Source: Loktanella sp. 3ANDIMAR09 (lineage in GTDB: Bacteria > Pseudomonadota > Alphaproteobacteria > Rhodobacterales > Rhodobacteraceae). Taken from it: a stretch of 64,000 nucleotides of DNA. The number at the start of each line of letters is the position of its first letter. Position 1 is the first letter of the stretch. The notes under the pieces were generated by a model. The model saw only the letters and a program-made list of their open reading frames with translations, searched no databases and was not told where the DNA came from. Shown in pieces: positions 1-64,000 of this stretch. The DNA lies in contig NZ_LJAK01000003.1 of the NCBI RefSeq assembly GCF_001420005.1, positions 124,001 through 188,000 of the forward strand. Direction: 5' to 3'. The translations under genes were made by a program, and so were the position numbers.

Positions 1-49
1 TGGATTTTTGATGGGTCGGCCCATGCCGGATCAGCCAGAGCGTTGTCAT
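1..49 (-). CDS. Histidine phosphatase family protein, N-terminal fragment (runs off window)
   Basis: Only the first 16 codons are inside the window. They read MTTLWLIRHGPTHQKS, which contains the RHG phosphohistidine motif of the phosphoglycerate mutase/histidine phosphatase superfamily directly after a first beta strand, as is usual for that family. The ATG overlaps the cobU stop by 4 bases (ATGA), so the two genes are translationally coupled. Next to cobU the likely role is an alpha-ribazole-phosphate phosphatase (CobC-like) of nucleotide-loop assembly, but that is inference from position; many histidine phosphatases have other substrates. Confidence 0.75.
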   Translation of the reverse strand, partial: MTTLWLIRHGPTHQKS

Positions 50-570
50 GTCGCGGCCTTGAGTATCAGGGGCAGGCCGGCCAACACGGCGACCACCTGA
101 TCGGCCTGTGCAGCCAGATCGCGGTTCAGGCGGCCCTGTGCCGCGCGGAACCTGCGCGACAGTGCGTTATCCGGGACGATACCCATGCCCACCTCGTTGG
201 ACACCACGACCACAGGGCAGGGGCAGGCGGCGATCGCATCCAGCAGATCGGCACAGGCGCGGTCCACATCCGCATCTGCCAATATGACATTTGTCAGCCA
301 CAACGTGACGCAGTCCAGGAGCACCACGGCGTCCGGCGATTGCGCACGCAGGACCTGCGGGGCATCCATCGGGGCCTCTATCGTGGTCCAGTCCGGCCCG
401 CGTTGCCTGCGGTGGGCCGCAATTTTCGCCCGCATCTCGTCGTCAAAGGCCTGCGCTGTCGCAACGTAAATCCTTGAAATGCCTGTGTCGGGCAAAAGCG
501 TTTCTGCATAGGCAGACTTGCCAGAGTTGGCACCGCCTAGAACGAAAGTAACTTTGGCCAACTTTTTCAT
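46..570 (-). CDS. cobU: Bifunctional adenosylcobinamide kinase / adenosylcobinamide-phosphate guanylyltransferase
   Basis: CobU/CobP phosphorylates adenosylcobinamide and then transfers GMP to it, making AdoCbi-GDP in the last part of cobalamin synthesis. The 174-residue protein has the usual length. Visible motifs: P-loop GGANSGKS at residues 12-19, a histidine in AAHRRQR near residue 53 that matches the region of the guanylylated histidine, the Walker B-like stretch VVLLDCVTLWLTN at about 82-94, and SNEVGMGIVP at about 124-133. The start follows the divergent intergenic region shared with rpoH (90 bp). Its stop overlaps the next gene by 4 bases. A B12 pathway fits the B12-dependent reductase nrdJ elsewhere in this window. 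Confidence 0.95.
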   Translation of the reverse strand: MKKLAKVTFVLGGANSGKSAYAETLLPDTGISRIYVATAQAFDDEMRAKIAAHRRQRGPDWTTIEAPMDAPQVLRAQSPDAVVLLDCVTLWLTNVILADADVDRACADLLDAIAACPCPVVVVSNEVGMGIVPDNALSRRFRAAQGRLNRDLAAQADQVVAVLAGLPLILKAAT

Positions 571-659
571 GGAACTTTAATGCTTTCGTCGCGTTCTCAA
601 CCCAAGTTCAAGCTGTACCCGTTCGGAATGACAAACAGCAAGCTTCAGGGGGATGACCA

Positions 660-1538
660 ATGGCGTTTGATGGATTTTCAGATCAGAAACTATCACGCAC
701 AGCAATGAAGGCCGAATTGCTGGATGCGGAAACAGAACTCAGACTGGCCTATGCCTGGCGCGACGAGCGATGCGAGGAAAGCCTGCACCGCCTGATCACC
801 GCATACATGCGTTTGGCCATTTCCATGGCGGCCAAGTTCAAACGCTACGGTGCGCCGATGAACGACCTCATTCAGGAGGCCTCTGTGGGCCTCATGAAGG
901 CGGCCGAAAAATTCGACCCCGATCGCGGCGTGCGGTTTTCGACCTATGCGGTCTGGTGGATCAAGGCGTCCATCCAGGACTACGTGATGCGCAACTGGTC
1001 GATGGTGCGCACCGGGTCCACGTCCAGCCAGAAATCCCTGTTTTTCAACATGCGCCGGGTGCAGGCGCGTCTGGAACGCGAAGCTGCGGCTGAAGGGCGC
1101 AAGCTGGAGGGGCACGTGATGCGCCAGTTGATTTCGACAGAGGTGGGCGTTCCGCTGCACGATGTCGAAATGATGGAAGGCCGCCTGTCCGGGTCCGACT
1201 ATTCGCTGAATGCGACCCAATCCTCCGAGGATGAGGGACGCGAGTGGATCGACGCGTTGCAGGACGACAGCTCTCAGGCGGCGGAAAACGTGGAATTGTC
1301 GCATGACAACGAACGTCTGCGTGGCTGGTTGCTGGCGGCATTGTCCGATCTGAACGACCGCGAACGATTCATCGTGCGTGAACGCAAGATCCGCGACGAC
1401 CCTCGCACCCTCGAAAGCCTGGGGACAGAGCTTGGGCTGTCAAAGGAACGCGTACGTCAGCTGGAGGCCGCAGCCTTTGGCAAGATGCGCAAGAACCTCG
1501 AGAGTCAGAGCCGGGAAGTGATGAACTTCCTCGCATGA
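660..1538 (+). CDS. rpoH: RNA polymerase heat-shock sigma factor RpoH (sigma-32)
   Basis: Alternative sigma-70-family factor that directs RNA polymerase to heat-shock and stress promoters. The 292-residue protein has region 2 with VRFSTYAVWWIKASI at about 101-115, followed by the RpoH-specific box QKSLFFNMR at 134-142, which separates it from housekeeping sigma factors. A region 4 helix-turn-helix (LGLSKERVRQLE) lies near the C-terminus. A GGGGGA ribosome site precedes the ATG. The stop overlaps the start of the next gene by 4 bases. Many Rhodobacterales carry two rpoH copies; which one this is cannot be told from the window. Confidence 0.96.
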   Translation: MAFDGFSDQKLSRTAMKAELLDAETELRLAYAWRDERCEESLHRLITAYMRLAISMAAKFKRYGAPMNDLIQEASVGLMKAAEKFDPDRGVRFSTYAVWWIKASIQDYVMRNWSMVRTGSTSSQKSLFFNMRRVQARLEREAAAEGRKLEGHVMRQLISTEVGVPLHDVEMMEGRLSGSDYSLNATQSSEDEGREWIDALQDDSSQAAENVELSHDNERLRGWLLAALSDLNDRERFIVRERKIRDDPRTLESLGTELGLSKERVRQLEAAAFGKMRKNLESQSREVMNFLA

Positions 1539-2305
1539 TCCGGCTGATCGCGGCTATTTGCCTTGCGACACCTGTTGTCGCTGACGTCGGTCCGTTGCCA
1601 CGGGCCGACGTTTTCGTGTTGGGTGAACTGCATGACAATCCCGACCATCACGCCATGCAGGCGGAGCTGACGGCCCGGATCGCGCCCAGCGCGCTGGTGT
1701 TCGAAATGATCAGTCCGGAGGATGCAGATGCGGTGACGCAGATCACCGATGTCGCAGCGCTGGCGGAGACCCTGCGCTGGGCGGAAAAAGGCTGGCCGGA
1801 TTTCGCGATGTATCACCCCATCTTTCTGGCGGCACCGGATGCCATCATCGTCGGGGCCGATGTGGACCGCGATGACCTGATGGCCGCGATGCAAGGCAGT
1901 GCAGCCGATGTGCTGGGAATTGGCGTGACGGGTTTCAACCTGTGGACAAACTTCGGACCCGACTATGACGGGCTGATCGCCGATCAACGTGATGCCCATT
2001 GCGGGATGCTGCCAGAGGACATGTTGCCAGGCATGGTCGAGGCGCAGCGCTTGCGGGATGCGGCACTGGCGCTGGCTACGCGCGATGCGTTTGATGCCAC
2101 CGGCGGGCCGATTGTCGTGATCACAGGCAACGGTCACGCCCGCAACGATACGGCGGTGCCTGCGCTGCTGGGAACACTGGCACCAGAGCTGACCGTCTGG
2201 GCGCTGGGCCAGTTCGAGACCGACCCCGGCGATGCGCCATTCGATGCGGTTCATGTGACCCAACCGATCCCGCGCGATGACCCTTGCCTGATGCTGGCGA
2301 ACTAG
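1535..2305 (+). CDS. ChaN-family (Tiki superfamily) haem-binding-like exported protein
   Basis: The 256-residue protein has an N-terminal hydrophobic signal (about residues 1-16, cleavage plausible after PVVA) and then the family's opening motif VLGELHDNPDHH. A second conserved block near the C-terminus reads ITGNGHARND. ChaN-like proteins are Tiki/EreA-type alpha-beta proteins; some bind haem and others may be metal-dependent hydrolases. There is no clear lipobox, unlike Campylobacter ChaN. The ATG overlaps the rpoH stop (ATGA), so its translation is tied to that of a stress sigma factor. Substrate unknown. Confidence 0.8.
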   Translation: MIRLIAAICLATPVVADVGPLPRADVFVLGELHDNPDHHAMQAELTARIAPSALVFEMISPEDADAVTQITDVAALAETLRWAEKGWPDFAMYHPIFLAAPDAIIVGADVDRDDLMAAMQGSAADVLGIGVTGFNLWTNFGPDYDGLIADQRDAHCGMLPEDMLPGMVEAQRLRDAALALATRDAFDATGGPIVVITGNGHARNDTAVPALLGTLAPELTVWALGQFETDPGDAPFDAVHVTQPIPRDDPCLMLAN

Positions 2306-2366
2306 CCGCCGTTGCATCACGCGCGCGGCCTGCCTACACCTGTATCGACCACAGACGGGGCCCCTC

Positions 2367-3560
2367 ATGTTGCATGGCAAACGAATCCTCTTGATCATCG
2401 GTGGCGGTATCGCGGCCTATAAGTCGCTGTTGCTGATACGGTTGCTGCGGGCCTCGGGGGCCAGCGTTACGCCCGTAATGACGCGTGCGGCGTCGGAATT
2501 TGTGACCCCCCTCAGTGTTGCATCGCTGGCCGGGGAAAAGGTTTATGACCACCTGTTCGATCTGACCGACGAGGCCGAGATGGGCCATATCCAGCTGTCG
2601 CGCGTGGCTGACCTGATCGTCGTGGCACCCGCGACTGCCGATCTGATGGCGCAGGCGGCCAGCGGTCTGGCGCGTGATCTGGCGACAACGCTTTTGCTGG
2701 CGACCGACACGCCTGTGCTGATGGCACCTGCGATGAACGTGCGCATGTGGAACCACCCTGCAACCCGGCGCAACCTGACCACGTTGCGCGGCGATGGCGT
2801 CCGTTTTGTGGGACCGGACGAGGGCGACATGGCCTGCGGCGAATACGGCCCCGGTCGTCTGGCGGAACCCGAGGCGATCATGGACGCCATTCGGGCGCAG
2901 CTGGCGGACGGTCCATTGGCGGGCAAGCATGTGATCGTGACATCCGGTCCGACGCACGAACCGATCGACCCGGTGCGCTATATTGCCAACCGTTCCTCCG
3001 GGGCGCAGGGCACGGCGATTGCCGTGGCGCTGGCGGCACTGGGGGCCAAGGTGACATTCGTGACCGGTCCTGCGGATGTGCCGCCCCCGCAGGGTGTGCA
3101 GGTTGTGGCCGTGCAAACCGCGCGGCAGATGCACGCGGCCGTCATGGCAGCGCTGCCAGCCGATGCGGGCGTCTTTGCCGCCGCTGTCGCGGATTGGCAT
3201 GTCGCCAATGCAGGCAACCAGAAGATCAAGAAAACCAGGGACGGCCTGCCATCGCTGTCCTTTGCCGAAAACCCCGACATCCTTGCCACGGTCGCGGGGC
3301 TGGATCAGGACCGCCCCCGGCTTGTCGTCGGTTTTGCGGCCGAAACGCAGAATGTTCTGGCCCATGCCACCGCCAAACGCGCGCGCAAGGGCTGCGACTG
3401 GATCGTCGCCAATGATGTGTCCGAGGGGACGGGGATCATGGGCGGTTCGGAAAATGCCGTGACCCTGATCACCGACGCCGGGGCCGAGGACTGGCCCCGC
3501 ATGGACAAGGGGCAGGTCGCGCGGCGTTTGGCACAGAAACTGGCCGAGGCGCTGGCATGA
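2367..3560 (+). CDS. coaBC: Bifunctional phosphopantothenoylcysteine decarboxylase / phosphopantothenate-cysteine ligase
   Basis: CoaBC carries out two successive steps of coenzyme A synthesis in the cytosol. At 397 residues it has the usual length. The N-terminal flavodoxin-like CoaC half includes the conserved APAMNVRMWNHPATRRNL around residues 110-127 and GEYGPGRLAEP. The CoaB half starts near residue 185 with the conserved HVIVTSGPTHEPIDPVRYI and later AAVADW and KIKKT. The start is the ATG at 2367. A GC-rich dispersed repeat lies just after the stop. The window also contains panB and panC, the upstream part of the same pathway, at a separate location. Confidence 0.96.
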   Translation: MLHGKRILLIIGGGIAAYKSLLLIRLLRASGASVTPVMTRAASEFVTPLSVASLAGEKVYDHLFDLTDEAEMGHIQLSRVADLIVVAPATADLMAQAASGLARDLATTLLLATDTPVLMAPAMNVRMWNHPATRRNLTTLRGDGVRFVGPDEGDMACGEYGPGRLAEPEAIMDAIRAQLADGPLAGKHVIVTSGPTHEPIDPVRYIANRSSGAQGTAIAVALAALGAKVTFVTGPADVPPPQGVQVVAVQTARQMHAAVMAALPADAGVFAAAVADWHVANAGNQKIKKTRDGLPSLSFAENPDILATVAGLDQDRPRLVVGFAAETQNVLAHATAKRARKGCDWIVANDVSEGTGIMGGSENAVTLITDAGAEDWPRMDKGQVARRLAQKLAEALA

Positions 3561-3610
3561 GGCTGCGGGACGCCTCGCCGGCGGGGCGGATATTTTTGAC
3601 CAGAAGAAGG
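3561..3610 (+). repeat. Dispersed palindromic repeat, copy a (coaBC-dut)
   Basis: A GC-rich imperfect inverted repeat (about 3571-3588) followed by GGATATTTTTGACCAGAAGA. The same hairpin-plus-tail design occurs at four other places in this window. Here it sits directly after the coaBC stop in the sense direction, so a weak terminator role is possible. Confidence 0.6.
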
Positions 3611-3622
3611 TAGGACCGGCGC

Positions 3623-4072
3623 TTGAGGATCAACGTTGCCTTTGTCGATGGGGCGGATCGTGACCTGCCGCTGCCGTTTTATGCGACGGGTGGTGCGGCG
3701 GGTGCGGATGTTTGTGCAAACCTTGCTGATCGCGGCACGCTGACGCTGGCCCCCGGCGCGCGCGCGGTGGTCCCCACGGGGCTGCGCATGGCAATCCCGG
3801 AAGGGTGCGAGGTGCAGGTGCGGCCACGGTCGGGTCTTGCGCTGAAACACGGAGTGACTGTGGTGAACGCACCCGGCACCATCGACAGCGATTACCGGGG
3901 CGAGGTCGGTGTGCTGCTGGTGAACCTGGGCGATATGCCTTTTGTGGTCACCCATGGGATGCGGGTGGCGCAACTTGTCGCGGCCCCGGTGGTGCGGGCG
4001 GATTTCGCCCTAGGTGATCTGGACGAGACCCCGCGTGGCGCGGGTGGATTTGGATCGACGGGGACTGACTGA
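3623..4072 (+). CDS. dut: dUTP diphosphatase
   Basis: Dut hydrolyses dUTP to dUMP and pyrophosphate, which keeps uracil out of DNA and supplies dTMP synthesis; the enzyme is a trimer. The 149-residue protein shows the five family motifs, including AGADVCANL, the [12 protein letters not shown] phosphate-binding block, the [14 protein letters not shown] substrate block, and the C-terminal glycine-rich GGFGSTG arm. The start is a TTG at 3623 (reading [10 protein letters not shown]), because no ATG or GTG precedes the conserved N-terminal strand. The stop shares one base with the next start. Confidence 0.94.
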
Positions 4073-5121
4073 TGATCATGGTTTTTGCGATGATTGGCGC
4101 GATCTGGGGGATCGGTGCTGTCATGAAGGCCCCGCGTCGTGGGCGCTGGATCATGACCTTTGTCCTGCTGGGCGTGGTGATCCTGACCCATCTGGTCCTG
4201 CCTGCGGACAATGCGCTGCGGCAGGCCACGGGCGGCGATGCCCGTTTGTGGTTGCTGCTGATCGCCGCCGGTATCCTGATCAAGGGCTATTCCGTGATCC
4301 TGCGTCGCCTCAAGGCGCGGGTGCAGCCCGTTGAAACCCAAGCCCCGCGCAAGGGATTTACCGAAACCGAACTGACACGCTATGCCCGGCACATCATGCT
4401 GCGCGAAATCGGCGGGACCGGGCAGGCGACGCTCAAGGAGGCGCGCGTTCTGGTGGTGGGGGCTGGCGGGCTTGGGTCGCCTGCGTTGATGTATCTGGCC
4501 GCCAGCGGTGTCGGCACGATCGGCGTGATCGACGATGACGACGTGGATGCCAGCAATCTGCAACGGCAGGTCATCCACCGCGACGCCTGGATCGGCACGC
4601 CCAAGGTGGCGGCCGCGAAACAGGCGATCCTGGAATTGAACCCGCATGTCACGTTGCGCCCCTATCACCGCCGCCTGACGCCGGAAATCGCCGCCGACCT
4701 GATCGGGGATTTCGATCTTGTGCTGGACGGCTGCGACAATTTCGAGACGCGCTACCTGGTCAATGATACCTGTGTTGCGGCGGGCGTGCCGCTGATCGCA
4801 GGTGCGCTGACGCAGTGGGAAGGGCAACTGGGACTGTACGATCCGGCGCGCGGTGGGCCCTGTTTTGCCTGCGTGTTCCCCGCAGCCCCGGCCCCCGGTC
4901 TTGTGCCGAGCTGCGCCGAGGCGGGCGTCGCGGGCCCGCTGCCCGGTGTCGTGGGATCCATGATGGCGGTCGAGGCGCTGAAGCTGCTGGTGGATGCCGG
5001 GGCCGGCCTGCGCAACAGGTTGCTGATTTATGATGCACTCTATGCCGAAACCCGCGACATGAAGACCAAAGCGCGCGCCGGCTGTCCTGTCTGTCAGGGA
5101 CGGGGCTTGCACGTGACATGA
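4072..5121 (+). CDS. HesA/MoeB/ThiF-family adenylyltransferase with N-terminal membrane segments
   Basis: An E1-like enzyme of the kind that adenylates the C-terminus of ThiS/MoaD sulfur-carrier proteins. The catalytic part starts near residue 100 ([12 protein letters not shown]), with the nucleotide-binding GAGGLGSP, then [14 protein letters not shown] and the DGCDNFETR block. Cysteine pairs CFAC and CPVC match the structural zinc site. Unlike soluble MoeB or ThiF, the first ~90 residues hold three hydrophobic segments (about 1-18, 27-44 and 60-76), which would anchor the enzyme in the membrane. The ATG overlaps the dut stop by one base. The partner carrier protein is not in the window. Confidence 0.85.
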
Positions 5122-5161
5122 CGGATTGTCACTGTCGGGCATCACATCCTTGGGGGATCAA

Positions 5162-5941
5162 ATGAAAATCATCACCACCATCGCCGCCACCCTGTTTGCA
5201 GGTGCGGCCAGCGCTGCGGCCCATCTGCCGGACCTGTCAGGGCAAGAGATCACGGTCGCTGTCGAAAATGCCTACCCGCCGCTGCAATTCATGCAGGACG
5301 GCGCGGCCGTGGGTTGGGAATACGACGCCATGGCCGAAATCGCGGCCCGTCTGAACCTGACCATCGACTATCAGACCATCAGCTGGGATGCGATGATCCC
5401 CGCTGTGGCCGAAGGCCAGTTCGATCTGGGCATGACCGGGATCACCATCCGCGAGGATCGCGCAGAGGTGGTCGATTTTTCGGACAGCTACATGACCTCG
5501 GAAATGGTCATGCTGGTGCGCGGTGACGAGGACCGGTTTACCGACGCGGCCAGCTTTGCCGCCGATGCAGAGCTGCTGATGGCTGCCCAGCCCGGCACGA
5601 CACCGTTCTATGTCGGCGTCTATGACGTGCTGGACGGTGACGAGGCAAACCCCCGGATCGTCAAGATGGAGACATTCGGTGCCACCGTGCAGGCGCTGCG
5701 CACGGGTGACGTGGATCTGGTCCTGACCGACGGCACGGCAGGTCAGGGCTATGTCGATGCCAGTGATGGCGGGTTGAAGATCATCGGGGAAAAACTCGGG
5801 ACCGAGGATTTCGGTTTCATCTTTCCCAAGGGGTCCGAACTGGTCGGGCCCATGAACGCCGCCATTGCCGACATGCAGTCGGATGGCACCATCGATGCGC
5901 TGAACACCAAGTGGTTCCTTGATTTCAAGATGGGCGAATAA
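5162..5941 (+). CDS. Amino-acid ABC transporter, periplasmic substrate-binding protein
   Basis: A type II periplasmic binding protein (SBP_bac_3) that delivers a polar amino acid or related compound to an inner-membrane ABC permease. The ATG at 5162 is chosen over an in-frame TTG at 5126 because it starts a clear Sec signal ([20 protein letters not shown]) and has a GGGGGA site 6 bases upstream. Family blocks are visible: YPPLQFM, the [20 protein letters not shown] region, and RADVVDFS-like [12 protein letters not shown]. The mature protein is about 240 residues. The permease gene follows at once. No ATPase gene accompanies the pair here. Confidence 0.9.
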
Positions 5942-5960
5942 GGATCGCCGGGCAGCGCGC

Positions 5961-6734
5961 GTGACACCGCAGGCGCCCGGCGACCGGGATTTTCCGTGGT
6001 GGCTGGTGGCCGTCGTCGGTCTGGGGATCTGGATGTTTTACCAGGTCGCCACCGACGACGCCTATCGCGGCGTGCTGGGCACGCTGGCCAAGGGTATTCA
6101 GATCACCGTTTTCGTGGCGATCGTCAGCTACCTGATGGCCTGCGCGCTGGGCCTGCTGCTGGCGGTCATGGCGTTGTCGAAATCGCGCGTCCTGCGGCAG
6201 GTCGCGCGGTTTTATGTCGAGGTGATGCGCGGGATTCCGATCATTGTGCTGCTTCTCTATGTGGCATTCGTGCTGGCCCCGGCGCTGGTCAGTGCGTGGA
6301 ATGCCATCGGCCTGCCAGAGGCGCGCACCCGCGATTTCAGCCTGCTGTGGCGCGCGATCATCGCGCTGACACTGGCCTATGCGTCGTTTCTGGCAGAGGT
6401 GTTTCGCGCCGGGTTGCAATCGGTGGACCGCGGCCAGATCGAAGCGGCCGAGGCGCTGGGTCTGGGACGGTGGCAGCGGTTCCGTCACATTGTCTGGCCA
6501 CAGGCGCTGCGCACGATCCTGCCACCGCTGGGCAATGATTTCGTGGCGATGGTCAAGGATTCGTCACTGGTGTCGGTGGTTGGCGTCGCCGACATCACCC
6601 AGCTGGGCAAGATCACGGCGGCCGGGAATTTCAGATATTTCGAGACCTATAACGTCGTGGCATTGATCTATCTGACGATGACCATCGGATTGTCCATCGC
6701 GCTGCGCCGGTTTGAACGTGGACTGCGCCGCTGA
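5961..6734 (+). CDS. Amino-acid ABC transporter permease (HisM/GlnP type)
   Basis: Inner-membrane permease of a polar amino-acid importer. About five hydrophobic segments are visible, and the cytoplasmic EAA loop that contacts the ATPase reads IEAAEALGLGRWQRFRHIVW in the second half. The family block FYVEVMRGIPIIVLLLYV is also present. The start is uncertain: GTG at 5961 (reading MTPQAPGDRD), preceded by AAGGAT, is preferred; an upstream TTG at 5919 would overlap the binding-protein gene. The EAA loop implies an ATPase partner, which must be encoded elsewhere. Confidence 0.88.
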   Translation: MTPQAPGDRDFPWWLVAVVGLGIWMFYQVATDDAYRGVLGTLAKGIQITVFVAIVSYLMACALGLLLAVMALSKSRVLRQVARFYVEVMRGIPIIVLLLYVAFVLAPALVSAWNAIGLPEARTRDFSLLWRAIIALTLAYASFLAEVFRAGLQSVDRGQIEAAEALGLGRWQRFRHIVWPQALRTILPPLGNDFVAMVKDSSLVSVVGVADITQLGKITAAGNFRYFETYNVVALIYLTMTIGLSIALRRFERGLRR

Positions 6735-6745
6735 CGCGGCTGGTT

Positions 6746-6767
6746 GAGTATTTTCAGCAAGATGATG
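6746..6767 (+). repeat. Dispersed repeat, copy b (tail motif only)
   Basis: GAGTATTTTCAGCAAGATGATG lies 11 bases after the permease stop, in the sense direction. It matches the tail of the other repeat copies with two or three differences but lacks the strong GC-rich hairpins in front. Confidence 0.5.
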
Positions 6768-6823
6768 CAGGGGGGTGTGAGCCGTGGCACCCAATCCTTA
6801 TGTTGATGGCAAAGGAGAATGAC

Positions 6824-8848
6824 ATGACCAATCCGCTACTGACCGCCTGGGATACGCCCTTTGGACTGCCGCCGTTCGATGCGATTGAGGACGATCATTT
6901 TGCACCCGCGGTGGAAAAGGCATTGGCTGATGCGCGTGCGGCGATCAACGCGATTGCGGCCTCTGATGAGGAGCCCAGCTTTGCCAACACCATTGAAGCG
7001 ATGGCATTGGCTGAGGGCGATCTCGACCGGGTTTTAGGTGCGTTCTACGGCGTTGCAGGGGCGGACAGCACGCCCGCGCGCGAGGCGTTGCAGCGCGATT
7101 TCGCGCCGCTGCTGTCAGCTTTCGGGTCAGAAGTGTCCAGCAACAAGGATCTGTTCGCGCGGATCGAGACCCTGTGGCAGGCCCGCGATACGCTGGATCT
7201 GACCGATGAGCAGGCAATGGTGCTGAAACTGACGCACCGGTCCTTTGTGCGTCAGGGGGCAGAACTGGAAGGTTATGCCAGCGACCGGTTGCGCGACGTG
7301 ACCGCGCGGCTGTCGGTGCTGGGCACGCAGTTCAGTCAGAACCTGCTGGCGGATGAACGCAGCTGGTTCATGCCATTGTCAGAGGATGACGTGGCCGCGC
7401 TGCCTGATTTCGTGGCCGACGCCGCCCGGGCGGCCGGAGAGGCTGGCGATCATGGTGGCCCAGTCGTGACCCTGTCGCGCTCTCTCATCGTGCCGTTCCT
7501 GCAATTCTCGCCCAACCGTGCCCTGCGCGAACGTGCCTACAACGCATGGAGGTCGCGCGGGATGAACGGTGGCGATACGGACAATCGCGATCTTGCGGCA
7601 GAGACGCTCGCGCTGCGGGCCGAACGCGCCAACCTGCTGGGCTATGACAGCTTTGCCGATTTCAAGCTGGAAACCGAGATGGCCAAAACACCGCAGGCGG
7701 TGCGCGATCTGCTGATGCAGGTCTGGGAGCCTGCACGCGCAAGCGCCGAGGCCGACCAGACCAAGTTGCAGGCGATGATGCACAACGACGGCGCGACCGG
7801 TCCGCTGGAACCCTGGGACTGGCGTTACTATTCGGAAAAGCGCCGGCAGGCCGAGCATGATCTGGACGAATCCGTGATCAAGCCATACCTGCAACTGGAC
7901 CGCATGATCGACGCGGCGTTCGACTGTGCCAACCGCCTTTTCGGGCTGGAATTTTCACCCATCGACGCACCGACCTACCACGCAGACGTGCGTCTGTGGG
8001 AGGTCACGCGCGACGGCCAGCACGTGGCCGTGTTCATGGGCGATTATTTCGCGCGGGCCTCGAAACGGTCGGGGGCATGGTGCATGGCGATGCGCAGTCA
8101 GCAGCGTCTGGCCGGTGATATCCGGCCCATCGTCGTGAATGTCTGCAACTTTGCCAAGCCCGCGGCGGGGAAACCCGCGCTACTGTCCTATGACGACGCG
8201 CGCACGCTGTTTCATGAATTCGGTCATGCGCTGCACCAGATGCTGTCGGATGTGACCTATGCGTCGGTCAGCGGCACATCCGTTGCGCGCGATTTCGTCG
8301 AGCTGCCGAGCCAGTTGTTCGAGCACTGGCTGGAGGTGCCAGAGGTGCTGACCAAATACGCGACGCACGCTGAAACCGGCGATGCGATGCCTGCGGAAAT
8401 GCTGGACCGGCTGCTGGCGGCCAGCAGCTATGACATGGGATTCCAGACGGTTGAATATGTCGCCAGCGCACTGGTCGATCTGGAATTTCACGCAACAGAT
8501 GACGCGCCGCGTGATCCGATGCAGCGTCAGGCCGAAATCCTCGAAGAGATCGGGATGCCGCACGCCATTGGCATGCGCCATGCCACACCGCATTTCGCCC
8601 ATGTGTTTTCCGGCGACGGCTATTCCAGCGGCTACTACAGCTACATGTGGTCCGAAGTGATGGACGCCGATGCGTTCGATGCCTTTACCGAAGCTGGGGA
8701 CGCGTTTGATCCCGCACTTGCGAAACGGCTGGAAGACACGGTGCTGTCGTCTGGCGGATCGATCGAACCCGACGTTCTGTATACCGCGTTCCGGGGGCGG
8801 ATGCCGGGGGTTGATGCGCTGTTGCGTGGGCGGGGTCTGGCCGCCTGA
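6824..8848 (+). CDS. M3-family metallopeptidase (oligopeptidase A / peptidyl-dipeptidase Dcp type)
   Basis: Zinc peptidase of the thimet-oligopeptidase family, acting on short cytosolic peptides. The ATG at 6824 is chosen because an AAAGGAG site precedes it; this gives 674 residues, normal for the family. The zinc-binding HEFGHALHQM (HExxH) lies near residue 463, followed by FVELPSQLFEHW, which supplies the third ligand. The C-terminal GYSSGYYSYMWSEV block is typical of bacterial Dcp/PrlC enzymes. The gene stands alone between the ABC pair and a convergent small gene. Confidence 0.94.
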   Translation: MTNPLLTAWDTPFGLPPFDAIEDDHFAPAVEKALADARAAINAIAASDEEPSFANTIEAMALAEGDLDRVLGAFYGVAGADSTPAREALQRDFAPLLSAFGSEVSSNKDLFARIETLWQARDTLDLTDEQAMVLKLTHRSFVRQGAELEGYASDRLRDVTARLSVLGTQFSQNLLADERSWFMPLSEDDVAALPDFVADAARAAGEAGDHGGPVVTLSRSLIVPFLQFSPNRALRERAYNAWRSRGMNGGDTDNRDLAAETLALRAERANLLGYDSFADFKLETEMAKTPQAVRDLLMQVWEPARASAEADQTKLQAMMHNDGATGPLEPWDWRYYSEKRRQAEHDLDESVIKPYLQLDRMIDAAFDCANRLFGLEFSPIDAPTYHADVRLWEVTRDGQHVAVFMGDYFARASKRSGAWCMAMRSQQRLAGDIRPIVVNVCNFAKPAAGKPALLSYDDARTLFHEFGHALHQMLSDVTYASVSGTSVARDFVELPSQLFEHWLEVPEVLTKYATHAETGDAMPAEMLDRLLAASSYDMGFQTVEYVASALVDLEFHATDDAPRDPMQRQAEILEEIGMPHAIGMRHATPHFAHVFSGDGYSSGYYSYMWSEVMDADAFDAFTEAGDAFDPALAKRLEDTVLSSGGSIEPDVLYTAFRGRMPGVDALLRGRGLAA

Positions 8849-8851
8849 CGG

Positions 8852-9079
8852 TCAGTCCAGACGTTCGACAGCCGCCAGGATCAGTCGCATTTCGTCGGCA
8901 AGGGCAGCCTCGATCGCGAATGCGGGGTCGGGGCCATCGGCGCTGGGGTCCTCTTCGGGGATGCTGACCGTGGACCGGTCCCGCAGGAAACCGCGCATCG
9001 CATCGCCATGGGCGTGGATCAACCGTGCGAGGATCTGGCGCTGCGCGATCAGGCGGCCTTCGATGGATTCAGGCGACAT
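8852..9079 (-). CDS. Small uncharacterised protein (75 aa)
   Basis: An acidic, mostly helical 75-residue protein beginning MSPESIEGRLIAQRQILARL. No catalytic motif, signal or membrane segment is visible. It starts 22 bases after the end of the cation efflux gene on the same strand and is probably the last gene of the SH3-CDF operon. Its stop lies 3 bases from the convergent peptidase stop. I do not recognise a named family. Confidence 0.65.
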   Translation of the reverse strand: MSPESIEGRLIAQRQILARLIHAHGDAMRGFLRDRSTVSIPEEDPSADGPDPAFAIEAALADEMRLILAAVERLD

Positions 9080-9101
9080 GGTGATGTCCTCTCTGGGGTG
9101 T

Positions 9102-10007
9102 TCAACTGCGGGGATCGTCGGGATGGGGCTGGACGCCGCGCGGGTCCTTGTGGATCAGCACGTCGGCGCGCGGATAGGCTGCGATGATCGCGCGGCGCAG
9201 GGCGGCCCCGATGGCATGCGCCTCGTGCAGGGTCTGATCGCCGTCCAGTTCGATATGCAGATTGACGAAAACGCGACTGCCCGCGCGGCGCGTCTTGAGG
9301 TCGTGAAACCCGTGCACGCCTTCGAAATTTTCGGCGATGGCAGCAATGCCTGCGATAAGTTCAGGGTCGGCCTGCCGGTCCATCAGTGCATCCCATGCCG
9401 CCTTGCCGATGCGCACAGCCCCGATCACGAGGATCAGCGCAGCCCCCAGGGCCACGACACTGTCAACCTGCGCCAATCCCAGCGCAGAGGAGGCCCACAG
9501 CGCGACAAGCGCCCCCACGTTCGGGATCAGATCGCCCAGATAATGCAGCGAATCCGCCTTGACGACGGCGTTATCCGTGCGGGCGGCAACCCGTCGCTGC
9601 CACAACACCAACGCCAGCGTCAGCACGATGGACAGGGCAATCACTGCCATGCCCGACCCTTCGTTTTCGGGCATCTGCGCATCGCCCCGCACCAGGCGCA
9701 GGACCGCTACGGTGGCGATCACGCCGGCCGAGGCGATGATGATCAGCGACTGACCCAGCGCTGCCAGATCCTCGGCCGAGGAATGACCGAAATTATGGTC
9801 GTCGTCGGCAGGCTTGGCCGCATAGGCAATCGCGGCCAGCGCGCCCAGCGACATCATCAGGTCCATCGCGGAATCGGCCAGCGTGGCCGCCACCGCCAAT
9901 GACCCGGTTTCCCCCAGCGCCCAGAGTTTCGCGATCACCAGCGTGAGTGCGACAGCAGAGGACATCAGCCCTGCGGACAGGTTCAGGCGCGTGTCGCTAC
10001 GGCTCAT
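9102..10007 (-). CDS. Cation diffusion facilitator (CDF) family divalent metal efflux transporter
   Basis: Inner-membrane proton-coupled exporter of zinc, iron or similar divalent metals (FieF-like). The 301-residue protein has the expected transmembrane bundle. The metal-site helix reads TLADSAMDLMMS (DxxxD) around residues 42-53, and HYLGDLIPN (HxxxD) appears near residue 155. After about residue 210 comes the cytoplasmic metallochaperone-like domain with VHGFHDLKTRRAG and a histidine-rich end. An HNFGHSSAEDL loop follows the second helix. It lies 6 bases after the SH3-protein gene. Confidence 0.93.
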   Translation of the reverse strand: MSRSDTRLNLSAGLMSSAVALTLVIAKLWALGETGSLAVAATLADSAMDLMMSLGALAAIAYAAKPADDDHNFGHSSAEDLAALGQSLIIIASAGVIATVAVLRLVRGDAQMPENEGSGMAVIALSIVLTLALVLWQRRVAARTDNAVVKADSLHYLGDLIPNVGALVALWASSALGLAQVDSVVALGAALILVIGAVRIGKAAWDALMDRQADPELIAGIAAIAENFEGVHGFHDLKTRRAGSRVFVNLHIELDGDQTLHEAHAIGAALRRAIIAAYPRADVLIHKDPRGVQPHPDDPRS

Positions 10008-10013
10008 GGTTGA

Positions 10014-10553
10014 TTACTCTTTGGTCTCATCGGGATCGACACCCCAGATTGCGGCTTGTGGTGCCCAACCGCGATAGCCTTCGGCATTGAGTTCGCACCA
10101 GTTGCGTTCACAAGCACCCAGTCGCGCGACGACACCCTGTTCCAGATAGGCACGTTCGGATGCATTTGCATCGGGCTGGCTGTGCAAGGTCAGGACCTGT
10201 TCGGTCACAAGCGCTGTGCGCACACCTGACAGCATCGTATAGTGGACCCAGCCGCCCTGGCCATCGCGATCGATGACACGGCGCCAGTGGCCGTATTCCG
10301 CGACGACCTGCAACGGCATGCCGCGCCGCTGGAACACCCAGTCGATGCGGTGCGTCAACGATGGGCCGCGGCGCACATTGGCCTCGGACGCCTTGAGGCT
10401 GACATAGCGTGGCAGGGGCAGGTTCGTGACGGGTCCGGTCTGTGCCGCAGCGGCGGGGGCCGAAACAGGCACCACATCCTGGGCCGCACCCTGCGTTGCC
10501 AGACATACTGCCAGTGCGCCGGCCACGCCGCGCAACCACCCCAAGGTTCCCAT
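10014..10553 (-). CDS. Secreted SH3-like domain protein
   Basis: The ATG at 10553 is chosen because it opens a signal peptide (MGTLGWLRGVAGALAVCLAT); the frame extends further upstream without a better start. After the signal come a short linker and two SH3_4-type segments: YVSLKASEANVRRGPSLTHRIDW and the later GYRGWAPQAAIWG. Such proteins bind peptidoglycan or other envelope ligands and are common in Rhodobacterales. It appears to lead an operon with the CDF transporter 6 bases downstream. Confidence 0.85.
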   Translation of the reverse strand: MGTLGWLRGVAGALAVCLATQGAAQDVVPVSAPAAAAQTGPVTNLPLPRYVSLKASEANVRRGPSLTHRIDWVFQRRGMPLQVVAEYGHWRRVIDRDGQGGWVHYTMLSGVRTALVTEQVLTLHSQPDANASERAYLEQGVVARLGACERNWCELNAEGYRGWAPQAAIWGVDPDETKE

Positions 10554-10669
10554 ATCCGCTATCCGCCTGCTGTCATTCGCTCTGCGGGCGCATCGGTTCT
10601 TGTGCCGCGCGTCCCTGACTGGCAACCTGCCACCGATGCGGTGCATTTGAAAGTGGGCAGGGGGGTCCG

Positions 10670-11656
10670 ATGCCGGGTAAGAAGCTGAGTGTTGTCGTCA
10701 CGCGACGGTTGCCCGAACCGGTCGAGACCCGGATGAAGGAACTGTTCGACGTCACCCTGCGCGAAAGTGACGAGGCAATGACCCGCGAGGCGCTGGCCGC
10801 TGCCATGCAGGGGGCCGACGTGCTGGTGCCAACCATCACCGACCAGATCGACGCGGCCCTGCTGGCGCAGGCCGGGGAACGGCTGAAACTGATCGCGAAC
10901 TACGGGGCAGGGGTCGACAATATCGACGTCGCCACCGCCCGGCAGCGCGGCATCCTGGTGTCCAACACCCCCGGCGTGCTGACCGATGATACCGCCGACA
11001 TGACGCTTGCGCTGATGCTGTCCGTCGTGCGGCGCATCCCAGAGGGCATGCGCATTGCCCAGGGCGAAAGCTGGGAAGGCTGGTCCCCGACCGCCAACCT
11101 GGGCGCGCGACTGGGCGGTCGCAGGCTGGGCATCCTTGGCATGGGGCGCATCGGTCAGGCCGTCGCGCAGCGCGCGCGCGCCTTTGGCATGCAGATCCAC
11201 TATCACAACCGCAAACGCCTGCGCCCCGAGGTCGAGAACCCTCTCGAGGCGACCTATTGGGAAAGCCTCGACCAGATGGTCGCGCGAATGGATGTGGTAT
11301 CGGTGAACTGTCCGCATACGCCGTCCACCTTTCACCTGCTGAACGCGCGGCGGCTGAAACTGATGAAACCCAACGCGGTGATCGTGAACACCTCGCGGGG
11401 CGAGGTCATCGACGAAAACGCGCTGACCCGCGCCTTGCGTGCGGGCGAGTTGGGCGGCGCGGGGCTGGATGTGTTCGAGCGCGGCCATGCGATCAACCCC
11501 CGGCTCAAGGCGCTACCGAACGTGATCCTGTTGCCGCATATGGGATCGGCCACGATCGAGGGGCGGATCGAGATGGGCGAAAAGGTGCTGATCAACGTCA
11601 AGACCTTCGCCGACGGCCACCGTCCGCCCGACCTCGTCGTGCCGGGCCTGATGTGA
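10670..11656 (+). CDS. D-2-hydroxyacid dehydrogenase (glyoxylate/hydroxypyruvate reductase type)
   Basis: NAD(P)-dependent dehydrogenase of the D-isomer 2-hydroxyacid family, 328 residues. Visible are the substrate-loop NYGAGVDNIDV, the Rossmann GMGRIGQAV, the catalytic arginine in VNTSRGEVIDE, and the catalytic histidine in LLPHMGSAT. The HMGSAT form is typical of glyoxylate reductases and D-glycerate dehydrogenases (GyaR-like), so reduction of glyoxylate or hydroxypyruvate is the best guess. It stands divergently from the SH3-CDF operon. Confidence 0.88.
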   Translation: MPGKKLSVVVTRRLPEPVETRMKELFDVTLRESDEAMTREALAAAMQGADVLVPTITDQIDAALLAQAGERLKLIANYGAGVDNIDVATARQRGILVSNTPGVLTDDTADMTLALMLSVVRRIPEGMRIAQGESWEGWSPTANLGARLGGRRLGILGMGRIGQAVAQRARAFGMQIHYHNRKRLRPEVENPLEATYWESLDQMVARMDVVSVNCPHTPSTFHLLNARRLKLMKPNAVIVNTSRGEVIDENALTRALRAGELGGAGLDVFERGHAINPRLKALPNVILLPHMGSATIEGRIEMGEKVLINVKTFADGHRPPDLVVPGLM

Positions 11657-11687
11657 TAGTCCTGTTTTGCAACCACCGGAGAAAACC

Positions 11688-11981
11688 ATGTATCGCATGA
11701 TGTCGGCCATTGGCCTGCTTGCTTTGACCACCGCCTGCGCAGAGGTGCCGCCGACCCCGTTTGACGGACGTCAGATCAATCCGTCGCGCCCGGCACCCGT
11801 GCAACCCATCTTGACCGCACCGCCCGTGTCGGCGATCCCGGAGCCCGACCGGATCACCACGGGCCCGATCGGCGGCCCTGCCGTGCCGCGCCCCAGCACG
11901 AACGGCATGGCACCACCGCCCGTCGAAATCGGCGTGATCGGCGCACCGCCGCCGCCGCCGCCGCCCGCAGAGGACGCATGA
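11688..11981 (+). CDS. Small proline-rich putative lipoprotein
   Basis: The 97-residue protein starts with a short hydrophobic segment ending LLALTTACAE, a weak lipobox (threonine at -3), after a GGAG site. The rest is proline-rich and low in complexity, ending in a run of seven prolines encoded by GCC/CCG repeats. No known domain is visible. It follows the dehydrogenase gene by 31 bases and ends in a strong terminator. Confidence 0.65.
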   Translation: MYRMMSAIGLLALTTACAEVPPTPFDGRQINPSRPAPVQPILTAPPVSAIPEPDRITTGPIGGPAVPRPSTNGMAPPPVEIGVIGAPPPPPPPAEDA

Positions 11982-11984
11982 CGC

Positions 11985-12011
11985 AAAAGGGACCGCAAGG
12001 CGGTCCCTTTT
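11985..12011 (+). terminator. Rho-independent terminator
   Basis: A 12-bp stem AAAAGGGACCGC / GCGGTCCCTTTT with a 3-base AAG loop and a T-run, starting 4 bases after the lipoprotein stop. Because of the flanking A and T runs it could work in both directions and also serve the opposite-strand gene at 12050. Confidence 0.9.
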
Positions 12012-12049
12012 TCATTGGCCCATGCATGGCCGCATTTTTGAAAATGACG

Positions 12050-12196
12050 TTACTGCACGCCTTCGGTGATGGCGACGTAGTTGCGCGTCGAAAACCGCAA
12101 CATGTCGTTGTCGGCGCGACTGTTCACAGGCATCGGCTGCGCACAGGCGGTCAGGCCCATCACGGCAGCCACCGCAATCAGGGTGGTGCGTTTCAT
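12050..12196 (-). CDS. Very small lipoprotein (48 aa)
   Basis: Read directly from the sequence: ATG at 12196, stop TAA at 12052-12050. It starts MKRTTLIAVAAVMGLTACAQ, a textbook lipoprotein signal with the lipobox LTAC at residues 15-18. About 30 mature residues follow, including the stretch MLRFSTRNYVAITEGVQ. A GAGGAG ribosome site sits about 7 bases before the ATG. No known family is recognised; similar entericidin-sized lipoproteins act at the outer membrane, but no function is claimed. Confidence 0.75.
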   Translation of the reverse strand: MKRTTLIAVAAVMGLTACAQPMPVNSRADNDMLRFSTRNYVAITEGVQ

Positions 12197-12385
12197 ACTG
12201 CTCTCCTCAGCCCGCCTCTGACGTGCGGTGCTGTGGATAGAATTAGCATCAGACTGCGGCGGAAATAAGGCACACGGTCAAAAAGCGGCCACATTCGCGC
12301 CCGGCACCCCAACGCGCAGGCCGTAAAATTCCAGCAGGGCAGGGGTTTGCGGGCCTGTGCCCCCGATCACTGTGGCAACTGCGCC

Positions 12386-13195
12386 TCAGCGATAGACCTC
12401 ATCTTCGGTCGGAAAGGCGCGGCTTTTGACGTCCTCGGCGTAGCGCCGGACGGAATCCTCGATCATCGGACCCAGTTGGCCATAGACCTTGACGAACTTG
12501 GGCGTCCAGGGGTTCAGGCCCAGCATGTCTTCCAGCACCAGGATCTGGCCATCGCAATCCTTGCTGGCCCCGATGCCGATCGTGGGAATGTCGATTTCGG
12601 TGGTGATCTTGGCGGCCAGCGGTTCGACCATGCCTTCCAGCACCACGGCGAATGCGCCGGCCTCTGCCACGGCGCGGGCGTCCTCGCGGTGCGCGTCCCA
12701 GCTGGATTCGTCGCGCCCCTGCGTCTTGAACCCGCCCATCACATGCGACGACTGCGGTGTCAGGCCGGTGTGCGCCATCACGGGAATGCCGCGTTCCACG
12801 AGAAAGTGGATGGTTTTGGCCATGCGCGCGCCACCTTCCAGCTTGACCGCACCGCAGCCGGTTTCCTTCATGATCTTGGCGGCATTGCGGAACGCGACCT
12901 GCGGCGATTCCTCGTAGGTGCCGAATGGCATATCGACCACGATCAGCGCCTTTTGCGTGCCGCGCACCACGGCCTTGCCGTGCATGATCATCAGGTCCAG
13001 CGGTACGCCAACCGTGCTTTCCATGCCGTGCATCACCATGCCAAGGCTGTCACCGACCAGGATGAAATCCGCGAATTTGTCCACGATGGCGGCCGTATGC
13101 GCGTGGTAGCTGGTCAGCGACACGATCGGCTCGCCGCCCTTGCGCTTGGCGATTTGCGGCACGGTGGTCCGGCGGATTTGGGCTTGGGTGCTCAT
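12386..13195 (-). CDS. panB: 3-methyl-2-oxobutanoate hydroxymethyltransferase
   Basis: PanB transfers a hydroxymethyl group from methylene-tetrahydrofolate to alpha-ketoisovalerate, giving ketopantoate for pantothenate and CoA. The 269-residue protein has the conserved [15 protein letters not shown], the metal-site [11 protein letters not shown], and AVKLEGG and [20 protein letters not shown] blocks. It starts within the last 4 bases of panC (ATGA), so the two are coupled. Mg-dependent decameric enzyme of the cytosol. Confidence 0.96.
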
Positions 13196-14034
13196 GGTGT
13201 CATCTCCTTTTGGTCGATCAGCAGAACATCCCCGAACTGGGCGCTGATCATGATGCCAAGTCTATCTGTGGCCCGTCCGGACACGGGGGTAAAGGTCGCA
13301 GCGTCCACGACGTCGAGTCCAACCAGCGTGGCCTGCGGCACATCCGCGATCATCGTGCGGATGGCGTCTGTCGCATCCTCGATCGTGCCGCCGGCCTGGA
13401 TGACCTGTTCTGCCGCCAGCAGCGCACGGTTCAGCACGGGTGCCGCTGCCCGATCATCCGGCGTCAGCCGCACGTTGCGCGACGACATCGCAAGACCGTC
13501 CGCCTCGCGCACGGTTGGCACACCGTGCACGGTTGTCGGCATCGACAGGTCATGGGCCATACGGCGGATCACGGCGAGCTGCTGATAGTCCTTTTCACCG
13601 AAATAGGCGGCGTCCGCCCCAATGATGTTGAAGAGCTTGGTCACGATGGTCGCCACACCGCGAAAATGGCCGGGACGCACGGCCCCGTGCAGGATGTGGG
13701 CCAGATGCGTGGTTTCGACAATCGTTTCCGACCCTGCCGGATACATCGTGTCCACGTCCGGCATGAACACCGCCGCCACCCCGGCAGCCTGCAACATCGC
13801 AAGGTCCGCCTGCTCGGTGCGGGGGTATTTTTCCAGATCGGACGGGTCACCGAACTGCGTGGGGTTCACGAAAATCGTCGCAATCACGTTGGCATGGTCT
13901 GCCTGCGCCGCCGCAACCAGTGCCATGTGCCCCGCATGCAATGCACCCATGGTGGTGACCAGACCGATACTGCCCGCATCGCGCAATGCGGCAGCGGCGC
14001 TGCGCATCTCGGCAATCGTTTTGCAGATCAACAT
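13192..14034 (-). CDS. panC: Pantothenate synthetase (pantoate-beta-alanine ligase)
   Basis: PanC condenses pantoate and beta-alanine with ATP. The ATG at 14034 ([11 protein letters not shown]) gives 280 residues, matching the family; an in-frame ATG 15 bases upstream is possible. Motifs: [14 protein letters not shown] (HxGH nucleotide site) near residue 28, FVNPTQF, the FGEKDYQQL block, and MSSRN, the KMSKS counterpart. Operon order is panC then panB. The upstream gene at 14094 lies 60 bases away on the same strand and may be cotranscribed. Confidence 0.96.
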
Positions 14035-14093
14035 CCTGTGGCCCCCCATCCGTGCCGCGTTTCTAGGCGGCGGCGGTCAGCGGGGCAAGCGGG

Positions 14094-14732
14094 TCAATCG
14101 ACAACGGACAGCACATCGGGATCGACCAGCATTGCCAGCAGATCGTCGCGCGGCAGATCACAGGTCAGGCTGACCTCGGACACGCTGTCGCTGCTCTTGC
14201 GCAACCCGCGCCTGACCCGGTTGCCGCGAAAACGGTCGACTGTTCCGGTGACGGGGCTGTAGATCCACAGCCCCCTTGCGGCGGGTTTGCGCCGCGCGGC
14301 ACCGGTGTTGATCGGCGCAAGGAACAGGTGATCGGCGCAGGCATCGAATATCCGACCACTGTCGATCCGCAAAAGCGTCAGATCACCCATCTGCGACAGG
14401 CTGCCGACAAAGGCGGCAGGTGCCTTGCGCGGCCAAAAGAAGATCCGTTCGTCCAGTTGCAGCGCCCAGTCCCGCAGGGTTCCGCCGGTCAGAAAATCCT
14501 TGTCGCGGCCCGCCAGCAGGGGGCGCTGGTGGTTCAGGGTCACGGGGCCGTGCCCCAACACGATCGTTTCGGGGTCGCGCCGCAGCGCCAGATCAACCGG
14601 GTTCAGCCCCACCGCACGCGCCACGGCGGCAGGCCGCATCAGCCCTGCGGCGGCGATGCCGGGCAGGTTGCTGGTCAGCGTGGCGTGAAACAGCACTGGT
14701 CCAGCCAGTTTGATGAATGCATCGCGGTCCAT
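14094..14732 (-). CDS. Uncharacterised protein (DUF7002-like), possible ADP-ribosyltransferase-type fold
   Basis: A 212-residue soluble protein. The N-terminus reads LFHATLTSNLPGIAAAGL, the pattern of an [HY]H-x-T...NL..I...GL start seen in RNA 2-phosphotransferase/DarT-like ADP-ribosyltransferase folds, and a middle block ERIFFWPRKAPA resembles the FYF.PR strand of the same fold. The family assignment to DUF7002 is from memory of similar proteins. No toxin partner or antitoxin gene is adjacent; neighbours are panC and a demethylating oxidase. Function unknown. Confidence 0.7.
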   Translation of the reverse strand: MDRDAFIKLAGPVLFHATLTSNLPGIAAAGLMRPAAVARAVGLNPVDLALRRDPETIVLGHGPVTLNHQRPLLAGRDKDFLTGGTLRDWALQLDERIFFWPRKAPAAFVGSLSQMGDLTLLRIDSGRIFDACADHLFLAPINTGAARRKPAARGLWIYSPVTGTVDRFRGNRVRRGLRKSSDSVSEVSLTCDLPRDDLLAMLVDPDVLSVVD

Positions 14733-14796
14733 CTGGCCAGTCTAGCGCAGCACGCAGGCACCACCTACAGCCATTGTGCGACGCAGGTCGGTTTCC

Positions 14797-14805
14797 TGCT
14801 ATAAT
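14797..14805 (+). promoter_or_regulatory. Putative extended -10 promoter element
   Basis: TGCTATAAT is a perfect extended -10 (TGn-TATAAT) 74 bases before the dehydrogenase ATG. The -35 is poor: TTGTGC lies 20 bases upstream. It is the only convincing promoter in the 146-base gap between 14732 and 14879. Confidence 0.5.
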
Positions 14806-14878
14806 CTGTCGGATGGTTCCCGCACCGCCTGACCGTCTGGGGCATATGTGACGGGAATATCGTGCAAGGAATACTGCC

Positions 14879-17383
14879 ATGAAAACGTCTGTCAAAGCTC
14901 TGGTCGTCGGTGGCGGTGCTGTCGGCACCTCGATCGCCTATCACCTGGCCGCTGCGGGCTGGGACGACGTGATGTTGCTGGAACGGGACGAGCTGACATC
15001 GGGGTCGACATGGCACGCCGCCGGCCTGCTGCCCTATTTCAACATGAGCTATGCGACGACCCACATTCACGACTATTCGATCAAGTTCTACAAGACGCTG
15101 GAGGAGGAAACCGGCCTGAACGCGGGTTTTGCCGTCGTGGGCAACCTGCGCATGGCCCAGACCCAGGAACGGATGGAGGAATTCCAGCTCTATGCCTCGA
15201 CCGCCGAAACGGTGGGCGTGCCATATGTTTTCATGACCCCCGACGAGATCAAGGCGAAATGGCCGCTGATCGAAACATCCGACCTCAAGGGGGCGCTGTA
15301 TCACACGCAGGACGGCTACATTAACCCTGCCGATGTGACGATGGCGATGGCCAAGGGCGCGCGCCAGCGTGGCGTGGACATCGTGCGCAAGTGGCAGGCC
15401 GATGCGTTCAACTGGAACGGCACTGCCTGGGAGGTCACCTGCACCAAGATGGTGGAAAAGGGCGGCAACCTGATCCCGTCCGACGAACAGATCGTCATCA
15501 CCGCCGAACATGTGGTCACCGCATCAGGCAACCACGCGCAGCGCACGGCGAAAATGCTGGGCATCAAGATTCCCGCAATCCCCGTCGAACATCAGTTCAT
15601 CGTGATGGATACCGACCCCGCGCTGGTTGATTTCCGCAAGGACAACCCCGAGCACCCCGTCATTCGCGACGCCGACGCCCAATCCTATGTGCGCGAGGAA
15701 CGCGGCGGCTGGATTCTGGGCGTGTATGAACCCAATGCGCCTGCACGTTTCGAATACGGCGTCCCCGACAGTTTCCGCGCGGACCTGTTCGAACTCGACC
15801 TCGAACGGATCGAGGAACAATACATGGCGATGATACACCGGATTCCATCCTGCGAGGAATCGGGCCTGAAAAACGATTTCAACGGTCCCATCTGCTATAC
15901 CCCGGACGGTAATCCGTTGGTCGGCCCGGCCCCCGGACTGCACAACATGTGGCTGGCCGAAGGCTTCAGCTTTGGCATCACGGCAGCGGGTGGCACGGGC
16001 TACTACCTTGCGCAGATGATGGTGCAGGGCGAGGCAGAAATCGACATGGCGTCGCTGGATCCCAAACGCTACGGCGACTGGATGACGACCGAATGGGCCG
16101 CCCGCAAGAACGAGGAAGCCTACGAACACGTCTATATCCTGCACCACCCGGACGAAGAACGGCCTGCCTGCCGTCCGCTGCGCACCACGCCCGCCTATGA
16201 CCGGCAAAAGGCGCGCGGCGCACAATTCGGCTGGGTCAACGGCTGGGAACGCCCGAACTATTTCGGCCCCCTCGATGCGCCGGAGAATTTCGACCACGAC
16301 GCGCGGTCGTTCCGTCGCGGTGGCTGGTGGCAATACGCCGTGGACGAGGCCCGCGCGATCCGCGAGAGCGTCGGCCTGATCGACGCCTCCGCCTTTACCA
16401 AGCACCGCATCAGCGGGCCGGGTGCGACTGCGTTTCTGGATTGGTTCACCACCAACAAACTGCCCAGCGTGGGCCGCATCAACCTGACCTACGCGCTGAC
16501 CGACCACGGCACCACGCGCACCGAATACACCATCGCCCGGATCGCAGAGGATGATTATTACCTGATCTCTGCCGGGGCCTGGACCGCCTATGATCAGGAT
16601 TACCTGTACAAGGCTGTGGCACGCAAAGAGGCCGACTTTGGCCGGATCAACGCACAAGAGGTGACGACGCAGTGGGGTGTCTTTGCCATCGCCGGCCCGA
16701 AATCCCGCGACGTGCTGCAATCTGTCATCAAGGACGCGGACCCCGCGACCGTTCTGTCCAACAAGCGTTTTCCGTGGCTGTCCGTGCGTGACATCGAACT
16801 GGGCATGTGCCCGGTCCGCGCCATCCGCGTGGCCTATACGGGCGAGCTGGGCTGGGAATTGCACCACCCGATCGAAATGCAGAACTACCTGTTCGACCTG
16901 CTGGAAAAGGCAGGCGCGGAACACGGCATGAAACTGGTCGGCGCCCGGGCGCAGAACTGGCTGCGGCAGGAAAAATCCTATCGCGCCTTTGGCAACGAAT
17001 TGGGTCGCGACGCCACCCCGCTGGAGGCTGACCTGCCGCGCTTTGTCGATCTGAACAAGGATTTCAACGGCAAGCAGGCGATGCTGGACAAGGGCATCCG
17101 GTCCAAATGCGTCACGCTGCTGATCGACGGCCCCGACGATGCCGACCCTTGGGGCCGCGAGGCGCTTTATGCCGGTGACACGCGCGTGGGGCGTCTGACG
17201 TCGGGCGGCTATTCGGTGCATTTCAACAAGAGCATCGGCATGGGCTACGTCCACCCTGACCACGCAACTGTGGGCACGCGTTTGCAGGTCAAGATGTTCG
17301 ACCAACTGTGGCCCTGCGACATCGTCGAGGACAGCCCCTACGACCCCGAGAACAAGACGATCCGCAAGAACATCGCGGATTGA
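14879..17383 (+). CDS. Dimethylglycine/sarcosine dehydrogenase-type FAD oxidoreductase with GcvT domain
   Basis: An 834-residue two-part enzyme that oxidatively removes methyl groups from dimethylglycine, sarcosine or a similar N-methyl compound and passes the one-carbon unit to folate. Residues 1-~420 form the DAO-type FAD domain: GGGAVGTSIAYHLA dinucleotide motif, then SGSTWHAAGLLP, whose histidine is the usual position of covalent FAD attachment. Residues from ~430 form the GcvT/aminomethyltransferase domain with IDASAFTKHRISGPGA and the C-terminal barrel GYVHPDHA. Length fits the DMGDH family. It has its own promoter and terminator. The exact substrate cannot be set from sequence. Confidence 0.88.
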   Translation: MKTSVKALVVGGGAVGTSIAYHLAAAGWDDVMLLERDELTSGSTWHAAGLLPYFNMSYATTHIHDYSIKFYKTLEEETGLNAGFAVVGNLRMAQTQERMEEFQLYASTAETVGVPYVFMTPDEIKAKWPLIETSDLKGALYHTQDGYINPADVTMAMAKGARQRGVDIVRKWQADAFNWNGTAWEVTCTKMVEKGGNLIPSDEQIVITAEHVVTASGNHAQRTAKMLGIKIPAIPVEHQFIVMDTDPALVDFRKDNPEHPVIRDADAQSYVREERGGWILGVYEPNAPARFEYGVPDSFRADLFELDLERIEEQYMAMIHRIPSCEESGLKNDFNGPICYTPDGNPLVGPAPGLHNMWLAEGFSFGITAAGGTGYYLAQMMVQGEAEIDMASLDPKRYGDWMTTEWAARKNEEAYEHVYILHHPDEERPACRPLRTTPAYDRQKARGAQFGWVNGWERPNYFGPLDAPENFDHDARSFRRGGWWQYAVDEARAIRESVGLIDASAFTKHRISGPGATAFLDWFTTNKLPSVGRINLTYALTDHGTTRTEYTIARIAEDDYYLISAGAWTAYDQDYLYKAVARKEADFGRINAQEVTTQWGVFAIAGPKSRDVLQSVIKDADPATVLSNKRFPWLSVRDIELGMCPVRAIRVAYTGELGWELHHPIEMQNYLFDLLEKAGAEHGMKLVGARAQNWLRQEKSYRAFGNELGRDATPLEADLPRFVDLNKDFNGKQAMLDKGIRSKCVTLLIDGPDDADPWGREALYAGDTRVGRLTSGGYSVHFNKSIGMGYVHPDHATVGTRLQVKMFDQLWPCDIVEDSPYDPENKTIRKNIAD

Positions 17384-17443
17384 TCCGCAAAGGTTCATGA
17401 GGGGTTAAATCGACCCCGACCCTTTGGAATCGCCTCATTTTAG

Positions 17444-17475
17444 CCCTGATTGCCAGTTGGCAATCAGGGTTTTTT
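17444..17475 (+). terminator. Rho-independent terminator
   Basis: A perfect 11-bp stem CCCTGATTGCC / GGCAATCAGGG with AGTT loop and six T residues, 60 bases after the dehydrogenase stop. The downstream arm contains the stop codon of the convergent gene at 17464. Confidence 0.92.
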
Positions 17476-17823
17476 GCGGTTTTTCCAGCGTTCGGCCCGC
17501 CTGCGCATGGCGATCAGGAATCCCGCGACAGGCCTGCGCAACCGTGGCACATCGACCGACAGCAACAGCAGGCCGACCGGGATCATCCACAGCCCGAAAA
17601 TCGGCAGGATGGCAAGGAATCCGCCAAGAATGAACAGAATGCCGACCGGTACGCGCACCAGCGTCCAGCCCGGTCGGCTGAGGGTCTGCACGATACGTCC
17701 AAGGACGGGACTATAGCGGCGCAGCCAGGCGAATTGCCGTTCGAGACGTGCGCGCTCTCTTTTCCCCGGTGACAGGAACCGGATCTGTCTGGGTGGCTTT
17801 TGCGATGGGGGACGGTCGGACAC
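17464..17823 (-). CDS. Small membrane protein (PGPGW/TMEM-like)
   Basis: A 119-residue protein with a basic N-terminal half (about 1-50) and two adjacent hydrophobic segments at about 58-74 and 77-90 split by a short turn (LPIFGLW), followed by a basic tail. This hairpin resembles the putative transmembrane PGPGW family. In related genomes such proteins are often mislabelled as tryptophan synthase beta-like; nothing here supports that. Function unknown. Confidence 0.65.
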   Translation of the reverse strand: MSDRPPSQKPPRQIRFLSPGKRERARLERQFAWLRRYSPVLGRIVQTLSRPGWTLVRVPVGILFILGGFLAILPIFGLWMIPVGLLLLSVDVPRLRRPVAGFLIAMRRRAERWKNRKKP

Positions 17824-17911
17824 GCTGCCTTATTCTTTCCCAATACGGAACAATGATGAGCCATGCCGGGCATAGATGATGCAGGTCGAACCAAATCTGG
17901 GGCGTGGCATC

Positions 17912-18946
17912 ATGGCATTCATTTCGGCGATCACATATCCCAACACCGTGCCAATGGCGACACCCGCCGTGGGCGAGGTGCAGATCACCGCCGCCCCCGC
18001 CGACCTTGTACGTCTGGACGCACTGTCACTGGCGATTTACCGCGACGATGGTACGCTGGCTGCCGGACTGTCGCTGTCGGAACAGGACGGCGTAATCGAC
18101 CCCGATACCGGTTGGACCGCGTGGGACATCGCAGCACCACTTCACGTGCCCGGTGATGCGGCACGGGCTGTTGCGCTGATCGACGCAGGCAACGCGAACC
18201 CGGTGGTATGCTTTTATGCGCCCGATGGTCCCGTGACAGCCGTCGATGGTCCTGCTGCCGGCACCGATGCGATTGTGCTCTTGCCAGCGACAGGGGAAAA
18301 AATCACCTTTGACGGGCACGGCAACCGTCTGGATATGCCGCATGACGATGCCGCCGCACCCGTTTCGCTGACCAGCGGCACGATGATCGACACCCCAGAG
18401 GGGGCAAGGCCGATCGACGATCTGGCCGTGGGTGACCTTGTGATGACGTGGGACGGTACGGCGCAGCCCATTCGGTTGATCCACACGCGCCGCATCGCCG
18501 GTGACGATTTGCGCAACCGCCGGGCATTCTGGCCTGTCTGTATCCAGGCCGGTGCGCTGGGATTCGGTTTGCCGTATCGCAATCTGTGGGTCTCTCCGCA
18601 GCACCGGATGCTGTTTCAGAATATCAAGGTGTCGCTGATGTTCGGCGAGGATGCGGTGTTTGTCCGCGCCAAATCCATGGCCGCCACGTTCGAGCAGGTC
18701 TATGTCGACAGCGGACTGACCGAGGTCACCTATTTCAATCTGGTCTTTGATCGCCACGAGGTCATTTTCGCCGAAGGTGCCGCGACAGAAAGCTTTTGTC
18801 CCGGATCAGAGGGGATCGCGGCCTTGTCCCCTGATGCACGACAGGAACTGTTCGCCGTCTTTCCCGAATTGCGGATCGGCGTCGGCAATCAGGATGCCGA
18901 TTTCACCACGTTGCGCAGTTGGGAGCTGATGGCCTGCGTCGCCTGA
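17912..18946 (+). CDS. Hint-domain protein (Hedgehog/intein-type, Hint_2)
   Basis: The 344-residue protein (in-frame ATG at 17876 also possible) has an unassigned N-terminal half and a Hint_2 module from about residue 150: SLTSGTMIDTPEGARPIDDL, GDLVMTWDG, and the conserved SPQHRML histidine block. Hint modules cleave or splice their own chain. At the residue where family members usually have cysteine 1 (CFTPGT), this protein has serine (SLTSGT), so self-processing may use serine or be lost. Many Rhodobacterales encode several such proteins, some in secreted adhesins; no signal peptide is seen here. Confidence 0.8.
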   Translation: MAFISAITYPNTVPMATPAVGEVQITAAPADLVRLDALSLAIYRDDGTLAAGLSLSEQDGVIDPDTGWTAWDIAAPLHVPGDAARAVALIDAGNANPVVCFYAPDGPVTAVDGPAAGTDAIVLLPATGEKITFDGHGNRLDMPHDDAAAPVSLTSGTMIDTPEGARPIDDLAVGDLVMTWDGTAQPIRLIHTRRIAGDDLRNRRAFWPVCIQAGALGFGLPYRNLWVSPQHRMLFQNIKVSLMFGEDAVFVRAKSMAATFEQVYVDSGLTEVTYFNLVFDRHEVIFAEGAATESFCPGSEGIAALSPDARQELFAVFPELRIGVGNQDADFTTLRSWELMACVA

Positions 18947-18960
18947 TCGGTCGCGGGCGG

Positions 18961-20031
18961 CTAGCGGTCAAATCGCGCGGGTGACAGCTGTGCTGCAATA
19001 TCCGCCCCGATCGCGGGCGGGCGTTCCGCGATGATATCGGCAATATGCAGACCCGCGGCAGGCGAGGATTGCACCCCGTAACCACCCTGGCCCGCGCACC
19101 ACACGAAGGTGGGCTCTGCTGTATCGCGCCCCAGAACCAGTGACCTGTCCGGCGCAAAGGTCCGCAAACCTGCCCATGTCGCAATGGGACGCGTGACCGG
19201 GACGGTGACAGCCTCTTGATAGCGTGCAAGCCCCTCGGCTAGCACCATGTCGTCGGGCCATGCATCCATCGGGGCGACTGGGTCCTCATCGGCGGGGGAC
19301 ACCAGCAGCGCACCTGCGTCGGGTTTGGCATACCAGCTTTCGCCGGGGCCAAAGATCATCGGCCAAGTACGGGTGTCGTGACCGCCCGGTGCCGCCAGCC
19401 GCGCCATTGACCTGCGCAACGGCGTCAGGCCAAGCGGTGTCACGCCCGCCAATCGGGCGATCACATCCGCCCAGGCCCCTGCGGCATTCACAACGACCGG
19501 CGCGGTATGGGCATCGGTGCCGGTGTCCACCCGCCAGCCTGTTGCGGTCCGGGTGATCCCTGTCACCTCGGCCCCGGTCTGGATGGTGCCGCCATGCGCA
19601 CGGATCTGTTTGATCCAGGTTTGCATCAGCAGGTCGGTATCGATGTCCTGCGCGCCGTCCATATGGGCCGCCCGCGTTATGGCAGAGGACAGGATCGGCA
19701 CCCGGTTGCGCGCCTCTTCCAATGTGATTTCGGTCAGTTTCATATCGACGACGTCGGCGGCGAATTGTTCGTCCTCATGTGGCTGGCCCACGATCATCAG
19801 ACCGCGCGGCGACAGCACGCCAAGTGCCGCGTGAATGTCACGGCTTGCCTTGTTCAGGGCCCTGGTGGTGGGTTTGCCGTAGTTTTCTTCGAACAAAGCG
19901 GCAGACCGGCCAGAGCTGTGATATCCCGTCTGTTTTTCCCGTTCGAGCAGGGTAACATTGCACAGCGGTGCCAGTGCTGCCGCCGCAGACAGGCCAGCCA
20001 CGCCGCCACCAATCACGATCACATCGGTCAT
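18961..20031 (-). CDS. NAD(P)/FAD-dependent oxidoreductase (DAO family)
   Basis: A 356-residue soluble flavoprotein of the D-amino-acid oxidase/glycine oxidase family. The N-terminus DVIVIGGGVAGLSAAAALA is the FAD dinucleotide motif; GYHSSGRSAALFEENYG follows, and the C-terminal block has WCAGQGGYGVQSSPAAGLHIAD. The substrate is not set by sequence; amine or hydroxyacid oxidation is likely (an L-2-hydroxyglutarate-like group is possible). Its ATG overlaps the stop of the aldo/keto reductase gene (ATGA), so the two form an operon. Confidence 0.85.
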   Translation of the reverse strand: MTDVIVIGGGVAGLSAAAALAPLCNVTLLEREKQTGYHSSGRSAALFEENYGKPTTRALNKASRDIHAALGVLSPRGLMIVGQPHEDEQFAADVVDMKLTEITLEEARNRVPILSSAITRAAHMDGAQDIDTDLLMQTWIKQIRAHGGTIQTGAEVTGITRTATGWRVDTGTDAHTAPVVVNAAGAWADVIARLAGVTPLGLTPLRRSMARLAAPGGHDTRTWPMIFGPGESWYAKPDAGALLVSPADEDPVAPMDAWPDDMVLAEGLARYQEAVTVPVTRPIATWAGLRTFAPDRSLVLGRDTAEPTFVWCAGQGGYGVQSSPAAGLHIADIIAERPPAIGADIAAQLSPARFDR

Positions 20032-20960
20032 GTTGTTTCCTCCAGCCGGTCCGTTGCGGGCGGTGGTGTCGGTGACAATGCGGTGATGCGGTCATACAGC
20101 GCATCATCCATGACAAAATGCTGTGCCGCCAGCGAAGGTGCCAGTTGTTCTGTCGATTTCGCCGAAATGATGGGTGAAACGCCGGTCCGCCGTGCGACCC
20201 ACGCCACGGCAAGTGTGGCTGGATCGGTGCCGATGTCATGCGCGATGTCCGACAGACCTGCGGCGGTGCTGTGCATCCAGTCTTGTCCGTAGCGGGCGGC
20301 ATACATCTGGTCGGTGCTCAGGCGTCCGGTTTCCCCGCGGGCGTATTTTCCCGTCAGCAGACCACCGCCAAGAGGGGAATAGGTGCAGGCCAGCATCCCC
20401 TGATCGGCCGCCATCGGCAGGATTTCGACCTCTGCCTGCCGCTTCACAATGTTGTACATCGGTTGAAGCACATCAATCCGGGTGCCCAATTGCGCGCAAA
20501 CAGCCTGCGCCTTCATCACTTGCCAGGCGGCGTAATTTGACACGCCAATGTGACGGATCACGCCGTTTTGTTGCAGCTCGGCCAGGGTGGTAAAGGTTTC
20601 GGTCAGATCGGTGTCCGGGTCCCAGCGATGCAGATACAACAGGTCCACGCTGTCGAGGTTCAGTTGACTGCGGCTGATGTCCAGCTGACGCAAAATGTTG
20701 GACCGTCCGCATCCGCCCGTATAACCGACTTTGGTTGCTAGGAAAATTGCGTCGCGTTCGGCGCTGACCATGGGTCCGAGCAGCGTCTCCGAGGCCCCTT
20801 CGGTATAGCGGACGGCGGTGTCAAAGTGGTTCACGCCCGCGTCGCGGGCGGCGTCATACATGCCGCGACTGGCGGCCGGATCTGCCCGGCCACCAAATTG
20901 CATTGTTCCGAACGTCAGCGCGGAAAGTGGTGTTCCATCACGTGTTTGTAAGTCTGTCAT
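20028..20960 (-). CDS. Aldo/keto reductase
   Basis: NADPH-dependent (beta/alpha)8 barrel reductase. The ATG at 20960 (MTDLQTRDGTPLSALTFGTM) gives 310 residues and matches the family start; the frame runs 72 bases further upstream without support. The catalytic tetrad is visible in HFDTAVRYTEG (Asp, Tyr), FLATKVGYTGG (Lys) and LYLHRWDPDTD (His). Substrate unknown. Coupled by a 4-base overlap to the FAD oxidoreductase gene, which suggests joint action on one compound. Confidence 0.88.
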   Translation of the reverse strand: MTDLQTRDGTPLSALTFGTMQFGGRADPAASRGMYDAARDAGVNHFDTAVRYTEGASETLLGPMVSAERDAIFLATKVGYTGGCGRSNILRQLDISRSQLNLDSVDLLYLHRWDPDTDLTETFTTLAELQQNGVIRHIGVSNYAAWQVMKAQAVCAQLGTRIDVLQPMYNIVKRQAEVEILPMAADQGMLACTYSPLGGGLLTGKYARGETGRLSTDQMYAARYGQDWMHSTAAGLSDIAHDIGTDPATLAVAWVARRTGVSPIISAKSTEQLAPSLAAQHFVMDDALYDRITALSPTPPPATDRLEETT

Positions 20961-21003
20961 GGGTTTTGTGTGACATGTCTGTGTCGCAAAAAACAGGGAA
21001 TTT

Positions 21004-21050
21004 GTTCCGTTCGTTTTTGCACACAACACCATACAGTACTGATGGGTATC
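21004..21050 (+). repeat. Duplicated upstream (promoter/leader) region, copy 1
   Basis: GTTCCGTTC at 21004 and CAGTACTGATGGGTATC at 21034-21050, exactly 30 bases apart, recur with the same spacing at 21565 and 21595. Both copies end about 80 bases before the start of a duplicated gene. The match outside the coding regions implies that a promoter or operator was copied with the gene or is under selection. Confidence 0.75.
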
Positions 21051-21129
21051 GTATTTTCGATAGGGACCCTAATTGCCACTCACAAGGACGGCCTACCCGC
21101 CGCCGACCAGTTCAAATTAGGAGAAGACC

Positions 21130-21441
21130 ATGAAAAACGTAATCAAATCCGCCCTGATCGTCGCAACCGTTGCACTGTCCGCAACTGCTGCATCCGCTGC
21201 ATCCACACCGCTGCTGCCGGTCGAGCGTTTCGTCGTGTCCAACGAGAACCGCGCAAACTTTGACGCCAACCTGGAAACGCTGGGCATCGAGCTGCGCCCC
21301 GGCCAGGTCCTGACCGGCGAAGAGCGTGATGATGCCGTCCGCATCATGAATTCGGGCATCTATGACGAGGCCAAGACCCAGATGATCCGTGCGCTCTATG
21401 CTGACGACAACGCCGTGATCCAGTCGAACGGTCTGTACTAA
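21130..21441 (+). CDS. Small secreted protein, tandem copy 1 (103 aa)
   Basis: Starts with a clear Sec signal (MKNVIKSALIVATVALSATA, cleavage likely after ASAA) and a GGAGAAG ribosome site. The mature part is about 79 residues, with ENRANFDANLETLGIELRPG and a C-terminal ALYADDNAVIQSNGLY. There is no cysteine, no metal motif and no membrane segment after the signal. The protein is nearly identical to copy 2 downstream (roughly 8 differences, most of them conservative). No family is recognised; periplasmic or extracellular location is inferred. Confidence 0.85.
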   Translation: MKNVIKSALIVATVALSATAASAASTPLLPVERFVVSNENRANFDANLETLGIELRPGQVLTGEERDDAVRIMNSGIYDEAKTQMIRALYADDNAVIQSNGLY

Positions 21442-21482
21442 GCCGTCTACAAACCCCGTCACTCCGCGGTGGTTTGTCTGCG

Positions 21483-21513
21483 AAAGGCCTGTCCATGATG
21501 GACAGGCCTTTTT
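21483..21513 (+). terminator. Rho-independent terminator of secreted-protein copy 1
   Basis: A perfect 12-bp stem AAAGGCCTGTCC / GGACAGGCCTTT with an ATGAT loop and a T-run. It separates the two tandem copies, so each has its own promoter and terminator. Confidence 0.9.
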
Positions 21514-21564
21514 GCTGTCCGGGCGCGCGCCGGCAAGGTCCACAGATGTGGCGGTGTGAAACTA

Positions 21565-21611
21565 GTTCCGTTCATAAATGCACATAAACATGGTCAGTAC
21601 TGATGGGTATC
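21565..21611 (+). repeat. Duplicated upstream (promoter/leader) region, copy 2
   Basis: Second copy of the block at 21004-21050: GTTCCGTTC at 21565 and CAGTACTGATGGGTATC at 21595-21611. The distance to the following ATG (95 bases) matches copy 1 (96 bases), although the leader sequence in between has diverged. Confidence 0.75.
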
Positions 21612-21689
21612 AAAAATATGCACGATACCCTATCTCTATTCCACAAGGACGACGCTGATGTCGCCACTGAAAAAACTTTGGAGAAGACC

Positions 21690-22001
21690 ATGAAAAACGT
21701 AATCAAATCCGCCCTGATCGTCGCAACCGTTGCACTGTCCGCAACCGCTGCATCCGCCGCATCCACACAGTTGCTGCCGGTCGAGCGTTTCGTCGTGTCC
21801 AACGAGAACCGCGCAAATTTTGACGCCAACCTGACGACGCTGGGCATCGCGCTGCGCCCCGGCGAGGTTCTGACCGGTGAAGAGCGTGACGACGCCGTTC
21901 GCATCATGAACTCGGGCATCTATGACGAGACCAAGACACAGCTGATCCGCGCGCTCTATGCTGACGACAACGCCGTGATCCAGTCGAACGGTCTGTACTA
22001 A
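21690..22001 (+). CDS. Small secreted protein, tandem copy 2 (103 aa)
   Basis: Paralogue of the gene at 21130: same length, same signal peptide and the same GGAGAAGACC ribosome site. Differences include STQLL for STPLL, TTLGIALRPGEVL for ETLGIELRPGQVL, and DETKTQLIR for DEAKTQMIR. The frame is open to an ATG at 21603, but the ATG at 21690 is preferred because it matches copy 1 and the signal peptide. Most differences are synonymous or conservative, which points to selection on the protein. Function unknown. Confidence 0.87.
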   Translation: MKNVIKSALIVATVALSATAASAASTQLLPVERFVVSNENRANFDANLTTLGIALRPGEVLTGEERDDAVRIMNSGIYDETKTQLIRALYADDNAVIQSNGLY

Positions 22002-22032
22002 TCTGCAACCGGCCTGTCCGGATTGTGAACAC

Positions 22033-22061
22033 AAGGCTCGCCCCTCGGGGCGGGCCTTTTT
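22033..22061 (+). terminator. Rho-independent terminator of secreted-protein copy 2
   Basis: AAGGCTCGCCCC and GGGCGGGCCTT pair with one G-T, followed by five T residues, 31 bases after the stop. It is different in sequence from the terminator of copy 1. Confidence 0.85.
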
Positions 22062-22105
22062 ATTTGTCCGGTGTCATGCCATCGTTTTCCTGAATGGAGG
22101 ACCAC

Positions 22106-22792
22106 ATGGCTGACCATATTCTTGTTTTCGATGTGAATGAGACCTTGCTGGACCTGACGACGCTGGAACCGCTGTTTGCGCGGCTGTTCGGTGATCGCGC
22201 GATGATGCGGCAATGGTTTGCGAATCTTATCCTGTATTCAGAGGCGATGACCCTGTCGGGTGAATATGCGCCCTTTGGCACATTGGCCCAAGGCACCTTG
22301 CGCATGATGGGCGAAACGCAAGGGGTGACTGTCGGTGATGCCGATACGGCGGAATTGGTGCATCTGCTGACCAACATGCCGGCCTGCGATGACGTGATTC
22401 CGGCGTTGACCCGGTTGCAAGAGGCCGGCGTGCGCATGGTGACGCTGACGAATTCGCCCCCCACCGCCAGTCCGACCCCCATGGAAAAGGCCGGGATCGC
22501 CCATTTTTTCGAGGCGCATTACAGCGTCCAGAGCGTCGGAAAATTCAAACCGCATCCCGATTGCTACCGGCTTGTGTCCGAATCGCTGGGCGTGCACATC
22601 GCCTCTTTGTGTCTGGTTGCCGCACATCTGTGGGACACCATGGGCGCACAGGGGGCCGGGGCCAGCGGTGCATTCATCACGCGCGCGGGCAACGCGATGC
22701 TGCCATCGGACGGCATCGCGCAACCGACCTATGTGGCCCCTGACCTTGGTGCATTCGCGGACCAGTGGCTGGCCCTGCAGGACATCGTCTAG
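22106..22792 (+). CDS. Haloacid dehalogenase type II-like HAD hydrolase
   Basis: A 228-residue HAD-superfamily enzyme. Motif I is FDVNETLLDL at residues 8-17, with the nucleophilic aspartate first; motif II is TLTNSPP; motif III includes the lysine of KFKPHPDCY; motif IV reads LVAAHLWDTMGA. This set matches the L-2-haloacid dehalogenase/haloacetate dehalogenase group, but many members act on other substrates. The ATG at 22106 has a GGAGG site at the right distance. The stop overlaps that of the convergent mtlK within CTAG. Confidence 0.85.
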   Translation: MADHILVFDVNETLLDLTTLEPLFARLFGDRAMMRQWFANLILYSEAMTLSGEYAPFGTLAQGTLRMMGETQGVTVGDADTAELVHLLTNMPACDDVIPALTRLQEAGVRMVTLTNSPPTASPTPMEKAGIAHFFEAHYSVQSVGKFKPHPDCYRLVSESLGVHIASLCLVAAHLWDTMGAQGAGASGAFITRAGNAMLPSDGIAQPTYVAPDLGAFADQWLALQDIV

Positions 22793-24252
22793 CGGGCCAG
22801 ATAGGCGTCAATCGTGGCCGCGGCACCGTCGTCCCAAAGCTGATTGAGCCAGCTGCCAAAGGCATCTGCGAACAGCGGATCGTTGCACAGATTGCCATAG
22901 AGCAAGTCCTGCGCCAACCAGATGTGCGGATCGTGGCGGGCGGCCTGGGATGCATCGACCAGACTGTCCCACAGCGGATCGTTGGGGGCGATCTGGCTGC
23001 CGTCTTCGCGGGTGCCCGCGCACATGCGTGCCCACAATGCCTCGGTCAGGGCCAGGCCCTGGATGTCTCCACCTGCTGCCAGCGCGTCGCGCAGGGTCGG
23101 CAGGACGAAACCGGGGTGACGCGATGATCCGTCAAAGGCCACGCGCCGCGTCGTGTCACGAATCCTGGGGTTCGCGAACCGCGTTTCGATGAGCGCGAGA
23201 TATTGCGCGGCAGGCATGCCGTCGACGGCATCGACATAGGGGATGATCCCCGTGGTCTGCACCTTGCGAAAGAAGGCGGCGATCCGCGGATCGTCCATGC
23301 AATCCGCGATGGTCTGGTGACCGATGATTTCGCCGACGTTCGCCAGCACCTGATGGCCCGCGTTCAGGATGCGGATTTTCATGCTTTCATAAGGATGCAC
23401 GTTGTCGGTCATCGTGGCACCGGCGGCGGCCCAGTCGGGGCGGCCCGCACAAAAATGATCCTCGATCACCCATTGGCGGAAATTTTCGTGGGTGACGGGG
23501 GCTGCGTCGTCAATCCCGAGATCCTGCACGATGCTGCGCTCGGCCTCTCCGGTGGCGGGGACGATGCAATCGACCATCGCATCGGGAAACGCGCCCTGTG
23601 TGTCGATCCAGTCTGCAAGGTCGGGGTCCGACAACCGGGCCAGGCCCACAATGGTTTGCCGCAGGATCGCGCCGTTGCCTTGCAGGTTGTCGCAGCACAT
23701 CGCGGTAAAGGGCGGATGCCCTGCCGTGCGGCGCGCCCGCAGTGCTGCCACCATCGCACCAAATGCGGTGCGGGGCGTCGCAGGATGGGCGGCATCGTGT
23801 TTCAGGTCGGCATGGTCGGTGTCCAGCCCGCCGTCCGCACGACGGTAATATCCGCCTTCGGTCACGGTCAGGGACACGATCCGGATCGCCGGATCGGACA
23901 TGGTGGCAATCAGTTGCGCGTTGTCCGCCTCGATCGGCAAAAAATCGATCATTGCGCCTGTCACCTCGGCAGATATCCCGGCGGGGTCCAGTTCGATCAG
24001 CGTATTGAGGCAGTCCTGCGCCAGCAGGCGGTCGCGCATCGTCGCATCACCCGGACGCACACCCGCGCCGATGATCGCCCAGTCATGGGCCTGCCCCTGT
24101 TGCATCAGTCGGTGCAGATACCATGCCTGATGGGCGCGGTGAAAATTGCCCAGACCGATATGAACGATGCCCTGAGTCAGGGCGGCGCGGTCGTAGGTCG
24201 GGCGTGCAATGGCCTGTGGCAGGTCGGCCAGCGTCGCATTGCTCAGTTTCAT
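22789..24252 (-). CDS. mtlK: Mannitol 2-dehydrogenase family polyol dehydrogenase
   Basis: Long-chain polyol dehydrogenase that oxidises D-mannitol or D-arabinitol to the ketose with NAD. The protein is about 487 residues, as in Rhodobacter MtlK. Visible are GIVHIGLGNFHRAHQAWYL (Rossmann region), IVSLTVTEGGYY, and the catalytic-region KIRILNAGHQVLANVGEI. The start is either 24252 (used here; AAGGA upstream) or 24279, which overlaps the smoS stop in TGATG. Last gene of the smo operon; the ketose kinase found in some relatives is not next to it. Confidence 0.92.
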   Translation of the reverse strand: MKLSNATLADLPQAIARPTYDRAALTQGIVHIGLGNFHRAHQAWYLHRLMQQGQAHDWAIIGAGVRPGDATMRDRLLAQDCLNTLIELDPAGISAEVTGAMIDFLPIEADNAQLIATMSDPAIRIVSLTVTEGGYYRRADGGLDTDHADLKHDAAHPATPRTAFGAMVAALRARRTAGHPPFTAMCCDNLQGNGAILRQTIVGLARLSDPDLADWIDTQGAFPDAMVDCIVPATGEAERSIVQDLGIDDAAPVTHENFRQWVIEDHFCAGRPDWAAAGATMTDNVHPYESMKIRILNAGHQVLANVGEIIGHQTIADCMDDPRIAAFFRKVQTTGIIPYVDAVDGMPAAQYLALIETRFANPRIRDTTRRVAFDGSSRHPGFVLPTLRDALAAGGDIQGLALTEALWARMCAGTREDGSQIAPNDPLWDSLVDASQAARHDPHIWLAQDLLYGNLCNDPLFADAFGSWLNQLWDDGAAATIDAYLAR

Positions 24253-24278
24253 GGCGCGGTGTCCTTGTGCGTCTTTCA

Positions 24279-25052
24279 TCAGCTCATCCAGTTTCCGCCG
24301 TCGACGTTATACGTCTGGGCGACGATGTATTCTGCCTCGGCACTCGCGAGAAAGATCGCCATGCCGGTCAGGTCGCAGGCAGTGCCCATACGGCCAAAGG
24401 GGACGGCATCGCCGACCTCTTTTTTCTTTTGTCCGGGGGCCTTGTTTTCATATTTGGCAAAGAACGCATCGACGCCGTCCCAATGTTCGCCATCGACGAC
24501 TCCGGGGGCGATGGCGTTCACGTTGATGCCGTGCTGGATCAGGTTCAGGCCAGCCGATTGCGTCAGACTGATAACGGCGGCCTTGGTCGCGCAATAGACA
24601 GCGACAAGGGATTCGCCACGCCGCCCGGCCTGTGACGCCATGTTGATGATCCTGCCGCGAATGCCACGGTCGATCATGTGACGCGCGACAGCCTGCATGG
24701 TAAACAGGCAACCGCTGACATTGATCGCAAAGGCGCGGTCATAATCGGCGCGGGTGATCTCGGTGATCGGGGCGGCTGTGAAAATGGCGGCGTTGTTGAT
24801 GAGAATGTCGATCCGGCCCAGCCTTTGCACGGCGTCTGCCACGCCTGCATCGATGCTGGCCTGATCGGACACGTCCAGTTTCACGGCAATGGCGGCGTCA
24901 CCGATCTGGTCCGCCGCTGCCTGCGCACGGTCTAGGTCGATGTCGGCAATTGCGACGCGCGCGCCCTCTGCCACGTAGGCCTGCGCAAAGGCCAGTCCGA
25001 TGCCGCGGGCGGCACCGGTGATCAGCGCCGTTTTTCCGTCCAGCCGGTTCAT
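24279..25052 (-). CDS. smoS: Sorbitol (L-iditol 2-) dehydrogenase, short-chain type
   Basis: SDR-family NAD-dependent enzyme oxidising sorbitol and galactitol. The 257 residues closely follow the Rhodobacter sphaeroides SmoS pattern: [12 protein letters not shown] cofactor motif, [21 protein letters not shown], the catalytic YCATKAA (YxxxK), and the C-terminal [11 protein letters not shown]. The start lies inside the last 4 bases of smoK. Position between the ABC ATPase and mtlK supports the polyol role. Confidence 0.94.
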
Positions 25053-26053
25053 GCGATCCGCAGCCCCGCTTTGTCAAAGCGGTGGAATTCGTCCATGCGG
25101 GGCGACAGGTGGATGGTGTCGCCATGCCGCAGGCTGACGTCACCGATGGCGCGGACGGTCATGGTTTCGGCCAGCCCCGTGTTGTGGATGTGGAAAAACG
25201 TATCCGACCCAAGGTGTTCTGCCACGCCGACGGTGCCCTGCCAGACGCCGTCCGATTGCACGACGTCGATGTGTTCGGGACGAATGCCAATCGTGTGGGC
25301 GTTGTGCTTGTCCGCCTCTGGTCCTGTCAGCAGGTTCATTTTCGGCGATCCGATGAACCCCGCGACAAAGGTGTTGCGCGGCGCGCGATACAGTTCCAGC
25401 GGCGATCCGACCTGTTCGATCACACCGGCCTGCAGCACGACGATCTTGTCCGCCATGGTCATCGCCTCGACCTGGTCGTGGGTCACGTAGATCATCGTGG
25501 TATCAAGTTTCTTGTGCAGCTCAGAGATTTCCATCCGCATACCGACCCGCAGGGCGGCGTCGAGGTTGGACAGGGGTTCGTCGAACAGGAATGCCGAGGG
25601 TTCGCGCACGATGGCGCGGCCGATTGCGACACGCTGGCGCTGGCCACCCGACAACTGACCCGGGCGGCGGTCCAGATAGGCGGTCAGGTTCAGCACGGAT
25701 GCCGCACCTTCGACGCGGCGGTCGATTTCGGCCGCGTCCATCTTGGCCATTTTCAGCGGAAAGGCGATGTTCTTGCGCACCGACATATGTGGGTAAAGCG
25801 CGTAGGACTGGAACACCATCGCAAGGCCGCGCTTGGCCGGCACCAGTGTTGTCGCATCCTTGCCGTCGATTTCGATGTGACCCGACGTGATGTCCTCCAG
25901 TCCCGCGATCAGACGCAGCAGGGTGGATTTACCGCAGCCCGACGGGCCGACGAACACCGTGAATTCCCCGTCGTGGATCGTCAGGTCCAGTGGCGGAATG
26001 ACCTCGGCGTCGCCAAAGCGTTTCGTCACTTGCTTGAGTTCGATTTTTCCCAT
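25049..26053 (-). CDS. smoK: Polyol ABC transporter ATP-binding protein
   Basis: UgpC/MalK-type ATPase that powers polyol import, 334 residues. Walker [10 protein letters not shown] at 36-44, signature [14 protein letters not shown] near 135, Walker [12 protein letters not shown] and the H-loop THDQVEA are all intact. The C-terminal ~100 residues form the MalK-like regulatory OB domain (GIRPEHIDV). It overlaps smoS by 4 bases and lies 12 bases after smoG. Confidence 0.95.
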
Positions 26054-26065
26054 GGGTCCGGGTCC

Positions 26066-26896
26066 TTATTTCACTGCGCCGAATGTCAGGCCGCGCACAA
26101 GTTGTTTCTGGCTGAACCAGCCAAGGATGAGGATCGGCGCGATGGCCATTGTCGAGGCCGCGCTGAGTTTCGCGTAGAACAGACCCTCTGGGCTGGAATA
26201 GCTGGCGATAAAGGCTGTCAGCGGGGCTGCCTTGGCCGCCGTCAGGTTGAGGGTCCAGAACGCCTCGTTCCAGGCAAGGATGAAGTTCAGCAACAGGGTC
26301 GATGCAATGCCGGGGATCGCCATGGGCGTCAGCACATACAGGATTTCCTCCTTGAGGCTGGCGCCGTCCATGCGGGCAGCCTCGAGGATCTCGCCGGGGA
26401 TTTCCTTGAAATAGGTATAAAGCATCCAGACGATGATCGGCAGGTTGATCAGCATGAGGATGACCACCAGCGCGATGCGGCTGTCCAGCAATCCCAGTTC
26501 GATGCAGATCAGGTAGATCGGATACAGCACCCCCACGGCCGGCAACATCTTGGTCGAGAGCATCCAGAGCAGGATGTCCTTGGTGCGGCGGCTGGGCACG
26601 AATGCCATCGACCATGCGGCCGGCACCGCGATCAGCACACCCAGAACGGTGGACCCGCCTGCGATGATGACCGAATTCCACAGGAAACGCATGTAGTTGG
26701 ACCGTTCCTGCACGACCGCATAGTTTTCCAGCGTCCAGTCAAAGAACAGGAACACCGGTGGATCGCTGATCGCCTGCGCCTCTGTCTTGAAGCTGGTCAG
26801 GATGGTCCAGAGGATCGGAAAGAAGATCGTGAAGCCGATGGCCCAGGCCGCGGCTGTGGTGATGATCTTGCGGCGGGTTGTGGTCGCGCGTGCCAT
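26066..26896 (-). CDS. smoG: Polyol ABC transporter permease SmoG
   Basis: MalG-type inner-membrane permease, 276 residues, six predicted membrane segments. The EAA loop that docks with SmoK reads EILEAARMDGASLKEEILYV near residue 185. The C-terminus GLTFGAVK is typical of carbohydrate permease G subunits. It lies between smoF (14 bases upstream) and smoK. Confidence 0.94.
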   Translation of the reverse strand: MARATTTRRKIITTAAAWAIGFTIFFPILWTILTSFKTEAQAISDPPVFLFFDWTLENYAVVQERSNYMRFLWNSVIIAGGSTVLGVLIAVPAAWSMAFVPSRRTKDILLWMLSTKMLPAVGVLYPIYLICIELGLLDSRIALVVILMLINLPIIVWMLYTYFKEIPGEILEAARMDGASLKEEILYVLTPMAIPGIASTLLLNFILAWNEAFWTLNLTAAKAAPLTAFIASYSSPEGLFYAKLSAASTMAIAPILILGWFSQKQLVRGLTFGAVK

Positions 26897-26910
26897 GCTC
26901 TGATCCTCCC

Positions 26911-27789
26911 TTATGTATCGAGGTTCTTGCCGACGATGCGCATCAGAAAGATCGCAACGATATTGGCAAGGATGATGGCATAGACACCGCCTGCGGACCC
27001 CAGGCCCACGTTCTGGCTTTCCAGCACGCGCTGAAAGATGAGGTAGGTCAGTGTCCGGGACCCAAAGGCACCGCCGGTGGTGACAAAGATTTCCGCAAAG
27101 ACGGACAGCAGGAAAATCGTCTGGATCAGGATCACGATGGTCACCGCACGGCTGAGGTGCGGCAGCACGATATGGCCAAAACGCGCCAGCGGCGACGCGC
27201 CGTCCATTTCGGCCGCCTCCAGCTGTTCACTGTCCAGCGATTGAATGGCGGTCAACAAAATGAGGGTGGCAAAGGGCAGCCACTGCCAGCTGACGATCAG
27301 GATGATCGAGGGCAGGGACGCCTCGCTGAGCCATGACACGGGTTCAGCGCCAAACAGTCGCCACAGGTGCGAAAACAACCCGTTGTTGGCGTCCATGAAC
27401 ATGTTTTTCCAGACCAGTGCGGACACGGTCGGCATGACGAAAAACGGTGCGATGACAAGGATGCGGACAATGCCTTGCCCCCACATCGGCTGGTCCAGCA
27501 ACATCGCCAGCAGGATGCCCAGGCAGACGGTGATGACCAGAACACCGCCCACGATGATCAGCGTGGTGATGACCGACGGCCAGAAGGCGCTGGATGACAC
27601 AAACCGCACGTAGTTTTCGAAACCGACCCATTCGAGGCCGTTTTCCCAGCGGTCGCCACGCAGCGGCAGAAATTTCTTGAACGAAAAGAACAGGGTCAGG
27701 ACGAGGGGGATCAGCATCCAGCCCAGTAGCAGGATCACTGCGGGTGCCATCATCATCCTAGCTGCAGAGCGGGAAGCCTTGGTCGCCAT
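26911..27789 (-). CDS. smoF: Polyol ABC transporter permease SmoF
   Basis: MalF-type permease, 292 residues from the ATG at 27789, chosen for the AAGGAG site 7 bases upstream rather than an in-frame start 27 bases earlier. Six hydrophobic segments; the EAA loop is QLEAAEMDGASPLARFGHIV. SmoF and SmoG form the heterodimeric channel. A perfect hairpin lies between smoE and this gene. Confidence 0.93.
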   Translation of the reverse strand: MATKASRSAARMMMAPAVILLLGWMLIPLVLTLFFSFKKFLPLRGDRWENGLEWVGFENYVRFVSSSAFWPSVITTLIIVGGVLVITVCLGILLAMLLDQPMWGQGIVRILVIAPFFVMPTVSALVWKNMFMDANNGLFSHLWRLFGAEPVSWLSEASLPSIILIVSWQWLPFATLILLTAIQSLDSEQLEAAEMDGASPLARFGHIVLPHLSRAVTIVILIQTIFLLSVFAEIFVTTGGAFGSRTLTYLIFQRVLESQNVGLGSAGGVYAIILANIVAIFLMRIVGKNLDT

Positions 27790-27862
27790 GAACACGTCTC
27801 CTTTGGCGGTGGTCATGAACCATCACCGGTGAGGCCAGAAAAACAATCGGGAAAAGGGTGGC

Positions 27863-27888
27863 CAGGGGGCAGCGGATGCTGCCCCCTG
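27863..27888 (-). other. Intercistronic hairpin between smoE and smoF
   Basis: A perfect 11-bp stem CAGGGGGCAGC / GCTGCCCCCTG with a 4-base loop, with a short CCCTTTTCCC on its 3-prime side in the transcribed direction. It lacks a proper U-run, so a role as 3-prime stabiliser or partial attenuator after the binding-protein gene is more likely than full termination. Confidence 0.6.
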
Positions 27889-27903
27889 ACGGGGAGGGGT
27901 GCC

Positions 27904-29217
27904 TTAGTAGCCTGCGGCTTCCATGGCTTCGGTCGTGATGTCCTGCGCCTTGGCGAGGGCCTCTTCGACGGTCTGCTGACCTGCATAGGCAGCCGAGAAT
28001 TCCTGGCTTACCTCGGATGCGATACCCGCAAATTCCGGGATCGCCGCGAACTGCACGCCGACATAGGGAACCGGGTCAACCGTGGGGTTCTGCGGATCGG
28101 CTGACAGGATCGAATCCAGCGTCATCTGTGCGAACGGCACGTCCTGATAGTTGGGGTTTTCGTACAGCGAGGTCCGTGCACCCGGCGGGACGTTGGCCCA
28201 GCCTTCGTTGGCGGCAACCAGCTCGATATAGTCCTTGGACGTGGCCCACTCGATGAATTGCAGGGCTTCTGCCTGCTGCTGCGTGCCGGCGGGGATCGCC
28301 AGTGCCCAGGCCCAGAGCCAGTTGGACCGCTTGCCCAGACCGGTATCGGGTGCCAGCGCAAAACCAACGCTGTCAGCCACGGTGCTGTCGTTGGGGTTGG
28401 TCACAAAGGACGCCGCCACGGTGGCGTCGATCCACATGCCGCAGTTGCCCTGCTGGAACAGGCTCAGGTTTTCGTTGAACCCGTTGGTGGCATAACCGGC
28501 GGGGCCGGATGCATCCATCATGTCCTTGAAGAAGTTGACGGTGTTCGCCCATGCTTCGGTGTCGAACTGTGCGTTCCACTCTTCGTCGAACCAGCGCGCG
28601 CCGAACGAGTTGGACATGGCGGTGATGAACGCGCCGCCCTCGCCCCAGCCGGCCTTGCCGCGCAGGCATATGCCGTTGATGTCGTTGTCACGGTCCGTCA
28701 TGGCCGCGGCTGCGTCGCGGATGAAGTCCCAGGTGGGTGCCTCTGGCATGTCCAGGCCAGCGGCTTCCATCAGGTCGGTGCGATACATGATCATCGACGA
28801 TTCGCCGTAGAACGGTGCCGCATAGAGCGTGCCGTCATGGCTCAGGCCACCGGCCATCGCGGGCAGGATGTCATCTGCGTCATAATCGTCGGACAAGTTG
28901 TCCAGCGGGACCAGCCAGCCGTTGCTGCCCCAGATCGGAGTTTCGTACATGCCGATGGTCATGATGTCGAACTGACCGCCATTGGTGGTGATGTCAGTGG
29001 TGACGCGCTGACGCAGAACGTTTTCCTCGAGCGTGACCCATTCGACATTGATGCCGGTCTGTTCGGTGAACTGATCGGTATAGCCCTGCATCCGGATCAT
29101 GTCGCCGTTGTTGACGGTCGCGATCGTGATGGTGGGCGAGTGTGCTTCGGCGTAGGCGCCGCCGGCTGTGACCAGCGCGAGCGCCGTCGCAGCACTCAGA
29201 GTGCTCTTCAGTGACAT
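27904..29217 (-). CDS. smoE: Polyol ABC transporter substrate-binding protein
   Basis: Periplasmic binding protein (SBP_bac_1 family) for sorbitol/mannitol, 437 residues. The signal peptide covers about residues 1-25 (MSLKSTLSAATALALVTAGG). Family blocks include TDQFTEQTGINVEWV, GQFDIMTIGMYE, and APFYGESSMIMYRTDL. A GGGAGG site precedes the ATG. It is the first gene of smoE-F-G-K-S-mtlK, with a recognisable promoter and LacI-type operator upstream. Confidence 0.94.
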   Translation of the reverse strand: MSLKSTLSAATALALVTAGGAYAEAHSPTITIATVNNGDMIRMQGYTDQFTEQTGINVEWVTLEENVLRQRVTTDITTNGGQFDIMTIGMYETPIWGSNGWLVPLDNLSDDYDADDILPAMAGGLSHDGTLYAAPFYGESSMIMYRTDLMEAAGLDMPEAPTWDFIRDAAAAMTDRDNDINGICLRGKAGWGEGGAFITAMSNSFGARWFDEEWNAQFDTEAWANTVNFFKDMMDASGPAGYATNGFNENLSLFQQGNCGMWIDATVAASFVTNPNDSTVADSVGFALAPDTGLGKRSNWLWAWALAIPAGTQQQAEALQFIEWATSKDYIELVAANEGWANVPPGARTSLYENPNYQDVPFAQMTLDSILSADPQNPTVDPVPYVGVQFAAIPEFAGIASEVSQEFSAAYAGQQTVEEALAKAQDITTEAMEAAGY

Positions 29218-29251
29218 CAGGTATCCTCCCTAGATCGATGTTCTGAGGGTG

Positions 29252-29281
29252 AGCATAGGGATGAAGGCTACGCGGCGTCAA
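29252..29281 (-). promoter_or_regulatory. Promoter of the smo operon
   Basis: On the minus strand TTGACG (29281-29276) is a good -35 and TATGCT (29257-29252) a good -10, separated by 18 bases. The -10 lies 34 bases before the smoE ATG. The 18-bp palindrome at 29287 begins five bases upstream of the -35. Confidence 0.7.
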
Positions 29282-29286
29282 TAAAA

Positions 29287-29304
29287 AATTTACGCGCGTA
29301 AATT
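29287..29304. promoter_or_regulatory. LacI-family operator (perfect 18-bp palindrome)
   Basis: AATTTACGCGCGTAAATT is a perfect palindrome with a central CG, the usual form of a LacI/GalR site. It lies between the regulator gene stop (29312) and smoE, just upstream of the -35, and a related site precedes the regulator gene itself. Confidence 0.82.
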
Positions 29305-29311
29305 AGCGGTG

Positions 29312-30337
29312 TCAGGCCGAGTCGCGCAGGATCAGACGGCCCTCGATTCGCGTGCTTTGCCAACGCTCTGCGTTGCCTTCAATCGCGGCGAACAGGGTGT
29401 CTGCGGCGTGTTTGGACACGGCGTCATAATCGTGGGAAATCGTCGTCAATGGTGGGCAGGTGTAGCGCGAATGGGGGTGTCCGTCCTGTCCGGCGATTCG
29501 CACCGTGCTGCCGTCGCCACGACCAACAGTAATTCCGCGCTCGTAGCTGGCGGTCAGCAGGCCGATGGCCAGACGGTCGTTGCTGCACAGGATCGTATTG
29601 GTGGGAAACAGGTTCCTGGCAAAGGCGTCATGGCCACCGACCCGCCCGATTTCCTCAAAACCCCAACCTTCGCCCGCGACGGATATGACGTGCGGGCTGT
29701 GGCCGAACTTTTCCATTGCGGCCAGATAGGCGTGTCTGCGGCGATGCGCATTCGGGTTTGCGGGGTTTTTCATCTCGAAAAAGCAGGGCGGTTCACCCGT
29801 GCGGCACAGGTAATCGGTGATATGCGCGGTGAATTGCTGGTTGTCAGACCCGACAAAGGCGATGCCCAGTTCGGCAACGCTGCTGTCGAAAATCAGCGTC
29901 GGCACATCTTCACAGAACTTGGCCAGGACGTCGGTGTCGCTGGCCCGACCCAGCGGCGCCAGCAACACGCCCGCCGGTTTCAGCGCCCGCAAGTTGTTAA
30001 GAACGGCGACCTCTTGTTCGGGGTCGCCATGGGCGCTGAACAATGTCGGTGAATATCCGGCGACAATGCAGCGTTGTTCCAGATTCCGTGCGATTTCCGC
30101 GAAATAGGGGTCAGCTAGCAGGGGCACCACGATGCCGACATTCTTGGTCAGCTTGCGGTTCTGGTTCATGGCAAAGATGTTCGGCCGGTAATCATATTGT
30201 TCGATCGCGGCTTCGATCCGGGCGCGGGTGGACTGGCGCACGCTGTCAGGGTTGTGGAAATACTTTGATACGGTCGGGCGAGATATGCCGCTGACGGCAG
30301 CAAATTCATCCATGTTGCGAATTTCGCGTGGCGGCAC
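29312..30337 (-). CDS. LacI-family transcriptional regulator of the polyol operon
   Basis: The 341-residue protein has an N-terminal helix-turn-helix (MDEFAAVSGISRPTVSKYFHN, residues about 9-29) with hinge helix region, then a periplasmic-binding-protein-like effector domain starting VGIVVPLLADPYFAEIAR. It lies directly upstream of smoE on the same strand, separated by the operator and promoter. In Rhodobacter sphaeroides the smo genes have a different regulator type, so a LacI here may reflect regulator replacement. The effector is presumably a polyol or ketose. Confidence 0.92.
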   Translation of the reverse strand: MPPREIRNMDEFAAVSGISRPTVSKYFHNPDSVRQSTRARIEAAIEQYDYRPNIFAMNQNRKLTKNVGIVVPLLADPYFAEIARNLEQRCIVAGYSPTLFSAHGDPEQEVAVLNNLRALKPAGVLLAPLGRASDTDVLAKFCEDVPTLIFDSSVAELGIAFVGSDNQQFTAHITDYLCRTGEPPCFFEMKNPANPNAHRRRHAYLAAMEKFGHSPHVISVAGEGWGFEEIGRVGGHDAFARNLFPTNTILCSNDRLAIGLLTASYERGITVGRGDGSTVRIAGQDGHPHSRYTCPPLTTISHDYDAVSKHAADTLFAAIEGNAERWQSTRIEGRLILRDSA

Positions 30338-30390
30338 GTGCAGTCCTCGTCAGTACTTGGTTTCCGGCGAGTTTAACATTGGGAAGATGA

Positions 30391-30408
30391 TATTGTCGCG
30401 CGTAAAAG
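30391..30408. promoter_or_regulatory. Probable second LacI-type operator (imperfect)
   Basis: TATTGTCGCGCGTAAAAG matches the perfect smo operator at 13 of 18 positions, with the CGCGCGTAAA half intact. It lies 54 bases upstream of the regulator's start, which suggests autoregulation. Confidence 0.55.
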
Positions 30409-30436
30409 TTACGCTGTGATCCGCGCGCCAAAATTT

Positions 30437-30465
30437 GCAAAGTTCGGCAAACCAGCAAACTTTGC
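30437..30465. repeat. Inverted repeat upstream of the LacI gene
   Basis: GCAAAGTT and AACTTTGC form an 8-bp inverted repeat with a 13-base spacer between the purine-operon terminator and the regulator gene. Its role is unknown; it could be another binding site or a weak hairpin. Confidence 0.4.
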
Positions 30466-30480
30466 GTGTCCCAAAAATGC

Positions 30481-30507
30481 AAAAAGGGCGACCCGCAGGC
30501 CGCCCTT
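30481..30507 (-). terminator. Rho-independent terminator of the xdh-transporter operon
   Basis: On the minus strand AAGGGCGGCC-TGCG-GGTCGCCCTT with one G-T pair, followed by a T-run, 23 bases after the last gene of the long operon. Confidence 0.88.
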
Positions 30508-30529
30508 CGTTCGTTTCGGTCTGTCCCGC

Positions 30530-31612
30530 TTATTGCGGAATTTCGCCTTCGATGCCTTCGACGTAGAAATTCATCCCCGCCAGCGTGCCGTCATCCGCAA
30601 TCTCGCCTTCGGCCAGCCAGACCGATCCGTCCTGCCGGTTGATCGGGCCGGTAAAGGGATGGTAGCTGCCGTCGGCAATCGCGTCGCGCATGGCTTCGGC
30701 GGATGCCTTGACCTCTGCGGGGACCGCGTCAGTGATTTCACCGATGCCGACCATGCCCGGACCGATGCCGTCCCAGGTGCTGGTCGATTCCCATGTGCCA
30801 TCCATCACGGCCTGCGTGCGCGCGATGTAGTAGGGGGCCCAATCGTCGATGATCGACGACACGCGCGGCATGGGCGCGTATTCCGCCATGTCGGATGCCT
30901 GACCGAATGTATAGACGTTGCCAGCCGCCTGTGCGGCCGCCTGCGGTGCCGTGGAATCGGTGTGCTGCAACACCACGTCGGCACCCTGTTCGATCAGGAC
31001 GGTTGCGGCTTCTGCCTCTTTGGCGGGGTCGAACCATGTGTAGGCCCAGACGATCTTGAACTCGACGTCGGGGTTCACTTCCTTGGCGTGCAGGTAGGCG
31101 CTGTTGATGCCGCGAATGACCTCGGGGATCGGAAAGGACGCGATGTAGCCGATGATGTTGGATTCGGTGATCTGGCCTGCGATGTGGCCCTGAATGGCGC
31201 GACCTTCGTAGAAACGCGCGCTGTAGACGCTGACGTTGTCAGCCTGCTTGTAGCCGGTTGCGTGCTCGAATTTCACGTCCGGAAATTTGGCCGCCACGTT
31301 CACGGTCGGGTCCATGAAACCGAACGAGGTGGTGAAAATCAGATCGGCGCCGTCCAGGGCCATCTGGGTGATCACACGCTCTGCATCGGGGCCTTCGGGG
31401 ACGCTCTCGACGAAGACGGTTTCCACCGCGTCACCGAATTCTGCCTCGACGGCCAGACGTCCCTGATCGTGCTCGTAGGTCCAGCCGCCGTCGCCAACGG
31501 GGCCGACGTAGACGAAACCGACCTTGGTTTTTTCCGCGTGGGCTGCGGCGAATGCGCCGGTGCCCAGGGCGATGACGGCAGCCGTGCTGGCAAGTAGTGT
31601 TCTGCGTTTCAT
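30530..31612 (-). CDS. BMP-family ABC transporter substrate-binding protein (nucleoside/purine type)
   Basis: Periplasmic binding protein of the basic membrane protein (PnrA/Med) family, which in known cases bind purine nucleosides. The ATG at 31612 (GGAGAG upstream) opens a signal peptide, MKRRTLLASTAAVIALGTGA; the frame is open further upstream only by chance. The mature part starts VGFVYVGPVGDGGWTYEHD, the family signature. 360 residues. It is the last gene of an operon that starts with xanthine dehydrogenase, which points to purines as ligand. The type of export (Sec or Tat) is unclear; KRR occurs but the full twin-arginine motif does not. Confidence 0.9.
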   Translation of the reverse strand: MKRRTLLASTAAVIALGTGAFAAAHAEKTKVGFVYVGPVGDGGWTYEHDQGRLAVEAEFGDAVETVFVESVPEGPDAERVITQMALDGADLIFTTSFGFMDPTVNVAAKFPDVKFEHATGYKQADNVSVYSARFYEGRAIQGHIAGQITESNIIGYIASFPIPEVIRGINSAYLHAKEVNPDVEFKIVWAYTWFDPAKEAEAATVLIEQGADVVLQHTDSTAPQAAAQAAGNVYTFGQASDMAEYAPMPRVSSIIDDWAPYYIARTQAVMDGTWESTSTWDGIGPGMVGIGEITDAVPAEVKASAEAMRDAIADGSYHPFTGPINRQDGSVWLAEGEIADDGTLAGMNFYVEGIEGEIPQ

Positions 31613-31637
31613 TTCATTCTCTCCTGTTGGTGCGGCC

Positions 31638-32552
31638 CTAGCGGGCGGCGTGGAATATCCGTCCCAGTGATCCCGGGCTCCGTCCGGCGGACATGATGAC
31701 CAGAACGGCGATGGTGGCAAGATAGGGCGACATCGACAGGTACTCGACCGGGATCGCAACACCTGCCGCCTGCAAATTCAGCTGCAACACGGTGACGCCG
31801 CCGAAAAGATAGGCGCCCAGCACCAGCCGTCCTGGCCGCCAGCTGGCGAATACGACGATGGCCAGGGCGATCCAGCCCGCGCCCGCGGTCATGCCTTCGG
31901 TCCATTGCGGGACGCGCACCAGCGACAGATAGGCTCCGCCCAGACCCGCGCAGGCCCCGCCGAATGCAATCGCAAGCATCCGCGTGCGACGCACGTTGTA
32001 ACCCAGCGCATGGGCGGCATCGTGGTTTTCCCCCACGGCGCGCAGCACCAGCCCGGCGCGGCTGCGAAACAGGAAAAACCAGACGGCAATGGCAATCAGC
32101 AGCCCGATATAGACCATCGGATCATGCTGGAACACGATGGGACCGATGACCGGGATATCGCCCAGAACGGGGACATGGATATCCGGAAAGGACGGTGCCT
32201 TGATCCCGATGTAGCCCTGTCCCATCAGCGCCGACAGGCCCAGGCCAAACAGCGTCAACGCAAGTCCTGTCGCCACCTGATTGGAGAGCAGATATTGCGT
32301 CAGAAATCCGAATATCTGGCTGAGGATCGCGCCGCCGATCGCGGCCCCGATGAACCCCAGCCAGGGGCTGCCAGTGGCCACGGCGACGATAAACCCTGTC
32401 ACAGCCCCGGTGATCATCATGCCCTCGACGCCCAGGTTCAGGACCCCCGCGCGTTCGACCACCAGCTCGCCGATTGCGGCCAGCAGGATGGGCGTGGCCG
32501 CCACCATCAGTGACGCAAAGAACAGGATCGGATTGATCGACGACAGGTCCAT
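31638..32552 (-). CDS. ABC transporter permease (BMP/nucleoside type, second permease)
   Basis: BPD_transp_2 family permease, 304 residues from the ATG at 32552. Eight or more hydrophobic segments; the family block GELVVERAGVLNLGVEGMMI sits near residues 28-47. It works with the longer permease at 32854 as a heterodimer. The ATG shares one base with the stop of the small membrane gene (TGATG). Confidence 0.92.
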   Translation of the reverse strand: MDLSSINPILFFASLMVAATPILLAAIGELVVERAGVLNLGVEGMMITGAVTGFIVAVATGSPWLGFIGAAIGGAILSQIFGFLTQYLLSNQVATGLALTLFGLGLSALMGQGYIGIKAPSFPDIHVPVLGDIPVIGPIVFQHDPMVYIGLLIAIAVWFFLFRSRAGLVLRAVGENHDAAHALGYNVRRTRMLAIAFGGACAGLGGAYLSLVRVPQWTEGMTAGAGWIALAIVVFASWRPGRLVLGAYLFGGVTVLQLNLQAAGVAIPVEYLSMSPYLATIAVLVIMSAGRSPGSLGRIFHAAR

Positions 32553-32857
32553 CAGACGATACCTCCGTGCAGGGTCACATGAATGACGCTGGCGCTCATT
32601 GCTGCCGCGATCAACATCGTGCCGACATGACGCAATGACGGAAGGTGCAGGCGTGACAGAAACCCGCGCGCGCGAGGCGACAGACGCGCCGCCATCAGTG
32701 CGCCCCCCATCAGCAGGGCGGCCACAACAACATGCGCCGCGACAAACAGGATCGCAGCCCAGGCACCGCCCGTGCTGGCCTGGCCTGTCAACGGTCCGTG
32801 CAGCATCCACAGCATCATCGGCTCCATGAAAAAGGCCCCCATGATCCAAGGCATCAC
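32552..32857 (-). CDS. Small membrane protein embedded in the purine-transporter operon
   Basis: A 101-residue protein with a methionine-rich N-terminus (MMPWIMGAFFMEPMMLWMLH), a strong hydrophobic helix at about 33-55 and a second at about 78-96, separated by a basic loop (RLSPRARGFLSRLHLP). Its start overlaps the upstream permease stop by 4 bases and its stop overlaps the downstream permease start by one base, so it is translationally coupled on both sides. No family is recognised. An accessory subunit of the importer is the simplest reading. Confidence 0.8.
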   Translation of the reverse strand: MMPWIMGAFFMEPMMLWMLHGPLTGQASTGGAWAAILFVAAHVVVAALLMGGALMAARLSPRARGFLSRLHLPSLRHVGTMLIAAAMSASVIHVTLHGGIV

Positions 32858-33939
32858 GTCACCTCCTTGCGCAGCAGCCGGATGCGATATGTGGTGAACA
32901 CGTCCACGGCCAGCAGATTAAACAGCAGCATCCCCTGCAACAGGTTGATCGCTGCCGCAGGCAGACCAAGGCTCGATTGCGCGATGCCGCCCCCGATGTA
33001 GGTCAATGCCATCAGCGCGCCTGCGGCCATGATGCCGATGGGGTGCAGGCGACCAAGGAACGCTACGATGATCGCGGTGAACCCGTAGCCTACGTTGAAA
33101 TCGATGCTGATCTGGCCGGCCGGGCCTGCGACCTCGAACAGGCCAGCGGCCCCGGCCAGGGCACCGGACAGCCCCATGCAGATCAGCACCATGCGCGCGG
33201 GGTTCACCCCTGCGAATTTCGCCGCGCGCGGGGCCTGTCCGGCCAGCCGCACGTGAAACCCGAACACATGACGCGACAGCGTCACATAGGCAAAGATCAC
33301 GGTGATCAGCGCCGCGACCACGCCCCAGTGCATCCCGCTGCCCGATATCAGCTCAAGGTTCGCGGCAGAGGGATATTGCGACAGGTTGCGGCTTCCGGGG
33401 AACCCCATGCCTTCGGGGTTGCGCATGGCACCCAGCGCCATGGCCGCCAGCAGTTGTTCCGCCACATAGACCAGCATCAGGCTGACCAGGATTTCATTGG
33501 TGCCGAACCGCACACGCAGCAGCGCGGGGATCATCGCCCAGGCCCAGCCGCCCGACGCGCCCGCCAGCACCATCGTCGGAAAGATCAGCCAGCGTGCGTC
33601 CATGGGATACAATGCCAGCGCCACACCCGCCCCGCAGATGGCGCCGACGATGTACTGCCCTTCCGCCCCGATGTTCCACACCCCCGCGCGAAAGCCAAAG
33701 CTCAGCCCGATGGCGATCAGCACAAGCGGCGCGCCCTTGATCAGGATCTGCGGGCGGTAGAACCAGGCAAATTCCGAAAACAGCGGATCAAGAAAAATCG
33801 TGCGGATCACGGTGAAAGGGTTCTGCCCAAGGGCTGCAAACAGCAGACCGCCCAGCACCATGGTCAGCAAAACCGCCATGACCGGACTGCCCCAGGCCCA
33901 CAGCCGCGACGGCGCCTCGCGTTTTTCCAGAACGATCAC
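32854..33939 (-). CDS. ABC transporter permease (BMP/nucleoside type, first permease)
   Basis: BPD_transp_2 permease of 361 residues, longer than its partner because of an N-terminal extension. The family block GFRAGVWNIGAEGQYIVGAI appears near residue 85, and GYGFTAIIVAFLGRLHPIGI later. About eight membrane segments. It lies 54 bases after the ATPase gene, a gap that contains a dispersed repeat. Confidence 0.93.
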   Translation of the reverse strand: MIVLEKREAPSRLWAWGSPVMAVLLTMVLGGLLFAALGQNPFTVIRTIFLDPLFSEFAWFYRPQILIKGAPLVLIAIGLSFGFRAGVWNIGAEGQYIVGAICGAGVALALYPMDARWLIFPTMVLAGASGGWAWAMIPALLRVRFGTNEILVSLMLVYVAEQLLAAMALGAMRNPEGMGFPGSRNLSQYPSAANLELISGSGMHWGVVAALITVIFAYVTLSRHVFGFHVRLAGQAPRAAKFAGVNPARMVLICMGLSGALAGAAGLFEVAGPAGQISIDFNVGYGFTAIIVAFLGRLHPIGIMAAGALMALTYIGGGIAQSSLGLPAAAINLLQGMLLFNLLAVDVFTTYRIRLLRKEVT

Positions 33940-33953
33940 AGCGCAGCCTTTTG

Positions 33954-33993
33954 CATCATCTTGCCAAAAATACTCGCCCGCCGCAGGCGTCCC
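33954..33993 (-). repeat. Dispersed palindromic repeat, copy c (inside operon)
   Basis: On the minus strand the sequence reads GGGACGCCTGCGGCGGGC followed by GAGTATTTTTGGCAAGATGATG. It fills the intergenic gap between the ATPase and permease genes of one operon, directly after the ATPase stop, so it cannot be an efficient terminator here. Confidence 0.65.
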
Positions 33994-35517
33994 TCATTCC
34001 GCCACATGCGCGACCTCCATGTCATGGGCACCGCCCAGCATCATCCCGATCTGGTCGACCGTCAGGCCGCGGGCCGGGCGTGGCGCGCTCAGCCGGCCCT
34101 CGGTCAAGGCACAGAACCGGTCCGAAATTTCCATCAGCTCGTCCAGATCCTGAGAGATCACGACCACGGCAGCCCCTTCATCCGCCAGGGTCAGCAGCGC
34201 CTGCCGGATGGCCGCGGCTGCCGCCGCATCAACGCCCCAGGTCGGCTGGTTGACGACCAGCACACGGGGGGCTTGCATGATCTCGCGGCCGATCACGAAT
34301 TTCTGCAGGTTGCCACCCGACAGCGAGGCCGCCGTGTGCTGCGGTCCGGGCGTGCGGACATCGAATTGCGCAATGACTGCACTGGCAAAGGCACGTGCCT
34401 TGGACCAGTCCACAAATCCGTTTTGCGTCAGTGATTTGCGGGTAATGGCCGTGACGGCCGCATTTTCTGTCAGGCTCATCTCCGGTGCCGCCGCATGGCC
34501 CAACCGTTCCTCGGGCGCGCAGAGCAATCCCAGTGCGCGGCGTGCATTCACCGGGCTGCGCCCCACCGGTTTGCCATCCAGCAAGACGGCGTCGTTGTCG
34601 CTCGGCGTCTCGCCGGACAGCACGGCCACCAGCTCATCCTGGCCGTTCCCGGCCACGCCACCGATGCCCAGCACCTCGCCCGCGCGTACGGCGATGCGGA
34701 TGTCGCGCAGCGCCGTGCCGAACCGATGCGGTGCGGGGGCTGACAATCCTGTCAGTTCCAGCGCCATGGTTCCTTCCGGTCGGGCGGCGCGCACGGGCGA
34801 TTGCAGGACCTGACCCACCATCAGTTCGGCCATCTCGCGCGGCGCCGTGGTGCGGGGATCGCAGGTCGCCACGACCTGACCCAGCCGCAGGATCGTCGCA
34901 GCCTCGCACAGGGCTGCGATTTCCGACAGCTTGTGACTGATATACAGGATCGACGTCCCCTCGGCGGCCAGTTTGCGCAGGGTCTTGAACAGGATCTCGA
35001 CCTCCTGCGGTGTCAGCACCGAGGTCGGTTCATCCATGATCAGCAGCTTGGGGTTCTGAAGAAGGCAGCGGATGATCTCGACCCGCTGGCGCTCACCCGC
35101 GGACAGATCGCCCACGATCTGGTCGGGGTCCAGCGGCAGACCATATTGGTCCGACACGCGCCGCACCTCGGCCGCGATGGCGCGGGGGCTGGGCGGATTG
35201 TCCATGCCCAGAACGATGTTTTCCGCGACCGTCAGCGCGTCGAACAATGAAAAGTGCTGGAACACCATGCCCACACCGGCCTTGCGTGCCGCAGCGGGGT
35301 CCGCCGGCACAAAGGGTGCGCCGCGCATGCTCATCGTCCCGCTGTCGGGTTTGACCAGACCGTAGATAGTCTTCACGAGGGTGGACTTGCCTGCGCCATT
35401 CTCGCCCAGCAAGGCGTGGATTTCACCCACGCCCACGGAAAACGACACGTCCCTGTTTGCGACCACGCTGCCATAGGCCTTGGTCAGGCCCGCGATGTTC
35501 AGCAGCGTATCTCTCAT
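33994..35517 (-). CDS. ABC transporter ATP-binding protein, duplicated cassette (nucleoside/purine type)
   Basis: A 507-residue protein with two ABC domains, as in sugar and nucleoside importers of the RbsA/YufO class. Domain 1 is complete: Walker A GENGAGKST near 38-46, signature LSAGERQRVEI, Walker B LLIMDEPTSVL. Domain 2 has a degenerate Walker A (GGVAGNGQDELV) but keeps LSGGNLQKFVIGRE, as usual for the class. The ATG at 35517 overlaps the xdhC stop by 4 bases. Confidence 0.94.
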   Translation of the reverse strand: MRDTLLNIAGLTKAYGSVVANRDVSFSVGVGEIHALLGENGAGKSTLVKTIYGLVKPDSGTMSMRGAPFVPADPAAARKAGVGMVFQHFSLFDALTVAENIVLGMDNPPSPRAIAAEVRRVSDQYGLPLDPDQIVGDLSAGERQRVEIIRCLLQNPKLLIMDEPTSVLTPQEVEILFKTLRKLAAEGTSILYISHKLSEIAALCEAATILRLGQVVATCDPRTTAPREMAELMVGQVLQSPVRAARPEGTMALELTGLSAPAPHRFGTALRDIRIAVRAGEVLGIGGVAGNGQDELVAVLSGETPSDNDAVLLDGKPVGRSPVNARRALGLLCAPEERLGHAAAPEMSLTENAAVTAITRKSLTQNGFVDWSKARAFASAVIAQFDVRTPGPQHTAASLSGGNLQKFVIGREIMQAPRVLVVNQPTWGVDAAAAAAIRQALLTLADEGAAVVVISQDLDELMEISDRFCALTEGRLSAPRPARGLTVDQIGMMLGGAHDMEVAHVAE

Positions 35518-36257
35518 GCGCGGCGGTCCTGTCTTGCGGCGGTCTGTCGCATCATCGCGGATGCGACACCAATGGCAATGGCCTGCGGATGTTTTCCCAG
35601 CCCCGGATCGCCGATTGGACAGGCGATGCGTGCAATTTGTGCAGGCGCATGACCCAGGGATTGCAAGCGCCCCCGAAACCGTGCCCATTTCGTGGCCGAT
35701 CCGATCAGCCCCACCGTCGTAAAGCGCCGCGACAGGATGGCATGGCACAAATCCAGATCGATCCTGTGCGAATAGGTCACGATCAAATGATGGGCCTCAT
35801 CGGGCGCATGGGCCACGGCCCGTACCATGTCTGCGGCCACCAGCGGGGTCACATGCGATGGCATCATCGGGGGCATCCGGTCGGCCGCGTCGTCGATCAA
35901 CGTCACGGACCACTCCGGCAGCGGGGCCATCGTGGCCGCAATGGCGCGACCGACATGCCCTGCACCCCAGATCCACAAGGGTGCGCCATTGGGTGGCTCC
36001 AGCCGGTCCGCCACATCATACGCAAGGGTCACGGATCCGCCGCAGCATTGCCCCAGCGCAGGCCCCAGCGGCACGGTCTGGCGGCTCTGCGCCAGGCCGT
36101 CACGCAGCATCGCACGGGCGTGGGCGATGGCCTCCCATTCCAGGGCACCGCCACCAATGGTGCCTTCGGTGCGGTCCGGCCAGACCAGCATGGCCGTGCC
36201 TGCCTCACGGGGCACCGACCCTGCGGTCTGGCGCACGATGATGCGGATTGCCGTCAT
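35514..36257 (-). CDS. xdhC: Xanthine dehydrogenase accessory protein XdhC
   Basis: XdhC binds molybdenum cofactor, protects its sulfurated form and inserts it into xanthine dehydrogenase. The 247 residues start MTAIRIIVRQTAGSVPREAG, with the family's TIGGGALEWEAI block, QCCGG near residue 90, and the Rossmann-like WIGAGHVGRA-type segment (IWGAGHVGRAIA). Coupled to xdhB upstream and to the ABC ATPase gene downstream by 4-base overlaps. The N-terminus is about 15 residues shorter than I expect for the family. Confidence 0.93.
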   Translation of the reverse strand: MTAIRIIVRQTAGSVPREAGTAMLVWPDRTEGTIGGGALEWEAIAHARAMLRDGLAQSRQTVPLGPALGQCCGGSVTLAYDVADRLEPPNGAPLWIWGAGHVGRAIAATMAPLPEWSVTLIDDAADRMPPMMPSHVTPLVAADMVRAVAHAPDEAHHLIVTYSHRIDLDLCHAILSRRFTTVGLIGSATKWARFRGRLQSLGHAPAQIARIACPIGDPGLGKHPQAIAIGVASAMMRQTAARQDRRA

Positions 36258-38674
36258 CGCTGACCCTTGGCGCGCAGGGTCGCTGCCAGAACCTGTTCGG
36301 CGGTCGCGGGGGCTTGCAGGTCCGGCCAATGCGGCCCGCAGGACGCCACCGCATCCACGAGTGCGGCAAAGTTCGACACGCCCAGCATGAACGGCGGCTC
36401 GCCCACGGCCTTGGACCGGTAGATTGTCGCGGCGGGGTTCGGCTGGTCCCACAGGTCCACGTTGAACACCGGCGGGCGATCTGAACAGGCCGGGATCTTG
36501 TAGGTGCTGGGTGCATGGGTCCTGAGCGTGCCCGCCGCGTCCCAGACCAGTTCCTCCATGGTCAGCCAGCCCGCACCCTGCACATAGCCGCCCTCGACCT
36601 GTCCGATATCAAGGGCAGGGTTCAGCGAGGCACCGGCGTCATGCAGCACATCCGTGCGCAAGATGCGGTTTTCGCCGGTCAGGGTATCGACCACCACCTC
36701 GGTGATTGCACAGCCCTGGGCAAAATAGAAAAACGGACGTCCCTGTCCGGCGATCCGGTCCCAGGCCAGGTCCGGTGTCTTGTAAAATCCGGTGGCCGAC
36801 AAGCTGACCCGGTTCTGATAGGCGGTCAGGGCCGCTTGCGCAAAAGTCATGGACTCGCCTGCGACCGTCACTGTGTTATCCCCGAACACCACCGTCTGTG
36901 GTGCGACCTGGTGCAGCGCGGCCAGACAATCCGCAATCCGGTCCCGGATCGTGTCACAGGCGATCGCCACAGCCATGCCGTTCAGATCAGCCCCGGACGA
37001 GGCTGCGGTCGCGCTCGTGTTGGGCACCTTGTCGGTATCGGTCGCGGTGATCTTGATCGCACCCACATCCACGCCGAAACGAGACGCCGCAACCTGCGCG
37101 ACCTTCTGGAACAACCCCTGTCCCATCTCGGTGCCGCCGTGGTTCAGGTGGATCGACCCGTCCTGATACACATGCACCAGCGCACCAGCCTGATTGAGGT
37201 GCGTCAGCGTGAACGAAATCCCGAACTTGACCGGGGCAAATCCGATGCCGCGTTTCAACACGGGCGATCCTGCGTTCCAATCCGCAATCGCCGCACGCCG
37301 GGCGGCATAATCTGCCTTATCCAGCAGCCGGTCGGTCATCTCGTGCAGAATGAAGTCTTCGACCGCCATGCCGTAGGGCGTGGTATTCACATCGCCAGCC
37401 ACGACCGCGTGCCGATCGTCCGCCACGGTCTGTGATCCGCGCGATGCAAGGTCCGCATGCATCATCTTGCCGGAAATACTCTCGGGGGGGGCCGCAGGCC
37501 GGGGGGCAGACAGCCCCCCTGCGACATCGCCCATCGCGCGGTAGTAGTTGACCCGGCGCACCGCGACAGGGTCCAGCCCAAGGGTCTGTGCGACGTGGTC
37601 CATCACCCGCTCGATCCCCACGACGCCCTGCGGCCCACCGAACCCGCGAAAGGCGGTGGCACTTTGCGTGTTGGTTTTCAGCCGGTGTGACGTGATCCGG
37701 CAGGCGTCCAGCAAATAGGCGTTGTCGGCATGCAGCATCGCGCGGTCGGCCACGGGCAACGACAGATCCATCGCCCAGCCACAACGCGCATAATGCGTGA
37801 AATCCACAGCCTGCAGTCGGCCACCTGCGTCAAATCCCACGTCGTAGTCGATGGTGAAATCATGCCGTTTCCCGGTGATGACCATGTCATCGTCGCGGTC
37901 ATAGCGCATCTTGCACGGACGCCGCGTGACAGCGGCGGCCACAGCGCAAGCCACGGCCAGCGCATTGCCCTGGCTTTCCTTGCCGCCGAAACCGCCGCCC
38001 ATCCGGCGCACGGCCACGCGGACCGCGTGCATGGGCACGCCCAGTGCCTCTGCGACCTTGTGCTGGATTTCGGTGGGATGCTGGGTGCTGGAATGCACCA
38101 GCATGTCGCCCGCCTCTTGCGGGATGGCGAGGGCGGATTGCCCTTCGAGGTAGAAATGTTCCTGCCCGCCCATGGTGATCCGGCCTTGCAGGCGGTGGGG
38201 CGCTTTGGACAGGGCGGCGTCGGGGTCGCCCTTTGTCCAGACGCGCGGTCCATCCTCGAACCGGCTGTCGGCGGCGAGGGCCTGTTCCACCGTCAGGATC
38301 GGGTCCTGTGCGTCATAGGTGATCCGCGCCAGCGCCGCGGCACGGCGGGCCTGACCATGGCTATCTGCGATCACCAGGAACACGGGCTGGCCCGCATAAT
38401 GCACGGTGCCGTCGGAGAGCAGCGGCTCGTCATGGTTGGACGGGCTGACGTCGCAGGCGCGCGCCAGATCGTCCGCTGTCATCACCATGACCACGCCCGG
38501 TGCCGCGCGCACGGCGTCAAGGTCCATCGCCGTGATCGTGCCGCGCGCGCAGGTCGACAGGCCAAAGGCCAGCGACAGCGTGTTCGCGGGTGTCGGGATA
38601 TCATCCACATAGCGGGCGGCCCCTGTCACATGCAGGGCCGCGGCGTCATGGGGCAGGGGTTTCGCGACACTCAT
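36254..38674 (-). CDS. xdhB: Xanthine dehydrogenase, molybdopterin-binding large subunit
   Basis: Catalytic subunit that hydroxylates hypoxanthine to xanthine and xanthine to urate at the Mo centre. About 806 residues. Family motifs: the substrate-channel HFYLEGQSALA near 172, RRMGGGFGGKES near 222-233, FRGFGGPQGV near 341-350, HLNHGGTEMGQGL near 508, and the catalytic glutamate in SKAVGEPPFMLG near 753-764. Residues about 381-427, between VRRVNYYRAM and NTTPYGMAVEDF, are extra compared with the usual short link; 386-405 are encoded by a dispersed palindromic repeat. The frame is kept, so the enzyme may still work. Confidence 0.94.
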   Translation of the reverse strand: MSVAKPLPHDAAALHVTGAARYVDDIPTPANTLSLAFGLSTCARGTITAMDLDAVRAAPGVVMVMTADDLARACDVSPSNHDEPLLSDGTVHYAGQPVFLVIADSHGQARRAAALARITYDAQDPILTVEQALAADSRFEDGPRVWTKGDPDAALSKAPHRLQGRITMGGQEHFYLEGQSALAIPQEAGDMLVHSSTQHPTEIQHKVAEALGVPMHAVRVAVRRMGGGFGGKESQGNALAVACAVAAAVTRRPCKMRYDRDDDMVITGKRHDFTIDYDVGFDAGGRLQAVDFTHYARCGWAMDLSLPVADRAMLHADNAYLLDACRITSHRLKTNTQSATAFRGFGGPQGVVGIERVMDHVAQTLGLDPVAVRRVNYYRAMGDVAGGLSAPRPAAPPESISGKMMHADLASRGSQTVADDRHAVVAGDVNTTPYGMAVEDFILHEMTDRLLDKADYAARRAAIADWNAGSPVLKRGIGFAPVKFGISFTLTHLNQAGALVHVYQDGSIHLNHGGTEMGQGLFQKVAQVAASRFGVDVGAIKITATDTDKVPNTSATAASSGADLNGMAVAIACDTIRDRIADCLAALHQVAPQTVVFGDNTVTVAGESMTFAQAALTAYQNRVSLSATGFYKTPDLAWDRIAGQGRPFFYFAQGCAITEVVVDTLTGENRILRTDVLHDAGASLNPALDIGQVEGGYVQGAGWLTMEELVWDAAGTLRTHAPSTYKIPACSDRPPVFNVDLWDQPNPAATIYRSKAVGEPPFMLGVSNFAALVDAVASCGPHWPDLQAPATAEQVLAATLRAKGQR
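37460..37519 (-). repeat. Dispersed palindromic repeat, copy d, in frame inside xdhB
   Basis: On the minus strand: a perfect 7-bp hairpin GGGGGGC-TGTCT-GCCCCCC, then GGCC-TGC-GGCC, a C-run, and GAGAGTATTTCCGGCAAGATGATG. The order of parts is the same as in copy e at 40133. It is translated as residues 386-405 of XdhB (within SAPRPAAPPESISGKMMH). Confidence 0.8.
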
Positions 38675-40023
38675 GCTGTCACCGCATGCAGGCTGGTGGC
38701 CTGTCCCGCGAGGTCGGCGTGGTAGCGACGCAGAAGGTTCTGGGCCGTTTGCAGGCGATAGGCCGCACTGGCGCGCATATCCGACAACGGCTGGAAATCA
38801 TCGGCAAAGGCGGGCAGGGCGGCCTCCACGGTTGCGATGGTCCAGGGCTGCCCGATCAAACCCGCCTCGACCGCCCCGGCGCGCATCGGTGTGCCGGCCA
38901 TGCCGCCAAAGGCAATCCGCGCGGTCGTCACGACGCCATCCGCGATATCCAGATCGAACGCCCCGCAGACCGCCGAGATATCCTGATCAAAGCGTTTGGA
39001 GATCTTGTAGACGCGGTGGTTCGCGCGGCCCTTGGGGATCGTGACGCCGGTGACGAATTCGCCCGGCGCGCGGTCCTGCTTGCCGTAGCTGAGAAAGAAG
39101 TCCTGCAGCGGCATGTCGCGCGTCGCCTCCCCGCAGCGCAGGTGCAGCACAGCCCCCAGGGCAATCAGCGCGGGCGGATTGTCCCCGATGGGAGAGCCGT
39201 TGGCGATATTGCCGCCGATGGTCGCGGCATTGCGCACCTGGACCGAGCCATAGCGCCGGATCATCGCGGCATAAGATGGATAATGCGGTGCGATGGCGTC
39301 CAGCACGCGGGTCATGGTGACGCCCGCACCAAGATGGATCGCATCGTCGGTCTGGGTGATCTGTTGCAGGTCGGCGCAGCGGTTCAGAAACGCCACCTCG
39401 CCCAGATCGCGGAACTGTTTGGTGACCCAGAGGCCCACGTCCGTGGCCCCTGCGATCAGCGTGCCGTCCGGGTGCGCCTGATACCAGGCGGCCAGCGCAT
39501 CGGCGCTGTCCGGTGCAAATGGGGCCGCGGCGGTTACGGGTGCGTCGTGCATCCAGACCGGGACTTCTGCGGATGCGGTCGCCTCGGCCGCGCGAATGAT
39601 GGGGGCGTAGCCGGTGCAGCGGCACAGATTGCCGGATAATTGGTCGTCATGATCGGTGCGGCCGTTCAGATGTGCGGTCGCCATGCTGACCACGAAGCCC
39701 GGCGTGCAGAACCCGCACTGGCTGCCGTGGTGATCGATCATGGCCTGCTGCGCGGGATGCAATGTGCCGTCAGGACCTGCGATCCCTTCGACCGTGCGGA
39801 TCGATTTGCCCGCCAGTTGCGGCATGAACAGGATGCAGGCGTTCAGCGCCCGGGCCCCCTGATCGTCGGTGACCATGACGGTGCAGGCCCCGCAGTCACC
39901 TTCGTTGCAGCCTTCCTTGGTGCCGGTCAGTCCGCGATTTTCGCGGAGCCAATCCAGCAGGGTGCGCGTGGCTGTCGTGTCGGCAGTGACGACCTCGCCG
40001 TTGAGGCGAAAGGTGATGTCCAT
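38671..40023 (-). CDS. xdhA: Xanthine dehydrogenase, FeS/FAD small subunit
   Basis: Electron-transfer subunit carrying two [2Fe-2S] clusters and FAD, passing electrons from the Mo centre to NAD. The ATG at 40023 gives 450 residues. Cluster I cysteines: C39, C44, C47 and C63; cluster II: C103, C106 (CGFC), C134 and C136 (CRC). The FAD domain begins near 190 with AGATDVGLWVTKQF and has the ATIGGNIANGSPIGD block. First gene of xdhA-xdhB-xdhC-ABC importer; the open frame upstream of the ATG is not coding. Confidence 0.95.
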   Translation of the reverse strand: MDITFRLNGEVVTADTTATRTLLDWLRENRGLTGTKEGCNEGDCGACTVMVTDDQGARALNACILFMPQLAGKSIRTVEGIAGPDGTLHPAQQAMIDHHGSQCGFCTPGFVVSMATAHLNGRTDHDDQLSGNLCRCTGYAPIIRAAEATASAEVPVWMHDAPVTAAAPFAPDSADALAAWYQAHPDGTLIAGATDVGLWVTKQFRDLGEVAFLNRCADLQQITQTDDAIHLGAGVTMTRVLDAIAPHYPSYAAMIRRYGSVQVRNAATIGGNIANGSPIGDNPPALIALGAVLHLRCGEATRDMPLQDFFLSYGKQDRAPGEFVTGVTIPKGRANHRVYKISKRFDQDISAVCGAFDLDIADGVVTTARIAFGGMAGTPMRAGAVEAGLIGQPWTIATVEAALPAFADDFQPLSDMRASAAYRLQTAQNLLRRYHADLAGQATSLHAVTA

Positions 40024-40132
40024 GAATATTGTCCGCCGCGATACCGGATGTGCAGGAACGGGCGCGTCGATGCGGCGTAGACGCGGCCCGGTGAACAGAA
40101 AACCGGATCGGGCTGCATTTGGCAAGTGCGGA

Positions 40133-40186
40133 GGGGGCGCTGCCCCCGGCTGCGCCTCCCCCGGAGTATTTTTGGCAAGATGATAC
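40133..40186 (+). repeat. Dispersed palindromic repeat, copy e
   Basis: GGGGGC-GCT-GCCCCC hairpin (40133-40147), GGC-TGC-GCC (40148-40156), a C-run and GGAGTATTTTTGGCAAGATGATAC. This is the fullest copy. It lies in the 219-base divergent gap between xdhA and the VOC gene, where it is not at the 3-prime end of any gene, so terminator function alone does not explain it. I see nothing else definite in that gap. Confidence 0.75.
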
Positions 40187-40242
40187 GGCACCATGGCGCA
40201 GGAAGCAGCAGGATGCGAATATGCGCGGCAGAGGAGTTTGCG

Positions 40243-40601
40243 ATGACGGGTTTCAGGATTTCGGCGCTGCATCATGTCCAACTGGCCATGCCAGAAGGGG
40301 CAGAGGATATGGCGCGTGCGTTTTATGTGGGGCGGTTGGGGCTGACCGAGGTGGCAAAGCCTGCCGCCCTTGCCGGGCGGGGCGGCGTCTGGTTCGCGGG
40401 TGGCACGCTGTCGCTGCACCTGGGTGTCGAGGACCCATTCCGCCCGGCGCGCAAGGCGCATCCCGCGTTGAGTGTCGATGATCTCGTGGCGGCGCAGGCT
40501 GCCTTGGGGGCGCGCAGATCACGGTACTGCCGGGGTTGCGGCGGTTCTATGTCGATGACCCCTTTGGCAACCGGATCGAAATCGTGCAGCCCTTGGCCTG
40601 A
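40243..40601 (+). pseudogene. VOC (glyoxalase/bleomycin-resistance fold) family protein, frameshifted
   Basis: From the ATG at 40243 the frame reads as a VOC protein: MTGFRISALHHVQLAMPEGA with a metal-type histidine, RAFYVGRLGLTEV, GTLSLHLGVEDPF, LSVDDLVAAQAALG. At the G-run 40505-40509 the frame breaks. The expected ending, ITVLPGLRRFYVDDPFGNRI then EIVQPLA and a TGA at 40599-40601, continues in the neighbouring frame. The span is 359 bases, one short of 120 codons, so one G is missing. Either the gene is recently inactivated or the base was lost in sequencing. Otherwise the length (119 residues) is normal for a single VOC domain. Confidence 0.8.
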
Positions 40602-40605
40602 CTGG

Positions 40606-40902
40606 TCAGCGTTCCTGCAGGTAGGCGGCCGAGACGTGGCCATTGATGCCGCCCAGTGTCACGGCGCACCAGCGGGTGTTGCCCATCGGCTGGCAGGACT
40701 CCACGTTCACGATCGTCCCGTTGGGCAGGCCAAGCACCGTGACAAAGCCCGTGCCCGGTCCGGCGCGCATTTTCAACATGTCGTCGTCTTCGACGCCGAC
40801 GACCTCGAACTGGCCCAGACCGGGTAGCAGGTTGACGTCGCCGTCGCGCCCGCAACCGGTCAGGGCCATTGCCGCCGCGGCGGCGCAAAGTGTGATGCGC
40901 AT
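40606..40902 (-). CDS. Small SH3-domain lipoprotein
   Basis: From the ATG at 40902 the protein has 98 residues. The signal MRITLCAAAAAMALTGC ends in a good lipobox (LTGC). The mature part has one bacterial SH3 unit: LKMRAGPGTGFVTVLGLPNG, and the WCAVTLGGINGHVSAAYL end. Likely a peptidoglycan-facing outer-membrane lipoprotein. Convergent with the VOC gene, 4 bases between stops. Confidence 0.85.
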   Translation of the reverse strand: MRITLCAAAAAMALTGCGRDGDVNLLPGLGQFEVVGVEDDDMLKMRAGPGTGFVTVLGLPNGTIVNVESCQPMGNTRWCAVTLGGINGHVSAAYLQER

Positions 40903-40934
40903 CGTGTTCTCCTGTTTTCGGACTTGGCGCAGGG

Positions 40935-41414
40935 TCAAAGTGTCCGGGCCAATGTGTCCAGTTGTGTGGTGGCAGCCCCCCAGCCGTCATGAAACCCCAT
41001 GTCCGCGTGCGCCTGTGCGGCCGCGGCTGTGGCGTGGGTGCAGGTGGCGGTGTAGGTGCAGCCGCCCGGGGCGGGGGCAATCAGGATTTCGGCGGTGAAT
41101 GCGAAATCGGTCGCATCCTGGGCCAGCAGGTTAGGCTGGAAATCCGGCCCCAGCGCATTGGTCCAGACCAGGCGCTGGCCGGGCTCTGCGACTAGGATGC
41201 AACCGTGTGCGGCCGCCATTTCGCCGTGATCCGGAATGACCATGACAGTGCGAAACCTACCGCCTGGCCGGGGGTCGATTTCGGCATGGGTGACCTGAAC
41301 CGGTTGCGGGGCGAACCACTGACAGATCAGGTCCGGTTCGGTCCAGCAGCGCCAGACCTGTGCGGGCGTCGCAGACAGGCTGCGGGTGAATGACAGGGCA
41401 TGCGCTGCGGTCAT
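40935..41414 (-). CDS. SRPBCC (AHSA1-type) domain protein
   Basis: A 159-residue START/Bet v1-like ligand-binding protein of the AHSA1 type. It begins with a typical first strand and helix, LSFTRSLSATPAQVWRCWTE, followed by LICQWFAPQPVQV and GGRFRTVM. It ends in the long C-terminal helix region HDGWGAATTQLDTLARTL. It lies 12 bases after an ArsR-type regulator on the same strand; this pair is common in proteobacteria, but the ligand is unknown. Confidence 0.88.
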   Translation of the reverse strand: MTAAHALSFTRSLSATPAQVWRCWTEPDLICQWFAPQPVQVTHAEIDPRPGGRFRTVMVIPDHGEMAAAHGCILVAEPGQRLVWTNALGPDFQPNLLAQDATDFAFTAEILIAPAPGGCTYTATCTHATAAAAQAHADMGFHDGWGAATTQLDTLARTL

Positions 41415-41426
41415 GTTCGGAAACCC

Positions 41427-41768
41427 TTATGAATTTTCCAGATCATCGGTGTCGTCCAGCATCAGGGCCATCTGGCCCTGTTCGCCCAGCCGCCGTTCCC
41501 AGATTGTCCGTTGCCAGGCCAGCCAGCCCTGCGCCTCCATCAGGGGATCGGTGTTCAGGTGGCAGGTGCGCACGCGCCCTTTCTTGACCGAACGGACAAG
41601 GCCTGCGGCCTCGAGCTTGCCCAGATGTTTCATGAAGGTGGGCAGCGCGATGGGGTGAGGTGCCGCCAGTGCCGTGACCGTCTTTGGCCCGCCCGCCAGC
41701 TGTTCGAGGACCGCGCGGCGGGTGGGATCGGCAAGGGCCGAGAAAAAGGCGTTCAATGGCAGGGTCAT
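41427..41768 (-). CDS. ArsR-family winged-helix regulator
   Basis: A 113-residue protein from the ATG at 41768. The helix-turn-helix reads FFSALADPTRRAVLEQLA and then HPIALPTFMKHLGKLEAAGLV, the usual ArsR core; the wing follows in VKKGRVRTCHL. No cysteine metal site is present, so it belongs to the non-metal branch often paired with SRPBCC proteins. It is divergent from dnaE across an 85-base gap. Confidence 0.9.
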   Translation of the reverse strand: MTLPLNAFFSALADPTRRAVLEQLAGGPKTVTALAAPHPIALPTFMKHLGKLEAAGLVRSVKKGRVRTCHLNTDPLMEAQGWLAWQRTIWERRLGEQGQMALMLDDTDDLENS

Positions 41769-41853
41769 ACCCCACCAGATTGCATCGGCGGGATGCCACG
41801 TCAACGTCGCTTGTGGGCTTTCGCGCGGTGGCCCGCCGCCGTAACCTGCCGTC

Positions 41854-44800
41854 ATGAGCAAGACACCCCGATTCATTCATCTGCGCGTCCACACCGAATA
41901 TTCGTTGCTGGAAGGTGCCGTGCCGGTCAAGAAACTGGCGGGCATGGTCGAGGCGGCGGGCATGCCCGCGGTCGCCATGACCGACACCAACAACATGTTC
42001 GCGGCCCTCGAATTCAGCGAATACGCGGCCAAGGCCGGTGTGCAGCCCATCGTCGGCTGCCAGATCAGCCTGGGCTATACCACGCCCGAACCGGGCAAGC
42101 GGCCGGATGCGCCCGCCCCGATCGTGCTGCTGGCGCAGTCCGAGGCGGGCTACATGAACCTGATGAAGCTGAATTCGGCGCTGTATCTATCCGGCGACGG
42201 GCTGGCACCGCAGATCACCGTCGACGATCTGAGCCACCATCACGCGGGCCTGATCTGCCTGACCGGCGGGCCTGACGGACCCATCGGCCGGTTATTGCGG
42301 CAGGGCCAGCGCGCCAAGGCGGAGGCACTGACAGATACGCTGCATGCGCTGTTTGGCGACCGGCTTTATGTCGAATTGCAGCGCCACCCTGACGGCGGCG
42401 GTCTGCCCGAAGCGGAACGCCTGTCCGAGCGTGGTCATATCGAGATCGCCTATGCCAAGGGGTTGCCGCTGGTCGCCACCAACGATGTGTATTTCCCGAA
42501 ATCCGACCTGTACGAGGCGCATGACGCGCTGCTGTGCATCGCAGACGGGGCCTATGTCGATCAGCAAGAGGACCGCAGGCGGCTGACGCCGCAGCATTAT
42601 TTCAAATCGGAACGGGAAATGGCGACGCTGTTCGCCGATCTGCCAGAGGCGCTGGACAACACCATCGAGATCGCAAAGCGGTGTGCGTTCAAGGTCTACA
42701 AACGCGACCCGATCCTGCCGAAATTCGCCGATGACGAGGTGGCGGAATTGCGGCGTCAGGCCCAGGAAGGCCTGCGTGCCCGTCTGGCCATCATTCCGCA
42801 TGCGGCCCCTGTCGAGGACTACGAAAAGCGGCTGGAATTCGAGCTGGGCATCATCGAGGGCATGGGGTTCCCCGGCTATTTCCTGATCGTGGCGGATTTC
42901 ATCAAATGGGCCAAGGATCAGGATATTCCCGTGGGTCCGGGCCGCGGGTCCGGTGCGGGGTCGCTGGTGGCCTATGCGCTGCTGATCACCGACCTTGATC
43001 CGCTGCGCTACAGCCTGCTGTTCGAACGGTTCCTGAACCCCGAACGGGTCTCTATGCCCGATTTCGACATCGATTTCTGCATGGACCGCCGCGAAGAAGT
43101 GATCCGCTACGTGCAGGACAAATACGGGCGCGACAAGGTGGGGCAGATCATCACCTTTGGTGCGCTGCTGTCCAAGGCGGCCGTGCGCGACGTGGGCCGC
43201 GTGTTGCAGATGCCATACGGTCAGGTGGACCGTCTGTCCAAGATGATCCCTGTCGAAGGCGTCAAGCCGGTCAGCATCGAAAAGGCGCTGGCGGACGAGC
43301 CGCGCCTGCGCGAAGAGGCCAAGAACGAAGAGGTCGTGGACCGGCTGCTGACCTATGCCCAACAGGTCGAAGGGCTGTTGCGCAACGCATCCACCCATGC
43401 TGCCGGTGTCGTGATCGGGGATCGCCCGCTGGACGAGCTGGTGCCGCTGTATCAGGACCCCCGGTCCGACATGCCCGCGACGCAGTTCAACATGAAATGG
43501 GTCGAACAGGCCGGGTTGGTCAAATTCGACTTTCTGGGTCTGAAAACCCTGACGGTCATCCAGAACGCCGTCGATCTGATCCTGAAATCGGGTCGTCCGC
43601 TGCACGTCGATGCAGAGGGCAACACGCTGTATCAGCCGCCAGCGGGTGCGGAAAACGACATCGGCACCATTCCGCTGGACGATCCGAAATCCTACGCGCT
43701 CTATGCGGCGGCCAAAACCGTCGCGGTGTTTCAGGTGGAATCCAGCGGCATGATGGATGCGCTCAAACGGATGAAGCCGACCTGCATCGAGGATATCGTT
43801 GCCCTCGTGGCGCTGTATCGTCCCGGTCCGATGGAAAACATCCCCACCTATTGCGAGGTGAAGAACGGCCAGAAAAAGCTGGAATCGATCCACCCCAGCA
43901 TCGACTACATCCTCGAGGAAACCCAAGGCATCATCGTCTATCAGGAACAGGTGATGCAGATCGCGCAGGTCATGGCGGGCTATTCGCTTGGCGGCGCCGA
44001 CCTGCTGCGCCGCGCCATGGGCAAGAAGATCGCCGAGGAGATGGCCAAGGAGCGTCCCAAGTTCGAATCGGGTGCTGTCGCCAACGGCGTGGACAAGAAA
44101 AAGGCCCGCGAGGTTTTTGACCTTCTGGAAAAATTTGCCAACTACGGTTTCAACAAATCCCACGCCGCCGCCTACGCCGTCGTCAGTTATCAGACCGCAT
44201 GGCTCAAGGCGAACCACCCGGTCGAATTCATGGCCGGCGTGATGAACTGCGATATTCACCTGACGGACAAACTCGGTGTCTATTTCCAGGAGGTGAAAAA
44301 GGGGCTTGGCATCGGTTATACCCCGCCTTGTGTGAACCGGTCGCAGGCGATGTTCGATGTCCACGAGGGCAAGCTGGTCTATGCGCTGGGCGCGTTGAAA
44401 AACGTGGGCGTCGAGGCGATGAAGCTGATCGTGGCCGCCCGTGCGGATGGGGAATTCGTCACGCTGTTCGATTTTGCCCGCCGGGTCGATCTGAAACGGG
44501 TCGGCAAGCGCCCGATGGAAATGCTGGCGCGGGCCGGGGCATTCGATGTGCTGGACTCGAACCGCAGGCGCGTGATGGCGTCACTGGATGCGTTGGTGGG
44601 CTATTCGGCGGCGATCCACGATCAGAAGAATTCCAATCAGGTCAGTCTGTTCGGTGACGCCGGAGAGGATCTGCCCGAACCGCGTCTGGCGGGTGGCGAC
44701 GACTGGTTGCCTGCCGAACGGCTGGCAGAGGAATTCAAGGCCATCGGGTTCTATCTGTCCGGTCACCCGCTGGACGATTACATGGGCGCGCTGAAACGCA

Positions 44801-45354
44801 AACAGGTGCTGACGCTGGACGAGGTGACGGCCAAGGCCGAACGCGGCGCTTGCATCGTGAAAATGGCGGGCACCGTGTCGGGGCGTCAGGAACGCAAATC
44901 GGCACGCGGGAACCGGTTTGCCTTTGTTCAGCTGTCTGACCCCACGGGCCAGTATGAAGTCACGATGTTCAGCGACACGCTGGAGGTTGCGCGCGAACAT
45001 CTGGAAACCGGCAATCAGGTCGTGATCCAATGCGAGGCGACGATGGAATCCGACCAGCTCAAACTGCTGGGCAGGTCGGTCAGCCCGATCGACACGGCGG
45101 TGGTCGATGCGGTCAGTGGCGGTTTGCGCGTGTTCCTCGATGGTCCAGAGGCCATCCCGTCCGTTGCCTCGATCTTGGCCAATGCCACAAAGGACCGGGT
45201 CAAGGGCGCACGCGGTCCGGTGTTTTTCTGCCTGATGGGGGACGGCCTGCCCGGCGAGGTCGAGGTCGATCTGGGACAGGATTTTCCGGTCAATCCGCAG
45301 ATCAGGGGGGCCTTGCGGTCGCTGAGCGGCGTGATCGAGGTGGAAGATGCGTAA
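41854..45354 (+). CDS. dnaE: DNA polymerase III subunit alpha
   Basis: Replicative DNA polymerase catalytic subunit, 1166 residues. The PHP domain is at the start (HLRVHTEYSLLEGAVP, MTDTNNMFAALEF). The family C palm has the catalytic aspartates in SMPDFDIDFC near residue 405, GPGRGSGAGSLVAYAL just before, and the fingers and tandem helix-hairpin-helix follow (AGAFDVLDSNRRR). The OB domain near 1000 reads VSGRQERKSARGNRFAF. It is a monocistronic housekeeping gene. Confidence 0.97.
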   Translation: MSKTPRFIHLRVHTEYSLLEGAVPVKKLAGMVEAAGMPAVAMTDTNNMFAALEFSEYAAKAGVQPIVGCQISLGYTTPEPGKRPDAPAPIVLLAQSEAGYMNLMKLNSALYLSGDGLAPQITVDDLSHHHAGLICLTGGPDGPIGRLLRQGQRAKAEALTDTLHALFGDRLYVELQRHPDGGGLPEAERLSERGHIEIAYAKGLPLVATNDVYFPKSDLYEAHDALLCIADGAYVDQQEDRRRLTPQHYFKSEREMATLFADLPEALDNTIEIAKRCAFKVYKRDPILPKFADDEVAELRRQAQEGLRARLAIIPHAAPVEDYEKRLEFELGIIEGMGFPGYFLIVADFIKWAKDQDIPVGPGRGSGAGSLVAYALLITDLDPLRYSLLFERFLNPERVSMPDFDIDFCMDRREEVIRYVQDKYGRDKVGQIITFGALLSKAAVRDVGRVLQMPYGQVDRLSKMIPVEGVKPVSIEKALADEPRLREEAKNEEVVDRLLTYAQQVEGLLRNASTHAAGVVIGDRPLDELVPLYQDPRSDMPATQFNMKWVEQAGLVKFDFLGLKTLTVIQNAVDLILKSGRPLHVDAEGNTLYQPPAGAENDIGTIPLDDPKSYALYAAAKTVAVFQVESSGMMDALKRMKPTCIEDIVALVALYRPGPMENIPTYCEVKNGQKKLESIHPSIDYILEETQGIIVYQEQVMQIAQVMAGYSLGGADLLRRAMGKKIAEEMAKERPKFESGAVANGVDKKKAREVFDLLEKFANYGFNKSHAAAYAVVSYQTAWLKANHPVEFMAGVMNCDIHLTDKLGVYFQEVKKGLGIGYTPPCVNRSQAMFDVHEGKLVYALGALKNVGVEAMKLIVAARADGEFVTLFDFARRVDLKRVGKRPMEMLARAGAFDVLDSNRRRVMASLDALVGYSAAIHDQKNSNQVSLFGDAGEDLPEPRLAGGDDWLPAERLAEEFKAIGFYLSGHPLDDYMGALKRKQVLTLDEVTAKAERGACIVKMAGTVSGRQERKSARGNRFAFVQLSDPTGQYEVTMFSDTLEVAREHLETGNQVVIQCEATMESDQLKLLGRSVSPIDTAVVDAVSGGLRVFLDGPEAIPSVASILANATKDRVKGARGPVFFCLMGDGLPGEVEVDLGQDFPVNPQIRGALRSLSGVIEVEDA

Positions 45355-45400
45355 CCGTGGGTGATTGGCCTGCGGCATTATCGAGGTGAGGACGGTCGAC

Positions 45401-45979
45401 ATGATGAAGAGAATTATAGCAGCACTTGGGTGCTATGCATTGGTCGGCTGTGCGGGCGCGGGTCTGGGCACAGGCACGCCTTTGGTCACGTCGGACGTGG
45501 ACGCTTTGCAGGTGGGGCCGGGGGCCGCGCTGCCCTTTGGCGAAATCGCCACCACATGTGGCATCGCCACGGCGGATATGGGCATGCCGGTTGTCGCGGC
45601 CTCTGGCTATACGGTCTACGACACCGCGCCGACCAGCACTGCAGTGCGCACGCATTACATCGACGGGTTCAGCGACGGTTGCGCCAGACAGTTCACGGCC
45701 GCCCTCGTGCTGACCGGCGATGTCAGCACCCACGAAGGTGTGCGCTATGCCCGGACGCCTGCGCAGCAGCGTTATTCCGAAACCGACACGGCCTATGAGG
45801 CGATCAAACGTGCATTCTGCGGGGTCGGCACGGGCGCGCCTTGCGGCAGCAGGATCGACGCGCTGTCACGTCGGACCGTGTTCGTGACCGCCTATCCGCA
45901 GTTTTCGGGCAGCAAGTCATGGAAGGAATTTCTGCTGCACGAGGGCACGGTCGCGGCCAGCGGCACCGAAACGCCCTGA
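45401..45979 (+). CDS. Uncharacterised lipoprotein (192 aa)
   Basis: The ATG at 45401 opens the signal MMKRIIAALGCYALVGC with a good lipobox (LVGC). The mature protein has several cysteines (CGIA, GCARQ, AFCGVG, PCGSR) that may form disulfides in the periplasm. There is no membrane segment after the signal and no recognised domain. It follows dnaE by 46 bases in the same direction. Conserved blocks such as HYIDGFSDGCARQF look constrained, but no function is claimed. Confidence 0.8.
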   Translation: MMKRIIAALGCYALVGCAGAGLGTGTPLVTSDVDALQVGPGAALPFGEIATTCGIATADMGMPVVAASGYTVYDTAPTSTAVRTHYIDGFSDGCARQFTAALVLTGDVSTHEGVRYARTPAQQRYSETDTAYEAIKRAFCGVGTGAPCGSRIDALSRRTVFVTAYPQFSGSKSWKEFLLHEGTVAASGTETP

Positions 45980-45987
45980 TCGCCGTC

Positions 45988-46188
45988 CTACCAGTGCGGC
46001 GGACGTTCGTCGCCCAGCGGCACGGTGCCGCTGCTTTCGGCCTCGCGGGTTGCCTCGCGCTGCATCAGCATTTCGATCCGGCGCAGGGCGATGGTCAGAT
46101 CCTTGTCCTGACGTGCGACCACGTCTGACAGGTCCTCGACCAACCGGGTCAGGTGGGCGATCTGTATTTCGAGGTCAGTGTTATCCAT
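45988..46188 (-). CDS. slyX: SlyX family protein
   Basis: A 66-residue protein with an N-terminal coiled coil ([29 protein letters not shown]) and the C-terminal DERPPHW, which is the family signature (ending P-P-H-[WY]). SlyX is small and cytosolic, of unknown function. Divergent from hisS. Confidence 0.9.
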
Positions 46189-46287
46189 GCGCCAGAGTTA
46201 GGTCATTGCGCCCGCCATGCCAAGCCATTGCCCCGCAGGCCCGTGCGGGGTATGTCGCGCGCGACTGACAGACCCACAGGTGATCCG

Positions 46288-47766
46288 ATGGCAAAGCCGA
46301 AAAAGACCCCGCGCCCCAAGGCCGTGACGCCCAAGGGCTTTCGCGACTACTTTGGGGCAGAGGTCACGCATCGCAACGAGATGCTCGCCAGGATCGCAGA
46401 GGTCTATCACCGCTACGGCTTTGACCCGCTGGAAACATCCGGGGTCGAAACGGTCGAGGCGCTGGGCAAGTTCCTGCCCGACGTGGACCGCCCGAACGAG
46501 GGTGTGTTCGCATGGGAAGAGGACAGCGACTGGCTGGCGCTGCGCTATGACTTGACAGCACCGCTGGCGCGGGTTGCGGCGCAGTACCGCGACACACTGC
46601 CGTCGCCCTATCGCCGCTATGCGATGGGACCGGTCTGGCGCAACGAAAAGCCCGGACCGGGGCGGTTCCGTCAGTTTTATCAATGCGATGCGGATACCGT
46701 GGGCGCGCCGTCGGTCGCAGCGGATGCCGAAATCTGCGCGATGCTGTCGGATACGCTGGAGGCCGTCGGCATCCCGCGCGGCGACTATGTGATCCGGGTC
46801 AACAACCGCAAGGTCCTGAACGGTGTGCTGGAGGTCGCGGGCCTGTCAGGCGACGACAAGGACGCCGAACGCGGGATCGTCCTGCGCGCGATTGATAAGC
46901 TGGACCGTCTGGGCGTCGAAGGCGTGCGTGCCCTGCTGGGTGAAGGGCGCAAGGATGAAAGCGGGGATTTCACCAAGGGTGCTGGGCTGGATGATACGTC
47001 TGCCGAGGTGATCGTCGGTTTCATGGACGCAAAACGTGATGACGGTGCGACCACGGTTGCGCGCTTGCGCGAATTGGTCGGTGACAGCCAGATCGGGGTT
47101 GCCGGTTGCGATGAGCTGGAGCTGATCGCAGACCTTCTCGCGGCCCAAGGCTACGGCCCTGACCGCATCGTCATCGACCCCTCCGTCGTCCGCGGCCTTG
47201 GTTATTACACCGGCCCGGTGTTCGAGGCGGAACTGACATTTGAGGTGACCGACGAAAAGGGGCGTCCGCGCAACTTTGGCTCTGTCGCAGGGGGCGGGCG
47301 CTATGACGATCTGGTCAAACGCTTTACCGGGCAAGAGGTGCCCGCGACGGGTGTCTCTATCGGCGTCGATCGCCTGCTGGCCGCATTGCACGCCAAGGGG
47401 CGGCTGGACACCAAGGCCAGCGGTCCGGTCATCGTCACGGTGATGGATAAGGCGCGCATGGCCGATTACCAGAACATGGTCGCAGAACTGCGGCAGGCGG
47501 GTATCCGGGCAGAGGTCTACCTGGGCAACCCCAAGAATTTCGGCAACCAGCTGAAATACGCGGATAAACGCGACAGCCCCATCGCGGTGATCGCAGGCGG
47601 CGACGAATTCGACCGTGACGTCGTGCAGATCAAGGACCTGATCCTGGGGGCCGAGATCGCCAAGGACGCCACCGCCGAGGAATGGAAGGACCGCCCCCAG
47701 CAGGTCGAGGTGCCGCGCACCGAGATGCTGGCACGGATCCGTCAGATGCTGGAAGACCAGTCGTGA
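46288..47766 (+). CDS. hisS: Histidyl-tRNA synthetase
   Basis: Class II aminoacyl-tRNA synthetase charging tRNA-His. The ATG at 46288 ([22 protein letters not shown]) gives 492 residues, the longer alphaproteobacterial type. Motif 2 lies in [20 protein letters not shown]; the histidine-specific block reads [14 protein letters not shown]; motif 3 is [12 protein letters not shown] to [13 protein letters not shown]. The C-terminal anticodon domain follows. It overlaps hisZ by 4 bases. Confidence 0.96.
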
Positions 47767-48839
47767 ACGGCCGCGCGATACAGGCTGAAACCGACCGCCT
47801 GTCCGCCTGCTTTGCCAAGGCTGGCGCGCAGACGGTCTATACGGATGTGCTGCAACCGGCGGATACGCTGCTGGACCTCTATGGCGAGGATATTCGCGGG
47901 CGGTCCTATCTGACGTCCGACCCGGCCTTGGGCGAAATGGTGCTGCGGCCCGATTTCACGGTGCCGGTGGTGCAGATGCACATGCAGTCCCACGCCAATC
48001 CGGCGCGCTATACCTACGCGGGCCGCGTGTTTCGCAAGCAGGACGTGAACCCCGGCCGCGCGACCGAATTCGTGCAGGTCGGGTTCGAGATCATGGGCGG
48101 TGACGATCCTGCCGCCGCCGAGGCCGAGGTTTTCGCCACGATCCGTGCGGCCCTTGGAGATTTGCCGCTGCGGGCGGCGACCGGCGATATCGGCGTGCTG
48201 ATGGCGGCCGTGCGTGGGTTGCGGACCACGCAGGCGCGCAAGGATGCGTTGATGCGTCACATCTGGCGGCCCCGGCGGTTTCGCGCGCTGCTGGACCGGT
48301 TCGGCGGGCGCACGCCGCCGCCTGCGTCGCGGACCGCGCTGCTGGCCTTGGCCGATCCGCTGGACGGCGCACCCGCACTTGCAGGTGTCCGCACCCGTGC
48401 TGAAATCGCGGCAAGGATCGCATCCCTGCGCGAAGACGCGGCTGCGGCCCCCATCTCGGCCAGTGAAATCGCACTGCTGGATGTGATCCTCGATCTGCGC
48501 GCGACCGCGCCGCAGGCGCTGGGTCGTCTGCGCGATATCGCCATCGACATGCCCGCGATCGAACCGGCGGTGACCCGGATGCATGCGCGGCTGAACGCGC
48601 TGCATCTGCGCGGGATCGATGTGGACGCGCTGGAATTCGAAGGCAGCTATGGCCGCACCTCGTTGGAATATTACGATGGTTTCGTGTTCGGGTTTTACGC
48701 GGCAGAGGGGCACCAGCCCCCGGTCGCCACGGGCGGGCGCTATGACGCGCTGACCGCCCGGCTGGGTGATACCGATGTGCCTGCGGTCGGCGGCGTGATC
48801 CGCCCCGATCTGGTGCTGGCCGTCAGGGGACAGATGTGA
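47763..48839 (+). CDS. hisZ: ATP phosphoribosyltransferase regulatory subunit
   Basis: HisZ is a catalytically dead paralogue of HisS needed by short-form HisG. The GTG at 47763 overlaps the hisS stop (GTGA) and gives 358 residues. It keeps the class II core, for example [26 protein letters not shown] and [11 protein letters not shown], and ends with [13 protein letters not shown]. Order hisS-hisZ-hisG fits co-regulation of histidine synthesis and use. Confidence 0.95.
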
Positions 48840-49528
48840 TGCTGAAACTGGGTGTGCCGTCCAAGGGGCGGCTGATGGAAAAGACGTTTCAGTGGTTCGG
48901 CAAACGGGGCGTGACACTGCGCAAATCCGGGTCTGACCGTGAATATGCCGGGGCCGTTGACGGGATCGACGGTGTCGATCTTGTGCTGCTGTCCGCCGGT
49001 GAAATTCCGCGCGAACTGGCCGCTGGACGCATCCAGCTGGGCGTCACCGGGTCCGATCTGGTCCGGGAAAAGCTCGCCAACTGGGAAAGCACCGTGCGCC
49101 AGGTGACCCCGATGGGGTTCGGTGGTGCCGATCTGATCATCGCCGTGCCGACAGGCTGGGTCGATGTCGATACGGTGGACGACCTTGATGCGGTTGCCGC
49201 TGCGTTCCGTGCAACGCACGGGCACCGCCTGCGCATCGCGACCAAGTATCATCGCCTTGTGCGGGAATTCCTCGCCCGCGAAGGCGTCGCGGATTATGCG
49301 CTGGTCGACAGTCAGGGTGCGACCGAAGGCACGATCAAGAACGAAACCGCCGAAGCCATCGCCGACATCACCTCGACCGGGGAAACCCTGCGGGCCAATG
49401 GTCTGAAGATCCTCAGCGACGGCATGATCCACGCCAGTCAGGCGACGTTGTTCCGGTCGTCGCGGTCCGGGTGGACCATGGCGCAGCGCGACACCTTCCG
49501 CGCGCTTGAACATACGCTGGGGCTCTAG
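48839..49528 (+). CDS. hisG: ATP phosphoribosyltransferase, short form
   Basis: First enzyme of histidine synthesis, joining ATP and PRPP. The 229 residues are the short form without a regulatory C-terminal domain, in line with hisZ next door. Blocks: LGVPSKGRLMEKTFQWF and ELAAGRIQLGVTGSDL. The usual PRPP-loop follows in DSQGATEGTIKNETAEAIAD. The start may be ATG 48839 or the overlapping GTG 48836. Confidence 0.95.
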   Translation: MLKLGVPSKGRLMEKTFQWFGKRGVTLRKSGSDREYAGAVDGIDGVDLVLLSAGEIPRELAAGRIQLGVTGSDLVREKLANWESTVRQVTPMGFGGADLIIAVPTGWVDVDTVDDLDAVAAAFRATHGHRLRIATKYHRLVREFLAREGVADYALVDSQGATEGTIKNETAEAIADITSTGETLRANGLKILSDGMIHASQATLFRSSRSGWTMAQRDTFRALEHTLGL

Positions 49529-49619
49529 GTGCCAGTTCAACACGGTTGTTTGACCGGCAGGTCATAGCGCCAGCCAAGCAGACAGGTCACAGTCGCCTGA
49601 TACCTCTTGGGATGGTGTC

Positions 49620-50390
49620 ATGGCAGCTTTGCGCGTTTTGTCTCTTTCGTTGATATGTGCGGGCCTGGTCGCTTGTGGCGGCACCGGTGGCGCTGGGCTG
49701 AAAGATGCGCCCGTCAATCCACGATTTGCCGATGCCGATCCGCATCCCGCCATCGGCACACAGCCTGCGTTTTACCCGGTGCACGGTCTGGACGTGTCGC
49801 GCTATCAGACGGCCATCGACTGGCGTGCCGCGCGGGCGGCGGGCATCCGTTTCGTCTATATCAAGGCGACCGAGGGCGGTGATCTGGTCGATCCGATGTT
49901 CGCGGCCCACCGCAACGGGGCCAAGGTGGCGGGCGTGCGCTACGGGGCCTATCATTTCTACTATTTTTGCCGGTCGCCGCAGGAACAGGCGGCATGGTTC
50001 ATCGCGAATGTGCCGCGTGACCGGGACGCGCTGCCGCATGTGTTGGATCTGGAATGGAATCACGGGTCGCGGACCTGTCGGCGCAGGCCCGACGGAGCTA
50101 CCGTCCGGGCCGAGGCGCAAGTCTTTATGGATATCATCGAACGCCACTACGGTCGGCGTCCACTGGTTTACACCGCACCTGATATCTACCGCGACGCGGG
50201 GCTGGGGGCATTGCCCCGCACCCAGTTCTGGTTGCGCTCGGTGGCCGCGCACCCTGCCACCACCTATCCGGGCGAGGGCTGGTCGTTCTGGCAGTACACA
50301 TCCACCGGGATCGTGCCGGGGGTGGCACGTCCGGTGGATATCAATGCCTTTGCCGGGTCATTGGCGGATTGGAACCGCTGGATCGAGTGA
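49620..50390 (+). CDS. GH25 family lysozyme, lipoprotein
   Basis: Peptidoglycan muramidase of glycoside hydrolase family 25, 256 residues. The signal ends with lipobox LVAC (cysteine 19). The barrel begins GLDVSRYQTAIDWRAARAAG, with the catalytic aspartate region, and the acidic pair lies in LDLEWNH; YGAYHFYYF and WQYTSTG are typical. Likely outer-membrane anchored, used in cell-wall turnover. Isolated, convergent with the acyl-CoA ligase gene. Confidence 0.92.
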   Translation: MAALRVLSLSLICAGLVACGGTGGAGLKDAPVNPRFADADPHPAIGTQPAFYPVHGLDVSRYQTAIDWRAARAAGIRFVYIKATEGGDLVDPMFAAHRNGAKVAGVRYGAYHFYYFCRSPQEQAAWFIANVPRDRDALPHVLDLEWNHGSRTCRRRPDGATVRAEAQVFMDIIERHYGRRPLVYTAPDIYRDAGLGALPRTQFWLRSVAAHPATTYPGEGWSFWQYTSTGIVPGVARPVDINAFAGSLADWNRWIE

Positions 50391-50393
50391 GCC

Positions 50394-51953
50394 TCAGCCC
50401 GCTGCCTGAATGCGGTCGCGCAGGAAACGGCGCAGGATCTTGCCCGACGCGCTCTTGGGGATTTCCGTGACACGGTCGATGCGGTGCACCTGCTTGTAGG
50501 ACGACAGGTTTGCGGCCAGATGCGCGCGGATCGCGTCATCGTCAGGGGCATTGTCGCCGCCGACCACAAAGGCCATCGGCAATTCGCCCGCCTCTGGATC
50601 GGGGATGCCGATGACGGCCACATCGGTGATCCCGTCCAGCGCGATGATCGCGGCCTCCAGCTCTGCCGGGGCGACCTGAAATCCCTTGTACTTGATCAGC
50701 TCCTTGAGCCGATCCACGACAAACATATGGCCGTCCGCGTCGATCCGGCTGATGTCGCCGGTGCGCAGCCAGCCATCCGCGACGATGGTGTCCGCCGTGG
50801 CCTTTGCGTTGTTCAGATAGCCCTGCATCACGTTGGGGCCCTTGATCCACAATTCGCCCTCGGCCCCCGGTGCGACGTCCTGCCCGGTTTCGGAATCCAC
50901 GATGCGGCATTGCACGTTGGGGGCCGCGATGCCCGATGATCCGGGTTTTGCGTCATCAATCGGACACAGATGGCTGACCGGTGACAATTCGGTCATGCCG
51001 TAGCCCTGCAGGCTGACGCATTGCAGGCGCTGACCCACGGTATTGGACAGATCGGCCCCCAGCGGTGCCGCCCCGCAAAAGGTCTGCTGGACGCTGGACA
51101 GGTCGAAATCGGCAACCATCGGGTGTTTGGCCAGTGCCAGCGCCACGGGGGGCACGACCCACATGCGCCTTGCCTTGTGATCCTGCGAGATACGCAGAAA
51201 CATTTCCAGATCGAACCGCGGCATGGTCACCAGCGCACCGCCACCGGCGAGGTGGACGTTCATCAATACGGTCATGCCGTAGATGTGGAAGAACGGCAGA
51301 AAACCGGCTGCGACCTCGCCCGGGCTGAAATCCGCGCCGTGGATGATCTGATCCACGTTCACGACCAGGTTGCGATGCGACAGCATCACGCCCTTGGGCA
51401 GGCCGGTTGTTCCCGACGAATAGGGCAGCACGACCGTATGCCGGTCCAGATCGACGGGCACCTGATCGGCCAGCGGGTCGCCTGTCAGATCGGTGATGGG
51501 GGGCAGTCCCACGGCATCACCGATGCTGTAGATTGCGGTCACGCCGGTGTCGACTGCGGCCTCCTTGGCCGTGTCCGCGAACATCGCGACCGTGACCAGC
51601 AGATCGGCGCGGCTGTCGTTCAGCTGATGGCGCACCTCTGCCGCAGTATAGGTCGGGTTGATCGTCGTGACGGTGCCACCGGCATAGGCCGCAGCATGAA
51701 ACATGACGCAGTATTCGGGCATGTTCGGCGCCATCAGTGCCAGCGTCTTGCCGGGGCCGAAACCATGCGCGCGCAGACCACCCGCCAGCGCACGGATCTG
51801 GTCGATCACATCGCCCGCCGTCAGGGCGCGCCCGGTCGGTCCATCGGTCAGGACGACCTCTGACCTGCGGTTTTCCAGCCCGGCAAAGATCGCCTGTGTG
51901 ATCGACACGTCCCGCAGCGGCACGTCATCGAATTTGTTCGGATAGATATGCAT
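50394..51953 (-). CDS. AMP-binding acyl-CoA ligase (4-coumarate-CoA ligase type)
   Basis: ANL-superfamily enzyme that activates a carboxylic acid through an acyl-adenylate and transfers it to CoA. The ATG at 51953 follows a GGGAGG site and gives 519 residues. P-loop-like PYSSGTTGLPKGVMLSHRN, GYGMTELSPVSH, the hinge WLRTGDISRID and the catalytic lysine in PKSASGKILRR are intact. Substrate undetermined; an aryl or medium-chain acid is plausible. Confidence 0.9.
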   Translation of the reverse strand: MHIYPNKFDDVPLRDVSITQAIFAGLENRRSEVVLTDGPTGRALTAGDVIDQIRALAGGLRAHGFGPGKTLALMAPNMPEYCVMFHAAAYAGGTVTTINPTYTAAEVRHQLNDSRADLLVTVAMFADTAKEAAVDTGVTAIYSIGDAVGLPPITDLTGDPLADQVPVDLDRHTVVLPYSSGTTGLPKGVMLSHRNLVVNVDQIIHGADFSPGEVAAGFLPFFHIYGMTVLMNVHLAGGGALVTMPRFDLEMFLRISQDHKARRMWVVPPVALALAKHPMVADFDLSSVQQTFCGAAPLGADLSNTVGQRLQCVSLQGYGMTELSPVSHLCPIDDAKPGSSGIAAPNVQCRIVDSETGQDVAPGAEGELWIKGPNVMQGYLNNAKATADTIVADGWLRTGDISRIDADGHMFVVDRLKELIKYKGFQVAPAELEAAIIALDGITDVAVIGIPDPEAGELPMAFVVGGDNAPDDDAIRAHLAANLSSYKQVHRIDRVTEIPKSASGKILRRFLRDRIQAAG

Positions 51954-52022
51954 GGTGAACCTCCCAATTCGCGCAAATCGTCGCACGGCTCGGGGCGGCC
52001 TGTCACCTGTGCTGACGCAAGG

Positions 52023-52454
52023 TTATCTGACGCCGATATCGGCCAGCGCCTTGGAGAGTTCGGGGGGCAGCGGTTCTTCGGCCTGACGGCCCTCGGCCAG
52101 ATCGGGCGGCGCATCGGCGGGGGACAGGTAGCGCCATCCCTGGAACGCCTTTTTCGGGGTAGCGGCAACGCGGATGACATCGGGTTCAAGCACCAGCCCG
52201 CAACGGCGCACGCCGTCCTGGCCGATGATTTCGCGCAAGTCCATGATCGGCTGGCGGCACAGGATCACGCCCTTGATGACCCAATAGATCGACCCACCGT
52301 TCAGCAGTTCCGTTTCGCGCTTGGGCCACATGCGGGTCACGTGGTAATATCGTCCGTCCCGGACCTGTTGGGACCGCAGGCGTTGCCAATCAAGCATGTT
52401 CTCGATGGATTCAGTGCCGACCGACAGCTTTACCAGATTTACGTGGTTGCCCAA
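52023..52454 (-). CDS. DUF1489 family protein
   Basis: A 143-residue protein conserved in alphaproteobacteria with unknown role. The N-terminus HVNLVKLSVGTESIENMLDW and the middle block YHVTRMWPKRETELLNGGSI are the recognised pattern. No membrane segment or catalytic motif is visible. Divergent from nrdJ. The 147-base gap between them contains no clear cobalamin riboswitch. Confidence 0.85.
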   Translation of the reverse strand: MGNHVNLVKLSVGTESIENMLDWQRLRSQQVRDGRYYHVTRMWPKRETELLNGGSIYWVIKGVILCRQPIMDLREIIGQDGVRRCGLVLEPDVIRVAATPKKAFQGWRYLSPADAPPDLAEGRQAEEPLPPELSKALADIGVR

Positions 52455-52601
52455 TGTGTCACCCCAGATGTAGTATGCAGATCCGGTTTAACCGATTCTT
52501 TACCTGACGAACAGGTAGGGTCGGTGACCGGTGTTTCAATTGACCACGCCCGCCGCGGGACCTATTCCTGCACACCTTCACCACACCTCAAAGGATTCGT
52601 C

Positions 52602-54869
52602 ATGACCCGTTTCACAGCCCCGATTGCAGAGCAGATCTGGGACATGAAGTATCGTTTCAAGGCAGCAGACGGCACCCCCATCGACGAAACCGTCGAGGAT
52701 ACATGGGCCCGTATCGCGGGCGCGCTGGCCGTTGTGGAAAAAGAGCCAAAGGTCTGGGAGGACCGGTTTTACAACGCGTTGGCGGATTTCAAATATCTGC
52801 CCGCAGGACGCATCACCGCCGGTGCGGGAACCGCGCGCGCGGTGACGTTGTTCAACTGTTTCGTCATGGGCACCGTGCCCGACAGCATGGGCGGCATTTT
52901 CGACATGCTAAAAGAGGCCGCACTGACCATGCAGCAGGGTGGTGGGATCGGCTATGATTTCTCGACCATCCGGCCCAAGGGGGCGACCGTGCACGGTGTG
53001 GCCGCCGACGCATCCGGGCCGTTGTCGTTCATGGACGTCTGGGACGCCATGTGCCGGACGATCATGTCCGCCGGGTCGCGGCGTGGCGCGATGATGGCCA
53101 CGATGCGCTGCGACCACCCCGACGTCGAGGATTTCATCACCGCGAAACACGACGCCGCACGCCTGCGGATGTTCAACATGTCCGTGCTGATTACCGATCC
53201 CTTCATGGATGCGGTCAAGGCCGACACCGACTGGGATCTGGTGTTCAAAGGCGAGGTCTACCGCACCGTCAAGGCGCGCGACCTTTGGAACGCGATCATG
53301 AAATCCACCTACGAGGTGGCGGAACCGGGTGTCATTTTCATCGACCGCATCAATGCGGCCAACAACCTGAACTATTGCGAAACCATTGCCGCGACGAACC
53401 CCTGCGGTGAACAGCCGTTGCCGCCCTACGGCGCTTGCCTGCTGGGGTCGATCAACATGGCGCGCATGGTCTCTGATCCCTTTGGCGATGCGGCAGCACT
53501 CGACGAGGCGGCACTGACCGATCTGGTCGCGACCGCCGTGCGGATGATGGACAACGTCGTGGATGCCAGCCAATTCCCGCTGGAGGCACAGCGCCAGGAG
53601 GCGCAGGCGAAACGCCGCATCGGTCTGGGTGTGACGGGTCTGGCCGATGCGCTGCTGATGGTCGGCCTGCGCTATGGCTCTGAGGAGGCGGCGCGTCAGA
53701 CCGACCGCTGGATGCACGCGATCGCCCGCGCCGCCTATCTGGCGTCGGTGGAATTGGCCAAGGAAAAAGGCGCGTTCCCGCTGTTCGACGCCGATGCCTT
53801 TCTTGCGTCGGGGGCCATGCAGGACATGGACGACGATGTGCGCGATGCGATTCGCACCCACGGCATCCGCAACGCGCTCCTGACGTCCATCGCGCCCACA
53901 GGCACAATCAGCCTGTACGCGGGGAACGTCAGCTCGGGGATCGAACCGGTCTTCGCCTATGCCTACACCCGCAAGGTTCTGCAAAAGGACGGCACCAAGA
54001 CCGAAGAAGAGGTCGTGGATTACGCCGTGCAGATGTGGCGCGAACTCAAGGGCGACGCCCCGCTGCCCGATTATTTCGTCAACGCACAGACGCTGGCCCC
54101 GCTGGACCACGTCCGTATGCAAGCCGCCGCACAAAAGTGGATCGACAGCTCGATTTCCAAGACGATCAATTGCCCCGAGGACATCAGCTTTGATGATTTC
54201 AAGGACGTCTATATGGCGGCCTGGGATCAGGGCTGCAAAGGTTGCACCACCTACCGCCCCAACGCGGTCACGGGTTCGGTGCTGAGCGTGTCAGAGGACA
54301 AGCCGGTGCAGGTTCAGACCGACGGCGAAACCGCCGAGGTCGTCTACATGACCGAACCGCTGGACCGCCCGACAGAGCTGGAAGGCGCGACCTACAAGCT
54401 GAAATGGCCCGACAGCGAGCACGCGATTTACATCACGGTAAATGATCTGGTGATCGCAGGTCACCGCCGCCCGTTCGAGGTGTTCATCAACTCCAAGAAC
54501 ATGGAACATTTTGCCTGGACGGTTGCGCTGACGCGCATGATCTCTGCCGTGTTCCGCCGTGGCGGCGACGTGACTTTCGTGGTCGAAGAGCTGAAGGCCG
54601 TGTTCGATCCGCGTGGCGGCGCCTGGGTCAAAGGCAAGTACGTCCCCAGCATTCTCGCCGCCATCGGCGGTGTGATCGAGCGTCACATGATCGCGACCGG
54701 ATTTCTGACGGGCGAAGGCCAAGGTCTGAAAAGCGACCCGCAGGCCGATGTGATCAACCTGTCCGACGCCCCCCGCGGCAAGGCCTGTTCCAGCTGCGGC
54801 AGCTACGAGCTGCGCATGGTGGAGGGTTGCATGACCTGCGCCAGCTGCGGGTTTTCAAAGTGCGGCTAG
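52602..54869 (+). CDS. nrdJ: Adenosylcobalamin-dependent (class II) ribonucleoside-diphosphate reductase
   Basis: NrdJ reduces ribonucleotides to deoxyribonucleotides using B12 to generate a thiyl radical, with or without oxygen. From the ATG at 52602 it has 755 residues, the NrdJ_Z type. Active-site cysteines are in TLFNCFVMG, NPCGEQPLPP (radical cysteine) and the redox partner further on; the C-terminus is a zinc ribbon, CSSC...CMTCASCGFSKCG. The frame is open upstream only by chance. No nrdA/nrdB is in the window. B12 need links it to cobU. Confidence 0.95.
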   Translation: MTRFTAPIAEQIWDMKYRFKAADGTPIDETVEDTWARIAGALAVVEKEPKVWEDRFYNALADFKYLPAGRITAGAGTARAVTLFNCFVMGTVPDSMGGIFDMLKEAALTMQQGGGIGYDFSTIRPKGATVHGVAADASGPLSFMDVWDAMCRTIMSAGSRRGAMMATMRCDHPDVEDFITAKHDAARLRMFNMSVLITDPFMDAVKADTDWDLVFKGEVYRTVKARDLWNAIMKSTYEVAEPGVIFIDRINAANNLNYCETIAATNPCGEQPLPPYGACLLGSINMARMVSDPFGDAAALDEAALTDLVATAVRMMDNVVDASQFPLEAQRQEAQAKRRIGLGVTGLADALLMVGLRYGSEEAARQTDRWMHAIARAAYLASVELAKEKGAFPLFDADAFLASGAMQDMDDDVRDAIRTHGIRNALLTSIAPTGTISLYAGNVSSGIEPVFAYAYTRKVLQKDGTKTEEEVVDYAVQMWRELKGDAPLPDYFVNAQTLAPLDHVRMQAAAQKWIDSSISKTINCPEDISFDDFKDVYMAAWDQGCKGCTTYRPNAVTGSVLSVSEDKPVQVQTDGETAEVVYMTEPLDRPTELEGATYKLKWPDSEHAIYITVNDLVIAGHRRPFEVFINSKNMEHFAWTVALTRMISAVFRRGGDVTFVVEELKAVFDPRGGAWVKGKYVPSILAAIGGVIERHMIATGFLTGEGQGLKSDPQADVINLSDAPRGKACSSCGSYELRMVEGCMTCASCGFSKCG

Positions 54870-54892
54870 CCGTGGACCGGTGATGTGAATGT

Positions 54893-54917
54893 AAATGGCG
54901 GCTTTTCTCTGCCATTT
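54893..54917 (+). repeat. Inverted repeat downstream of nrdJ
   Basis: AAATGGC and GCCATTT flank an 11-base loop, 24 bases after the nrdJ stop. It lacks a T-run and may be an mRNA 3-prime structure. The rest of 54918-54991 shows nothing definite. Confidence 0.4.
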
Positions 54918-54991
54918 CGCATTAATCGGCTGCCACTTTGCTGGTCTAATTTTGCCAGCCGTTGAAAACGCTGAAGAATTTTTGGAAGATG

Positions 54992-55019
54992 AAACGCCAC
55001 CCTGAGGGGTGGCGTTTTT
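54992..55019 (+). terminator. Rho-independent terminator
   Basis: A perfect 11-bp stem AAACGCCACCC / GGGTGGCGTTT with a TGAG loop and T-run, 122 bases after nrdJ. It marks the boundary between the housekeeping block and the restriction locus. Confidence 0.92.
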
Positions 55020-55114
55020 CGTTGCAGTATCCGCAAAAAAAGTCGCTTTTAGACGATTTCGTTCTTTCTTCCATCCTGCAAAGCTGTATCTTTCATGGAG
55101 GATAGGATGATATT

Positions 55115-55321
55115 TTGACAGAGCCGACCACCAAACTGGCCAACCTCAACCTGAAGATCACCGAAGATGAGCGGTGGGCTTTTAAGGAACTCTGCGTGCG
55201 TCATCGCATGAGCCAGGTTGACGGCTTTCGTATGGCGGCGGCGCTTTTGAGAAATCATCTCGAAAATCAGGATGACGCTTCAGGGCTGGGTCCAAAAGAT
55301 GAATCTGGAGATCAGGCATGA
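55115..55321 (+). CDS. Small ribbon-helix-helix-like protein leading the hsd operon
   Basis: A 68-residue protein starting at TTG 55115 with AGGA 7 bases upstream. The part from residue 6, KLANLNLKITEDERWAFKEL, then MSQVDGFRMAAALLRNHL, has the strand-helix-helix spacing of RHH DNA-binding proteins, with an acidic tail. The last 4 bases overlap hsdM. Likely role, by inference, is an autoregulator of the restriction operon. The short length and TTG start reduce certainty. Confidence 0.6.
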   Translation: MTEPTTKLANLNLKITEDERWAFKELCVRHRMSQVDGFRMAAALLRNHLENQDDASGLGPKDESGDQA

Positions 55322-57339
55322 GCCGCGAGACCATCAACACACACGCCTCCTTCATTGAGGCTATCGCCAATCTTCTGCGTGGTGATTTCAAGCAGTCCGA
55401 ATATGGCAAGATCATCCTGCCCTTCACGATCTTGCGGCGTCTTGATCTCCTGTTGGAATCCACAAAGCAGGACGTTCTCGATGCGGCGGCAGACCTGCCG
55501 GATGAAATGGACGACCAGATGCGGATGACCATTCTCACGGATGCAGCACAGGCCGGCGGGCAGATCTACAACCAGAGCCAGTTCACGTTTGCCAGTCTGC
55601 GTCAGCAGGACGCGGCACAGCTGCGCACGAACCTTGTGGACTACCTGACCGGCTTCAGCCCCAACGTGCGCGACATCTTCATTGAGAAGTTCAAGTTCAC
55701 CGAGATTCTGAAAGACCTCGACGACAAGGGATCTCTTTGGCTGGTCTTCGACCGCTTCGCTCAGCTGTCGATCCACCCCGACGAGGTGTCCAACCTCGAA
55801 ATGGGCTACCTTTTCGAGGAGCTGATCCGCCGTTTCTCGGAAATGTCGAACGAGACGGCTGGTGAGCACTTCACCCCGCGGGAAGTCGTGCGCCTGCTAG
55901 TCGATCTGCTGTTGGCAAATGACGACGATGCCTTGTCAGGCAAGCAGATCATCAGGCGCGTCTATGACCCGGCCTGCGGAACGGGCGGCATGCTGTCAGT
56001 GGCGGAAGAGGCCATGAAAGAGCTCAACCCCGGCCTGAATGTCGATCTGTTCGGCCAGGAGCTGAACGGCGAGTCCTACGCGATCTGCAAGTCGGACATG
56101 CTGGTGAAGGGCCACGATGCATCGCGTATCGCCTACGGCAACACGCTGACGCAAGACGCTCATCCGAACGAGACATTCCACTACATGCTGTCGAACCCGC
56201 CCTACGGGGTCGACTGGAAGAAATATGCCGACGTCATCCGCCAAGAGCGCGAAGAACAAGGCGACGAGGGGCGGTTTGCCGGCGGGCTACCTCGGATTTC
56301 GGACGGTCAGTTCCTCTTTCTGCAGCACATGATCTCAAAAATGCGCCACGACGAGAATGGCTCTCGCATCGGAATCGTCATGAATGGCTCGCCGCTTTTC
56401 ACTGGCGGTGCCGGGTCGGGCGAGAGCGAAATTCGCCGCTGGCTGATGGAAGACGATTTGGTGGAGGCGATCATCGCGCTGCCAACGGACATCTTTTATA
56501 ACACCGGCATCCAGACCTACATCTGGATCCTCACGAACCGGAAAGTTGCGGCGCGCCGTGGCAAGGTGCAGCTGATTGACGCCAGCAGCGCGCGGTTCTG
56601 GCAATCCATGCGCAAGTCGCTGGGATCGAAGCGGCGGCAGATCAGCGATGATGCCCGGGCGGAGATTGTGCGGATCTACGGCGAGTATCTGAACGGCGAT
56701 GCCGGTTACGGCGACGTGTCGAAGATCTTCAAGACAACCGATTTTGGGTATCGCGAGATCCGGGTGGAGCGACCCAAGCGAGTCATTTTTCGTGGGAGTT
56801 CGGATCAGCGCAAAGCACTGGAAGCTTCCAAAGTATTCCAGAAATACGATCTTGAGCAGCAAAATCGCATTACCGATACGCTCTACGACAAATGCAATGA
56901 TGTGGAGTTCTCCAGCCGGGAGCAGTTCGCGCAACATATTCGGCTTTGTCTGGAAGCAGATGGCAGGGACTTTGACGCTAAACTTGTCGCTTTGATCGTT
57001 TCAAGTGCCGAGGTTCCAAGTGAAGAGGGCGAAGTTCAGCGTGATGCGCGAGGCAGGATTGTAGCGGACCCCAAGCTGCGCGACCACGAACTTGTGCCGC
57101 TGGATGAGGATTGGGAGGCATATGTCGAACGTGAGGTCATGCCTTTCGTGCCAGATGCTTGGGTGGACGTTTCGCACATAGATCCGCGCGACGGTGAAGT
57201 CGGTCGCGTGGGGTATGAGATCAACTTCAACCGGTATTTCTACCAGTATGTGCCGCCGCGGCCGCTGGCTGAGATCGATGCGGAGCTTAAGACGCTGGAG
57301 GCGGAGATTGCCGGGCTGCTGAAAGAGGTGGTGGCGTGA
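55318..57339 (+). CDS. hsdM: Type I restriction-modification system, methyltransferase subunit
   Basis: N6-adenine methyltransferase subunit of a type I system, 673 residues. The HsdM N-terminal helical domain (FIEAIANLLRGDFKQSEYGK) precedes the AdoMet fold with YDPACGTGGML (motif I) near residue 220 and SNPPYGVDW (motif IV) near 297. The C-terminal ~150 residues extend beyond the core. It works with HsdS, whose gene overlaps by 4 bases, to methylate the recognition site. Confidence 0.95.
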   Translation: MSRETINTHASFIEAIANLLRGDFKQSEYGKIILPFTILRRLDLLLESTKQDVLDAAADLPDEMDDQMRMTILTDAAQAGGQIYNQSQFTFASLRQQDAAQLRTNLVDYLTGFSPNVRDIFIEKFKFTEILKDLDDKGSLWLVFDRFAQLSIHPDEVSNLEMGYLFEELIRRFSEMSNETAGEHFTPREVVRLLVDLLLANDDDALSGKQIIRRVYDPACGTGGMLSVAEEAMKELNPGLNVDLFGQELNGESYAICKSDMLVKGHDASRIAYGNTLTQDAHPNETFHYMLSNPPYGVDWKKYADVIRQEREEQGDEGRFAGGLPRISDGQFLFLQHMISKMRHDENGSRIGIVMNGSPLFTGGAGSGESEIRRWLMEDDLVEAIIALPTDIFYNTGIQTYIWILTNRKVAARRGKVQLIDASSARFWQSMRKSLGSKRRQISDDARAEIVRIYGEYLNGDAGYGDVSKIFKTTDFGYREIRVERPKRVIFRGSSDQRKALEASKVFQKYDLEQQNRITDTLYDKCNDVEFSSREQFAQHIRLCLEADGRDFDAKLVALIVSSAEVPSEEGEVQRDARGRIVADPKLRDHELVPLDEDWEAYVEREVMPFVPDAWVDVSHIDPRDGEVGRVGYEINFNRYFYQYVPPRPLAEIDAELKTLEAEIAGLLKEVVA

Positions 57340-58577
57340 TGCGTCTAAAGCATTATCTACAAATGACTTATGGCGATGCCTTGAGCGTTGATGTAAGGGA
57401 AGAAGGAGTGGTGCCCGTTTATGGTTCAAACGGCATTGTGGGCAATCATTCGAAGGCAAATACGCTCGGACCAGCGATCATCGTTGGCCGAAAGGGCTCG
57501 CATGGAAAAGTTGTTTGGGCAAGCAGGCCAAGTTTCTGCATAGACACTGCATATTATGTGGATGAAAGAACCTGCAAAGGGGATTTGCGTTTCTCATATT
57601 TCCTTCTGCTTTCTCTCGAGCTGGATCGGAACACACGGGACACTGGGGTGCCCGGACTGGAACGGACCGAAGCTCTCAACAGAGTCGTGCGTATTCCTGA
57701 CCTCCCTACCCAAAAACGGATCGCCGCCTTCCTCGACCGCGAAACAGCACGAATTGATGAGCTGATCGCGAAGAAGGCTACATTCGGAGACTTAATCTTG
57801 GCCCGAGAAGAGGCCTCTTTCCTCGCGGCAGTGACAGGACGCTCGCATTCGGGTCCCAAGGTGTGGTCTGGCGTGGATTGGATCGGCGACATTCCTGAAG
57901 GATGGCTTGCGCCGAAGTTCACGATGGTCGCCCGTCAGGAGACCGGCCACACGCCAAGTAGAAAAGAGCCAGATTACTGGGTGCCGGAAGACTGCGTCAT
58001 TCCTTGGCTGTCACTTGCAGATGTGTGGCAATTGAGAAGTGGCGAGAATGTCTACCTCTATGACACTTCAGAGAAAATCAGTGAATTCGGTATGGCGAAT
58101 TCCTCAGCGCGGCTGCTGCCAAAGAATACGGTTGTTTTGTCGAGAACTGCTTCAGTTGGCTTCGCGGCGATCATGGGGCAGCCTATGGCGACGACGCAGG
58201 ATTTTGCAGGCTGGATCTGCGGGCCGACAATCCGGCCGAAATTCCTCTACTATGTGCTTCGCGCTATGAAGCCGGAATTCCGTCGCTTGATGATGGGATC
58301 CACCCATCAGACGATCTATATGCCTGACATTCGGGCGTTCCGCACGCCGCTGCCGTCTTTGAATGAGCAAGACCAGATCGTTAATGAACTGGATGCATCA
58401 ATTGGCACCTATCGTATGGTTCATAGGAGTATCCAAACATCCATTGACCGCCTCCGCGAATACCGCGCCGCCCTGATCTCCGCCGCTGTCACTGGCCAGA
58501 TCGACGTGCAGACATACGCCAAGTCCGGCACCGCCGATCGCCGCCTCGACGCCATTGAAGAGGAGATGGGTGCTTGA
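57336..58577 (+). CDS. hsdS: Type I restriction-modification system, specificity subunit
   Basis: 413-residue DNA-recognition subunit with two target recognition domains. TRD1 (about 1-120) includes VPVYGSNGIVGNH and GRKGSHGKV; the first conserved helix is LPTQKRIAAFLDRETARIDEL near 125-145. TRD2 starts with IGDIPEGWLAPKF near 185; the second conserved helix is near 335-375, LNEQDQIVNELDAS then LREYRAALISAAVTGQIDV. TRD1 begins almost at the start codon, without the leading W.G.IP.GW block. Recognition sequence unknown. Overlaps its neighbours by 4 bases. Confidence 0.93.
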   Translation: MMRLKHYLQMTYGDALSVDVREEGVVPVYGSNGIVGNHSKANTLGPAIIVGRKGSHGKVVWASRPSFCIDTAYYVDERTCKGDLRFSYFLLLSLELDRNTRDTGVPGLERTEALNRVVRIPDLPTQKRIAAFLDRETARIDELIAKKATFGDLILAREEASFLAAVTGRSHSGPKVWSGVDWIGDIPEGWLAPKFTMVARQETGHTPSRKEPDYWVPEDCVIPWLSLADVWQLRSGENVYLYDTSEKISEFGMANSSARLLPKNTVVLSRTASVGFAAIMGQPMATTQDFAGWICGPTIRPKFLYYVLRAMKPEFRRLMMGSTHQTIYMPDIRAFRTPLPSLNEQDQIVNELDASIGTYRMVHRSIQTSIDRLREYRAALISAAVTGQIDVQTYAKSGTADRRLDAIEEEMGA

Positions 58578-59488
58578 CGACGTTCCTCCTCCAGATGAAT
58601 GGCAAGCTTCATCCTGAAAGCGGGATTTCAAAACCGCGCGCCGGGGACTGGGACAACGACACGATCATAATGCCGTGGACCGGCCCAAGGCCTTCCTCCT
58701 ACGCCGACAAGGCGCGCGGGCCCGATCCTGAAGCAGGTGACATGCTCTACATCTGGGCGCACGAACATCCAGACTGGGGAGATGGTCGGGGGTTAACTGC
58801 AACGGCGACGGTAAAATCGGTTCTGCCGCGCGGGGATGATCTGGCCATTTCACTCAACGACGTCTCTTTGCTGAAGAACCCTTTCGGATTTCGCCGCCTT
58901 GATGGACAGCAATCGAGGTCGGAGGTTCTCAAGCGGATCGACGATGATCGATCGCCACGCCTGTGGGTTGTTTCGGACGATGAACGTTCCATCCTTGATG
59001 CGCTCATTGCCGAGTTTGGCAGTGCGCCATCGGAAGAGCGTGCTTCGCAAGCAGATAGTCTTCTGAGCTCTGATCCTTGGGCTACGGCAATGCACGAAGG
59101 TTCTGACGCCATCAAAGCCGCCCTGGTATTGCGGCGGACAAGGCCAGATCAGGATCAGTTCAGGAGGATGGCCATCGCCAGGCACGGTGGGCGATGCGTC
59201 TTCACGAGAACGCCCGTCCTGCACGCACTTGAGGCAGCCCACGTTGTTCCTCATACGGGACATCCCCAATTTGAGCGCGCCGATAATAGCCTGCTGCTGC
59301 GCCGCGATGTTCATGCGCTGTTCGATCGATTCCTCCTGTCGATCCGACCAGTCGACGGGACGATCTGCGTCGCACCCGAACTTGCAGACGGTCCCTACGG
59401 TAAGCTTCGCGGTCGAGTAGTGGTGCATCAATTGCATCCCAGGCCGCTCGATTTCCATTTCAGGCAATTCCGTAAGCGCCTCGCTTGA
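58574..59488 (+). CDS. HNH endonuclease-domain protein inside the hsd operon
   Basis: A 304-residue protein with a C-terminal HNH_2 nuclease: GGRCVFTRTPVLHALEAAHV (first histidine), ADNSLLLRRDVHALFDR (asparagine and last histidine) at about 208-260. The N-terminal ~95 residues have GDMLYIWAHEHPDWGDGRG then TATATVKSVL, compatible with a PUA/EVE- or ASCH-like fold that could read modified bases; this is weak inference. It overlaps hsdS by 4 bases and lies 16 bases before hsdR. It is not a usual subunit of type I systems. Confidence 0.82.
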   Translation: MTTFLLQMNGKLHPESGISKPRAGDWDNDTIIMPWTGPRPSSYADKARGPDPEAGDMLYIWAHEHPDWGDGRGLTATATVKSVLPRGDDLAISLNDVSLLKNPFGFRRLDGQQSRSEVLKRIDDDRSPRLWVVSDDERSILDALIAEFGSAPSEERASQADSLLSSDPWATAMHEGSDAIKAALVLRRTRPDQDQFRRMAIARHGGRCVFTRTPVLHALEAAHVVPHTGHPQFERADNSLLLRRDVHALFDRFLLSIRPVDGTICVAPELADGPYGKLRGRVVVHQLHPRPLDFHFRQFRKRLA

Positions 59489-59504
59489 AAAGAGAGTAAC
59501 AAAT

Positions 59505-62504
59505 ATGACCAGTCCCGCCATCTCCCGCGAAAAGCTCCATACAGAAGAAGCCGTCGAGATCTACCTCGTCGACCAGCTGGTCACGCGCCAAGGCTGGCAG
59601 GAACGCCCCTACACGGCCTTCGACCGTCGGACTGCCCTCGACCCCCAGATGATCATGGCATTCGTGCAGAGCACGCAGCCACACGCGTGGAAGCGCCTCT
59701 GCGACCAGTATCCGGGCAAGGAGAGAGAAACCCTGACCCGCCAGGTCGAAGCCCGCCTGAAGGCCGTTGGCACGCTCGAGGTCCTCAAGCAGGGCATCAC
59801 CATCGTGCCGGGCATCAAGATCGCGCTCTGCGCCTTCAAGCCAGCGTCCGGCCTGAACCCTGCGAGCCAGCGCGCCTATGAGGGTAATCTGCTGACGGTC
59901 ATGCGCCAGGTGCGCTATGCGGTGAGCAACGAGAACGCCATTGACGTGGTGCTCTTCGTCAACGGGTTGCCTATCGCAACCCTCGAGCTGAAAAACACGC
60001 TGACAGGATCGACCTACCAGACGGCAGAAAAGCAGTATCGCAAGGACCGGTCGCCGAACGGAGAGCCGTTGCTGACCTTCAAGCGCGGCGCCTTGGTGCA
60101 TTTCGCGCTCGATCAGGACAACGTCTCGATGACGACGCAGCTGAACAACGGCAAGACGCGGTTCTTGCCATTCAACCGCGGCCGTGACGGCGGTGCCGGC
60201 AACCCGGACGTCGAGGACGAATTCCGCATTGCCTACCTCTACCGGGACATCGGTGCGCGAAAGGCTGTCTTCTCGCGCGAGGTCTTTCTTGACATCCTGA
60301 ACACGTTCGTCCTGGTCGATGAGGTCGAGCAGCCGGGTGGTCAGGTCAAGCGCACCACGATTTGGCCACGCTTCCAACAGCTCGATGCCGTGCGCATGCT
60401 GGTGCAGGATGCCAAAGCCAACGGCGCCGGCCAGAACTACCTGTTCCAGCACTCCGCCGGATCCGGGAAGTCAAACACAATCGCCTGGGCCGCCCATCAT
60501 CTGGCCTCACTGCACGATGATGCGGACAACCATATATTCGATACGGTCATCATCGTGACCGACCGGGTGATCCTGGATCGCCAGTTGCAGCAGACGGTAA
60601 AGTCCTTCGCGCGCACAGCGGGCTACGTCGCCGCCATCGACGGCACGTCGCGGCAGCTCAAGGCCGCCATCGAACGTGGCGCGAAGATCATCATCTCCAC
60701 CATCCACAAGTTCGCCACGGATCAGCTCTCCGTGCTGCGCAATGAGGATGGAAAGCGGTTCGCGATCATCGTCGACGAGGCGCACAGCTCCCAGTCTGGC
60801 AAGCACGCTGACAGTATGGCCCGTGTGCTGGCCGACGGTGGCATGACAGACGAGGAAGCCGAGATCGACGCCACGGAACAGGCCCTGCTGGAGCTGCAGC
60901 GTCTGCGTGGCCCGCAGGCCAACCTGTCCTATCTGGCGTTCACCGCGACACCGAAAAACGTGACCATGGAGCGGTTTGGCCGGACAGGGCCAGCTGGCCC
61001 TGAGCCGTTCCACCTCTATTCGATGCGTCAGGCGGTCGAGGAGGGGTTCATCCTCGACGTGCTGCGCAACTACCAGACCTATCAATCCTATGCGAAGCTG
61101 GAAAAAGCGATCGACGAAGATCCGCGGCTTCTGGAGCGCAAATCGTCCCGCAAAGTGGCCCGGTTCATCGATTTTCACGAGACGGCCATGATCCAGAAGG
61201 CCGAAGTGATTGTCGAGCATTTCCGCCGGCATGTTCTGCCTGAAATCTCAGGACAGGGTAAGGCCATGGTGGTGACCGGAAGCCGTGAGCATGCCATGCG
61301 CACGCACCAAGCCATCAGCACCTACATCGCAAATAACGGCTATACCGACGTGCGCGCCCTTGTGGCCTTCTCCGGTGAGCTGACCGTTGACGGCCAAAGC
61401 TATACGGAGCCGGGCATCAACGGCTTTGGCGAAACCGAACTTCCCAAAAGGTTCGACAGCGGGGACTACAATGTGCTCGTCGTGGCTGATAAATACCAGA
61501 CCGGCTTCGATCAGCCCAAACTGGTGGCGATGTATATCGACCGCCGCCTGAGCGGTCTGCAGGCGGTGCAGACGCTGGCGCGCCTGAACCGGATCTATCC
61601 GAGCAAGGAGCGCACTTACATTCTGGATTTCCGCAATACGATCGAAGACATCCAGACGGCCTTCAAGCCCTACTACAATGTGACGACACTCGAGGACATC
61701 TCGGATCCGAACCAAGTCTACAATTTGGAAGCCCGCCTGAAAGCGTTCGGCGTTCTGGATCAGGCTGAAATTGACCGGTTCACGGAGCGGTTCATGGCGG
61801 CAGCCAAACGCGTCGATGAGCGCCCCGTTCTTGAAGGGATTGTGCGCCAGGCGGTGACGCGTTTCAGCACGAACCTTGGCGAGGAGGACCAAGAGGAATT
61901 CAGGCAGGTGCTGGCGTCGTTCCTGCGTTTCTACTCGTTCATCGCGCAGGTCGTGCGCTTGGGTGATACGAGCCTCGAAAAGCTGCATGTCTATGGATCG
62001 TGGCTGAAGCGCATCCTGCCGACGCGCCAGGCCCCGCAGGGGGAAGATGTGACCGACGACATGCTGGAGATGGCGGCCTACCGCCTACAGAAAGATGGCG
62101 ATCCGCAGGATGCCAGTCTGTCGAAAGATGATGCTCAGTCGCTGAGCCCGATCGATCGGTTCGGGGCCAATCCCTATACCGAAGAGGAGTCCAAGACCCT
62201 CACGGAGATCATCCAGGCTTTCAATGCCCGTCACGGGACCGAGTTCTCGGAAGAAGACTACATCAGGTTCGAGACGGTGAACGACGACATCCTTGGCGAT
62301 GACGACTGGGCCGAAATGCTGCGCAACAATGACCCGCGCGATGTGCGGCCGCGGTTTGACGCCGAGTTCATGCGGCGAGCGATCTCAGCATTCAAGCGCG
62401 ACGGCGCGATGCGCAACGCGTTCATGCAGGATCAGGAGGCGCGGGATATGCTGATGGGGCTTATGTTCCAGCGGGCGGTGCGGGGTGCTGGGCGGGCGGC
62501 CTGA
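59505..62504 (+). CDS. hsdR: Type I restriction enzyme, endonuclease/translocase subunit
   Basis: ATP-driven DNA translocase and nuclease of the type I complex, 999 residues. The N-terminal PD-(D/E)xK nuclease is seen in NAIDVVLFVNGLPIATLELKN (D and ExK) near residues 146-166. The SF2 helicase follows with Walker A SAGSGKSN, VDEAHSSQSG (DEAH) and YLAFTATPK; the motif VI region is QTLARLNRIYP. The C-terminal ~250 residues are the HsdR assembly domain. Complete and intact. Confidence 0.95.
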   Translation: MTSPAISREKLHTEEAVEIYLVDQLVTRQGWQERPYTAFDRRTALDPQMIMAFVQSTQPHAWKRLCDQYPGKERETLTRQVEARLKAVGTLEVLKQGITIVPGIKIALCAFKPASGLNPASQRAYEGNLLTVMRQVRYAVSNENAIDVVLFVNGLPIATLELKNTLTGSTYQTAEKQYRKDRSPNGEPLLTFKRGALVHFALDQDNVSMTTQLNNGKTRFLPFNRGRDGGAGNPDVEDEFRIAYLYRDIGARKAVFSREVFLDILNTFVLVDEVEQPGGQVKRTTIWPRFQQLDAVRMLVQDAKANGAGQNYLFQHSAGSGKSNTIAWAAHHLASLHDDADNHIFDTVIIVTDRVILDRQLQQTVKSFARTAGYVAAIDGTSRQLKAAIERGAKIIISTIHKFATDQLSVLRNEDGKRFAIIVDEAHSSQSGKHADSMARVLADGGMTDEEAEIDATEQALLELQRLRGPQANLSYLAFTATPKNVTMERFGRTGPAGPEPFHLYSMRQAVEEGFILDVLRNYQTYQSYAKLEKAIDEDPRLLERKSSRKVARFIDFHETAMIQKAEVIVEHFRRHVLPEISGQGKAMVVTGSREHAMRTHQAISTYIANNGYTDVRALVAFSGELTVDGQSYTEPGINGFGETELPKRFDSGDYNVLVVADKYQTGFDQPKLVAMYIDRRLSGLQAVQTLARLNRIYPSKERTYILDFRNTIEDIQTAFKPYYNVTTLEDISDPNQVYNLEARLKAFGVLDQAEIDRFTERFMAAAKRVDERPVLEGIVRQAVTRFSTNLGEEDQEEFRQVLASFLRFYSFIAQVVRLGDTSLEKLHVYGSWLKRILPTRQAPQGEDVTDDMLEMAAYRLQKDGDPQDASLSKDDAQSLSPIDRFGANPYTEEESKTLTEIIQAFNARHGTEFSEEDYIRFETVNDDILGDDDWAEMLRNNDPRDVRPRFDAEFMRRAISAFKRDGAMRNAFMQDQEARDMLMGLMFQRAVRGAGRAA

Positions 62505-62733
62505 ATGCGCAAACCATAGTTGTATTAGATCAGGATTAGAGGCCGACAGTCTGTCTCTTGAAACTCCATACGAATTGCTTTGGATTTTAAAGGATACGCA
62601 GTGCAGCCAAAACATATCTCAAATTTTTAGGCAAGATCGCGGATACTATCATGCGGAGCGTTTCAGTGCCGGTAGGTCGCTGTGGACCCCAGTTGAGCCT
62701 TTACACAGACTGACATAGTGAAAGCTCCACCGT
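62505..62733. other. AT-richer gap between hsdR and the exonuclease gene
   Basis: About 230 bases with visibly lower GC than the flanking genes. No supported coding sequence, terminator or repeat was found; a 77-codon frame crossing the hsdR end has no recognisable content. It may be remnant DNA of the accessory region. Confidence 0.4.
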
Positions 62734-63258
62734 TTACGGAGCAGTCCTGCCAGCCGTCGTTCCGTGCAGGACCGCGCGAGCCAGCCGCGCGGCATCCGGT
62801 CCCGCCCGATGCGGCGTATGGATCGTCTCGAGATGCGCAAAAACATCATTCAAACGCGCCATATCCCCCTGACAGAGAGCGCCAAGCACGCTGTCGAAGT
62901 CGACAAACGTGGTTGGGACAATGCCGACCGTCTCGGTCAGACGCGTTGCCCAGGCGTGATCGAACGCGGGCGCGTCACTGACAGCCAGCTTTCCGTGCAG
63001 TTGGTCCATTACTTGGAGCGCCACATCACTTGCCAAGGGTGCTTTGTTGAGCATGCTCCGGGAAATGCCATGGATATGGGCGGAATCGTCCGACCACGCA
63101 TCCGGATCCCACCCGAGGTCAGGTCGGATTAGGGAAGACCAACTCTGGACCGTGCCATCCTCAATCCAGGCCAGCCCGACCTCAATTGGCCAAGAGCCCT
63201 CCGATAGACTGCAGGCCTCAAAATCGATGAAGATCAATCTGTTGGTTGGGATCGTCAT
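62734..63258 (-). CDS. 3-prime to 5-prime exonuclease (DnaQ/RNase T-like, DEDDh)
   Basis: A 174-residue protein from the ATG at 63258, chosen for AGGTG 6 bases upstream. The DEDDh motifs can be picked out: LIFIDFEACSL (D and E), FDHAWATRL (second D), and HRAGPDAARLARAV (final H and D). The single nuclease domain has no fused partner. It lies 65 bases downstream of the CBS-HEPN gene on the same strand, so the two may be cotranscribed. Substrate (DNA or RNA) is open. Confidence 0.78.
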   Translation of the reverse strand: MTIPTNRLIFIDFEACSLSEGSWPIEVGLAWIEDGTVQSWSSLIRPDLGWDPDAWSDDSAHIHGISRSMLNKAPLASDVALQVMDQLHGKLAVSDAPAFDHAWATRLTETVGIVPTTFVDFDSVLGALCQGDMARLNDVFAHLETIHTPHRAGPDAARLARAVLHGTTAGRTAP

Positions 63259-63322
63259 GGATTTCACCTATTGAGGACGTTCTGCCCTGCTGACCAGATA
63301 GATGATTCACAGATGCTTTTCC

Positions 63323-64000
63323 TCAGCCAGCCAGTTGATCAAGCTGCTCAAGAAGACGCGAAAACCTGCGAAGCTGCTCGAAATCGCCGTCTTCTATCAC
63401 ATCGGGGTGAAAATGCATGATCTCGTTGCGAAGCTTGCGAACCTCATCCAGCTCCTTGCAGAAGGTTTTCCGGCAAGCGACGAACCCGAGCTGAGCCCAG
63501 TTTTCCTCCTTCTCAAAAATCCTCTGATACTCACCAAAGGTCAGCTGGGACGCTTTGGTGACTACTGCCTTGCGATCTGGATCATTGTCATCACAGGCCG
63601 CGCGCAGGGTATCGACGTCGAACACATCCTGAATAAGCCTCCGGATTTGGTTCTCGATCCTACCCAATAAAAGAAACGGCTCCGACAAACCTTGGAACTG
63701 CTCACTGAGGTCGGTAGCCGTCACGATCCCCGTGATTTTTCTGTCTGCGGCCGCTCGGACAAAGACATAGTCCCTCTGAATAATGGTTTTCGTGACCTCA
63801 AAAAGCGAGCCCGCGTCAGAGACCTCTATCGCTTGCTCCATGGCATCACTGACATTGGTCAACTCGTTGCGTTGGCTGAGCCTGCTTCCGATTGATTTCC
63901 AGCTGATTGCACCTTTCAGATCGCGCGGGCCGGTCATGACGGCCAGTTGCGAAAAGTCATAGGCCAGCATCAGCGTGACGGCCCGTTCGATCGGGTCCTG
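63323..64000 (-). CDS. CBS-domain protein with C-terminal HEPN-like motif (5-prime end outside window)
   Basis: The frame stays open to the window edge (upstream residues read QDPIERAVTL), so the start is missing. Two CBS units are visible: MLAYDFSQLAVMTGPRDLKG then ISWKSIG, and YVFVRAAADRKITGIVTATD. After about residue 100 comes a helical C-terminal half with the RNEIMHFHP motif, which fits the R[NHD]xxxH signature of HEPN ribonuclease domains. The combination suggests nucleotide sensing by CBS and RNA cleavage by HEPN, as in abortive infection, but that is inference. It lies upstream of the exonuclease gene. Confidence 0.75.
   Translation of the reverse strand, partial: QDPIERAVTLMLAYDFSQLAVMTGPRDLKGAISWKSIGSRLSQRNELTNVSDAMEQAIEVSDAGSLFEVTKTIIQRDYVFVRAAADRKITGIVTATDLSEQFQGLSEPFLLLGRIENQIRRLIQDVFDVDTLRAACDDNDPDRKAVVTKASQLTFGEYQRIFEKEENWAQLGFVACRKTFCKELDEVRKLRNEIMHFHPDVIEDGDFEQLRRFSRLLEQLDQLAG

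Follow-up and report, generated by a model that had tools for sequence, protein, structure and literature searches.

A dispersed palindromic repeat read in frame in the XdhB linker of Loktanella sp. 3ANDIMAR09 and other Rhodobacteraceae

The xanthine dehydrogenase gene xdhB of Loktanella sp. 3ANDIMAR09 contains, within its open frame, a palindromic DNA segment that also occurs between genes, which raises the question of how repeat DNA came to be read as amino acids in this enzyme and what kind of repeat it is. In this study, we analysed a 64,000-nucleotide stretch of contig NZ_LJAK01000003.1 (the window), the rest of the genome and the corresponding genes of other Rhodobacteraceae.

The repeat copy in xdhB and its dispersed relatives

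The three domains expected in the xdhB product (MoCoBD_1, MoCoBD_2 and Ald_Xan_dh_C) were found with Pfam, and 1jro_B was its top solved-structure match. The repeat copy inside the gene (Table 1) is 61 bp long and runs from 37519 to 37459 of the minus strand as G6-CTGTCTG-C6-GGCCTGCGGCC-C6-GAG-AGTATTTCCGGCAAGATGATGC, with the inner palindrome GGCC-TGC-GGCC. The frame is open throughout the copy, and residues 386-405 of XdhB read GGLSAPRPAAPPESISGKMM. The sequence-only reading had described a dispersed palindromic repeat inserted in frame, with the same order of parts as the intergenic copy beside xdhA, and both points were borne out: the core in xdhB is exact, and the order of parts is identical. 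That reading had also described an extra segment at about residues 381-427. Only 20 of these roughly 47 residues (386-405) belong to the repeat, and the others (406-429) are ordinary linker, whose DLASRGS motif is present in relatives without the repeat, for example L124. Next to xdhA, a VOC/glyoxalase-like gene (40243-40602, named by eye) has an apparent frame change near 40510, as in a pseudogene or a sequencing error.

Table 1. Position of xdhB, its repeat copy and the other core copies in the window
Feature	Position	Strand	Description
xdhB	36254..38674	-	Xanthine dehydrogenase molybdopterin-binding subunit, 806 aa; ORF, Pfam and solved-structure match
In-frame repeat copy	37459..37519	-	XdhB residues 386-405; G-run, C-run, inner palindrome, C-run, head, tag; from sequence
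Core, host tag I	37462..37481	-	GAGTATTTCCGGCAAGATGA
Palindromic scaffold	37484..37519	-	GGGGGGCTGTCTGCCCCCCGGCCTGCGGCCCCCCCC
Rest of XdhB linker, residues 406-429	37388..37458	-	Non-repeat; DLASRGS motif seen in relatives
Intergenic copy, same element	40130..40185	+	Between xdhA and divergent VOC-like gene (named by eye)
Further core copy	33956..33975	-	L050; scaffold differs
Further core copy	6746..6765	+	Without G-run scaffold

The core pattern GAGTATTTNNNNCAAGATGA, searched in the window with up to three mismatches, gave 4 exact matches, whereas 0.07 would be expected, and all of 100 shuffles stayed below 4. In the whole genome (3.67 Mb, up to two mismatches) there were 63 exact copies and one copy with two mismatches, and the reversed pattern had no match in the same 3.67 Mb. 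By these counts, a chance origin of the repeat match was rejected. Among the 63 copies, the letters fixed in the pattern do not vary, by construction; the tolerance of two mismatches gained only one more copy, and positions outside the fixed letters were also held, with G at 61/63 and 63/63 just before CAAGATGA and T at 63/63 just after it. The spacer of the pattern is fixed, so that variants are missed; C4:313194, where the spacer is longer, is at least one such case. The 5' part of the dispersed copies is variable: some have a TCCGGCGGG scaffold, others one of two kinds of G-run/C-run scaffold or a T-run, and others have no such part. A clear palindrome is not present in every one of the 63 copies. 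Inverted pairs of cores, about 12 to about 160 bases apart, were seen in this genome (G000:C5:187578-187629) and in G002, G087, G044 and G116.

A simple codon-score gene caller, trained on 109 ORFs, placed 42 of the 63 copies between codirectional genes (24 sense, 18 antisense), 15 between convergent genes, 1 between divergent genes and 5 inside genes. Copies in divergent spacers number at least two, counting the intergenic copy of Table 1, which was called codirectional (among the 18) and is divergent by eye. Two in-gene calls (L055 and L187) were dropped, the copy lying at the called gene start with a poor coding score before it, so three of the five in-gene copies were kept. In the broad sense these are the features of a REP-like repeat: a small palindrome in many copies, at gene 3' ends and rarely between divergent genes. 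We did not favour a directional terminator because copies stand in both orientations to their codirectional neighbours, although some do follow terminator-like hairpins. A known RNA family was rejected as well, with no Rfam match in the window at gathering thresholds.

Behind the head, the copies end in discrete tags. The pattern of scaffold end plus head occurred at 75 places in this genome and at 2 in the reversed control; by hand count of the 75, about 31 carried GGCAAGATGAT, 27 ACCAGAAGAAG, 8 AAAACAGCGA and 9 other sequences, that is, three discrete host-specific tags. Other genomes have tags of their own: at least three in G110 (GCAAGATGAAG, GCAAGAGGAAG and ACCAGAAAGAAGC), at least two each in G087 and G088 among the matches listed, one or more each in G092, G044, G113, G122, G067 and G031, and several among the 59 places of the single-contig genome G003 (reversed control 6). 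G098 had two places only, both chance-looking, and G116 had four, two of them chance-looking. A narrower first tag pattern had found nothing in 6 of 16 genomes; two of the six, G113 and G098, were examined again, and own tags were found in G113 only.

The core also has a strand preference. With each 3-kb locus oriented to put the core on the plus strand, GC skew was positive in 56/63, and among loci in which most genes are oriented opposite to the core it was still positive in 15/19, so the polarity is not explained by gene direction alone. Core strand also clusters by contig (p 0.003). The repeat copies follow the G-rich strand, which is presumably the leading one. The polarity varies by tag, because among 20 skew samples of G003 read by eye the AAC-type tags went with the G-rich strand at 12/15 sites and the AAAAGAAGAA-type tag in only 1/5, and two further tags were mixed.

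The XdhB linker and two other enzymes across the family

We compared 170 XdhB loci, 110 (L061-L170) and then 60 (L210-L269), of which 169 linkers were parsed and L258 was left out; the rows include near-duplicates (L062 and L093; L109 and L230), and related species among them are not independent. Scaffold and TATTT together were present in 53 of the 169 linkers, and 52 of these 53 share one frame. In a family sample of 120 genomes, xdhB was obtained from 90 and parsed in 89, spanning 88 genera; scaffold plus TATTT was present in 30 of the 89 and any scaffold in 42, and a looser scaffold rule gave 44/89, some of which may be chance G- or C-runs. The architecture of the Loktanella copy recurs in 57 xdhB linkers and in dispersed copies. 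The same site is filled in many genera, which does not support the idea of a single unusual insertion, and the length difference between homologues is only partly repeat. An assembly artefact, the other explanation considered at the outset, is excluded because the copy recurs across many independent assemblies. The nearest named records by XdhB identity were Loktanella sp. SALINAS62 and Salipiger sp. IMCC34102 (84% each), followed by Loktanella salsilacus.

The linker itself is hypervariable, from 6 to 85 residues with a median of 29 in the 89 genomes. The sequence-only reading expected its flanks to be almost adjacent in other XdhB proteins; this holds for rat XDH, which has zero residues at the site and contiguous aligned parts, and for a minority of relatives, but not for the family at large. 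Homologues with linkers of similar length exist, as that reading had allowed, but many of those linkers are themselves repeat copies. In the crystallised XdhB of Rhodobacter capsulatus, a related peptide, GGLSAP-PSPPEPIATK, stands at the linker site, which suggests that this loop is a repeat relic; the R. capsulatus element is known here as peptide alone, with a best identity of 72% among 4 genomes of one genus.

Because the linker is rich in Gly, Ala, Pro and Ser as well as variable in length, an ordinary low-complexity linker might resemble the repeat by chance. This explanation is extremely improbable, as it is contradicted by the exact 20-base core and the host-specific tags, and TATTT is five times denser in the linkers than elsewhere in xdhB (2.6 vs 0.5 per kb; 80 loci, L091-L170).

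Other sequences were also seen in XdhB linkers. In L101, L102, L115, L126, L127 and L134, another short palindrome, GTAAGRTGGRTCTTGAYCCA, encodes RKMGLDPSP or RKVDLDPPA and is possibly a second repeat family at the same XdhB site. The motifs [KR][FY]GGxHSP and D[LI][AT]SRG recur in linkers of many genera, with or without repeats, and both seem by eye to be better conserved in protein than in DNA. [KR][FY]GGxHSP was not counted as a second repeat, because by eye its DNA looks more variable than its protein.

The presence of the repeat is labile. We scored presence by the looser scaffold rule on a tree built with FastTree from XdhB sequences from which the linker had been removed. In the 89 genomes (88 genera) it changed 29 times, where shuffled labels gave 29.5 on average (23-35). 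When all 169 rows were used, it changed 42 times and shuffles gave 55.6 (minimum 44), a phylogenetic signal which indicates that close relatives share the presence of the repeat.

XdhB is not the only protein involved. The repeat was sought in other coding sequences of this genome, as the sequence-only reading had recommended, and was found in two: BchB holds a second copy in sense orientation (DASGGSISGKMM), and CobN holds one in antisense (FIILPEILPAEAS). BchB was found in 61/149 genomes, one match being doubtful; among 27 linkers parsed from 30 loci, three (own included) have the element with TATTT, and four more are element-like by eye, at different offsets. Peptide types of the XdhB linkers also occur in BchB linkers. 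The CobN region was matched in 101/120 genomes, many by weaker relatives; among 9 loops parsed from 30 loci, AAATA stands in the same frame in four (own included) and is missing from five, three of which are short.

For 12 genomes, the xdhB tag was compared with a hand-picked subset of the listed dispersed tags, xdhB rows excluded. In 10 of the 12 (three of these with ties), the xdhB tag matched the dispersed tags of its own genome best or equally best, with scores of 11/11 bases in nine genomes and 10/11 in G092. The total was 126 against a permuted mean of 105.7, and none of 20000 permutations reached 126. In the other two genomes, G087 and G116, the xdhB tag had no match among their own listed tags.

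Reading frame, palindromes and the origin of the in-gene copies

In an AlphaFold model of modest quality (mean pLDDT 67.9, 21 sequences), XdhB residues 383-426 form the longest stretch with pLDDT under 50 and no secondary structure, and the loop is thus modelled, at low confidence, as disordered. The R. capsulatus XdhB chain is 777 residues long by its sequence but 760 in the library of solved structures, and the 17 absent residues may include the loop. About five of six frames are open in the xdhB copies, yet the frame is constant. It is the least hydrophobic frame in 47 xdhB copies but not in the 63 dispersed ones, so that the former, but not the latter, agree with selection of the frame that is most hydrophilic. 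Scaffolds without TATTT made up 21/75 in xdhB (some perhaps not true scaffolds) against 0/19 among dispersed copies (p 0.006), a comparison that leans towards this result because the 19 dispersed copies came from a TATTT-bearing query; the coding copies seem to decay more than the dispersed ones.

The inner part of the element was examined in the 57 linkers with the order G-run, C-run, inner sequence and C-run. It has at least 8 bases in 50 of them, and 30 of these 50 have a perfect stem of at least 4, with 27 distinct arms among the 50. Compared with 200 shuffles each, 16/50 fell under 0.05, with a median fraction of 0.14 and a Fisher combined p of 2e-13 that ignores relatedness. The RNA fold of the xdhB element had an energy of -29.9 kcal/mol, and the two window copies folded had z of -2.23 (xdhB) and -2.30. 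The element in the L259 linker holds a palindrome whose stem is 11 bp long. An inner palindrome that changes its sequence and often stays palindromic, a fold z of about -2.2 and strikingly uniform dispersed cores (63 exact and one other within two mismatches) could mean that the in-gene copy is a selected nucleic-acid element, an RNA hairpin or a protein-binding site, with the peptide as by-product. We consider this unlikely: the element is absent from about half of the genera, the coding copies appear the more decayed, and palindrome-correcting mutation or fresh insertion would equally preserve perfect stems.

The constant frame means that random independent insertions would need selection, or else that there was one ancestral insertion followed by replacement. 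The latter, an ancestral xdhB insertion that was inherited vertically, had its DNA continually overwritten through gene conversion by dispersed copies (concerted evolution) and was lost in many lineages, is a possible explanation that we rate below even odds. It accords with the frame kept in 52/53 although other frames are open, with tags that match the host genome, and with L069, where one extra base in the head puts the tag in another frame and leaves the scaffold in the usual one, as if one module had been rewritten. Against it, scaffold types in xdhB differ (G-run 62 and TCCGGCGGG type 13, n=75), presence has no phylogenetic signal across genera, and the BchB element lies at differing linker offsets, which suggests separate arrivals. 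This alternative overlaps with the replacement half of the explanation we prefer.

We believe that a REP-like element has probably inserted, or been replaced, again and again in tolerant linkers, where it is kept as a harmless peptide and then decays. The element would be a Rhodobacteraceae repeat made of three modules, namely a palindromic scaffold that varies, a head with TATTT at its end and a host tag of about 10-12 bases, usually located just behind gene 3' ends. It would land and be replaced repeatedly in a few flexible linkers: in XdhB between the two molybdopterin-binding halves, in BchB ahead of the conserved C-terminal part, and in CobN in one loop. A copy in a gene would survive if it can be read through as a harmless flexible peptide, and would then decay, in the end disappearing or giving way to the current repeat of the genome. 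We infer arrival by insertion or by repeat-templated replacement, proteins that still work and a peptide that has no function of its own. Several observations weigh against recurrent insertion or replacement: no mover was found (Y1_Tnp being the only one sought), the tags of G087 and G116 fall outside their listed tags, the 169 rows carry a signal, and the structure model is weak.

More tentatively, and with more doubt than conviction, we speculate that the tags, which are discrete, almost invariant and specific to their hosts, number several in some genomes and in at least one case are oriented with the leading strand, belong to a system for dispersal or recognition in Rhodobacteraceae that has not been described and that works on DNA while it is single-stranded or being replicated. 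The in-frame copies in XdhB, BchB and CobN would be the by-catch of this system. If this were true, such by-catch would go on supplying bacteria of ordinary genome type with new stretches of protein.

Comparison with known repeat systems

DNA uptake sequence dialects have a short near-invariant core with lineage variants, stand beside terminator-like palindromes and occur within some genes. The present repeat resembles them in its short near-invariant core, its lineage-specific variants, the adjoining terminator-like palindromes and the copies in genes. It differs in its number (about 64 copies of the main core), in having more than one tag in several genomes, and in its strand polarity. Among the open-licence PMC papers listed in our searches, none named a Rhodobacteraceae repeat or tag system like this one.

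The GTAG and CGTC super-families of REPs are described in passages of PMC3733652 as lying at gene 3' ends, for the most part in spacers of the unidirectional or convergent kind; its section 15 already lists intragenic REPs within ORFs of several species, and the recB of two Xanthomonas species is REP-filled at about one site. Rhodobacter, Roseobacter and Paracoccus have zero mentions in the main text of that paper. The likeness is evident, since here too small palindromes stand beside gene 3' ends, some copies lie inside ORFs, and one gene site is filled in several species. However, the present element has a host-specific tag of about 10-12 bases on its 3' side, behind TATTT. At the hairpin base (within 6 nt 5' of the G-run), GTAG or CGTC occurred in 0/17 scaffold copies; anywhere in a 71-base stretch, GTAG occurred in 2/63 copies and CGTC in 9/63. 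The transposase domain Y1_Tnp (PF01797) had no match in this genome, and 5 of 14 control genomes were positive. With neither Y1_Tnp in the genome nor GTAG/CGTC at the hairpin base, a REP with RAYT was rejected, and by the features tested the XdhB element is no GTAG/CGTC REP.

The closest behaviour is that of the Rickettsia palindromic elements (RPE), of which the studies of Ogata et al. from 2000 and 2002 are reportedly the source. The likeness drawn in the sequence-only reading, outside the Rickettsiales, stands: both are dispersed palindromes, occur in frame inside unrelated metabolic proteins (here XdhB, BchB and CobN), have several families per genome and are tolerated. The differences are that the host is a member of Rhodobacteraceae and not Rickettsia, that the element is mostly intergenic, at gene ends, and that in many genera copies occupy one and the same protein loop, as a rule with a tag of the host concerned. 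The length differs too, at 61 bp here against about 150 bp for RPE in a passage of PMC10969869, which describes these elements. By the features tested, the XdhB element acts like an RPE but is no described RPE.

It was through intracellular Rickettsia that palindromic repeats inside proteins became known, and section 15 of PMC3733652 lists in-gene REPs for several other species. In this study, the XdhB loop has been filled repeatedly across many Rhodobacteraceae genera, usually with the tag of its own genome, and two more enzymes behave alike. How repeat-encoded peptides insert, are tolerated and decay can thereby be tested directly. The repeat appears to have been gained and lost at the XdhB site many times in different genera, so that ordinary enzymes seem to go on taking up repeat DNA in the form of additional residues.
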